The position numbers and the translations under genes are program-made. 36,307 nucleotides of DNA, taken from the IMG/VR virus record IMGVR_UViG_3300006802_000042, positions 1 to 36,307 of that record. The stretch is one strand, 5' to 3'. The notes below the pieces were generated by a model. The model was not told the DNA's origin. It did not search any database and worked only from the letters and a program-made list of their open reading frames with translations. Origin of the DNA: a virus. Below, in pieces: positions 1-36,307 of this stretch (the stretch's first letter is position 1; the number at the start of each line of letters is the position of its first letter).

Positions 1-123
1 ATAAAAAGACTGGCAGAATTAAAACTTATTGAATCAAAAAGAGTTGGTCTTGGAAAGCCTAATAAATATAAATTCCTATGGCATGATTTAATGAATCCCG
101 ACAATGGAAACCATGAATCAAGA
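1..123. repeat. Terminal direct repeat (circle join), left copy
   Basis: Bases 1-123 are identical to 36185-36307. An open frame crosses the junction without a break. This is what a circular molecule, or a circularly permuted one assembled as a circle, gives when the contig overlaps itself. The repeat also contains the first initiator-gene iteron. It is probably an assembly overlap rather than a biological terminal repeat. Confidence 0.93.
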
Positions 124-450
124 ACAATGGAAACCATTGTTCAAGAAACGGACTCTGGTACGGAACAGGAAACGGACTCTGGTACGGAACATATATATAA
201 AGAGAATCATATAAGAGAATCATATATTAAGAGAAACGTATTTAAAGCACCGTGTGTTGATGAAATAGTATCTTATTGCAGAGAGAGAAACAACAATGTT
301 GACGGTGCTTATTTTTATGACTATTATAAAACAAGAGGTTGGTTATTAGGAAAGACAAAGATGAGAGACTGGAAAGCGGCAATCAGGACATGGGAACGTA
401 ATAATAAAGATACGGTGCCAAAACAGGAAGAAAGGAAATTGGTGATATGA
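1..450 (+). CDS. Replication initiator, C-terminal part (gene starts at 35984)
   Basis: This is the continuation of the gene that begins at 35984. Position 1 is a codon start, and the joined protein is 216 residues. The N-terminal part is a winged-helix/HTH_36-type DNA-binding domain. The middle (from about residue 98) is hydrophilic and encoded by tandem DNA repeats. The C-terminal segment, with YYKTRGWLLGKTKMRDWKAA, is typical of phage replication initiators and helicase-loader-like proteins. It follows the primase-helicase gene by 2 bp, as expected of a replication module. An ATG at 91 is an internal methionine, not a start. The family assignment is good; the exact partner (host DnaB, or the phage helicase) is inferred. 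Confidence 0.85.
   Translation: MKRLAELKLIESKRVGLGKPNKYKFLWHDLMNPDNGNHESRTMETIVQETDSGTEQETDSGTEHIYKENHIRESYIKRNVFKAPCVDEIVSYCRERNNNVDGAYFYDYYKTRGWLLGKTKMRDWKAAIRTWERNNKDTVPKQEERKLVI
101..226. other. Candidate replication origin inside the initiator gene
   Basis: Three tandem repeat sets lie end to end. Two 23-bp units begin ACAATGGAAACCAT (101-123, 124-146). Two 24-bp units begin AACGGACTCTGGTACGGAAC (147-170, 171-194). Two exact 13-bp units AGAGAATCATATA (201-213, 214-226) sit in an AT-rich tract that starts near 191. Iterons followed by an AT-rich stretch within the initiator coding sequence is the arrangement of lambda ori inside gene O. That this is the origin is inference. Confidence 0.55.
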
Positions 451-509
451 AAAAGGTGATTTGGGATTATAAAAAGTTTATTGGTAGTTTATTGGAGGTA
501 GAAATATGA
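447..509 (+). CDS. 20-residue coupling or leader peptide ORF
   Basis: This small frame (MKKVIWDYKKFIGSLLEVEI) overlaps the initiator stop by ATGA and ends by ATGA on the start of the next gene at 506. It also contains the TTGGAGG Shine-Dalgarno site of that gene. Such double overlaps usually mean translational coupling. It may act only to carry ribosomes through the gap; no function is recognised. Confidence 0.4.
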   Translation: MKKVIWDYKKFIGSLLEVEI

Positions 510-769
510 ACGAAGATCAACTGTTTGAAACGCTTGAAAAACAACATAAGGGTAAAAAATGTATTTTGTGTGAAAACGAGTCTGAGGCTTTTGGAATTTA
601 TACCCCTTTTAAATCACTCCCATTTGAGCCAATAGGCAAAAAGAGAATGCTTACTTATCCTATATGTGGCAAATGTTTGGAAGATAGGCATGAAGAGGTA
701 GAGAGAGCCTTAATCAGGCGGTACTATGTGGCTATTGGAGCGGTAAAGAACGAGGAGATAGAGGTATGA
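506..769 (+). CDS. Small zinc-binding protein, unknown function
   Basis: An 87-residue protein preceded by a good Shine-Dalgarno site (TTGGAGG, 9 bases upstream). A CxxC pair (KKCILCENE, near residues 19-22) and a second pair (PICGKCLED, near 54-57) suggest a four-cysteine zinc site. It overlaps the next gene by ATGA. It lies in the early unit after the replication initiator, where small DNA-metabolism accessory proteins are common. I do not recognise the family. Confidence 0.75.
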   Translation: MNEDQLFETLEKQHKGKKCILCENESEAFGIYTPFKSLPFEPIGKKRMLTYPICGKCLEDRHEEVERALIRRYYVAIGAVKNEEIEV

Positions 770-1068
770 AGAAACTCCCACATACAACGAATTCAAATAT
801 AAAAGCTGCTTTGAGGAGATTAAGCCTTCAATCACGCGAACGTGCGGCTAGGCTTAAGCAAGATAATTATACGTGCCAGGTGTGTGGTATAAAACAATCA
901 AAAGCAAAGGGTAAAGAGGTTTACGTAGAAGTTCATCACCGGAAAGGTGTCTTAAATTGGGATGCTATATACAAGGTGATACGAAAATACCTTTTGTGTT
1001 CTCCTGAGCATCTTATTACTCTATGTAAACCGTGTCATGATAGGAGTGAGGTTGAGAATGAAAGATAA
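766..1068 (+). CDS. HNH-type nuclease-like protein
   Basis: A 100-residue protein with the zinc-HNH layout: C37xxC40 in TCQVCG, a paired histidine H57-H58 in VEVHHRKG, and H82 followed by C87xxC90-H91 in LCKPCHDR. This matches the beta-beta-alpha-metal fold of small phage HNH proteins. It overlaps the gene before it by ATGA. Because it sits in the early operon, not next to the terminase, a role in DNA metabolism is more likely than packaging. The active-site pattern is clear; the role is inferred. Confidence 0.82.
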   Translation: MKKLPHTTNSNIKAALRRLSLQSRERAARLKQDNYTCQVCGIKQSKAKGKEVYVEVHHRKGVLNWDAIYKVIRKYLLCSPEHLITLCKPCHDRSEVENER

Positions 1069-1183
1069 ATACCATGAAAAAGAAGACATAATAAATGTGT
1101 GTGATTGTTTTGGGACGAGAAAGGTGTGCACTTTTTCCCATTTTTGTGAAAAACATTGCAAGGATAGATTAAGGTCAGAGTAG
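1058..1183 (+). CDS. 41-residue cysteine/histidine-rich protein
   Basis: Starts 11 bases before the HNH stop, in another frame, with GAGG and GGAG upstream (1042-1052). The product is charged and contains CDCF, VCTFSHFCEKHC and a basic tail, so a small zinc-binding fold is plausible. Tight overlap with the HNH gene supports expression from the same unit. An 18-residue frame with CEDCC (1187-1243) follows. No family is recognised. Confidence 0.5.
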   Translation: MKDKYHEKEDIINVCDCFGTRKVCTFSHFCEKHCKDRLRSE

Positions 1184-1229
1184 CCAATGGGGTGTGAGGA
1201 TTGTTGTTTGGATACTGAGGATGAAGACT

Positions 1230-1718
1230 ATGAAAACCATTGATATCGAGATAGCACTTGTTAAGAAATTTGATTGCCGGAGAAACCTCATTGTTCCAAA
1301 TGTTAGTTGGGGGTTTTTATATGATGAGTCGTTGGGCAGGCACTATGAAGCGGATTTGCTGGTTGTGAGTAAGGCTGGGTACGTAATTGAAATCGAAATC
1401 AAAACCAGTAAAGCTGATCTTATCCGGGACAAACTAAAAAAAATGCGACATGACAGTAATAAAATTAAGTATTTATATTTTGCGGTCCCGGAAAACATAG
1501 TTGATGTGTGCTTTGAACATGCGCCTGAAAAAGCTGGTATAATAGTTGTGAGAGAAACAGGAATGCCTAAAAAGTTTAGGCAAAAGAAGTGTAGCGTATT
1601 ACGAAAGCCTAAAATGATAGGCAGATATAAAATTCTTGAAAGCGAGCGATATCAACTTATGCGGTTGCTTTGCATGAGGATTTGGAATCTAAAAAAGAAG
1701 TTGGCAAATGAAAATTAA
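1230..1718 (+). CDS. PD-(D/E)XK nuclease-like protein (MmcB-like)
   Basis: A 162-residue protein. The core YEADLLVVS...GYVIEIEIKTSKADL has an acidic residue (E40/D42), a hydrophobic strand and E-x-K (E56, K58), the PD-(D/E)XK active-site pattern. The following DKLKKM and IKYLYFAVPE resemble MmcB-like repair nucleases. ATG 1230 is chosen because GAGG (1217-1220) is correctly spaced; in-frame ATG 1221 and GTG 1194 also exist. It is the last gene of the rightward early unit and contains one copy of the palindrome family (1564-1582). Confidence 0.75.
   Translation: MKTIDIEIALVKKFDCRRNLIVPNVSWGFLYDESLGRHYEADLLVVSKAGYVIEIEIKTSKADLIRDKLKKMRHDSNKIKYLYFAVPENIVDVCFEHAPEKAGIIVVRETGMPKKFRQKKCSVLRKPKMIGRYKILESERYQLMRLLCMRIWNLKKKLANEN
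1564..1582. repeat. Palindrome family copy (intragenic)
   Basis: TGCCTAAA and TTTAGGCA form a perfect inverted repeat around a 3-base centre AAG, inside the nuclease gene (codons for MPKKFRQ). It matches the half-site TGMCYAAA seen elsewhere. A shorter hairpin, GCCTA/TAGGC, follows at 1607-1622. Being intragenic, it could be coincidence. Confidence 0.5.
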
Positions 1719-1817
1719 ATTCATTTTCAAACAATCTAATCGAGAGAGAGTGGAGACAGAGATAACATCTCGCACAATTACATATTTTGTGTATAAAAAA
1801 ACAACAATAAACAATAA

Positions 1818-1851
1818 AAGCAAGAAAGCCGTTAAATAGCATTTCTTGCTT
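1818..1851. terminator. Bidirectional terminator-like hairpin
   Basis: AAGCAAGAAA (1818-1827) pairs with TTTCTTGCTT (1842-1851) around a 14-base loop. On the minus strand it is followed by a T-rich tract (complement of 1795-1817). It lies between the end of the rightward early unit (1718) and the end of the leftward small-gene unit (2014). The 1852-2013 stretch that follows shows no convincing gene. Confidence 0.6.
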
Positions 1852-2013
1852 AATTATTGCATTATCCTAATAGGTATCAATTTTTACTCTTGGATGTGTT
1901 TAAGGTATTATAAAAGAAATGTCAATGCTTATTTAACTGGTTATATGATAAGCCTGACAAAACCGTAATTTGGTGCCTTGTGTGCATTCCTCGTCGATTT
2001 TAACGATGTCTCA

Positions 2014-2151
2014 CTATTTCTTTTTCCTTTCTTTTCTCTTTGTCAGTTCTTTATACATCACTTCATCTTGATCTCTTCCGTCACCAAGTGTAAGACATAC
2101 GAGCCATGTGAATATTATCATTGCTATTAGTGTAATTATTAGTGTGTTCAT
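2014..2151 (-). CDS. 45-residue membrane peptide, unknown
   Basis: Starts with ATGA overlapping the stop of the upstream minus-strand gene, with GGGGAAAG as ribosome site. Residues 3-22 (TLIITLIAMIIFTWLVCLTL) are a membrane segment, and the tail is strongly charged and ends ERKKK. It is the last gene of the leftward four-gene group. Function unknown. Confidence 0.6.
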   Translation of the reverse strand: MNTLIITLIAMIIFTWLVCLTLGDGRDQDEVMYKELTKRKERKKK

Positions 2152-2333
2152 TCTTTCCCCTTTCCTTTTACTAGATTTTTAAAAAGTTCGGCATCTTGCC
2201 TGCATGTTTCTAAGTGTATATTGTAATACAGCTTAGCTTTTGATTCTTCTTCTTTTAGTTTTGCTTTTAGGTACATGTTTTCAGACCTAAGTCTTTCTAT
2301 TTCAAGTATTCTATCAACTTCTGTTATTATCAT
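2148..2333 (-). CDS. 61-residue coiled-coil protein, unknown
   Basis: Begins MIITEVDRILEIERL and is mostly a heptad-patterned helix (ERLRSENMYLKAKLKEEE). ATG 2333 is preferred because AGGAG lies 7 bases upstream. A longer frame from 2390 would read through two copies of the palindrome. The palindrome at 2345-2360 abuts the Shine-Dalgarno site (TTTAGGCAGGAG in the sense direction). It overlaps the next gene by ATGA. No family is recognised. Confidence 0.6.
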   Translation of the reverse strand: MIITEVDRILEIERLRSENMYLKAKLKEEESKAKLYYNIHLETCRQDAELFKNLVKGKGKE

Positions 2334-2344
2334 GTTTTCTCTCC

Positions 2345-2400
2345 TGCCTAAATTTAGTAAATCCTTGCCTAAATATTCAAATTTAATCATATTTAGTCAT
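2345..2400 (-). repeat. Palindrome family cluster before the 2333 gene
   Basis: The stretch contains CTAAATTTAG (a 10-bp perfect palindrome within TGCCTAAATTTAG), a degenerate copy at 2366-2390 and an extra half-site ATTTAGTCAT at 2391-2400. In the sense (minus) direction the last copy runs straight into the AGGAG of the next gene. The TAA stop of the upstream gene is formed inside the outer half-site. Confidence 0.7.
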
Positions 2401-2620
2401 TCCTTAAAATGTCCATGTGCTCAGATAAACACTCTTCGCAATTGTCGTAATTTTCTCTTCGGCATTTTTTGCAGCAATGCTCACATAACATATCTTTCTC
2501 ACATGCCGATAGAGCCTTAATCTCCAACTCAATTTCTTTTATTTGCTTATCTGTGTAGTGATGTGGACGCCAGCGAAGCAATCTCTCAAGGTTATATATC
2601 CGTAACTGTTTATCTCTCAT
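2393..2620 (-). CDS. 75-residue cysteine-rich protein, unknown
   Basis: The N-terminal half is basic (RIYNLERLLRWRPHHYTDKQ). The C-terminal half carries eight cysteines, including CEHCCKKC and NCEEC, so a zinc-binding domain is likely. ATG 2620 is chosen because GGAGG lies just upstream. A longer start at 2638 uses an ATG immediately upstream of that site, touching the palindrome. A regulatory or nucleic-acid-binding role is possible but not shown. Confidence 0.62.
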   Translation of the reverse strand: MRDKQLRIYNLERLLRWRPHHYTDKQIKEIELEIKALSACEKDMLCEHCCKKCRRENYDNCEECLSEHMDILRND

Positions 2621-2636
2621 TTTTTTCCTCCATTGC

Positions 2637-2664
2637 ATGACTAAATTTTATTAAATTTAGTCAT
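2637..2664 (-). repeat. Palindrome family copy before the 2620 gene
   Basis: Perfect 12-bp arms, ATGACTAAATTT and AAATTTAGTCAT, around TATT. Both half-sites are of the TGAC type. In the sense direction it ends about 7 bases before the GGAGG of the 2620 gene, and it also overlaps the end of the 2661 gene. Confidence 0.75.
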
Positions 2665-2825
2665 TTTCTGCTTATTTGCATATTGGTTGTTATTCCACAC
2701 AAAAACTCTTCTATTTTGTGTGCAAGTTTCTGGTCGCTATCAGGAGTATTAATATCCTTCCTGAGTCTGTAATATTTTATAAAGTCTTTTAATATAATTT
2801 CAAACAACCCATCTGACACTTTCAT
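2661..2825 (-). CDS. 54-residue protein, unknown
   Basis: MKVSDGLFEIILKDFIKYYR begins a helical, charged protein with no recognised domain. ATG 2825 has AAGGAG 8 bases upstream. A longer frame from 2918 is discounted because its first 31 codons run through a palindrome copy (reading MTKYDQIEYLG). It is the promoter-proximal gene of the leftward group. Confidence 0.55.
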   Translation of the reverse strand: MKVSDGLFEIILKDFIKYYRLRKDINTPDSDQKLAHKIEEFLCGITTNMQISRK

Positions 2826-2863
2826 TTTGCTTCTCCTTAAAAAATTGTAAAATAATTTAATCA

Positions 2864-2897
2864 TGCCCAAATATTCTATTTGGTCATATTTGGTCAT
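2864..2897 (-). repeat. Palindrome family copy plus extra half-site
   Basis: CCAAATA/TATTTGG arms with a TTC centre, flanked by TG-C and GTCAT, followed directly by a second half-site ATTTGGTCAT (2888-2897). It is the C:G variant of the family. In the sense direction it lies about 40 bases upstream of the 2825 gene. Confidence 0.75.
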
Positions 2898-3168
2898 TCT
2901 AAGAGTATATATAAGCACACATTATGCCCCATGCCTTGATAAAATAATAAATAATTTATAAACACCCCAACTATAACAACTTAAGAAATAATGTTTATTT
3001 TTAATCTTTTTTGTCAAATCCAGAAAACGCAAAACATTCGTACATAAAATCTTAAGTGCTATAATAACAACAATATAAAAAATACGTAAAATATTCGCTA
3101 AAAAGTATATATAATGACAACTCCTTATATAATAAACATATATGGAACCCAAGCTTGCGAAAATATTA

Positions 3169-3242
3169 CGCCTAAATATTCTATTGCCTAGCCCAAATAT
3201 TCTATTGCCCAAATTTATTAAAATTTGGTCATATTTGGTCAT
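3169..3242 (-). repeat. Composite array of palindrome modules
   Basis: Reading left to right: a half-unit CCTAAATATTCTATTG (3171-3186), a half-unit CCCAAATATTCTATTG (3192-3207), a full long palindrome (3207-3232, arms CCAAATTT/AAATTTGG around ATTA) and another half-site ATTTGGTCAT (3233-3242). It looks like repeated duplication and rearrangement of the same modules. Confidence 0.7.
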
Positions 3243-3310
3243 AAATAAATAAACACTTGACAAAAGAACTAATATGTTGTAAGTAATAGTTGTCAAGAGC
3301 TAACCTTTGA

Positions 3311-3480
3311 CAAATATACAAAGGTATCTGCACACACGCAATGCAGACAAGGCGCCACAAAAATAAGTCCTTGCAGCACTAATTAATAAGGTCGTGTCTG
3401 TGTGGTGGAGGTTGGAGAAGATCGCCGAGAGTGTTAGCTGCCAACCGAGAGACCCACTCATAGTGATAGTAAAAGATAGT
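3311..3480. ncRNA. Candidate structured non-coding patch upstream of terS
   Basis: This patch is clearly richer in G+C than its flanks and has no convincing gene. It holds several nested pairings: TCTGCA/TGCAGA (around 3328-3347), CAAGG/CCTTG (around 3349-3374), and GGTTGG (3410-3415) with CCAACC (3441-3446), enclosed by GTGG (3402-3405) and CCAC (3454-3457). It could be a structured RNA, or a packaging (cos or pac) signal, given its place just before the terminase genes. Confidence 0.3.
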
Positions 3481-3486
3481 TACTGC

Positions 3487-3512
3487 GCCTAAATTTATTA
3501 AAATTTAGTCAT
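3487..3512 (-). repeat. Palindrome family copy, long-centre type
   Basis: CTAAATTT/AAATTTAG arms around ATTA, flanked by GC and GTCAT. It is identical to the long copy in the 3169-3242 array, except that a T:A pair replaces a C:G pair in the stem. Confidence 0.75.
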
Positions 3513-3563
3513 TATTTATAAGGTACTATATATTAGGATTAATAGCTTTAAAATTATTAACAT

Positions 3564-3587
3564 TGCCCAAATATTCTATTTGGTCAT
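3564..3587 (-). repeat. Palindrome family copy, C:G variant
   Basis: CCAAATA/TATTTGG arms with a TTC centre and TG-C / GTCAT flanks. It is identical over 24 bp to the copy starting at 2864. Confidence 0.78.
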
Positions 3588-3594
3588 ACACTAC

Positions 3595-3618
3595 TGCCTA
3601 AATATTCTATTTAGTCAT
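3595..3618 (-). repeat. Palindrome family copy, T:A variant, before terS
   Basis: CTAAATA/TATTTAG arms with a TTC centre. It differs from the neighbouring copy at 3564 only by the compensating T:A for C:G pair. It ends 13 bases before the terS start codon, which lacks a Shine-Dalgarno site. Confidence 0.78.
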
Positions 3619-3631
3619 TAAATAAAATACC

Positions 3632-4093
3632 ATGGAAAATGTAATAGCAAATTTGCCAAAACTACCAAAGGTTAGGGTTAAATTGTCTGTGCCACTTATA
3701 GCTAATATGTATAACAAGGGATATAAGTGTACGGAAATTGCTAAATTAACAGGGTATTCACACCAAAGGATAAGTCAATTCACAGCCCAACATTATGACC
3801 ATATGATCGTTCTTTTGGATAATAGTGATGTTATTTCAGCCTTACAGAGTAAGTACTTAGCGACGAAATTTAGGGATAAACTTGATGACATTGTCAACAG
3901 TAGCGAGGCTTTTACGAAAAGGGATCTCATCCCCTGTATCGCTGGTGCAGACCAGATGACTAAGCAATATTTAAGCCTTTCCGGTAAATCTCCACAGAAT
4001 GTCACAATTAACCAGGTAAACGTCAATATTGAGGAACTTGAGCAGCGAAAACGTGAAGTTTTAGAGCGTATCAAGAAGTTACCAAGTTCCTAA
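3632..4093 (+). CDS. Probable terminase small subunit
   Basis: A 153-residue protein with an N-terminal helix-turn-helix (VPLIANMYNKGYKCTEIAKL, then TGYSHQRISQF, residues about 20-50) and a C-terminal charged coiled coil (NIEELEQRKREVLERIKKL). This is the usual plan of phage small terminases, which bind the packaging site as rings. It directly precedes terL, and P22 gp3 is of similar length (162). There is no Shine-Dalgarno site. The start follows a palindrome and the string AATAAAATACCATGG. Identity rests on architecture and position, not a strong family motif. Confidence 0.72.
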   Translation: MENVIANLPKLPKVRVKLSVPLIANMYNKGYKCTEIAKLTGYSHQRISQFTAQHYDHMIVLLDNSDVISALQSKYLATKFRDKLDDIVNSSEAFTKRDLIPCIAGADQMTKQYLSLSGKSPQNVTINQVNVNIEELEQRKREVLERIKKLPSS

Positions 4094-4125
4094 ACCCTTA
4101 TGTGTCTTAGATATGGGGAACCAAA

Positions 4126-4272
4126 ATGAACAGTGTCCTTAAATTCAACATTTCGTATAAGATACATTATGCGAAGTATCGCATTTTGGTACAGTGGTTT
4201 TTGTGTATGGGGTACCCCATTGTGGCTAGGGGGGTATGTGCCCTGGCGAAGGAAGGGTGGTATATATACTAG
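4126..4272 (+). CDS. 48-residue ORF in the terS-terL gap, doubtful
   Basis: Begins ATGAACAGT after GGGGAA. The product is aromatic-rich (NISYKIHYAKYRILVQWF) with no family. It covers the dif-like site and a 14-bp palindrome, so the apparent frame may simply be non-coding signal sequence. Other frames in this gap also stay open, which weakens the call. Confidence 0.28.
   Translation: MNSVLKFNISYKIHYAKYRILVQWFLCMGYPIVARGVCALAKEGWYIY
4150..4177. other. dif/XerCD-like recombination site (candidate)
   Basis: ATTTCGTATAA (4150-4160) is the XerC-arm sequence I recall from Acinetobacter p-dif sites. It is followed by a 6-bp centre GATACA and TTATGCGAAGT (4167-4177), which shares TTATG and 8 of 11 positions with the E. 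coli XerD arm. The length, 11+6+11, is that of dif. The second arm is also a near inverted repeat of the first (9 of 11). No tyrosine recombinase gene is present, so host XerCD would be needed. Inference only. Confidence 0.4.
4207..4220. repeat. 14-bp perfect palindrome
   Basis: ATGGGGTACCCCAT is self-complementary and stands in a short GC-rich stretch between terS and terL. Nearby GGGGGG (4229-4234) and CCCCCC (about 4287-4292) could pair over a 50-base loop. Possibly part of a packaging or regulatory signal. Confidence 0.4.
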
Positions 4273-4314
4273 TGACACAGAAAATTCCCCCCAAATAAAG
4301 GATTTTTTCCAACT

Positions 4315-6222
4315 ATGTCTTACACTGTTAATAATAATACAAGTGATGTCCAGAAGAAAGTTGTCAAGTATTGTATTGATGGTCGGCGTAGTAGTGGAGG
4401 TCGTCCCAAGGGAGCCAAGGATAAGAAGCGAAGGCGTGTTAAAGACAAGAATGGTTTATATCCTGAAGAGCGTAAGCCTCCTGGTCGGCCACGTACTAAA
4501 ATACAGGGATTGAAGCCGGTTTCCAGGATAAGTGATGCGGAGTTGCATCGTGAGGTGCAGGAGATTGAGCGCCAGCTTCTTGCGCAGTATGAGATTAAGG
4601 AGAAGTATACACGAGAGCATTTATGGGAGTTTTACGAACCTCTTTTATGGCAGGAGAGGTTATTTGAAGCGGTAAGAACTAATTTAATAACCGTGGCGCC
4701 TGCTCCTAATAAGATTGGGAAGACGACGTCTATTTGTCCTCTTGTGTGTTCATGGCTTAAGGGTTATGAAGCGTGGAATGTTGTTGATATTGGGTATCCG
4801 GGAGCGGTTAAAGTTAATGATTTGTATTATAAGCCGTCATCTTTAGGTATAAAACCACCTGTTAAGATAAGGTTAACGGGTGAGGACTGGAATCATCATT
4901 TAGGGCAAGTTGTGGTTAGGGAGCTTAAGAAGTGGTTACCTCTTCAAGATTTTGTGATAAAGAAAAATAGTGCGGGTGTTGAGTGGTTATGGGAGGATAT
5001 GAAGAGTGGTAGTACGCTTGAGTTAATGACACATGGGATGGATTATGCACTTTTTGAGAGTTGGCGTGGTCATGGTTGGATAGCTGATGAGCCGCCTCCG
5101 TTTGGGTTATTTAAAGCGATGGGCAGGGGGTTGTTCGGGAATAAAGGAAAGATGGTTTTTCCCACAACCCCTCTTTCACAGGCATGGATACTGGATGAAT
5201 TAGTTTTAAAGAACAGAACTGACACTGCGGTGTTACAGGATCTTTGTATCCTTGATAATGAGATATTTTATGCTGAAGATGATTGTGTATTAACTGAGAT
5301 GGGGCTTGGGGGGATAAGTACAAAGTATTGGCGTGATGCCACACTTGATAAGAAGGAATTTTTTCGGTTATTGCTATATGTTGATGACCAAGGTAGTGAT
5401 GCAGAGAAGTTTTTACTCGATAAAACAAAGTCAAGTAAGCATCATCTTATAAATGATCTTAAGTTCCTCAGATTTGCCAAGGATACGGCAATTGATGAGA
5501 AACCGTCTCGATTTTTTGGTACATTTAAGAAACTTGTTGGGTTAGTGATAAAGAACTTTAACCCTTCATTGCATATAATAAGGAATTCTGAGGATTTCAA
5601 AGTGCCGACAAACTGGCCAGTAACAGTAATGATTGATTTTCACCTTAGTAAACCTCATGCTATATCTTTTTATGCGTGCGATGAACATAATCGCCATTAT
5701 GCAATTGATGAACATTGGATTAATTGTTCTGCCGAGGAAATAGCAGACTTGATAATAAGGCGTAAAACAGGCGATACTCTCTGGAATATAACTGACGTGT
5801 ACATTGATCCGCTTTCTGCCGGAGATAATAAGTACATGAAGAATAGATTTGAAGACACAGAGTCAGCTTTTGCTGTAATAGAAGAGAGACTTGATGCAAA
5901 AGGGATAGAACTTCATGTTGCAAAGAAAGACAAAACTAGTGGGTTTATGAATATAAGAAAATGGCTTGCCGGACCGAATAAGATTCCTATATTGTTTTTT
6001 CTTGACAAATTACAATCCTTTGGTTCTAGTACTCATAATGGTGTTCTTTATGAGATACAAAGACTTGCTATTGACCAAGATACCGGTCAGATTGAGAAGG
6101 TGAATGACGATTTTATGGAAAACTTATACCGTTACACGTTAACAGGTGTTGAGTATCGGGAGTATACGAGAGAGCGCATAGTTAGTGTTGGGATGGGAGT
6201 AGAAAATAGTTTGAGTTGGTGA
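4315..6222 (+). CDS. Terminase large subunit
   Basis: This 635-residue packaging motor has an N-terminal ATPase and a C-terminal RNase H-like nuclease. The Walker A-type loop is APAPNKIGKTTS (about residues 128-139) and the Walker B is WIADEPP (D258, E259). Nuclease acidic residues are seen in VMIDFHL (about D441) and VYIDPLS (about D499). Unusually, residues 20-65 form a basic extension with two AT-hook-like GRP cores (GGRPKGAKDKKRRR and PPGRPRTK), a motif more often seen in small terminases. It is longer than P22 gp2 (499). The ribosome site is weak (AAAGGA, far upstream). Confidence 0.93.
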   Translation: MSYTVNNNTSDVQKKVVKYCIDGRRSSGGRPKGAKDKKRRRVKDKNGLYPEERKPPGRPRTKIQGLKPVSRISDAELHREVQEIERQLLAQYEIKEKYTREHLWEFYEPLLWQERLFEAVRTNLITVAPAPNKIGKTTSICPLVCSWLKGYEAWNVVDIGYPGAVKVNDLYYKPSSLGIKPPVKIRLTGEDWNHHLGQVVVRELKKWLPLQDFVIKKNSAGVEWLWEDMKSGSTLELMTHGMDYALFESWRGHGWIADEPPPFGLFKAMGRGLFGNKGKMVFPTTPLSQAWILDELVLKNRTDTAVLQDLCILDNEIFYAEDDCVLTEMGLGGISTKYWRDATLDKKEFFRLLLYVDDQGSDAEKFLLDKTKSSKHHLINDLKFLRFAKDTAIDEKPSRFFGTFKKLVGLVIKNFNPSLHIIRNSEDFKVPTNWPVTVMIDFHLSKPHAISFYACDEHNRHYAIDEHWINCSAEEIADLIIRRKTGDTLWNITDVYIDPLSAGDNKYMKNRFEDTESAFAVIEERLDAKGIELHVAKKDKTSGFMNIRKWLAGPNKIPILFFLDKLQSFGSSTHNGVLYEIQRLAIDQDTGQIEKVNDDFMENLYRYTLTGVEYREYTRERIVSVGMGVENSLSW

Positions 6223-6229
6223 GTTTAAA

Positions 6230-6254
6230 ATGACTAAATAGAATATTTAGGCAT
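6230..6254 (+). repeat. Palindrome family copy abutting a ribosome site
   Basis: CTAAATA/TATTTAG arms with a GAA centre, flanked by TGA and GGCA, are followed at once by the AGGAGG (6255-6260) of the gene at 6267. Here the family is in plus orientation, again in the sense direction of the downstream gene. A 7-bp stem with a 3-base loop would end at the Shine-Dalgarno site. Confidence 0.8.
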
Positions 6255-6266
6255 AGGAGGAAAACA

Positions 6267-6566
6267 ATGGCTGAAGAAGCTAGATGTGGTTATTCGGGTA
6301 AGAGGGGTAAGCCAAGGACTAACATTGTTCCCGAGGTAAAAAGCGAAGGTATTGAAGTGAAAAAACCAGCAATGGTAGTATCTGTATATAATAAGAGTAA
6401 TGTGATTAGTGATATAGAAGATGCGATATCAAAGTTGGGTAATATAAGTGAGAGTTGTTTTCTTGAAAATACTGATGAGCATTCTGATTATTCAATTGCT
6501 GCTAGAACGATTTTAAGCGCAAAGAACAGGCTTGAGACTGCTAAGGGTTATATAAACAAGAAATGA
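6267..6566 (+). CDS. 99-residue protein between terL and portal, unknown
   Basis: Excellent ribosome site (AGGAGG, 6 bases from ATG), directly preceded by a palindrome copy. The product has a basic start (RCGYSGKRGKPRTN) and a helical C-terminal half. It overlaps the portal start by ATGA, so it is coupled to head genes. It may be a small head or decoration-type protein; I recognise no family. Confidence 0.75.
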   Translation: MAEEARCGYSGKRGKPRTNIVPEVKSEGIEVKKPAMVVSVYNKSNVISDIEDAISKLGNISESCFLENTDEHSDYSIAARTILSAKNRLETAKGYINKK

Positions 6567-8275
6567 AAGTAGATGATGACATATTATCTGAAGCAAGAGT
6601 AAGGTTTTCTTATCTTGAGAAAACTGACCGTCACAATAGAGACAAATACAAAGAGAATGTCAGATTTGTCTATAACATTGATAATGGTCAGTGGCCTGAT
6701 GATGTTCAAGCTGAGAGGAAGCAACAGGAGAGGTCGTGTTTTACCTCAGATAAGCTGAGGGTACAGGTTGCGCATGTAGCTAACAATGAGCGGTTGCAGA
6801 GGATAGCTGGTAACGTCCGCCCTGTTGATGATAAGGGTGATGTAGTTACTGCTGAAATTATTTCAGGTATAATACGGCATATAGAGCACAGTTCGAATGC
6901 AGAATTAATCTATATTAAGGGTGGGGAGTGTGCCATAGCAGGAAATGTCGGTTATTGGCGTATTGTAACAAAATATCTGCCGGACAGTTTTGACCAGGAA
7001 TTATTATTAGTGCCTATAAAAGATCCAATGTCTGTTTATCTTGATCCCGACAGGAGATTTGGCTTTATAAGAACAAAAATCGGCAAAAAGCAGTTTGCTT
7101 CTCTGTATCCGAAAGCGGTTGAAGAAAACTTTGAAATGACTGATGAAGACAGAAGTATGTGGTATGACGAGGAGTCTGTCTACATTGCTGAATATTTCTA
7201 TAAAGAGCGCAACGATTATGAAATAGTGCAATTAATAAATGATATTACCGGGGAAACAGTAGATATACAGTCGAACGCCTTACAAATAAAAGAGATGGAA
7301 AGCCAGGGGTGGCGTGCCCAGAAGAGAAGGAAAACAGATACGGAAGCAGTTAAATGGTGTAAGATAACCGCATCTCAGGTGTTGGAAAAAGGGGAGTGGG
7401 TAGGTGATGCTATACCAATTATTGAGGTACAGGGTGATTGGGTATGGCTTAATGGAAAGTTGTACAAACGGGCGCTCATCGAAGGTGCTAAAGATGACCA
7501 GAGGTTGTATAATTATTGGAAGACTTCCGCAACAGAAAAATACGCACTTGCAAACAAGGCTCCATATCTTGTAACAGATAAGATGATAGAAGGAAATGAG
7601 AACGCATGGGCAAATGCTCATAAAAGATTATACGCATATATAAAATTTAAATTTGACAAGGGTATGTCGCCAAGACGTGAGCCGCCTCCACAAATGGACT
7701 CTGGGTCCGCTGCAATGTTAGAGATATGTAGGAGAGACATTCATGATGCTATAGGAAGATCTGAGGCTGGCCTTGGGCAAAGAAGCAATGAGAGGTCTAG
7801 TGTTGCTATTAATGCCAGAGCGAACAAAGCAGATTTAGCGTCTTTTCATTTTCCTGATAATTTCAGACAAGCTATACTCGAAACCGTCAGGCAGCTTATA
7901 CAGGCAATACCAAAAGTATACGATGGTGCAAGGATACAGAGAATAATCGGGGAAGATGGGCAACACTCTTTTGTGCCTCTTAACCAGGATATTGAGACAC
8001 AAAATGGTGATATATATAGAATAGAATTAAACTCAGGGAAGTATGATGTTGTGGAAGATGTAAAAATAATGTCTACGAGAAGGCAAGAGGTTTCAGAGGA
8101 AATGAGAGCATTTTCTCAAGGATCACCACAGTTGCAATTATTGTTGGCTCCTGAGATAGCAAAACTACAAGACTGGCCTGGTGCAACAAAGTTCGGTGAA
8201 AGACTCCAACAGTTACTACCGGGTCTCTTGGGCATAAAACAGCAAGAAGAAGAGCCTGTACCAGAGGGCGGATAA
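6563..8275 (+). CDS. Portal protein, P22 gp1-like
   Basis: A 570-residue portal. The start RVRFSYLEKTDRHNRDKYKE, the NGQWPDDVQAERKQQ segment and PLxIKDPMSVYLDPDRR-like core (VPIKDPMSVYLDPDRRFG) are characteristic of P22-type portals, which form the 12-fold vertex ring through which DNA enters. It is shorter than P22 gp1 (725), mainly at the C-terminal barrel. It lies between terL and scaffold in the canonical order. Confidence 0.9.
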   Translation: MKVDDDILSEARVRFSYLEKTDRHNRDKYKENVRFVYNIDNGQWPDDVQAERKQQERSCFTSDKLRVQVAHVANNERLQRIAGNVRPVDDKGDVVTAEIISGIIRHIEHSSNAELIYIKGGECAIAGNVGYWRIVTKYLPDSFDQELLLVPIKDPMSVYLDPDRRFGFIRTKIGKKQFASLYPKAVEENFEMTDEDRSMWYDEESVYIAEYFYKERNDYEIVQLINDITGETVDIQSNALQIKEMESQGWRAQKRRKTDTEAVKWCKITASQVLEKGEWVGDAIPIIEVQGDWVWLNGKLYKRALIEGAKDDQRLYNYWKTSATEKYALANKAPYLVTDKMIEGNENAWANAHKRLYAYIKFKFDKGMSPRREPPPQMDSGSAAMLEICRRDIHDAIGRSEAGLGQRSNERSSVAINARANKADLASFHFPDNFRQAILETVRQLIQAIPKVYDGARIQRIIGEDGQHSFVPLNQDIETQNGDIYRIELNSGKYDVVEDVKIMSTRRQEVSEEMRAFSQGSPQLQLLLAPEIAKLQDWPGATKFGERLQQLLPGLLGIKQQEEEPVPEGG

Positions 8276-8306
8276 GTCTGGGGATATGAAATATGGAGAA
8301 AAAGTT

Positions 8307-9110
8307 ATGACTTTGGATCAGACAAAACAATCTGAGGATGTTCAAGTCGGGGATGTACAAAATGAAGCGGGCACGGCTACCGCAGAGGAAAAAGGTATTG
8401 ATTTGGGTGCGAAAGAAGAGGGGACATCGATTGAGTCAATTATGTCTGCGACTGAAGATGATAATGTTAAAAAGTCAAAGGCGGGTACTGACCCTGGTGT
8501 TCAAAGAAGGATAGACAAGATAGTCTCTGAGAAGAAGGCTTTAGAGCATAAACTAGCTGAGATGGAGAGATTGAGGTCTATTCCGAGAGAAAAGCCTGTT
8601 GTTCCAGATAGAGATGACTTTGATTCGAAGGAAGACTATCAGAAAGCGTGGGACAAGTATCATGACGAGATAACTGCCTATACCGATGCTATGAAAGAGG
8701 GCAGTAAGGTTTCTGATACTTATAAAAGGCGTCTTGAAGAGAGTTCAGAGAGGTATGAGGAACAATTGACTGGTCTAAAGAACACTTTTCCAGATATTGA
8801 AGATGTTGTATCTGCCACTGATTATGGAAATGCCCAACAGGCAATAAGCTTCAGTAAGCATAATTTGAGAATAGCTTACTATCTTTCACAAAACCCAAAA
8901 GAACTGGAGAAAATTAAAACTATGGACAATGACGATGTACTAAAAGAGATAGGGAAGCTTGAGTTGAAGTGTGATGGGTATGGTGGTTCCAACAAAACAA
9001 AGACCCCTAGTCCACTCAATATTATCAAAAACCCTGTTGACGACAATGTAGACTCCTTGTCTATTTCGTATGCTGATAGTATATCAAAGAAGTATTTAGG
9101 TATAAAATAA
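8307..9110 (+). CDS. Scaffolding protein
   Basis: A highly charged, mostly helical protein of 267 residues with coiled-coil segments (KIVSEKKALEHKLAEMERL, then a long E/K/D-rich stretch). It sits immediately before the coat gene, the position of P22 gp8 (303). ATG 8307 is chosen because GGAG lies 8 bases upstream; an in-frame ATG at 8286 lacks a good site. It should guide coat assembly and be absent from mature heads. Assignment rests on position and composition. Confidence 0.78.
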   Translation: MTLDQTKQSEDVQVGDVQNEAGTATAEEKGIDLGAKEEGTSIESIMSATEDDNVKKSKAGTDPGVQRRIDKIVSEKKALEHKLAEMERLRSIPREKPVVPDRDDFDSKEDYQKAWDKYHDEITAYTDAMKEGSKVSDTYKRRLEESSERYEEQLTGLKNTFPDIEDVVSATDYGNAQQAISFSKHNLRIAYYLSQNPKELEKIKTMDNDDVLKEIGKLELKCDGYGGSNKTKTPSPLNIIKNPVDDNVDSLSISYADSISKKYLGIK

Positions 9111-9122
9111 GGAGTGTAAAAC

Positions 9123-10283
9123 ATGGCACAAACATTAATTAATATGGGTCAATCAACGGCTATGAAGGTAATCTCCAATATGGCTGTTAGTCATTTTGTT
9201 AACAGCATGGTTATGGGGAATTTAGTTAACCGTGAATTGACGAAAGAGTTTCACAGAAAAGGTGATGTTATAACCTATAACAAACCAGTAAGGTCTACCA
9301 TTCTTGATGGACCGGATATTACTGGTTCTATAGCAGATGTGCAACAGCAGTCAAGCACACTTAAGGTTGCTACTCTGAAGACAATTCCATTTCAGTTCGG
9401 AGCGTTAGAGCTTTCTTTAACACCTGAGAGGTTTTTTGAAGAGGTGTTGGTTGACGCTATGGCGAAACTACCTAATCAGGTGGATATGGATATATTGGAC
9501 TTGTACAAGAAGGTATACTATTCAAGCGGCCCGGCAGGTGCGTCTGATCTTGACTTTGAAGATGTTGTTGATGCTGCGGCTTTACAGAACCATCACGGTG
9601 TACCTGGGGCGAGGAATCTTGTTCTCAATCCTACAAGTCACGCACAACTGGTGAAGACTTCAAAAGGTTTGTTTCTTCCTAACTATGTTGACGGTATAAT
9701 CAAGAGTGCTCAGTTGGGACAGATGGGCGGATATCAAGTGTTTATGGACCAGAACGTGAAGACACACACGCAAGCAACGATATCGGGATGGTTAGTAAAT
9801 GATACCGTTGCTACAGGTGATACTACTGTGACAATTGATACGGGTTCTGGAACGCCAGCGGTTGGTGATGTGTTTTCGTTTGCTAGTGTTAATTCTGTCA
9901 ATCCAATGAATTACCAGTCTACCGGCAACGTGATGAAGTTCAGGGTTGTTTCTTACGCAGCTAACGTTATCACCTTTACGCCTGCAATTGTCAGCACTGG
10001 TGCCTACCAGAATGTTACGGCGCTACCTGCTGATGACGCAGCTATTACGTTCTATGGTAGCCATACTGCGAACCTGGCTTTCAGCAAGAATGCATTTACC
10101 CTTGCGACTGTTCCTCTTGCTCCTATTGATGGATTGGAGCAGTACACAGCAACTAAGGACAACGTAACAATTACTATTTCCATGCATCCTGATATATTGA
10201 CATTCAAGTCCATTAAGAGGTTAGATGTGCTTTATGGAACAGATGTCTGTTATCCAGAGTATGCTCACAGACTTATGGGGTAG
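9123..10283 (+). CDS. Major capsid (coat) protein, P22 gp5-like
   Basis: A 386-residue coat protein with an HK97-type fold expected. The start (NMGQSTAMKVISNMAV), the GDVITYNKPVRSTILDGPDI segment and LNPTSHAQLVKTSKGLFLPN match the P22 coat family. P22 gp5 has 430 residues. Strong ribosome site (AAGGAG). The next gene is separated by a terminator-like hairpin, as often seen after coat genes needing high expression. Confidence 0.92.
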   Translation: MAQTLINMGQSTAMKVISNMAVSHFVNSMVMGNLVNRELTKEFHRKGDVITYNKPVRSTILDGPDITGSIADVQQQSSTLKVATLKTIPFQFGALELSLTPERFFEEVLVDAMAKLPNQVDMDILDLYKKVYYSSGPAGASDLDFEDVVDAAALQNHHGVPGARNLVLNPTSHAQLVKTSKGLFLPNYVDGIIKSAQLGQMGGYQVFMDQNVKTHTQATISGWLVNDTVATGDTTVTIDTGSGTPAVGDVFSFASVNSVNPMNYQSTGNVMKFRVVSYAANVITFTPAIVSTGAYQNVTALPADDAAITFYGSHTANLAFSKNAFTLATVPLAPIDGLEQYTATKDNVTITISMHPDILTFKSIKRLDVLYGTDVCYPEYAHRLMG

Positions 10284-10302
10284 TAAGTAACTAAGCAATT
10301 TG

Positions 10303-10337
10303 TGTGCTGCGTATGGTCTCTGGCTATATGCAGCACA
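10303..10337 (+). terminator. Hairpin after the coat gene
   Basis: TGTGCTGCGTAT pairs with ATATGCAGCACA (11 Watson-Crick pairs and one G-T) around an 11-base loop, then ATTAAAATTTTA follows. There is no long T tract, so it is probably a partial terminator or an mRNA-stabilising 3' end that lowers downstream expression relative to coat. Confidence 0.6.
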
Positions 10338-10364
10338 TATTAAAATTTTAGTTGGAGAGAAGAA

Positions 10365-10628
10365 ATGACACGAGAACTAACCTTAAGGACAGATCCTAAC
10401 GCACTTACGATAGTATCTGTCACGGTCGCTGCTGCTGCATCTTCAGGGGTGTCTGCCGCAAATGCAAAGCTGAAAGGTGGAAGGATAATATCTATTTATC
10501 CTACTACAAACCAGGATCAGACTATTAAGAGTGTTGCGATTGCTGCTGCAACAGGAGTGATAACGGTAGAACTATTGGTTGCTGCTACAATAGACAATGT
10601 ATTTAATGTTGTTGTGCAAAAGAGATAA
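10365..10628 (+). CDS. 87-residue head protein, unknown
   Basis: Small, Ala/Val/Thr-rich protein (VSVTVAAAASSGVSAANAKL) with beta propensity and no membrane segment. Good ribosome site (TTGGAGAG). Its place between coat and the gp4-like factor suggests a head decoration or joining protein, but no family motif is recognised. Confidence 0.68.
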   Translation: MTRELTLRTDPNALTIVSVTVAAAASSGVSAANAKLKGGRIISIYPTTNQDQTIKSVAIAAATGVITVELLVAATIDNVFNVVVQKR

Positions 10629-10640
10629 GGAGACTTCGAA

Positions 10641-11309
10641 TTGCCTGACATGACGGCTAGAAAAATAATCACATCTGCGTATAGAAAAGGTGCTATAAAA
10701 ACGCTTGATCAGCAGAAATTAGAAGACGGACTAGAAGACCTGCATAATTTGTTGGCGTCGTGGTCGATAGACAGCCTGATTGTTCCTTATCTCACAGACG
10801 AGACGTTTACAATGACTATTGGTAAGGCTGATTATACAATAGGAGCTTCAGGTGATTTTAATACTGTTAGGCCGACGAGAATCGTTGATGCATATGTAAG
10901 GATTGATAGCTATGACTATCCGATAGACACGTATATGGAAGAGAACGTTTATAATAACATTGCATCAAAGTCACAGTCTAACAGACCGTCTGCTCTATTT
11001 TATGACAGGCAATACCCACTAGGCAAAATAAAGTTTGATTATGCTCCAAGCCTTGCATATGAGTTACATTTATTCAGCGAAAAGCCTTTTAGTGAGCCCG
11101 CTTTAGACGATTCGTTCAGTATACCGACGGAATATAATTCAGCGATGATTTATAACCTTGCGGTTATGTTGGCATCTGATTGTGATAATAAATTATTGCC
11201 TCAAGTGTTTGTTTTTGCTGAACAATACCTTGATGCTATAAAACACAAGAATGGTTCAACGAAGACAGGGATTACAACGGTTGACAATGCACTACTCTTT
11301 AGGGGATAG
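10641..11309 (+). CDS. Head-tail adaptor, P22 gp4-like
   Basis: A 222-residue protein. The start (TARKIITSAYRKGAIKTLDQ) followed by LEDLHNLLASWSIDSLIVPY is the helical signature of the P22 gp4 family, which binds under the portal and begins the tail. TTG 10641 is used because AGGAG is 8 bases upstream; ATG 10650 is too far. It is followed 2 bases later by the gp10-like gene. Confidence 0.83.
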   Translation: MPDMTARKIITSAYRKGAIKTLDQQKLEDGLEDLHNLLASWSIDSLIVPYLTDETFTMTIGKADYTIGASGDFNTVRPTRIVDAYVRIDSYDYPIDTYMEENVYNNIASKSQSNRPSALFYDRQYPLGKIKFDYAPSLAYELHLFSEKPFSEPALDDSFSIPTEYNSAMIYNLAVMLASDCDNKLLPQVFVFAEQYLDAIKHKNGSTKTGITTVDNALLFRG

Positions 11310-11311
11310 TA

Positions 11312-12901
11312 TTGGGATATAACGGAGAACAATATTATGTTAGTTTGGCACAATCAGGTTATAACTATAACCGTAATGTAGACCAAACTGAGCCTAACGC
11401 CCTTGTGGGGAACACGAATAATGTGAGCCTGGTAAGAGGTGGTGTTGGAAAAAGAGGTGGTACATCGCACGTGAATGGAACAGCTATTGTTGGTACTACT
11501 CCAAGAAATTGGGGAACATATCAGTATAAAGATACAACTGGTACATTTCACACCTTGACGGCTATGAGTACTGGGAAGATATACACTGATTATGTTACAG
11601 AAATATCGACAGGTTTAACGATTGATCGACCAGTGCATTTTGTAACGTTTAATGGACTGTGTATAATTTGTACCGGGAACAACACTCCTCATGTTTGGAA
11701 TGGTACAGGGTCAACTTCCGCACTTGCTAGTGTGCCAACTGATTGGGCAACGAATTTTCCGAAAAAGATGATTACACATGGCAGGGGTGTAGTTGACAGG
11801 CTGTGGGCAATAGGAGGCAAGACAAAGCCGTATATAGTATATGCATCAGACCAAAGTGCCCAGGATGGTGTCACTGAACCAGATTTCTCTGACCTGAACG
11901 TGTATAAAACAGTAATTGACACGGCTGATAATTTTGGGATACTTAACGGTTTTGAATATGGAGACAGGATAGTTTTCTCCGGCAAGGATTGGATGTATAC
12001 CTTTGATGATAGCGACACAGACACTGCTAAATGGGGTTACAATAAGGCACAATGGCAGGGTGGTACAGCATCAGACAGGTTAATTGCTGTTGTAGAGAAC
12101 GATATCGTCTCCATGACTGAAGAGGGCGTAATATATTCAGTCACTACTGCTCAGACATACGGAGATTATAAGCGTGCATCTTTGACGTCCGTTCCTCCAA
12201 CAGGAGAACCGTTCATAGACAAGTGGATAGCTGACAACGTAAATATGTCTCTTGTTCAGGACTTTCACATGACGTACGACCAGGCTGATAGATGTTTGTA
12301 TATCTTTGTTGTTAGGAAGGGGAAAACATATATTGATACGGCTCTCTGTTATTATATTGATCGTGGAACAAAAAGCGGGTGGACAATAAAAGGCAGTGTT
12401 AACTTTGACAGTGGGTTTAAGTGTTCATGTTCTGCTGTATTTAGAAAAAGTGCAGGAGTCCACAAGGTATATACTGGTGGATGGAATGACGGGTTTGTTT
12501 GGGAGCTTGAAACCGCTTCTAAGAATGATAATGGTAATCCTTATTCAAGCGGTTTTAAACTTGCAAGAAATAACTTTGGAAATCCGCTTATGAAAAAAAG
12601 ATTTGACTCTCTTGTGGTTGTTGGTGATGAGTCTGGGGGCTATACCCTATATGTTAATATTTATGTCGATGATAAATATATAGGCCAGAAAACCATTTCT
12701 TTGCTTGGTGGTAGTGCAGTATATGATACTGCAATCTATGGTCAGTCTGTATATGCTGGCGGTGGGAACATTGAAACATCTATTGATATCGGGTATCCGG
12801 GGAAGAGAATACAATACTACTTTTTTAATAACAGTCTTGATGAGGATTTCTTCATCACACAGCAATCTACAAAATTTATGCCTTTATCTATACAGTGTTG
12901 A
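11312..12901 (+). CDS. Tail hub / DNA stabilisation protein, P22 gp10-like
   Basis: A 529-residue beta-rich protein with repeated blade-like strands and a start (QSGYNYNRNVDQTEPNALVG) typical of podovirus tail-hub propeller proteins. P22 gp10 (472) occupies the same place after gp4. TTG start with AGGGGA 5 bases upstream. It is expected to close the portal channel after packaging together with the gp4-like protein. Confidence comes from order, size and beta composition. Confidence 0.72.
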   Translation: MGYNGEQYYVSLAQSGYNYNRNVDQTEPNALVGNTNNVSLVRGGVGKRGGTSHVNGTAIVGTTPRNWGTYQYKDTTGTFHTLTAMSTGKIYTDYVTEISTGLTIDRPVHFVTFNGLCIICTGNNTPHVWNGTGSTSALASVPTDWATNFPKKMITHGRGVVDRLWAIGGKTKPYIVYASDQSAQDGVTEPDFSDLNVYKTVIDTADNFGILNGFEYGDRIVFSGKDWMYTFDDSDTDTAKWGYNKAQWQGGTASDRLIAVVENDIVSMTEEGVIYSVTTAQTYGDYKRASLTSVPPTGEPFIDKWIADNVNMSLVQDFHMTYDQADRCLYIFVVRKGKTYIDTALCYYIDRGTKSGWTIKGSVNFDSGFKCSCSAVFRKSAGVHKVYTGGWNDGFVWELETASKNDNGNPYSSGFKLARNNFGNPLMKKRFDSLVVVGDESGGYTLYVNIYVDDKYIGQKTISLLGGSAVYDTAIYGQSVYAGGGNIETSIDIGYPGKRIQYYFFNNSLDEDFFITQQSTKFMPLSIQC

Positions 12902-12917
12902 GGGAGGGTAAGAACTA

Positions 12918-14039
12918 ATGGCGTATCCGTATTCTATGACATATACGGTTGAAGCAGGTGAACTGGTTTTAGCCGATCACTTAAATGTTTCTAACCAGGA
13001 ACACATAAACAACAATAAGCCGTCAAGTATAGACGATGCCTGCTCTGATGCTGCAGCATTTGTAGCGAAGAAAGACCCATATGCAGGAGCAGCCGATGTC
13101 TTACCTTTAAACCTAGAGGAAGAGTTGAGGGAATATAGATATCAAATAGACTCCCTCATAAAGAAGTTTAACACTTCTGCTACACAATGGAACCACGACG
13201 TCACTGCTGAGGGCGTATTGTGGACGAAAGGCGCTGATGTTGCAAGTGGTGCGGCATTGCCAGTATTAAATGATGGGGCACGTGTCGATGTAACTGGTAC
13301 GTCAACGATAACGAGTATTGATTCTGTTGGTGTTGGTACAATAAAATGCCTACAATTTGATGACGTCCTTACCCTGACCCACCATGCGACCGATATTATA
13401 TTGCCGTATGCAAGAAACATAGTTACTGCTGCTGGTGACATTGCAGTTATGCATGAATATGCTGCTGGCAAATGGGAGATGTTGAGCTTTTCAAAATCAC
13501 TGATTGGATGGGATCTTGTTCAGAAACAGACCGCAAGCGTATCGGCAACAATAGATTTTACAGCAGGGTTAACTGCTGCCTCAGACTTTTATATGGTGAA
13601 GTTTGACAATATTGTGTGTTCAGCGGAGTCTAGTACATTGTTTAATATGGTGTTGTCAACCTCATCTACATGGAAAACAGGGGCGAGTGATTATCAAAAA
13701 GCGTATTTGTTTACAACGGCGGAGGCGGCAGGAGGCGGTCCAGCAAACGGAGCAGACGGAGATAATACAACAGACAATATACAATTGAATCATTCTTTTT
13801 TTGGGGTTGCTGCCGGGGAAAGCCTTTCAGGAAAGATATTTATCTATAATTTAGCAAGTGCTACAACCAGAACGAGAGTTGAAGGTATTACGGTAATATA
13901 CAACGACACTCCAAGTTTATCGGGTACTTTGCTTTTTGGTGACAGGAATGCTGCTGAGGTAAACGATGGTATACGGTTTAAAATGAGTTCTGGAAATATA
14001 CAAAGCGGTAGTATTTCGCTTTATAAGTTTCTTGGTTAA
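12918..14039 (+). CDS. Tail fibre or tail-needle-type protein
   Basis: A 373-residue protein. Residues 1-70 (VEAGELVLADHLNVSNQEHI) form an anchor domain. A helical stretch follows (LEEELREYRYQIDSLIKKF), then a beta module ending GDIAVMHEYAAGKWEMLSF, common in phage fibres. The last 170 residues form a receptor-binding-type head ending IRFKMSSGNIQSGSISLYKF. It occupies the slot of P22 gp26 (needle), so a fibre or knobbed needle is possible. Strong site GGGAGGG. Confidence 0.72.
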   Translation: MAYPYSMTYTVEAGELVLADHLNVSNQEHINNNKPSSIDDACSDAAAFVAKKDPYAGAADVLPLNLEEELREYRYQIDSLIKKFNTSATQWNHDVTAEGVLWTKGADVASGAALPVLNDGARVDVTGTSTITSIDSVGVGTIKCLQFDDVLTLTHHATDIILPYARNIVTAAGDIAVMHEYAAGKWEMLSFSKSLIGWDLVQKQTASVSATIDFTAGLTAASDFYMVKFDNIVCSAESSTLFNMVLSTSSTWKTGASDYQKAYLFTTAEAAGGGPANGADGDNTTDNIQLNHSFFGVAAGESLSGKIFIYNLASATTRTRVEGITVIYNDTPSLSGTLLFGDRNAAEVNDGIRFKMSSGNIQSGSISLYKFLG

Positions 14040-14053
14040 ATGGAGGTTTTAGT

Positions 14054-14344
14054 ATGGCAGAAGTCCCTACGCATAAGATGGTTGATGGTGTTAAGGTTGA
14101 CTTAACCCAGGCAGAGAAAGACGAGATATTGAGATCTTGGTCTGCCAGTAAAGCTGAAAATGATGTGAAGAAGGCGGAAGAAGAAGCACTGTTAACTCAA
14201 ATAAGCAATGAAAAGACTAATTTACCGTCATGGGATCAAGTGTCTGGTGCTATAAATAATGCGTTTCCCGATCCCGCACAGGCAAATATTATAAGAAAGA
14301 TAGCCAGGCCAGTTTACACGTATTTGAAAAAGAGAGTAGATTAA
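14054..14344 (+). CDS. 96-residue virion-region protein, unknown
   Basis: Charged helical protein (TQAEKDEILRSWSASKAEND) with a central coiled segment, after TGGAGG. Phage fibre genes are often followed by such small assembly proteins. The C-terminal part (IIRKIARPVYTYLKK) is basic. No family is recognised. Confidence 0.7.
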   Translation: MAEVPTHKMVDGVKVDLTQAEKDEILRSWSASKAENDVKKAEEEALLTQISNEKTNLPSWDQVSGAINNAFPDPAQANIIRKIARPVYTYLKKRVD

Positions 14345-14345
14345 T

Positions 14346-15410
14346 ATGCCGGAAGTAATAGGACTAGACAATATACATCCTTATGTTAGTGCTTATAGTG
14401 TTGCAGCCAGGATATTCGGGTTGCCAACTCCGACAAGTTTGTTTGGCAAGGCTACAAAGGGTTTGTTTGGTGGTGGAGAGAAACACAGCATTTCTTTTGA
14501 TAAGCTTGGTCGTCCTCAAGGACTTTCTCAGGGGAACCTTGTAAGACAATATAGTGATGCTGGCTTGATTAGATATATTGGAGGACAAGGGCTTGCGTTT
14601 AGAGATGCAGGAAGGGCGGTCAACTCTATTCAATATCAGCTTAACAATGTTGGTGGTGTTACTATTGGCACATTGCAGAGATTGGGCATGAACGATATAG
14701 CTAACAAATTGGCAGCACAAATGAACGCTATTCAACACGAATCAACAAGTGTTGCTGATAGGCAAGCGAGGAACCAGGCGTTTCTAAATAACCTGTCTCA
14801 AGTTGAGGAAAGCTTACAACCGATACTGAAAGATCCAAAATTTAAAGGTATTAGAGATTTTAGAGAGGTATCGTTCCTGCAAACAGCAATTCCTGAATAT
14901 AAGAGGGCAAAAACACAGTTTGACTATGTATTTGAAGGTGAGAAACTGGGGAATGTTGACGCTGGAGACCCAAGTAGATATATACCGGGTGAAGGTGAGA
15001 GGGTTGAAGAGGTAGATGGTAAGAAGTTTATCATAAATCGTTTTGGTATTGCAAGAAATCTGTTTGAAAGATCAGATTTTGCTAAGAATGATTATGGTCT
15101 TACACTTGGTCTTGGTATAGATACATTGGAGTCTAGGCTTAACGAATATCAGGGGAGGCTGAACGCATTGCAGGGTGGAAAAACCGTTGATGCAGGAGTT
15201 AATACAAATATTGATCTAAAATTGCCTAATATCTCTATTGGGTTACCAAGAAAGTCTGGGCTTGCGTTTTCTGGTGCATTTAATGTTGGTTCTCAGTCTC
15301 CGCCTCCCGTACAAGAGGCATTCAAACCTCAGTTCCAGAGGCAAGGTCTCGTTTTTGTTCAACCACGTAATTATAATAGAGTTCCAATTGGGTTTCCGGG
15401 TACTACATAA
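14346..15410 (+). CDS. 354-residue virion-region protein, unknown
   Basis: Gly/Asn/Gln-rich N-terminus (FGLPTPTSLFGKATKGLFGG), a long helical middle (residues about 80-200) and a low-complexity C-terminus ending RVPIGFPGTT. It overlaps the next gene by TAATG and lies before the ejection set. This profile suggests an internal or ejection-associated virion protein. There is no enzymatic motif and no clear ribosome site. Confidence 0.7.
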   Translation: MPEVIGLDNIHPYVSAYSVAARIFGLPTPTSLFGKATKGLFGGGEKHSISFDKLGRPQGLSQGNLVRQYSDAGLIRYIGGQGLAFRDAGRAVNSIQYQLNNVGGVTIGTLQRLGMNDIANKLAAQMNAIQHESTSVADRQARNQAFLNNLSQVEESLQPILKDPKFKGIRDFREVSFLQTAIPEYKRAKTQFDYVFEGEKLGNVDAGDPSRYIPGEGERVEEVDGKKFIINRFGIARNLFERSDFAKNDYGLTLGLGIDTLESRLNEYQGRLNALQGGKTVDAGVNTNIDLKLPNISIGLPRKSGLAFSGAFNVGSQSPPPVQEAFKPQFQRQGLVFVQPRNYNRVPIGFPGTT

Positions 15411-15724
15411 TGGAAATGATAAGGCGTTATATGCAAGATGGTGATATAGTTAAGGGGTTTATAGGAATAAACATGAAAAGAGATATTCCCCATTTACAAC
15501 ATTTTTACGTTGATACACCATACAGGACTATTGATAATGCCAGAAAACTCATAAAGTCTTTTGTTGCGATAGCCAAGGAGCTTGGGTACTCGAAAGCTTT
15601 TGTCCATGCGTGTACTAAAGAACAAGAGACATTTATTAGATATTATTTTAAGGCAAAAAAACCATATTGCTTCAACGATGGTGTTATGTGGTATTTAGTT
15701 GATCTTGGGAGGGCTGGAAAATGA
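15410..15724 (+). CDS. GNAT-like small protein
   Basis: A 104-residue protein with strand-helix order like an N-acetyltransferase core: GFIGINMKRDIPHLQHFYVD, then PYRTIDNARKLIKSFVAIAK, then a strand FVHAC and a helix EQETFIRYYF ending in MWYLVDL. Similar short GNAT-like proteins occur near tail and ejection genes of podoviruses. The acetyl-CoA loop is weak (TPYRTIDNA), so it may be structural rather than catalytic. Confidence 0.6.
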   Translation: MEMIRRYMQDGDIVKGFIGINMKRDIPHLQHFYVDTPYRTIDNARKLIKSFVAIAKELGYSKAFVHACTKEQETFIRYYFKAKKPYCFNDGVMWYLVDLGRAGK

Positions 15725-16446
15725 GCAGCGAACAGATAGAGCCAACTGCAACGGAGCTTGAAATTGAAAAGCTGGGGTTACAAAGCTTGAGAGATGCTCA
15801 GGGAGCGAATAAAGCTCTTGGAGATGCATTATTAAAGGCTATGCGGTTAATAAAGGATCCTGCCAGTGGCATATACAGGCAAATGACAGATGATGAGTTT
15901 ATGGGTACACTTCCGGGTGTTGAGAAGCAGAATTACAAAAATTTACAACTTCAGCTTGAAAGACAGCAAAGGGCTTTAGAGGGGAAGTTACCAATTTCAG
16001 AGGGACTCATGCAGCAAGAGAAAGAAGAGTTCCGCAAGTTCAAAGAGGGGCAGGCAAGACTTGGAAATATAATACTTGGCGATGATCCAGCTACAGCAAC
16101 GGCAAACACAACAACAGGTGTTCAAGCTCTCAACTCATTCAATGATACATTTAAGCTTGCCAGGAGTGCAGAGAGGTTTGGGGAACTGCAAACAGGACAA
16201 CAAAATATAGGGGCAAACTTTGGTCTTATATCTGATTTACAAAGCAGGAAGTCTAACGAGATAAAGGCTTTGCCATTAAAGCATTTATTTACTTTGCCAA
16301 CGTTCCAGAACAATGCTGGATTGTTAAGTCAACAGAATTTTGCGAATTCACAAAACTCTTCACAGTTTCGAAGTGATGCTTTTAATCTTGCTGGACAACT
16401 TGGCGGTGCCGGAGCATATGGATTGATACGTAAATATTTCCCATAA
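15721..16446 (+). CDS. Probable DNA-ejection protein, P22 gp7 position
   Basis: A 241-residue, Gln/Ala-rich helical protein with a Gly/Ala-rich end (LAGQLGGAGAYGLIRKYF). It overlaps the upstream gene by ATGA. It is the first of three genes of 241, 417 and 638 residues, matching P22 gp7 (229), gp20 (471) and gp16 (609) in order and approximate size. Such proteins leave the virion with the DNA and cross the envelope. No sequence motif proves it. Confidence 0.62.
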   Translation: MSSEQIEPTATELEIEKLGLQSLRDAQGANKALGDALLKAMRLIKDPASGIYRQMTDDEFMGTLPGVEKQNYKNLQLQLERQQRALEGKLPISEGLMQQEKEEFRKFKEGQARLGNIILGDDPATATANTTTGVQALNSFNDTFKLARSAERFGELQTGQQNIGANFGLISDLQSRKSNEIKALPLKHLFTLPTFQNNAGLLSQQNFANSQNSSQFRSDAFNLAGQLGGAGAYGLIRKYFP

Positions 16447-16458
16447 AAGGAGCAAAAA

Positions 16459-17712
16459 ATGTCACCTACAGCATTAGGAGGTTTAGTACAGGGTATACAG
16501 CAAGGTGTTGGTATTGCCAGCACTATTGATCGTAATATACAAAACAGCCGTAACACGAAAGCATACCAACAGCAAGTAGGGCAGCAGGAGATAAGGTTAA
16601 AAATGGCTCAAGTTCAACAGGATTTGGGTATTATAACTGATCCGTTACAGCCAGATACTTTCCGGCATGAAGCATATAATAGACAAGCAAAGTTATACGG
16701 ATTACCTGAATTACCTGATGATGTACCTATACCAAATGCGGGAATGCCAATACTAAAGAGAATGAAGGATTTGGTAGCTAGTAATAAACCTACAGAAGAG
16801 AAGTTGAGGTTGTTTTCTGGTTTTCATGCTGACTATTTGAATGCTATGGGCAACGATGTTGCAGCGAAACCGTATGTTGACGCACTTGTTGGTCAACAGC
16901 GTGCCGAGGATATGGCCTTAGTTAATGTTGCTATGAAATATATTGATGATCCGAGTGGGCAGGGCGTATCAGATGAAGACGCAAAAACATGGTTTAGACT
17001 TAGAAACGATAAGTCACCTCAGGGTTTGAATAGGTTAAGGCGAATAGAAGCATTAGCTAATCAGGTGGAGGCAGAGCGTATTGCACAAAGAGACAAAGGG
17101 TTGTCAACTGGTGTAAGAGACCAACTCGCTGCTCAGCGTGATCCTAGTGTTGCAAGGGCAGTTGAGGCAGATATTCAGTCTGGACTTATTGGCAAGACTC
17201 AGGGTGGAGGAGAAAGAGAGCTTCCAGCAGGGTTGATCGAACCTGTTGCAGATGGAAATACCAGTCTCCGTGCAATTGCAAAGATAGAGGAAATGTTCGG
17301 AGTAGATACAAAAGATGCAGAGGGAAATATAATACCAGCAGAGGGGAAAAATTTTATAGGTATGCTTGATTCACAGCTAGGTAGAGCTAGGTCTAAAACA
17401 GGTAGGATAACTCCAAAAGAGGCAAACTTTAGGACTAGAGTTAACCTTATGAAAACAGAGTTGAGGAAGTTTTATTTTGGTACTGCCCAATCAAAACAAG
17501 AGCTTGCAGGTTCATTGGAAGCTATACCGGCTTTGGATATGTCAGATACACAATTTGTTGAGTCTTTAAAGGTACATAAAGAGAGAGTCCAGACATGGCT
17601 AGAAGAGATAAGGAATGGACTCAGGGTTCCTGGGAAGGTACAAGAGAAAGACGAGCTTGATCTTTCTAATGTAAGTGATGAAGAATTTATGAAAAAATTT
17701 CTAGGACAATAA
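16459..17712 (+). CDS. Probable DNA-ejection protein, P22 gp20 position
   Basis: A 417-residue protein. The N-terminus is glycine-rich (ALGGLVQGIQQGVGIASTID), followed by a long Q/A/K-rich helix. The C-terminal part (RTRVNLMKTELRKFYFGTAQ ... LEEIRNGLRVPGK) resembles the helical C-termini of podovirus internal virion proteins. Good site AAGGAG. It is the second of the ejection trio. Confidence 0.65.
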   Translation: MSPTALGGLVQGIQQGVGIASTIDRNIQNSRNTKAYQQQVGQQEIRLKMAQVQQDLGIITDPLQPDTFRHEAYNRQAKLYGLPELPDDVPIPNAGMPILKRMKDLVASNKPTEEKLRLFSGFHADYLNAMGNDVAAKPYVDALVGQQRAEDMALVNVAMKYIDDPSGQGVSDEDAKTWFRLRNDKSPQGLNRLRRIEALANQVEAERIAQRDKGLSTGVRDQLAAQRDPSVARAVEADIQSGLIGKTQGGGERELPAGLIEPVADGNTSLRAIAKIEEMFGVDTKDAEGNIIPAEGKNFIGMLDSQLGRARSKTGRITPKEANFRTRVNLMKTELRKFYFGTAQSKQELAGSLEAIPALDMSDTQFVESLKVHKERVQTWLEEIRNGLRVPGKVQEKDELDLSNVSDEEFMKKFLGQ

Positions 17713-17717
17713 TAAAT

Positions 17718-19634
17718 ATGCCTACGATAGAAGCGTTACTTGAGGGAGAGAGAAGAGGACTCTTAAACGAGAAGAATACTGTAATACTTCATGAGGCTCG
17801 TAAGAGAGGTTTTGTGCCAGAGATAGATCAACCTGATGTATTAGAGGTAGAAACGGCAAAAGAGCCTGAATTACAAAGGTTTGCAGAGTTAAGCAGAACC
17901 CCCGGTCCAGGGTTTGTTGCCGATACATTCTCTAATTTGCCTGGTGTAAAGACCGCTAAATCAATTGCAAATGCTGGTGAGCCTGGATCGCTTATAGGCG
18001 GTACTATTGGTGCCTTGGCCTCCCCTCCAGGTTTTAATCTGATAGGTGGTGCTGGTGGTGCTATGGGTGGTGCGGCGATAGAGAGATATGTTAGGAAGTT
18101 GTTAAGAGCAGAAAATAAATCTAACTTGCAGATATTAAAAGAATCAGCTATAGAGGGAGGTGTTGACCTTGGCTTTGGAGTTGGATCAAAGCTTGCGGTT
18201 AAAGCAGGGCAGAGAGCTATTGCGCCTTTCAGAAAGAAAGTAACAAATACTGGAGTAAGGTCTAGTCGTTTTCTTCAGAGCCTTGACACGGATTTGTTAC
18301 CGCCAGAAAAGACAGAAAGTAAAATACTTGATGTTCTCCACAATATAAATAAAAACGCTCTTGTGGATTTCGGTTTTGTAAAGAAATTTGAACTGGATAG
18401 AACGAAAAAACTTGGTAAGTATGCTGATGATTTTATAGATAGTGTTGGGAAAAGGCTTACAGATGATGAAATAGGAGAGGCTATAATAAATAGTACTGAG
18501 GTAAGCAGACAGTTAATGAAAGACCTTGCAAATCCTATTTATGAAAGAGCTAAAAATATCACGAAAGATATGGGTGGAATAATAGATATTACAAAGCCTG
18601 GTAGTGATAACATTAGTGTTAAGGAATTTGCAAAAGAAGTTGTTGGCAGGTCTGAGGAAATAAAGAATTTTGGTGCTAAAATTTCTGGTGCTAATATCGC
18701 TAAAATGGTTAGCTTACAAGATGGCAAGCTTAGTTTTCAGGCAGCGGTTGACTTAAGGTCATTGCTCCTTAAAGAGGCAGACAGGATAGCTTTGGAATTC
18801 GACAAGGCTCCAGCTATTGGCGTAACTAAGAAGTTAGCTGCAATGGTCGATCAATCCATTGAGAAATCGTTATCTAAGCATTCACCTGAAGCACTCAAAC
18901 TCTGGAGAGAGGCAAATAATATTGATACAATTGCAAGGGACAGGTTTAACAATAAACTCATAAGAAGGCTTTCAAAGATTGCAAATCAAAAATATGGAGA
19001 CGCGCCAGAGAAAGTCGCTGAAAGGATTTTTACTCCAAATAATGTTTCCGCTATAAAGAGAATCAAGGGTTCATTGGATGTTGAAACATGGAATAACGTT
19101 AAAGCGTGGAATACAATGTCATTATTTAGGAAATCTACAAATAAAAACACAGGACTTTTGGAAGGTACTAACCTTATCGAGAACATGTATGGTAGAAATG
19201 GTCTTGGAAAGGAAGCGATAAAAACAATTTATGAACAAGGTGAATTAAGAAGACTGGACAATTTTGCACGGGCGTTGAAAAACTCAGGAGAACAACAGGG
19301 CAAGGGTATAGGTAGAGTGTGGATACAGTTAACGCAAGCTTCGGCGTTTGTTGGTATCTTTACAGGATACCTTACAGGTTTGTCTGTGTTTGTATCAATT
19401 GCCCCTCCATCTATAGGGAAGTTGTTTACAACCCCATCAACGATGAGATGGCTTACAGAAGGGTATAGTTTGCCTCCTGGTAGTGAGAAGGCGGCTGTTG
19501 TATTCGGGAAGCTTTTAAAGTCTATGTCGGAAGCTGGGATTGAATATGCTGTTCATGAGGGGAAATACAACCCAGATGAGACGGTTAGAAGCGATACTAC
19601 TTCGCCTGAGCAGGTTGGCGAACCTCTTCCATAA
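17718..19634 (+). CDS. Probable DNA-ejection protein, P22 gp16 position
   Basis: A 638-residue protein with a Gly/Ala-rich amphipathic stretch (IGGTIGALASPPGFNLIGGA, continuing GGAMGGAAIE, about residues 92-125) that could insert in membranes. A long helical body follows, then a hydrophobic segment near the C-terminus (WIQLTQASAFVGIFTGYLTG, about 535-555). No lysozyme or protease motif is visible. Third of the trio. Weak ribosome site, 5 bases after the previous stop. Confidence 0.68.
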   Translation: MPTIEALLEGERRGLLNEKNTVILHEARKRGFVPEIDQPDVLEVETAKEPELQRFAELSRTPGPGFVADTFSNLPGVKTAKSIANAGEPGSLIGGTIGALASPPGFNLIGGAGGAMGGAAIERYVRKLLRAENKSNLQILKESAIEGGVDLGFGVGSKLAVKAGQRAIAPFRKKVTNTGVRSSRFLQSLDTDLLPPEKTESKILDVLHNINKNALVDFGFVKKFELDRTKKLGKYADDFIDSVGKRLTDDEIGEAIINSTEVSRQLMKDLANPIYERAKNITKDMGGIIDITKPGSDNISVKEFAKEVVGRSEEIKNFGAKISGANIAKMVSLQDGKLSFQAAVDLRSLLLKEADRIALEFDKAPAIGVTKKLAAMVDQSIEKSLSKHSPEALKLWREANNIDTIARDRFNNKLIRRLSKIANQKYGDAPEKVAERIFTPNNVSAIKRIKGSLDVETWNNVKAWNTMSLFRKSTNKNTGLLEGTNLIENMYGRNGLGKEAIKTIYEQGELRRLDNFARALKNSGEQQGKGIGRVWIQLTQASAFVGIFTGYLTGLSVFVSIAPPSIGKLFTTPSTMRWLTEGYSLPPGSEKAAVVFGKLLKSMSEAGIEYAVHEGKYNPDETVRSDTTSPEQVGEPLP

Positions 19635-19645
19635 AAGGAAATATT

Positions 19646-19792
19646 ATGCCAAGTAAATCAAAAAAACAACACAGAACAATGTGTGCTGCATCACATAGTG
19701 AAAAGTTTAGAAAAAAGGTAGGTATACCAAAAAAGGTCGCTGATGAATTCTGTAAGGCAGATAAGCGAAAAAAGAAAAAAAAGAGAGGGTAA
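19646..19792 (+). CDS. 48-residue basic phage protein, unknown
   Basis: MPSKSKKQHRTMCAASHSEK begins a very basic protein ending DKRKKKKKRG. The pattern (P-S-K-S-K-x-Q-H, then KKVGIPKKVADEF) is a recurrent small phage protein of unknown function. AAGGAA lies 7 bases upstream. It shows that a longer frame starting at 19743 in another frame is not the true start of the next gene. Confidence 0.75.
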   Translation: MPSKSKKQHRTMCAASHSEKFRKKVGIPKKVADEFCKADKRKKKKKRG

Positions 19793-19814
19793 ATTTAAAG
19801 CGGAGGTAATTAAA

Positions 19815-20282
19815 ATGTTTAGAGACAAGAAGGTAATGTTGACAACAGCGGCTTTATTTGTATTTGTTTCATCGCTTTGTCTAGGAGCAGTGGTATGGAA
19901 GGATAGTTTGTACTACGGAAACCAAGGCACAAAAAAGATGCGAGTTGAGAAGGTGTTTGATGGTGTGACGTTGACGACTGGCGTTACAACTTCGAGCAAA
20001 TGGTATGGCCTTGATCCGTATAGCTACATAGCTGTTTTATCTTTCGTTAGGGATGATCCAGGGACATCGGCCGAGGCAGTTACATTAACCTATAATACCT
20101 CCACAGATCCAGGTCGAAACCAAAACGGTACTACAACAATTTATACATCTGTTGGAACCGATGCTAATGGTAACTGGAGAGATGACTCATTAGAATTATC
20201 TCCTATGCCGTTTATAAGATTTCATGCAACTCCAGGTGCGACTGATACTGTATACGATTTACACTTAACAAGGGCTGACTAA
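19815..20282 (+). CDS. Secreted-type small protein before the spike
   Basis: 155 residues, starting at ATG 19815 after GCGGAGGT. Residues 1-25 (RDKKVMLTTAALFVFVSSLC) are a basic n-region and a hydrophobic core, with LGA as a likely signal-peptidase site. The mature part is beta-rich and threonine-rich (GVTLTTGVTTSSKWYGLDPY). Like the spike that follows, it looks exported by Sec, which is unusual for a virion gene. It might be a spike partner or chaperone. Confidence 0.78.
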   Translation: MFRDKKVMLTTAALFVFVSSLCLGAVVWKDSLYYGNQGTKKMRVEKVFDGVTLTTGVTTSSKWYGLDPYSYIAVLSFVRDDPGTSAEAVTLTYNTSTDPGRNQNGTTTIYTSVGTDANGNWRDDSLELSPMPFIRFHATPGATDTVYDLHLTRAD

Positions 20283-20302
20283 ATGTTTCGTATGGAGAGT
20301 AT

Positions 20303-23300
20303 ATGAGAAAATTATTAGTTGTATTGGTTATACTATTTACAGCATTTCCGATATTTGCTGAAACAGAAATAGTTAGTTTGCGTGGTAAAGACTCCAAAGT
20401 CTTTGATATTGGAGGAGGGCAAAATCGGTTAGATATCGGTTCAGATATTTCGCATTACAAAGACGATGCTGGAAATTATCAAGATGTTGATTTTGAAACA
20501 TCGGATACAAGTATAAGTGCGGGATATACAAAATCTTATAAAAAGAACAATGTTCGTATAGAGATAAAAGAAGATGTTGGCCGATTTCGTGTATATCCAA
20601 AAAGAAATAGAGATGATATATATGTTGAAATAGGTTCTGTTAGTGGGGTATCTGTATCAAGTGAAATAATTAGGAATGCTAAAGGTCGGGCCGTTGCAGT
20701 AAGTGTATTTAAAGATACGCCAAATGTAACATATAGATTTCTTATAAGTGATAAGGGTTTTAAACCTCTTTACATATTAAAGAATCAGACAGGCGTAAAT
20801 ACATTTCAAGAAGATATCTACTTTGAACTTGTTGGGCTTACTAGATCAGGACGTAATATACAACTTAACGGCAATACGATTACAACTCTTGGTAATGCGT
20901 TCTGGTATGACTCAAACCGTGAGTCAGGTAACATTAGTGAGAGCATTAACGGTAATATAGTAACTCTTGATAGAACAGACATTCCAGCGGGGTTAACCTT
21001 TCCTGTTTATATCGATCCTACCTTAGATATTCAGCCAACCACTACAGATGCGCTTATAAAATCAGATGATGCCACTACTAACTTCGGTGCGTTGGATTAC
21101 ATAAATGTCAGGCATACTACAGTTAGAAACTCTATTGGTAAGTTTGATTTTAGCGCCTTACCAGATACGGCAACAATATCATCGGTAACGGCTGATTTTT
21201 ATTATGAATGGACTGGGGTGCCTGCTTTAACTGGATCAACAGTTAATCTTGACAGGCTTCTCAGAACTGATTTTGTAGAAGGTGAAGCGACTTGGAACAT
21301 CTATAAAACTGGATCAAGTTGGACTACTGCTGGTGCTGGAAGTGATGGTAATGATTTCACTTCAACGGATAGAGTTACGGCGGTGGTACCTAGTAGTTAT
21401 GGATGGATGCAATGGACGCCAACAGCACAAGTACAATGGGCGCAAGCTAACAGTGCAGAGATTTATTACTTTAAACTTTCTACAGCTACCGGAGCAGTAG
21501 CATCGGCACAAGCAGATTTTATTTCTAAAGATGAGGTTACTGATACTACGTTAAGGCCAAAGTTATCTATAATATATACAGGAGAAGACCCAGATCCGGA
21601 TAATTGGTATTATATAGATCCTGTTTCTGGTAATGATGGAAACGACGGCCAACTTACAAGTACACCATGGCAGACATTTTCTTATGCTCAAACACAACTT
21701 TCTCCAGGTGACATACTTTTTCTAATGGATGGTACGTATACGGAGACTTTAACAATATCAATCAGTGGAACTGCTGGAAACCCTATTACATTTAAAGCAC
21801 AAAATGATGGTGGAGCTATACTTGATGGCACAGATGATAGCGCAGTAATATATGCAAGCGGTAAAAATTATATAACACTTGAAGGAATTATATGTAAAAA
21901 CTCAAATGGAACAGTAATTAATCTTCAAACATGTACAAATTTTATATTGAAAAGGATGTCATCCTCAGATGCTCTTGTGTCGGGGAACAATGATCAATAT
22001 TTACTCTCTAATTGTACTAATTGTCTACTTGAAGATTGTATCGCTTATGGTACAGGAAGAAGTGTATTTACCGTTTTTAAAAGTGATGGCTGTACGCTCA
22101 GGCGGTGTTGGTCATATTACGAGGATTCGCCCCTTGGTGGAGTGAGTATACAGATTTATAATTCTACTAATAGCATAGTTGAAAACTGTGTTGCTACACA
22201 AAAGGCTGGATCAAAAGCAATATGGGGTATTACTAATTGGTTGCATCAACCTGGTGCTTTTGTAGGGGATAATAACAAATTTTACGGGAACGTTGTATAT
22301 AATATAAGTGGTACAACAGGAGGTTTTCATAATGGTTCGAGTGAAGACAATGTAACGGGAACGATCTTTAAAGATAATGTTTCGATCAATAATGGTACTG
22401 CTGGTTTTAGGCATGCGGTGGATAGTGGCCTTATCGCAAATAATTTTACAATTGTTGGTAGTAGTGGCAGTTATTTATACTATTGTTATTCATGGAAAGA
22501 TTTTTACACGCTTGATGCAGGGTTCCAAATTGGTGGTGGGGTAAAAAATTCAAGTTTTTTTAGTAATTCGTTGGGTTTGTATTATAATAGCGCCGATACT
22601 GGTTTTACATCATTTGCTAACACATACAATAATTATTCTAGTGTAACAACAAAATATTCAGGAAATGCGTCTGCGGGTACAGGTGAAACAGAAACAGCTC
22701 CTGTATATGACACAACTACATTTGGGAAAGGTGCATATTTATTTGTGCCTACTGCGCTTAAAGGACAGGGCGAAAGCGGAGTTGATATAGGGGCAGAGGT
22801 ATTATATCGTTATGTTGATGGTGTTAAAACATCATCACCTTTATGGCCGTTTCCAATGGAGAGTAGAATATTTGCTGAAACGGGTGTAAGTGCTACATGG
22901 GAAGCTGACGGTGGAATATGGAAAACTCTTACTGGTGTATATGTAGAACCTGTTCCGGTTACACTTGCAAACCCTACAGGTGTAACAACTTCTCAATTCG
23001 ATATAGCATGGTCTCAAAATTTAGATTCTGACTTTGATTATTATGAGGTTCATTATGGAACATCTTCAGGGTTTACAATTAGTGAAAGTACACAATTTGG
23101 TGCAGATATAACAAATCAAGCAACAGTTACAGCAACTATTACAGGATTATCGGATGCAACTACTTATTATGTAAAAGTTAGAGTTGTTGACACGGATACT
23201 TTTTTCTCAGATTCAAATGAAAGATCTGCAACTACTGGTGGTGGAGACCCTCCTGGTGATAGAAACGCCTCTTGGCCTTTTGAAGATGGTTCTGGAATAA

Positions 23301-26300
23301 CAGTAACTGAAACACTAAATGGATATGATGCGACAATAGTTGGTTCTGGCTATACATGGGTTACTGGTAAAATAGGTACGGGAGCAATAGAATTACTTGG
23401 AACAGATTCTTATGTGGAAGTTGGAGATAGTTCGGATGCGTTTGATGTAGGTACCGATACTGGTTTTGCTGTATCATTTTGGTTCAAACCAAAGGCTTGG
23501 ACATCGAATGCTAGTGGTAGTGTAATTGGTAAATATGATGGTTCTTCTGGTTTAGGCGGATATTGGATACGATTTCTAAAGTGGGATGCAAACGAAGAGA
23601 AAGACGATTTACGTTTTTTTGCACGTGGAAATACTAATGCAGCAGCAGCAGGGGCAGGAGTTACAGCTACAAACCTCACGCTCGATACTTGGTATCACGC
23701 TGTTATGAACATTGAGGCCACGGCTTCTGCGGGGACTCTTACCGCTTATCTTGACAATAATCTTGTTGGTCAAAACATTTCATTATCTGGCTCTGTTATG
23801 AATTCAAAGGATTTTGAAATAGGAAATAATGGATCTTCCTCATCAGATACTTTACAAAATATAATAATAGATGAGGTTAAAGTGTTTGATCATGCGCTTT
23901 CTCTATCAGAGATAGGAGATTTGTTTAATGCTGGCTCTGGACAAGGTAATCAACCTCCTACTGCTGTTTCTGATACTGCCAGTACTACAGGGGTTATGCC
24001 AGTAACTTTTGATATTCTTTCAAACGATACCGATTCAGATGGTTCAGTTGATTGGACAACATTTGAAATACAAACAAGTCTATCTAATGGCAGTATAGTA
24101 TATCCTGATATTGATACACAAGGAACCGTAACCTATACCGCAAATGTTGATTTTTCAGGAAATGATACATTTTCCTATACGGTAAAAGATAATTTAGGTT
24201 CACCTTCAAATCATGGGCTTGTTACTGTAACAGTTAATCAGTGGGCGCCGGAATTTGTTCCGTCTACTCCTGCTATAAGTGAAAGTAGTTGGAAAAGCAA
24301 TTGGGTAAGTAAGTGGAATGGCGAATATAATGGTGGTTGGAGTGGTAGTATGGATGTTTCTGGCGAACAATGGGAGTATATCTATTTGCGCACACAAGCA
24401 CAGCTTGATGCTGGACATTTTGGTGGTGGTGGTTTGCAACAAATCAGGTGTATTTCACAATCTCCGTCAAATCCGTCTATTGTTTGGATGGGTATTGATA
24501 CGAGTGGTACATGGAAATCAACTGACCAAGGAAAGACTTGGAAATCAAAAAGGTATGGTTTTAGATCAAAGGGTGTTGTTGCAATCGAAGTACATCCCAC
24601 AAACAAAGATATAGTTTTTGCTAGTGGAACAGTACATAAAGAATTTGAAGATGATGAAGACTCAGCGATCGTTGATGGAATATATAGAACAACTAATGGT
24701 GGTAATGATTGGAAGTTAGTTAGACAATGTGATTTTTATGGTGGGTGGGAGGGCGACCACTATGCTTTTGATCCTGATGATCCTGATATAGTGTATGCAG
24801 CTACACACTCAGAAGGTATTTTAAAGTCTACAGATGGTGGAGATACATGGGATAATGCTGGTACTTCTACTGGTAGGATTGTAGACATTGAGTTGCACAA
24901 AATAGGAACAGACACGACAGTGTATTTTGTAGACTCTCATCATACAGGGGCATCAAACGGATTGTTGAAATTTGTTAATGATGGGGCAGCTACAGAATTA
25001 GGGGATGTTCCTTCCGAAGTTAAAGGATTAGCTATTAGAAGGGGCACCTCATTTGCTCTTGATAAATTATATGCAATAGTGGACTCATTTAGTGGAAACG
25101 AACTTTATAAATCTACAAATGGAGGAAGTAGTTTTACTGGCATTAGTATTTCTGGTACTGATAAGTTGATGAGGCGGATAGCGATAAGTCCGGCAAACGC
25201 AAATTATCTTTGGGCGAAAAATACAAATGCATCTACTGGCCCGTGGTTTTCTACAGATTCGGGAGAAACTTGGGATCTGCCAACAGATAAAGATGTTGGC
25301 GATTTAGCTCTTACATCCCCATTAGGAGAGAAAAACTCAGTAGGATATCCTATAGAACCTCATCCAAACAATAAAAGCAAATTGTTGACTGGAATAAACT
25401 CCGCTGTGTTTAAATCGGTAGATAACGGGCAAAATTTTTCTTATAGTAATGATAAATATGAGGGTGGAAAGAGGTCGTCTTCAACTTCCGCTGCATGGTT
25501 TTCGCCTACTGATAGAAACTATATATTGTTTGCAATACATGATCATGGGATTTTAGAAACAACTGATGGAGGTATAACATGGCGATTAATAGAAGTACCG
25601 TCTACTAATGGTAAAAGAAACTGTGAAAGTGTGGTAAGGCATCCTGTTGATACAAATAGAATAATCGCTACGGTTGGTTCCACAGCAGCAAAGGAAATTA
25701 TAGTATCTGAAGATGCTGGCGAGTCATGGACGAATCAAACAACAACAGACTCAAACTACGTATATCTTGCTATCGATCCAATTGACCCGGATTATGTTTT
25801 TGCTGGCGGAAAAGATGGTAGTTGGGTAAGCAGTAGTGCCGGGCAAGATGGCACATGGTCGGCTTTATCCCCACAGAAAATAATATGGACAGCATCAAAA
25901 ACAGAATCAATGATATATGCTACAGACTTGGCTATATCGGAATTGTGGAGAAGCGATGACAAGACTGCAACATGGACAAAGGTTAGTGATCTACCCGTAG
26001 AGATAGTACAGCTAAAGACAATGGATGTTGACTCGGTAAATTCGAATAAATTGTATGTTGCTGATAGAGACGGTGTTTGGAGATGGAGTTATGGTGGTGA
26101 TGTGTGGAAAGAAATTGGTTTAACAGGAGGAATACCTTTGGATGTTGTTGGAGGCGGTCATTTTGCTGGATATGTTGTAGTTAATAATCCGCTTGATAGA
26201 AATGAAGTATTTGTAGGAAGAAGGGATTTGACGGCAAATGGTGGTGTTGTAGCACAACCTATATGGATAAGTAATGATTTAGGAACAACTTTTACAGATG

Positions 26301-26410
26301 CTTTGTATAATTTATCTGGGTTTTTTGCTGTATTGGGTGCCGCTTACAACCCATACAATGGCGATTTATGGATAAGCACACATGTAGGTAATTTTGTATT
26401 AAGACACTAA
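20303..26410 (+). CDS. Giant multidomain spike-like protein with signal peptide
   Basis: 2035 residues. A signal peptide (1-19, RKLLVVLVILFTAFPIFA) precedes an N-terminal domain (20-230). Then come a DNRLRE-type module (about 236-430), a right-handed beta-helix (435-830, starting WYYIDPVSGNDGNDGQ), a fibronectin type III domain (882-980), a LamG/concanavalin-like domain (985-1210), a cadherin-like domain (1216-1312), and a beta-propeller with about ten Asp-box motifs such as STDQGKTW, STDGGDTW, STDSGETW (1378-2035). It occupies the place of P22 tailspike gp9. Glycan binding or cleavage is likely; catalytic residues are not identified. The signal peptide could instead mean a secreted or surface protein. 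Confidence 0.85.
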   Translation: MRKLLVVLVILFTAFPIFAETEIVSLRGKDSKVFDIGGGQNRLDIGSDISHYKDDAGNYQDVDFETSDTSISAGYTKSYKKNNVRIEIKEDVGRFRVYPKRNRDDIYVEIGSVSGVSVSSEIIRNAKGRAVAVSVFKDTPNVTYRFLISDKGFKPLYILKNQTGVNTFQEDIYFELVGLTRSGRNIQLNGNTITTLGNAFWYDSNRESGNISESINGNIVTLDRTDIPAGLTFPVYIDPTLDIQPTTTDALIKSDDATTNFGALDYINVRHTTVRNSIGKFDFSALPDTATISSVTADFYYEWTGVPALTGSTVNLDRLLRTDFVEGEATWNIYKTGSSWTTAGAGSDGNDFTSTDRVTAVVPSSYGWMQWTPTAQVQWAQANSAEIYYFKLSTATGAVASAQADFISKDEVTDTTLRPKLSIIYTGEDPDPDNWYYIDPVSGNDGNDGQLTSTPWQTFSYAQTQLSPGDILFLMDGTYTETLTISISGTAGNPITFKAQNDGGAILDGTDDSAVIYASGKNYITLEGIICKNSNGTVINLQTCTNFILKRMSSSDALVSGNNDQYLLSNCTNCLLEDCIAYGTGRSVFTVFKSDGCTLRRCWSYYEDSPLGGVSIQIYNSTNSIVENCVATQKAGSKAIWGITNWLHQPGAFVGDNNKFYGNVVYNISGTTGGFHNGSSEDNVTGTIFKDNVSINNGTAGFRHAVDSGLIANNFTIVGSSGSYLYYCYSWKDFYTLDAGFQIGGGVKNSSFFSNSLGLYYNSADTGFTSFANTYNNYSSVTTKYSGNASAGTGETETAPVYDTTTFGKGAYLFVPTALKGQGESGVDIGAEVLYRYVDGVKTSSPLWPFPMESRIFAETGVSATWEADGGIWKTLTGVYVEPVPVTLANPTGVTTSQFDIAWSQNLDSDFDYYEVHYGTSSGFTISESTQFGADITNQATVTATITGLSDATTYYVKVRVVDTDTFFSDSNERSATTGGGDPPGDRNASWPFEDGSGITVTETLNGYDATIVGSGYTWVTGKIGTGAIELLGTDSYVEVGDSSDAFDVGTDTGFAVSFWFKPKAWTSNASGSVIGKYDGSSGLGGYWIRFLKWDANEEKDDLRFFARGNTNAAAAGAGVTATNLTLDTWYHAVMNIEATASAGTLTAYLDNNLVGQNISLSGSVMNSKDFEIGNNGSSSSDTLQNIIIDEVKVFDHALSLSEIGDLFNAGSGQGNQPPTAVSDTASTTGVMPVTFDILSNDTDSDGSVDWTTFEIQTSLSNGSIVYPDIDTQGTVTYTANVDFSGNDTFSYTVKDNLGSPSNHGLVTVTVNQWAPEFVPSTPAISESSWKSNWVSKWNGEYNGGWSGSMDVSGEQWEYIYLRTQAQLDAGHFGGGGLQQIRCISQSPSNPSIVWMGIDTSGTWKSTDQGKTWKSKRYGFRSKGVVAIEVHPTNKDIVFASGTVHKEFEDDEDSAIVDGIYRTTNGGNDWKLVRQCDFYGGWEGDHYAFDPDDPDIVYAATHSEGILKSTDGGDTWDNAGTSTGRIVDIELHKIGTDTTVYFVDSHHTGASNGLLKFVNDGAATELGDVPSEVKGLAIRRGTSFALDKLYAIVDSFSGNELYKSTNGGSSFTGISISGTDKLMRRIAISPANANYLWAKNTNASTGPWFSTDSGETWDLPTDKDVGDLALTSPLGEKNSVGYPIEPHPNNKSKLLTGINSAVFKSVDNGQNFSYSNDKYEGGKRSSSTSAAWFSPTDRNYILFAIHDHGILETTDGGITWRLIEVPSTNGKRNCESVVRHPVDTNRIIATVGSTAAKEIIVSEDAGESWTNQTTTDSNYVYLAIDPIDPDYVFAGGKDGSWVSSSAGQDGTWSALSPQKIIWTASKTESMIYATDLAISELWRSDDKTATWTKVSDLPVEIVQLKTMDVDSVNSNKLYVADRDGVWRWSYGGDVWKEIGLTGGIPLDVVGGGHFAGYVVVNNPLDRNEVFVGRRDLTANGGVVAQPIWISNDLGTTFTDALYNLSGFFAVLGAAYNPYNGDLWISTHVGNFVLRH

Positions 26411-26421
26411 AAAGGATAAAT

Positions 26422-26499
26422 ATGGAAATAGCAGATACGCTTATAAAAGCTGGAATGTTAATGATTATGATTTTAATGTATATGTTGATGAGGAGGTAA
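26422..26499 (+). CDS. 25-residue membrane peptide
   Basis: MEIADTLIKAGMLMIMILMY ends MLMRR. It is one short hydrophobic helix with a basic tail. Its last codons AGG AGG TAA form the Shine-Dalgarno site of the next gene. It follows AAAGGA. It may be a lysis or membrane peptide, but could also be a non-functional reading frame. Confidence 0.42.
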   Translation: MEIADTLIKAGMLMIMILMYMLMRR

Positions 26500-26503
26500 T
26501 TTT

Positions 26504-26686
26504 ATGCCACAGGTTATTGGTTTAAGAAAAATGCTGGTAATTATGTCTTGTATTGCAGGGATATGCTTTATAGCATATAGCAAGAAGGAGCTCAATCAAT
26601 CAGATATATTTGTGTGTGGGTTAATTGCCAGTCTTGGTGGAGTGCATGTATGGAGGCAGGGTTTGATAGATGAGAAAAAGCCTTAG
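26504..26686 (+). CDS. 60-residue membrane protein, holin-like
   Basis: Two hydrophobic segments (MLVIMSCIAGICFIAY, about 10-25, and DIFVCGLIASLGGVHVW, about 34-50) with a charged C-terminus, after AGGAGG. This is the size and topology of a class II holin. It is the first of several tiny membrane genes after the spike. Role inferred from topology only. Confidence 0.6.
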   Translation: MPQVIGLRKMLVIMSCIAGICFIAYSKKELNQSDIFVCGLIASLGGVHVWRQGLIDEKKP

Positions 26687-26707
26687 TTAGTATGATGGAA
26701 GGAAAAA

Positions 26708-26815
26708 ATGAAAGTGAAAAAAATAATACTTGATGTATTGATAAATGTGATATTGAGATTGTTTTCAAAAAAACAAAAATGTGGCTGTGATAAAAAGGAG
26801 GATAATAAAAAGTAA
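26708..26815 (+). CDS. 35-residue basic peptide with hydrophobic start
   Basis: MKVKKIILDVLINVILRLFS followed by a Lys/Cys tail (KKQKCGCDKKEDNKK). GGAAGG lies just upstream. It overlaps the next gene by TAATG, which supports translation. The CGC pattern in a basic tail could be a metal site. Function unknown. Confidence 0.4.
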   Translation: MKVKKIILDVLINVILRLFSKKQKCGCDKKEDNKK

Positions 26816-26964
26816 TGTTTAATTTTAACTATCCATCATCTATGGTTTTTTTTGATGCTGTTGAACGGATAAAAATTCTTTCATTTGACTTCTTTGATAT
26901 GTTGAATATCGATCCGATGACAGCTTATTTGTGGTTTATGAAAGTCGAAAGTACCACATACTAG
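26815..26964 (+). CDS. 49-residue ORF, unknown
   Basis: Starts on the TAATG overlap with the previous stop, with AAAGGAGG 16 bases upstream inside that gene. The product (FNFNYPSSMVFFDAVERIKI, then LSFDFFDMLNIDP) is rich in aromatics and Met. No family is recognised. Support is the overlap and spacing. Confidence 0.4.
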   Translation: MFNFNYPSSMVFFDAVERIKILSFDFFDMLNIDPMTAYLWFMKVESTTY

Positions 26965-26966
26965 AC

Positions 26967-27125
26967 ATGAAAGAAAAGTTCTTTGTAATAGTTGCGACAA
27001 TGTTTCTTGCTGTTGGGATTGGCCTGTTAATATCTCCTGCATTTAATAATGCTTTGGAGGTTTGGAATTTGATAGGGATGTTGTTTATCGGTTTTGGTGT
27101 TTATTTTTTAGGTAGTGTTTTATAA
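26967..27125 (+). CDS. 52-residue two-helix membrane protein
   Basis: MKEKFFVIVATMFLAVGIGL, a short loop, then LIGMLFIGFGVYFLGSVL: two membrane segments with a lysine-rich start. ATG 26967 immediately follows the previous stop; a GTG at 26931 would add 12 residues overlapping that gene. Holin-like topology again. Ribosome site poor. Confidence 0.5.
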   Translation: MKEKFFVIVATMFLAVGIGLLISPAFNNALEVWNLIGMLFIGFGVYFLGSVL

Positions 27126-27142
27126 TTTGAAAGGAGCAATAC

Positions 27143-27622
27143 ATGACAGTAACAATGGAAAAAGAGGTTTGTGAGAATGGAAATTGTTTTGTTGAAACAA
27201 ATGGTGAGTATGATGCAATAGTAAAAAGAAATCTTAATTATTTTTACATTGCTTTAGCAGAAACAACAAATCTACAAGTGATTGGAGTATATGAAGATGA
27301 TGAAGATATTTTGATTATACAAAACAATGACTTAAAACCTAAAACACTTGGTCATCAAGTTGAGGTTGATCAAAAAGAAATCATGGCTCATTGTGATAGC
27401 CCAGATAAAGCTAAACAATATGTAAAATTGATTAATGGTGATAGGAATGGTACTGTATTGCATGGAATTACTAGAATCGTTGGCTATTATGCTAGAATGG
27501 GAAACTGGAATAAATCTAAGATAGGTGAACTTAGAGACAGAAAGCAATTGAATTATATGATAACAGAAAAGATTGCTGTGTTTGATGATGAGAGATTGAA
27601 AACAATAGATAGGATAAAATGA
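27143..27622 (+). CDS. Stand-alone NrdD-type glycyl-radical-domain protein
   Basis: A 159-residue protein. Residues 109-133 (ITRIVGYYARMGNWNKSKIG, then ELRDR) match the C-terminal glycyl-radical motif of anaerobic ribonucleotide reductase NrdD (E. coli RVCGYLG...FNAGKQEEVKRR, recalled). R111-x-x-G114-Y115 aligns with the radical glycine. The catalytic barrel and the CxxC zinc site of full NrdD (about 700 residues) are absent. Good site AAAGGAGC. It lies alone in the late unit among membrane genes. It could act as a spare radical domain, like GrcA for pyruvate formate-lyase, or have lost catalysis. Confidence 0.62.
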   Translation: MTVTMEKEVCENGNCFVETNGEYDAIVKRNLNYFYIALAETTNLQVIGVYEDDEDILIIQNNDLKPKTLGHQVEVDQKEIMAHCDSPDKAKQYVKLINGDRNGTVLHGITRIVGYYARMGNWNKSKIGELRDRKQLNYMITEKIAVFDDERLKTIDRIK

Positions 27623-27645
27623 AGTAGAGTCCTATAATAAAATAG

Positions 27646-27675
27646 TTAGCTAGGGAACATGCTTTCCCTAGCTAA
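27646..27675 (+). terminator. Perfect 12-bp hairpin before the 27685 gene
   Basis: TTAGCTAGGGAA and TTCCCTAGCTAA pair perfectly around a 6-base loop, 23 bases after the stop of the glycyl-radical-like gene. There is no T tract; instead AATAAAATATCATGG follows, which includes the start codon of the next gene. It may be a terminator, an RNA processing site or a translational control hairpin. Confidence 0.6.
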
Positions 27676-27684
27676 TAAAATATC

Positions 27685-28011
27685 ATGGATAAGGACGACA
27701 AAAGTAAAATTGAAGCAATGAAAACCTGTATCGTTATCATTGAGGGCAGACAGGATGACGTTGACAGGAAGATTAAAACATTGCAGAGCGATGCCATTGG
27801 TGTCGATACTATGGCAAAGAAATCCAAGATTAGGATTGAAGAGGTTATGGGTTCATTCCTCAATTTCAAGAATTGGCATCAAGATGTTGAAAGAACGAAA
27901 GAAGCTATAAGACAGTCACGGCGCAAAGATTATATAGCAATCCTGCAAACGATTATAACAGCCGCTTCGGTTGGAGCGTTAATAGTTGCATTACTAAAAT
28001 TAAAGGGGTAG
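27685..28011 (+). CDS. XhlA/holin-accessory-like coiled-coil membrane protein
   Basis: 108 residues: a charged coiled coil (about 1-85) and one C-terminal membrane helix (LQTIITAASVGALIVALLKL). This is the layout of XhlA-type haemolysin or holin-accessory proteins. There is no Shine-Dalgarno site; the ATG directly follows a hairpin and AATAAAATAT. With the next gene it forms a pair of similar architecture. Confidence 0.62.
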   Translation: MDKDDKSKIEAMKTCIVIIEGRQDDVDRKIKTLQSDAIGVDTMAKKSKIRIEEVMGSFLNFKNWHQDVERTKEAIRQSRRKDYIAILQTIITAASVGALIVALLKLKG

Positions 28012-28022
28012 TTGATATAAAA

Positions 28023-28376
28023 ATGTTTGGGATTAAAGCATTCGAAAAGTTGGTAAGGATAGAAGAGTTTGTAAAGAATCATGATTCGGAAGAAAAGGCA
28101 TATCGTGAGCATGATGATCGATTCAAGAGAGAATTGAGAGACCTTCATGCAGATGAAATAGTCAAACTAAAATCATATGATGCTGGACAAAACTCACAAA
28201 TTAGGAAACTGAAAGAAGATCTAGATAGATACAATATGGCGTTAGTGGAAAAAATTACGAGAATTAATGCCATAGTAGATATAAGAGGTAAAATATATTT
28301 CTCTATTATGGTGTCAATATTAACCCTTATCTGTGCTGCAGTTATCACCAATCTTTTCACGAGAATATTTAACTAA
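28023..28376 (+). CDS. Coiled-coil membrane protein, paralogue-like of the previous gene
   Basis: 117 residues with a long charged coiled coil (residues about 10-85) and a C-terminal membrane segment (IYFSIMVSILTLICAAVITN). Same domain order as the preceding protein, so the two may form a pair in the membrane. It is the last gene of the late unit; its stop is 3 bases from that of the converging gene. Confidence 0.65.
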   Translation: MFGIKAFEKLVRIEEFVKNHDSEEKAYREHDDRFKRELRDLHADEIVKLKSYDAGQNSQIRKLKEDLDRYNMALVEKITRINAIVDIRGKIYFSIMVSILTLICAAVITNLFTRIFN

Positions 28377-28378
28377 TT

Positions 28379-28573
28379 TTAATCCTCCAAATCGTCAATG
28401 TTATCAATAAAATCTTTAAGCTCATTAATGCTTCTACCGACTATTGCTCCTTTCCTCCTTTCTGTTTTTAATCTCAGTAAACAAAGAAATTTAAACCATT
28501 GCCTAAAAATGCCCAAAGAGTTTTGGGCAAGTTTAGGCATAAATTGTTTTGATCTGTAAATTATATATTTCAT
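28379..28573 (-). CDS. 64-residue ORF, doubtful
   Basis: MKYIIYRSKQFMPKLAQNSL begins a basic protein with an acidic end (DNIDDLED). GAGAAG lies near the ATG, and it starts 10 bases after the stop of the gene upstream of it. A strong nested palindrome (28500-28539) lies within it, and a GGAGG site occurs internally without a start codon, so the frame may be partly terminator. Confidence 0.32.
   Translation of the reverse strand: MKYIIYRSKQFMPKLAQNSLGIFRQWFKFLCLLRLKTERRKGAIVGRSINELKDFIDNIDDLED
28500..28539. repeat. Nested palindrome of the TGMCYAAA family, possible terminator
   Basis: An outer TGCCTAAA/TTTAGGCA pair encloses an inner TGCCCAAA/TTTGGGCA pair around GAGT. Both the T:A and C:G half-site variants are present. 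It lies about 125 bases beyond the end of the late unit and near the end of the leftward unit, so it could end converging transcripts. Confidence 0.65.
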
Positions 28574-28582
28574 ATCTTCTCT

Positions 28583-29026
28583 TTATCCAAAAGTAATAAA
28601 GTTTTTTATGAGTTGTTCGTCTGTTTCACTAAACATGTGATTTGTACTTTTCTGCCTTTTATATTCAAACCCCTCATTACTTTTCTTACAGAATATACAC
28701 AGCCTATTAAATCTTGATTCACTCATAAACATTTTCCCGCATTTCAAACATTCTCTCTTGATTGCTGTACCGTTTTCTATTGCCTTCTTAAGCTTCTTGG
28801 CAAACCTCATTACTTCACCATTCTTGAGTTTTTTGTAATACTGTTTTTGGTTCCTTCTTACAAGTGCCCTTCTGTTTTCTTTCTTACATTCAACATGTGG
28901 AATGCAAGTCTTAGAATAATATATCTCTAATCTATAATCATCTTTGTATATCCGTTCATGTTTCTTACACACGGGGCATTCTAAGACTCTGCTTATTTCA
29001 TCTTCTTCTATTATTATAGGTATCAT
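28583..29026 (-). CDS. 147-residue double zinc-ribbon protein, unknown
   Basis: N-terminal CPVC and C-terminal CLKCGKMFMSESRFNRLCIF with a following C form zinc ribbons. The middle is basic (RRNQKQYYKKLKNGEVMRFA). ATG 29026 overlaps the previous stop by ATGA with GGGAG upstream; a start at 29044 is less likely. The C-terminal ribbon is of the kind found in small phage DNA-binding proteins. Function unknown. Confidence 0.68.
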   Translation of the reverse strand: MIPIIIEEDEISRVLECPVCKKHERIYKDDYRLEIYYSKTCIPHVECKKENRRALVRRNQKQYYKKLKNGEVMRFAKKLKKAIENGTAIKRECLKCGKMFMSESRFNRLCIFCKKSNEGFEYKRQKSTNHMFSETDEQLIKNFITFG

Positions 29027-29388
29027 TTGTCGGGACTCCCACAATATCTCTTTTTGAATCCTATTTTATAAAGCAGTTCATTGCATATGGATTCGCTAAG
29101 GGACAGCATCTTTTTCATGTCAAAATTACTGATTAAACACTGGTCGTAGAGTTCTCCTTGTTTCCCAAAATTCTGATACCATACTATGGCACAGAGCCAG
29201 GGCTTATATTCATGTTCTTCTAATAGCATAATCTTTTTTAACCACTCTTTTTGTGTTAGTCTCTGTCTGGTTTCTGTGTTCCTTAGTCTTACGGCTTCTG
29301 AAGGGCTGTATCCTTCTGCTCTTCGCTGTCTATAAATTTCTCTTTTTCTTGCAAGTAGTCTCTCTCTGGATTCACAATCTATTGTCAT
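29023..29388 (-). CDS. 121-residue protein, unknown
   Basis: Basic N-terminal helix (ESRERLLARKREIYRQRRAE) followed by GYSPSEAVRLRNTETRQRL, HTH-like in spacing. It then has a helical C-terminal domain rich in aromatic residues. AAGGAG lies upstream of the ATG. It is coupled to the zinc-ribbon gene by ATGA. A DNA-binding role is possible. Confidence 0.65.
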   Translation of the reverse strand: MTIDCESRERLLARKREIYRQRRAEGYSPSEAVRLRNTETRQRLTQKEWLKKIMLLEEHEYKPWLCAIVWYQNFGKQGELYDQCLISNFDMKKMLSLSESICNELLYKIGFKKRYCGSPDK

Positions 29389-29425
29389 TATTGATCACTC
29401 CTTTTAACTCGTCAAGTTAATGTGA

Positions 29426-29611
29426 CTACATTTCATTATTTGTAGTCACCTGTCTTTTTCTCATACGTAACAACATTGTTATTTCTGGTAAGAATGGAGA
29501 ATTTTTCACACTTGTTGCCCATACTATTTCCAACTTATAATCCTCATTCAATTCATTAAGAGATTGCTCTACAAAGTCTCCTTCTCCAGAAATAATTTTA
29601 TACTCTTCCAA
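29426..29611 (-). CDS. DUF1737-like small protein, start uncertain
   Basis: EEYKIISGEGDFVEQSLNEL with NEDYKLEIVWATSV is the pattern of short DUF1737-type proteins. A TTG at 29611 with AAGGA upstream is favoured because it follows the previous stop by 2 bases. The first in-frame ATG, 29665, would overlap the zinc-finger gene by 52 bases and has no ribosome site. Function unknown. Confidence 0.5.
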   Translation of the reverse strand: MEEYKIISGEGDFVEQSLNELNEDYKLEIVWATSVKNSPFLPEITMLLRMRKRQVTTNNEM

Positions 29612-29613
29612 AT

Positions 29614-29772
29614 TTAAAATCCTTTCTTCTGACTTGTCAAATGATAATACCCGCACTCTTCGCATTTATAAAATCTATTCTCTTTCCTCTTCCAAGAGTT
29701 TCTTCTTTTCTTGTTTGAAGCGAGAGCAAGTGCAGCACCAATTCTAGTAAATTTCTCTTTATGACATGTCAT
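29614..29772 (-). CDS. 52-residue phage zinc-finger-type protein
   Basis: ALALASNKKRRN, a basic linker, then YKCEECGYYHLTSQ (C37, C40, H44) is the pattern of a widespread small phage protein in which a helical basic part is followed by CxxC...HLTS. It overlaps the upstream gene by ATGA. Probably nucleic-acid binding; role unknown. Confidence 0.75.
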   Translation of the reverse strand: MTCHKEKFTRIGAALALASNKKRRNSWKRKENRFYKCEECGYYHLTSQKKGF

Positions 29773-29870
29773 GGTATTACCTCAACTAATAGTTGATATG
29801 ATGCCCATACCACAAAGGCCATACACCATCCAAATAATATCCCAATAATAAGTGTTTTGATTAAACTCAT
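29769..29870 (-). CDS. 33-residue membrane peptide
   Basis: MSLIKTLIIGILFGWCMAFV then VWASYQLLVEVIP: a single membrane helix. AAGGAT is 7 bases upstream and the stop overlaps the next gene by ATGA, so translation is likely. It lies directly after the lipoprotein gene and could assist it at the membrane; this is speculation. Confidence 0.55.
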   Translation of the reverse strand: MSLIKTLIIGILFGWCMAFVVWASYQLLVEVIP

Positions 29871-29880
29871 TACAATATCC

Positions 29881-30246
29881 TTACCGTTGAAGATTAACCT
29901 GAATCATATCAGGTTTAAGTTTATAAGCACCACCAGTGTTCTTGTCGACCAGCAGATGGCTTATGAGTCCAAAATCAATGAAAGCGTTAGCTGTAGCAAA
30001 ATCTGTTTCTCTGACAAGATTGACGTTGTATGGCGCATACCCTGCTTTAACTATCTGCACGTTGTAAGTTAATGCTTTCCGCTTTAGTTCTATGGTAGTA
30101 GGTGTAACGCCCTTTTCAACACCATCCACCTTCACGGTTGCCCCATCAGGTACCGAGCTGACAGGGATTTTCTGTGTTGTGCCACGGCTTATGCTTCCGC
30201 AACCGATGGCAGATATAATAAGTAACGATGCTATTATTTTTCTCAT
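29881..30246 (-). CDS. PEGA-type lipoprotein
   Basis: 121 residues. RKIIASLLIISAIGC is a lipoprotein signal with C16 as the lipid-attached residue. The mature part has a PEGA-like domain (VSSVPDGATVKVDGVEKGVT) and a tail ending KPDMIQVNLQR. A membrane-anchored protein made from the early unit could act in superinfection exclusion, as phage lipoproteins such as T5 Llp do, but it might also be a host-derived surface protein. AGGAG directly follows a palindrome copy. Confidence 0.78.
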   Translation of the reverse strand: MRKIIASLLIISAIGCGSISRGTTQKIPVSSVPDGATVKVDGVEKGVTPTTIELKRKALTYNVQIVKAGYAPYNVNLVRETDFATANAFIDFGLISHLLVDKNTGGAYKLKPDMIQVNLQR

Positions 30247-30256
30247 GTTATTCTCC

Positions 30257-30276
30257 TGCCTAAAATTTTTTAGTCA
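30257..30276 (-). repeat. Palindrome family copy before the lipoprotein gene
   Basis: TGCCTAAAA/TTTTAGTCA arms with one internal mismatch. In the sense direction the element ends TTTTAGGCA and runs into GGAG of the ribosome site, 5-6 bases before the start region. A weak hairpin (GAAGG/CCTTC, 30331-30349) also occurs in the 138-base gap between the lipoprotein and SSB genes. Confidence 0.72.
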
Positions 30277-30384
30277 AATTTGGTTAAAATTCAACCACGA
30301 CTTGTTTTTTATACAAACCACCCGAAGGCTGAAGGATGACTCACCCTTCCATTCTATACCAGTTTGCAACGTGATTGATATGTT

Positions 30385-30726
30385 CTAAAAAGGTAACTCT
30401 TCTTCGTTGCCATACTCAAGGCTACTTTCTTTTTTCTTGCTGCCAATAAACGTGAAATCCCTTACCGTTATCTGTATACTTTTTTTGCCTTCATATTCAT
30501 GTTCGCTCTGGTTTCCTGCAACATAGATTGCCGATCCCTTACCAGAATATTTATCAAGGTTCTCCGAATTCTTTCCCCAAGCAACAAGGTTAATAAAAAC
30601 AGGTTTATCTTTTTCAACATTAACAGCCATGCTGTTATTAGCATACCTTGTTCCAGATTGCGTTGTTCCCGTGCTCCAATCCTTACAAAGGTGTCCGATT
30701 GCGTGTGTAAATAAGCTATTTGGCAT
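30385..30726 (-). CDS. ssb: Single-stranded DNA-binding protein
   Basis: 113 residues with an OB-fold SSB pattern: GHLCKDW, NNSMAVN, then VFINLVAWGKNSENLDKYSG and GSAIYVAGNQ. It ends in the acidic tip EELPF, which binds partner proteins. It protects single strands during replication and annealing. Located with annealase and exonuclease genes. Good site AAGGAGG. Confidence 0.93.
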   Translation of the reverse strand: MPNSLFTHAIGHLCKDWSTGTTQSGTRYANNSMAVNVEKDKPVFINLVAWGKNSENLDKYSGKGSAIYVAGNQSEHEYEGKKSIQITVRDFTFIGSKKKESSLEYGNEEELPF

Positions 30727-30737
30727 TGTATCCCTCC

Positions 30738-31409
30738 TTATTTCAAAAGTTTTTTAAGTTTGTGTAGCTCTAATAAATGTGTAAAAGCTTTCCATGCATT
30801 GTCTAGGTTTCCCCAGTGGTGATGCGAAAAGCTGGCATCTTCTTTTGCTATTTTAAGCAAGTGAAAGCCACCTGTAATTGGCTGCTCTGGCCTGTTTTGT
30901 TCCCACAGCACCTTGTATGCCGCGATCTGAATCTTGTACTCAGGATATACACCGCTTCCACCGCCTGTTTTAAAATCTATGATAGATAGCCCGTCACCAC
31001 CAACATAGCCTATTACATCAGGTGTACCGCCAAAACCATCTTCCGAAACAAGCGTTGGTTCTGTTTCTACTATTTCCAACTGTGTCATACTTTGCCATTT
31101 CAGGAAGTTTTCAAAGCCCTGGTCAGCCATTGCAACTTGTTCTTTGGATAATATAGGTTTCAGTTGTGCTATCTCTTTTCCTACTTCCTCAAGGCGTTTC
31201 TTACTTTTCATGATGTGTAATTCTATGAGGGCATGGCATAGGGTTCCGGCATCTGCAGCTTTTTGGCGCATTTCTTTGTAGTCTATTCCTTTTTGTCCTT
31301 GTTGAAACGACCAAAACATCAAGCTTTCTTTCGACCAGCCCAAGCTGGACAATACAGTTGTAACAGATGGCACCCTTTTGCCATCGACCATATAAGCTTT
31401 AGTTGGCAT
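30738..31409 (-). CDS. RecB-like PD-(D/E)XK exonuclease
   Basis: 223 residues with the Cas4/RecB nuclease set: GTLCHALIE (H59), GTPDVIGYV (D131), IIDFKTGG (D145, K147) and YKIQIAAYK (Q161, Y165). It likely resects DNA ends for the annealing protein, like lambda Exo, although the family differs. AGGAGGTG lies 6 bases upstream, inside the tail of the HNH gene, which overlaps it by 11 bases. Confidence 0.88.
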   Translation of the reverse strand: MPTKAYMVDGKRVPSVTTVLSSLGWSKESLMFWSFQQGQKGIDYKEMRQKAADAGTLCHALIELHIMKSKKRLEEVGKEIAQLKPILSKEQVAMADQGFENFLKWQSMTQLEIVETEPTLVSEDGFGGTPDVIGYVGGDGLSIIDFKTGGGSGVYPEYKIQIAAYKVLWEQNRPEQPITGGFHLLKIAKEDASFSHHHWGNLDNAWKAFTHLLELHKLKKLLK

Positions 31410-32142
31410 GGCTCTGCACCTCCTGTGTTAATGCTCTTTCTATGGTCCACCCCCTCCTTATTCTATTGCCTAGCGTTATCCTGTTTATATTCAGTTTTTT
31501 TGCCCACTGAGAAATCGTAAGTTCAATATTTTTAAATCTAATAAAAACATTCCTCCTTGTGTTATTACATTGTTCTATTTTGGTTGCCCACCTACAATTT
31601 TCCGGTGTGTAATCACCATCATTATTAATTCTGTCTATAGTCATATCTTCTGGTTTCCATCCCATGTCCTCAAAAAAGTTAATAAAACTATCCCATCGTT
31701 TGCAAATTTTTATACCCCTACCACCATAATTTTCATATTCGGTACTTTGTGGATTAAGGCAACGGGATCTCATATATCTCCACGTGTACCAAGTAGGTGT
31801 GTTTACCAAATTATGTTTTGTGGCTGTTTCTTTTTGTAAACACCTACATGAAGAAATAAGCCCCGCCTTTAAATGGTCGCCCCTAATAGTTTTCTCGTTT
31901 CCACAATCACATATTGTTTTCCAATAATACTGACTACCATTCTCCTTCAGTCTATACGCAACTTCTTTTACAATAAGCCTTCCAAATCTTTTTCCGGTTA
32001 AATCAATCAATTCTTTTTTCACTCTATCACCTCTTCCTCCGTAATCTTTATATCCTGGATTGTTCTGGTCATTACATCTATATTTCATACTCTCCCAAGT
32101 TTTGTAAGTTTTTGTTTTGTACATTCTATGAATAATTGTCAT
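31399..32142 (-). CDS. HNH homing-type endonuclease with duplicated half-motif
   Basis: 247 residues. LTGKRFGRLIV and ICDCGNEKTIRG are the zinc-ribbon start. TWRYMRSRCLNP, YENYGGRGIKICKRW and DMTIDRINNDGDYTPENCRW are the HNH core of this phage family. The first 40 residues repeat the core's first half (TWESMKYRCNDQ, YKDYGGRG) and stop at GGRG. The start at 32142 couples by ATGA to the annealase; a GTG near 32022 (VKKELIDLTG) with a good GAGGTGATA site would give the normal-length enzyme. Probably a recent invader of the recombination operon. Confidence 0.85.
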   Translation of the reverse strand: MTIIHRMYKTKTYKTWESMKYRCNDQNNPGYKDYGGRGDRVKKELIDLTGKRFGRLIVKEVAYRLKENGSQYYWKTICDCGNEKTIRGDHLKAGLISSCRCLQKETATKHNLVNTPTWYTWRYMRSRCLNPQSTEYENYGGRGIKICKRWDSFINFFEDMGWKPEDMTIDRINNDGDYTPENCRWATKIEQCNNTRRNVFIRFKNIELTISQWAKKLNINRITLGNRIRRGWTIERALTQEVQSHAN

Positions 32143-32909
32143 ATTATTTTTCCTTCTACAGTATCAACCACTTGTTCAACCTTACTAACCTTTTTATCGA
32201 TCAATGCTTCGAGAGATTCTATCATACAGTTTTTATGAGCTACTTGAATTTTACATCCTAGTTCTTTGGCTTTCTTGGCTGCTAAGGCTTCGTCTTGTTG
32301 GTTTGTGATCAAGACTTTATCGTCTTCTGTGTATATCTTAAATTCATTATAGCCGTCTCTATCAGACTTTGTAACTTTTATAACCTTGCCTTTGTATTTC
32401 TCAAGCTCAGGTTTTGTCTCTAGTTTTGTGACATTATCTTTCACAACAGTCTTTTTCTCTGGTTTTTTATCTGTGTCGTCAATATGCAATTCCCCTTTAT
32501 GCCACAGATCAAGAGCTGCGCCAAATCTCATCGCTGCATTTCTAAGCGCATCTCCTATGAGTTCTTTTACAGCATCGCCTCCTTTCTTGTCGTAGGCATG
32601 ACCATACCCAAGGCGTGTAATACCACATACGGTAAGCCTGATCCATAGACCGCCTATATCGTCTATTGATGGCAGTCCTTTTTCGTCGAACGATAAAGGT
32701 TCCCATGTCCATTCAGGGTCAACGTCAAGCAACCTATCAGTTAAAGCAGCATGGCCAACATAGTCAAGGTGCAGGGCTGGTAAGCCGTGATAACCACCAC
32801 ACTCTTTACAATTACCTCTTGGACTATCTTTTTTATATGGTTTTGGAAGTTTGCTAATTTGGTTTTCTTTAAATGGTTCTCTGAGTGCTTTTAGTTTTTC
32901 CTTACTCAT
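32139..32909 (-). CDS. Rad52/Sak-like single-strand annealing protein
   Basis: 256 residues. LHLDYVGHAALTDRLLDVDP, GGLWIRLTVCGITRLGYGHA and DAVKELIGDALRNAAMRFGA with LDLW match the Rad52-like phage annealases. These form rings that anneal complementary strands. A CKECGGYHG zinc-like start and a charged tail (AKELGCKIQVAHK) follow the SSB-partner pattern. It overlaps the upstream small gene by 8 bases. Confidence 0.8.
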   Translation of the reverse strand: MSKEKLKALREPFKENQISKLPKPYKKDSPRGNCKECGGYHGLPALHLDYVGHAALTDRLLDVDPEWTWEPLSFDEKGLPSIDDIGGLWIRLTVCGITRLGYGHAYDKKGGDAVKELIGDALRNAAMRFGAALDLWHKGELHIDDTDKKPEKKTVVKDNVTKLETKPELEKYKGKVIKVTKSDRDGYNEFKIYTEDDKVLITNQQDEALAAKKAKELGCKIQVAHKNCMIESLEALIDKKVSKVEQVVDTVEGKII

Positions 32910-33102
32910 TACTACCTCCTATTCTATGTTTCTCCGCACTTACTAGGTCTGATTTTGCTACAAAATTATTAAGCGATGCTTCCACTTGTGCAATTTGTTC
33001 GGTTAATAGATCTATTCTCTGATTTAATATGTTTAACAATTTTGCAAATCTTTGTTGCAATCCGTTTATTTCTGCATTCAGATATTTTTTATCCGTTGAC
33101 AC
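32902..33102 (-). CDS. 66-residue coiled-coil protein, unknown
   Basis: Heptad pattern throughout (NGLQQRFAKLLNILNQRIDL, LTEQIAQVEASLNNFV). It lies between the promoter-proximal gene and the annealase, overlapping the latter by 8 bases. It could be an accessory of the recombination proteins. AAGGAGGATG precedes it at useful distance. Confidence 0.68.
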   Translation of the reverse strand: MSTDKKYLNAEINGLQQRFAKLLNILNQRIDLLTEQIAQVEASLNNFVAKSDLVSAEKHRIGGSNE

Positions 33103-33147
33103 CTTTCCACATCCTCCTTAAAAATAGTTAATTATAAGACTATTCAT

Positions 33148-33420
33148 TCATCTCTGCTCCTTTGGGAGTTCGTGGTCCCAAGGGAAAAAGTCTGTGACGC
33201 TGTCTAAATTGATATAAGCAGTACCAACAGGTTCAACCTCTTCCAAGGTACCTTCTTTTATAGCTTGCATAAACCTACCACTATCAGCAACCCAGGATGC
33301 TTCTCTTAATTCGAGAAAATTACCAACACGTTTTGTAACCCTCCCTACTAAATGGTAGGTCACAGTTCGTAAAAAGAATTTCTTCCCAACCATATCGTCA
33401 TAATTGTCTATACTATTCAT
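33148..33420 (-). CDS. Conserved phage protein, unknown
   Basis: 90 residues. FFLRTVTYHLVGRVTKRVGN, ELREASWVADSGRFMQAI and EVEPVGTAYINLDSVTDFFP form a pattern frequent in phage early genes, without known function. It looks like a small beta-barrel. It is the first gene of the leftward unit and has a strong AAGGAGG site. Confidence 0.8.
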   Translation of the reverse strand: MNSIDNYDDMVGKKFFLRTVTYHLVGRVTKRVGNFLELREASWVADSGRFMQAIKEGTLEEVEPVGTAYINLDSVTDFFPWDHELPKEQR

Positions 33421-33443
33421 TTTGTCCTCCTTAAAAAAAGTTC

Positions 33444-33472
33444 TTGCAATTAAGTTTTTTATTTATTATACT
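33444..33472 (+). promoter_or_regulatory. Rightward early promoter
   Basis: TTGCAA (33444-33449) and TATACT (33467-33472) are separated by 17 bases. It drives the ribbon-helix-helix gene and, probably, the replication genes. Its -10 box overlaps that of the leftward promoter. Confidence 0.65.
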
Positions 33473-33492
33473 AATTACTATCAATAAATCAA
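33465..33492 (-). promoter_or_regulatory. Leftward early promoter
   Basis: On the minus strand TTGATT (complement of 33487-33492) and TATAAT (complement of 33465-33470) have a 16-base spacer. It serves the leftward unit from 33420. The shared -10 region makes the two promoters mutually exclusive on one molecule. Confidence 0.6.
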
Positions 33493-33527
33493 TAACAATT
33501 TTAATTTTTTTTTAGGAGATGTTTATT

Positions 33528-33692
33528 ATGAAGAAAGATGATTATAAAGTATTGGTAACATTATACATGGATAATAGCCTACGGGAGAAGTTAAGAGTTC
33601 AGGCAAAGAAAATGGATTTGACGGTGAACAAATATATTTGTTATGCTTTAGATAAACATTTTAATTCTGGGAGAAAAAATGGGGAGTCTTAA
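33528..33692 (+). CDS. Ribbon-helix-helix regulator (Arc/CopG type)
   Basis: 54 residues. YKVLVTLYMDNSLREKLRVQ, then AKKMDLTVNKYICYALDKHF is the strand-helix-helix pattern of Arc/MetJ/CopG regulators, dimers that bind short repeated half-sites. First gene of the rightward unit, with AGGAG upstream, right at the divergent promoter, where autoregulation is expected. It is the only clear small transcription regulator besides the HTH initiator, so a good candidate to bind the palindromes; this is not shown. Confidence 0.78.
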   Translation: MKKDDYKVLVTLYMDNSLREKLRVQAKKMDLTVNKYICYALDKHFNSGRKNGES

Positions 33693-33694
33693 TA

Positions 33695-33922
33695 ATGAAT
33701 TGTAAAAAATGTGGATATGAAATGACGGTTACGAAAGTGCCTTGCGCTGTGTGGTCGATTAGAATACCATTTCTTGGTTATTATTTTGAGATTTGGAATT
33801 ATGATAACAAGGAATATTATTGTTTGGAGTGTGAAAACGAAAAACAACGACGACCGATTAATGATGCATACCTACAAGGTAAGGATGATGGGTATTTTGA
33901 AGGGTTAATAAAAAATGATTGA
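33695..33922 (+). CDS. 75-residue zinc-ribbon protein, unknown
   Basis: MNCKKCGYEMTVTKV and YYCLECENEKQRR give two CxxC pairs around a hydrophobic middle (VPCAVWSIRIPFLGYYFEIW). It starts 2 bases after the regulator gene, in the same unit. A ligand-binding or DNA-binding ribbon is likely; the family is not recognised. Confidence 0.7.
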   Translation: MNCKKCGYEMTVTKVPCAVWSIRIPFLGYYFEIWNYDNKEYYCLECENEKQRRPINDAYLQGKDDGYFEGLIKND

Positions 33923-33986
33923 CTTAGTACTGCTGTAGTGATATGATTACCAGAAATAAATCATGATGGTAGCATGATAAATGAAA

Positions 33987-34046
33987 TTGTGGTTTGCCTA
34001 TAACCACAACCAAAGGTTTTTATTGAACCGCTACCATCGGTTTGGT
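33987..34046 (+). promoter_or_regulatory. Structured leader before the 34076 gene
   Basis: TTGTGGTT/AACCACAA (33987-34009) forms an 8-bp hairpin with a 7-base loop. AACCG/CGGTT (34026-34042) forms a second hairpin. ACCAAA (34009-34014) could pair instead with TTTGGT (34041-34046), so the two folds compete. It may be an attenuator or regulatory RNA leader in the 150-base gap. Confidence 0.35.
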
Positions 34047-34075
34047 AAAAGCCTTTATTATTTTAGGGGTACAAT

Positions 34076-34408
34076 ATGGAACCAAAGCATATTAGTGAGG
34101 CTTTAAAAGATGCAGTTGATGCAATTATTCAGGCGGCTGATTATATTGAAGAAGACACAAAAAGAGAAGAGTCAAAAAATGAAACAATGTGGTTTGATGA
34201 TTTTATGGATTGGGTTGAAAATAGTGGTTATAAGTTTGAATTTGACACGGAAAAATTTATTATAAATATTGAATCAAGAAAATGTTTTCATACTATAAAC
34301 CTGAAAGACAAAAAACACAATAGGCGTGTTCGTGATTTTTTTAATTTCATCAAAGAAATAGATAAAAACATATTACAAAAATGTAATATGTGCAGAAAGG
34401 GGAAATAA
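34076..34408 (+). CDS. 110-residue protein before the primase-helicase, unknown
   Basis: Helical N-terminus (HISEALKDAVDAIIQAADYI), a mixed middle (WFDDFMDWVENSGYKFEFDT) and a C-terminal CNMC in a basic tail. It is separated by 1 base from the helicase gene. It may be an accessory of replication. Ribosome site AGGGG. Confidence 0.65.
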   Translation: MEPKHISEALKDAVDAIIQAADYIEEDTKREESKNETMWFDDFMDWVENSGYKFEFDTEKFIINIESRKCFHTINLKDKKHNRRVRDFFNFIKEIDKNILQKCNMCRKGK

Positions 34409-34409
34409 T

Positions 34410-35981
34410 ATGGAAACAAGAACCATTTGCCCTAAGTGTTCCCCCACAAGAAAAAATTCAAGAGAAAGGTGTTTAACCACAAATGAAAAAGGTGTGTATA
34501 TCTGCCACCATTGCGGATTTTCGGGCAAGAAAGGAGTTACAAACACACCACCTGAAATAAAACTAAACGGCACCATTACCGATAAACTTGTTGCGTATTT
34601 TGATAAAAGATGCATTTCAAAAGATATTCTTGACAGAAACAAAATAACATTAAACGGTAAGTGGATACAGTTTCCGTATTTAAGAAAAGAAGAAGTTGTA
34701 AACATAAAATACAGGAGTGGAAACAAGGAGTTTAAACAGGAGGCAGGCAGGGAGAAAATATTTTATGGACTCAATGATATTGAAAATTCTGAAGAGGTTA
34801 TAATAGTTGAGGGTGAAATTGATAAACTGAGTCTTGAAATGGTTGGGTTTACAAATTGTGTGTCTGTTCCTGATGGTGCGCCTCCGACAAATGCCAAGTC
34901 TTACCATTCAAAGTTTAATTTCATAAAGACTTGTGAAAAGTATTTTGAAAACGTAAAAAAAATAATACTTGCGGTTGATAATGACGCACCAGGAAAGATA
35001 CTTGAGGCAGAACTGGCTAGAAGGTTCGGGCATGAGCGGTGTTATCGTGTAACATGGCCTGAGGGATGCAAAGATGCAAACGAAGTATTAATTAAAAACG
35101 ATTTCACCCTTATATCCTGCATAGAGAATGCTAAACCGATGCCAATAGCCGGAGTGTTCACTGTGGATGATATAAAACAGGATATAATAACAGCTTATGA
35201 AGATGGCCTATCTTTAAAAGGTAAATCAACAGGCTGGTTTAAACTTGACCCATATTACACCATAGCCAAGAGACAGATAACAGTTGTTACTGGAGTTCCT
35301 TCGCACGGTAAAAGCACATTTCTTGACGCTATGCTTATAAATATTGCAAAGGATGAGGGTTACAGGTTTGCGGTGTTCAGTCCTGAAAATTTCCCATTAC
35401 ATAGACATGCCAGTCAGCTAGCAAAATGCTATGTCGGTAAACAGTTTGGCAAGGGGTATAACGGACACATGAGCCGTGCCGAGCTAGACAATGCCATTGA
35501 ATGGATAGATGAACATTTCTATTTTGTAATGCCTCCAGATGATGAACTTACTATATCCCATATCCTTGATAAGACAAAGATTATGATAAGGAGATATGGA
35601 GTTGACGGTCTTATTATAGACCCGTGGAACGAATTAGACCACAGCAGGAGAACGAATTGCACCGAAACAGAATATATTTCTGAGTCATTATCAAAGATCA
35701 GGAGGTTTGCAAGACAATACGATATTCATATTTGGCTGGTTGCTCACCCAACAAAACTATATCGTGGTAAAGACGGAAAATATCCTGTTCCAACTATGTA
35801 TGATATAAGCGGTTCTGCTCATTTCAGGAATAAAACCGATGCCGGCATATGCGTATGGAGAGACCTAGACAATGATAGCGATAACGTTGAAATACACGTA
35901 CAGAAAACAAGGTTTATGGATATAGGCAAACCAGGAATGATAACCCTTAAGTATGACAAATTTTCAGGGAGGTTTAAGTAA
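34410..35981 (+). CDS. Primase-helicase (TOPRIM + RecA-like)
   Basis: 523 residues, T7 gp4/Twinkle-like. Zinc-binding motif: ICPKC (7-10) and ICHHC (32-35). TOPRIM: VIIVEGEIDKLS (about 130-141) and LAVDNDAPGK (about 187-196). RecA-like helicase: Walker A GVPSHGKSTF (about 295-304), Walker B GLIIDPWNEL (about 400-409), and WLVAHPTK. It should unwind and prime the phage genome. Its gene is followed 2 bases later by the initiator. Confidence 0.93.
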   Translation: METRTICPKCSPTRKNSRERCLTTNEKGVYICHHCGFSGKKGVTNTPPEIKLNGTITDKLVAYFDKRCISKDILDRNKITLNGKWIQFPYLRKEEVVNIKYRSGNKEFKQEAGREKIFYGLNDIENSEEVIIVEGEIDKLSLEMVGFTNCVSVPDGAPPTNAKSYHSKFNFIKTCEKYFENVKKIILAVDNDAPGKILEAELARRFGHERCYRVTWPEGCKDANEVLIKNDFTLISCIENAKPMPIAGVFTVDDIKQDIITAYEDGLSLKGKSTGWFKLDPYYTIAKRQITVVTGVPSHGKSTFLDAMLINIAKDEGYRFAVFSPENFPLHRHASQLAKCYVGKQFGKGYNGHMSRAELDNAIEWIDEHFYFVMPPDDELTISHILDKTKIMIRRYGVDGLIIDPWNELDHSRRTNCTETEYISESLSKIRRFARQYDIHIWLVAHPTKLYRGKDGKYPVPTMYDISGSAHFRNKTDAGICVWRDLDNDSDNVEIHVQKTRFMDIGKPGMITLKYDKFSGRFK

Positions 35982-35983
35982 AG

Positions 35984-36307
35984 ATGAAGTATATTAATCC
36001 ACACAAAATGTTTATAGGTTGTTTTATACCAAATTGGCTGGCAAGATGTGAAAATATTAGTTCAAGTGAAAAAATAGTGTATGCAAGGTTGTGTCAGTTT
36101 GCCGGAAAAGATGGTGAATGTTTTCCGAGACAGGAAACCATAGCAGTTGAGGTCGGGTTAAAAGTTGATGCTGTTAATAAAATTATAAAAAGACTGGCAG
36201 AATTAAAACTTATTGAATCAAAAAGAGTTGGTCTTGGAAAGCCTAATAAATATAAATTCCTATGGCATGATTTAATGAATCCCGACAATGGAAACCATGA
36301 ATCAAGA
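35984..36307 (+). CDS. Replication initiator, N-terminal part (continues at 1)
   Basis: Starts 2 bases after the helicase gene, with GGGAGG upstream. The first 108 residues include a winged-helix/HTH_36 domain: SSSEKIVYARLCQFAGKDGE, then FPRQETIAVEVGLKVDAVNK and KRLAELKLIESKRVG. The frame continues without a stop into position 1-450 through the 123-bp overlap. The joined protein has 216 residues. Confidence 0.88.
   Translation, partial: MKYINPHKMFIGCFIPNWLARCENISSSEKIVYARLCQFAGKDGECFPRQETIAVEVGLKVDAVNKIIKRLAELKLIESKRVGLGKPNKYKFLWHDLMNPDNGNHESR
36185..36307. repeat. Terminal direct repeat (circle join), right copy
   Basis: Identical to bases 1-123. Codon position 36185 is in the same frame as position 1 (201 bases after ATG 35984), so the copies are interchangeable and only one exists in the circular genome. 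Confidence 0.93.

Follow-up and report, generated by a model that had tools for sequence, protein, structure and literature searches.

A family of short palindromes exists as a genuine repeat set in the circular 36-kb phage genome analysed here (the window is the whole viral record of 36,307 bases, whose 123-bp terminal repeat gives a circular map of ~36.2 kb). The strict pattern TGACYAAAN{4,20}TTTRGGCA has seven matches in the genome, as against none in 100 dinucleotide shuffles, and a wider search for arm pairs (TGMCYAAA / TTTRGKCA) returned 15 pairings, which make up 12 palindromes when the one-mismatch copy at 3486 is counted; 60 shuffles yielded no exact pairing and a mean of 0.27 one-mismatch pairings per shuffle. 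The half-sites themselves are enriched, TGACYAAAT occurring 12 times where 1.3 are expected and TTTRGGCA 15 times where 3.5 are. Five copies stand before genes, four in the gene-poor region 3200-3620 and two within predicted genes (Table 1).

The leading reading, unproven and held here tentatively, is that a hairpin family multiplied in this phage genome and works through RNA, by way of a binding factor, before genes 6267 and 30246 and across the leftward block of small genes; a family of DNA sites and a repeat that spreads by itself or serves as a linker come close behind in likelihood. In this proposal a short hairpin would have multiplied within the genome, and the stem UGACYAAAU...AUUURGGCA, whose third pair is an A-G mismatch, would form in the mRNA, either in a 5' leader or in the stretch from the upstream stop to the Shine-Dalgarno site of the following gene, and there a host or phage factor could recognise the mismatched stem and adjust ribosome loading or mRNA processing at the hairpin. 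We infer hairpin formation in mRNA, the binding factor and the change in expression alike, and what favours action at the RNA level is the stop-hairpin-Shine-Dalgarno layout together with the orientation of the copies.

Table 1. Copies of the palindrome, with predicted folds (kcal/mol; z against shuffles)
Copy	Position	Strand	Setting	Predicted fold
Symmetrical, TGCCTAAA-AAG-TTTAGGCA	1564-1582	+	Inside MmcB-like gene	
Degenerate, loop-less, TTACTAAATTTAGGCA; one mismatch	2345-2360	-	Runs into AGGAG of gene 2333	
Hairpin, 34-nt span	2366-2399	-	Upstream of gene starting 2333	
Symmetrical, TGACTAAATTTAATAAAATTTAGTCA	2638-2663	-	Gene start 2620 downstream	-11.4; z -7.5
Doubled 5' arm, 10-nt offset; hairpin proper 2864-2886	2864-2896	-	38 nt upstream of gene start 2825	
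Tandem/nested array: 5' arm, full 26-nt hairpin (3206-3231), two more 3'-arm units	3165-3241	-		
26-nt copy, one mismatch	3486-3511	-	Gene-poor region	
23-nt copy, C/G variant	3564-3586	-	Upstream of terS (3632, +), antisense to it	
23-nt copy, T/A variant	3595-3617	-	Upstream of terS, antisense to it	
Hairpin, TGACTAAATAGAATATTTAGGCA	6231-6253	+	Between terL stop (6220-6222) and AGGAGG (6255-6260) of gene 6267-6566	-4.9; z -4.9
Palindrome nested in palindrome, outer T/A, inner C/G	28500-28539	-	Inside ORF 28379-28573	-23.7; z -5.95
Short, 20 nt	30257-30276	-	Merges with AGGAG of lipoprotein gene 29881-30246	-2.8; z -0.36

The phage and its genes

The genome is 38% GC. Going right from 6563, PHROGs identifies a portal, a scaffold, a major head protein and a head-tail adaptor-like protein, and, in another block, primase-helicase, single-strand annealing protein, exonuclease, SSB and HNH endonuclease. 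TerL is assigned to 4315-6222 on its size, its portal neighbour and the 58% identical relatives in the same place in L005 and L006, the gene itself matching no PHROG or Pfam model, and terS at 3632-4093 (+) was called from where it lies and from a weak helix-turn-helix hit. The genes at 2148-2825 belong to no PHROGs family, nor to any Pfam family as scanned. Start codons were picked by ribosome site and frame, without experiment.

The lipoprotein gene at 29881-30246 (-) encodes a PEGA domain and resembles a stand-alone gene of Salmonella phage epsilon34 that lies beside mnt/arc/ant. The first half of the single-strand annealing protein (32139-32909, -) is ~60% identical to mycobacteriophage counterparts, despite the 38% GC of the phage. 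By eye, TTGACA-like boxes facing both ways are found at 3239-3330 in the gene-poor region, possibly a divergent promoter region.

Covariation of the arms

On the coding strand of gene 6267 and of the leftward small genes, the element is TGAC Y AAAT - loop - ATTT R GGCA. The Y/R letters are C/G in four palindromes (2864, 3206, 3564 and the inner 28510) and T/A in eight (1564, 2366, 2638, 3486, 3595, 6231, the outer 28500 and 30257); they agree between the arms in 12 of 12 and are never mixed, which has p=1/495 (0.002) under arm independence, a value that shared copy ancestry weakens. Each of the two letter pairs is found with the TAGAATA loop as well as with the TTTAATAAA loop, the two main types, and at least one further switch is therefore needed, by a two-sided change or by recombination. 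Stem positions 9 and 10 also vary on both arms. Counted on the arms only, because one arm came out misplaced when MAFFT aligned full copies, standard pairs amount to 88.8% against 80.9% in letter shuffles and at most 54% in slid registers, and the distinct arm pairs hold eight cells with a two-sided change, a number that none of 500 shuffles reached. At the third pair, the seven non-coding strict-pattern copies and 3486 have an A-G mismatch, 2638 has A-T, and the copies within ORFs have C-G. The arms are 3, 4, 7, 10 or 18 nt apart, for a total span of 19, 20, 23, 26 or 34 nt. TAGAAT, present in some of the loops, was considered as a promoter element and dropped, as the 26-nt and 20-nt variants do not conserve it.

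Arms that covary, inner stems changed on both sides and unconstrained spacing are most simply accounted for by selection on a hairpin, and covariation with a variable gap fits a hairpin better than a DNA operator of fixed spacing; covariation can also arise, however, from the copying of whole elements or from a palindrome in DNA. A phage DNA-binding protein might occupy the half-sites TGMCYAAA, single or as inverted or tandem pairs, the cluster at 3165-3620 then being a control region or replication origin and the gene-start copies a stoperator-like regulon. We consider this rather doubtful. The copies do cluster in an 806-nt gene-poor region beside divergent genes, with further copies scattered at gene starts, and doubled arms recur at a constant 10-bp offset (2878/2888, 3223/3233, 28500/28510 and 28522/28532), which may reflect either the nesting of one copy in the middle of a ~20-nt palindrome or a protein that reads one helical turn. 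Yet the spans given above show neither fixed nor helical spacing of the inverted arms, concordance of Y and R is unexpected if half-sites are bound independently, and the genes tested include no recognised repressor, integrase or initiator.

Position and orientation relative to genes

Nine of the 11 loci are non-coding, although non-coding sequence makes up 8% of 24-mer positions, and the family thus consists of dispersed, mainly extragenic palindromes, as extragenic repeats of the REP, MITE and RPE kinds do. Each of the five genes 2333, 2620, 2825, 6267 and 30246 has a copy 10-38 nt ahead of its start codon. A sequence-only reading of this genome had placed the palindrome directly in front of ribosome sites, and the layout it described can be read off the sequence: ATGACTAAATAGAATATTTAGGCAT at 6230-6254 ends at 6254 and AGGAGG occupies 6255-6260, the sense strand before genes 2333 (-) and 30246 (-) is TTTAGGCAGGAG, and the copy that it placed at 2637 (2638-2663) stops ~6-7 nt ahead of GGAGG. 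An arm does merge with the Shine-Dalgarno site at 2333 and 30246, but at 2333 the merging copy is a degenerate second one, the full palindrome of that gene (2366-2399) being 32 nt upstream.

Proximity to start codons is weakly above chance, and copies also occur elsewhere. Three of nine non-coding copies end no more than 20 nt from a start on their own strand (7.5% under random non-coding placement, P=0.025) and five of nine lie within 40 nt of a same-strand start (13%, P=0.003); with orientation ignored, the values are P=0.14 (at most 20 nt; random 15%) and P=0.06 (at most 40 nt). Nearness to the Shine-Dalgarno site is largely forced, because the gaps at the intercistronic sites are tiny (40, 59 and 44 nt). 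At these three sites the upstream stop is either in the 5' arm (TGA 2661-2663 of gene 2661-2825, which forms the first three bases of the 2638-2663 copy, and TAA 2393-2395 of gene 2393-2620, in the 2366-2399 copy) or, for terL, 8 nt before it. Since the 6231 copy follows the terL stop so closely and no promoter-like site is listed near it on that strand, this element is probably within an mRNA; the same lack of a listed promoter-like site speaks against a DNA operator there.

The A-G mismatch gives the asymmetric non-coding copies a direction, which agrees with that of the gene in four of four testable gene-linked copies. The uniform order claimed earlier, TGAC half first and GGCA half last, holds for these four, but the copy at 2638-2663 is symmetrical (TGACTAAAT...ATTTAGTCA). 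Copies 3564 and 3595 are oriented opposite to the downstream terS, four copies are away from any gene start in their own orientation, and the two ORF loci lack the mismatch.

It had also been suggested that selected phage genes are marked in this way. The element-linked genes do look like one class, small genes of unknown function that could be called accessory, together with the PEGA-domain lipoprotein gene, although the selection may reflect where a repeat is tolerated. In L005 and L006 terL runs straight into the portal gene, with neither the hairpin nor a counterpart of gene 6267, and gene 6267 is therefore an accessory gene. It is tempting to go further and envisage an RNA regulon, in which one factor reads the repeated A-G-mismatch hairpin between stop and Shine-Dalgarno site and sets the translation of the accessory genes as a class, but we regard this as quite unlikely.

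Folding and ribosome-site accessibility

Single copies have predicted folds from -2.8 (30257) to -11.4 kcal/mol (2638). Folding of the copies, in line with a check proposed earlier for the 5' regions, gave structure well beyond that of shuffles at 6231 and 2638, but at 30257 the copy folds no better than its own shuffles. The companion check, a comparison with genes that lack the element, speaks for the RNA-level reading: those genes are no more structured upstream than coding controls, and we rejected the idea that hairpins are a general upstream feature here. Sequestration or exposure of the Shine-Dalgarno site by the hairpin was likewise rejected, as for none of the five genes did shuffling of the hairpin take accessibility beyond the spread of the controls; gene 2333 came nearest to an effect, its native value being reached by 6% of shuffles. 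Control of translation or of the 5' end of the RNA, as first proposed, is in keeping with the covariation, spacing, layout and orientation, but accessibility is not consistently changed, and such control does not explain the copies in the gene-poor region and inside predicted genes. We take the mechanism as a reasonable hypothesis, short of a result.

No RNA-binding family was recognised among the genes scanned. Membership in a known RNA family was set aside, Rfam giving no match in the window above its gathering threshold, as was a structured non-coding RNA at 3320-3500 (z -0.3 and -1.1). That the copies are intrinsic terminators, or plain chance AT-rich palindromes, is very improbable: the short stems do lie near gene ends, but they have no T-run after them, none of the copies is listed by a scan of 1700-6700 for G+C-rich stems followed by a T run, and exact arm pairs are absent from the shuffled genomes.

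Nested, tandem and in-frame copies

At 28500-28539 one palindrome sits in the loop of another, the array at 3165-3241, with tandem half copies at 3165-3206, and the copy at 2366-2399 can be read as nested palindromes too. Such arrangements would be natural for a self-spreading or recombination-linker palindrome of no regulatory role, copied into gaps, into the loops of its own kind and sometimes into genes, and marking, perhaps helping, the shuffling of accessory genes by phage annealing recombination, an account that we think somewhat unlikely. The copy at 1564-1582 lies in a conserved gene, MmcB-like, where it encodes MPKKFRQ, part of an extra segment MPKKFRQK; four homologues are shorter at this stretch, which suggests an insertion, although the MmcB loop that holds the segment is variable regardless. 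A spreading palindrome would also suit the hairpin-free terL-portal junctions of the relatives that lack gene 6267, the single-strand annealing protein, exonuclease and SSB that the phage encodes, and the restriction of the family to this genome. On the other hand, no transposase family was matched among the genes scanned, though a host could supply one, and no target duplications were recognised by eye at the copies, which are only 19-34 bp long; consistent orientation, and pairing kept despite changed letters, suggest selection.

A 124-codon open frame at 2922-3296 (-), with a TTG start, crosses the AT-rich array, and the element inside it and the element before gene 2825 both translate as MTKYDQI. 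The frame was treated as non-coding because no good start or Shine-Dalgarno site was seen.

Distribution in other genomes

Among the collections searched the family is unique to this genome. It is absent from the nine other sequences scanned for hairpins and from the loci searched for the pattern. In other viruses the strict 23-mer and the tandem-arm pattern each gave no match; a looser pattern hit six contigs, with one match each and no array, which we read as chance matches, and a pattern of hairpin plus Shine-Dalgarno site hit three, with one copy each. The bacterial genomes searched contained neither the strict 23-mer nor a relative of TerL. BLAST of the array region returned weak short matches only, and the match in a Streptococcus phage has no half-sites.

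Comparison with known elements

The closest known categories each fail, or leave open, one defining feature. A PeSL (promoter early stem-loop) is defined by an early promoter attached to the stem-loop, whereas no promoter-like site is consistently attached to the copies here. As summarised in PMC4503421, repeated stem-loops of this type are tied to accessory-gene shuffling in T4-like phages. The hairpin bound by T4 gp43 lies upstream of the protein's own start, and gp43 also binds sequence overlapping the ribosome site (PMC3014915); some copies in the present phage would likewise put a predicted hairpin before a start, but gp43 controls one gene. The sites of T4 RegA, at or just 5' of the AUG in about 30 mRNAs (PMC3014915), offer a structureless contrast, as the palindromes described here form predicted stems and also occur away from starts.

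The stoperators of cluster A mycobacteriophages are many and dispersed, lie in short intergenic spaces, and are asymmetric and oriented with transcription (PMC9283540), a partial likeness that lends some weight to a DNA operator; however, each is an asymmetric 13-bp stretch of DNA bound by a monomeric repressor, in contrast to covarying palindromes of variable span. In the genes scanned, which took in part of the small ORFs, neither PHROGs nor Pfam recognised an immunity repressor, though one of an undescribed family may be present. Like REP- and MITE-like repeats, the Rickettsia palindromic elements are mainly intergenic, with some in frame within genes (PMC10969869), as are the copies here, but the Rickettsia elements are ~150 bp long, whereas ours have 19-34 bp, no associated transposase and a 36-kb phage as their setting.

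If the hairpin does control translation, a small tailed phage would coordinate its accessory genes via a single repeated RNA element, something for which we know of few documented cases beyond T4-type phages. Should it be a linker repeat instead, it would show a small phage multiplying palindromes along the borders of genes it has recently acquired. In both cases, the copies form a defined, testable set with natural compensatory variants.

Other palindromes are present in the same genome. The sequence GTGACTACAAATAATGAAATGTAGTCAC at 29420-29451 (-), before the gene starting at 29388, has TGACTA in common with the family and lacks the family arms, and strong unrelated hairpins stand right before genes 27685 (27645-27676, +; z -5.6) and 34410 (34367-34392, +; z -9.4).
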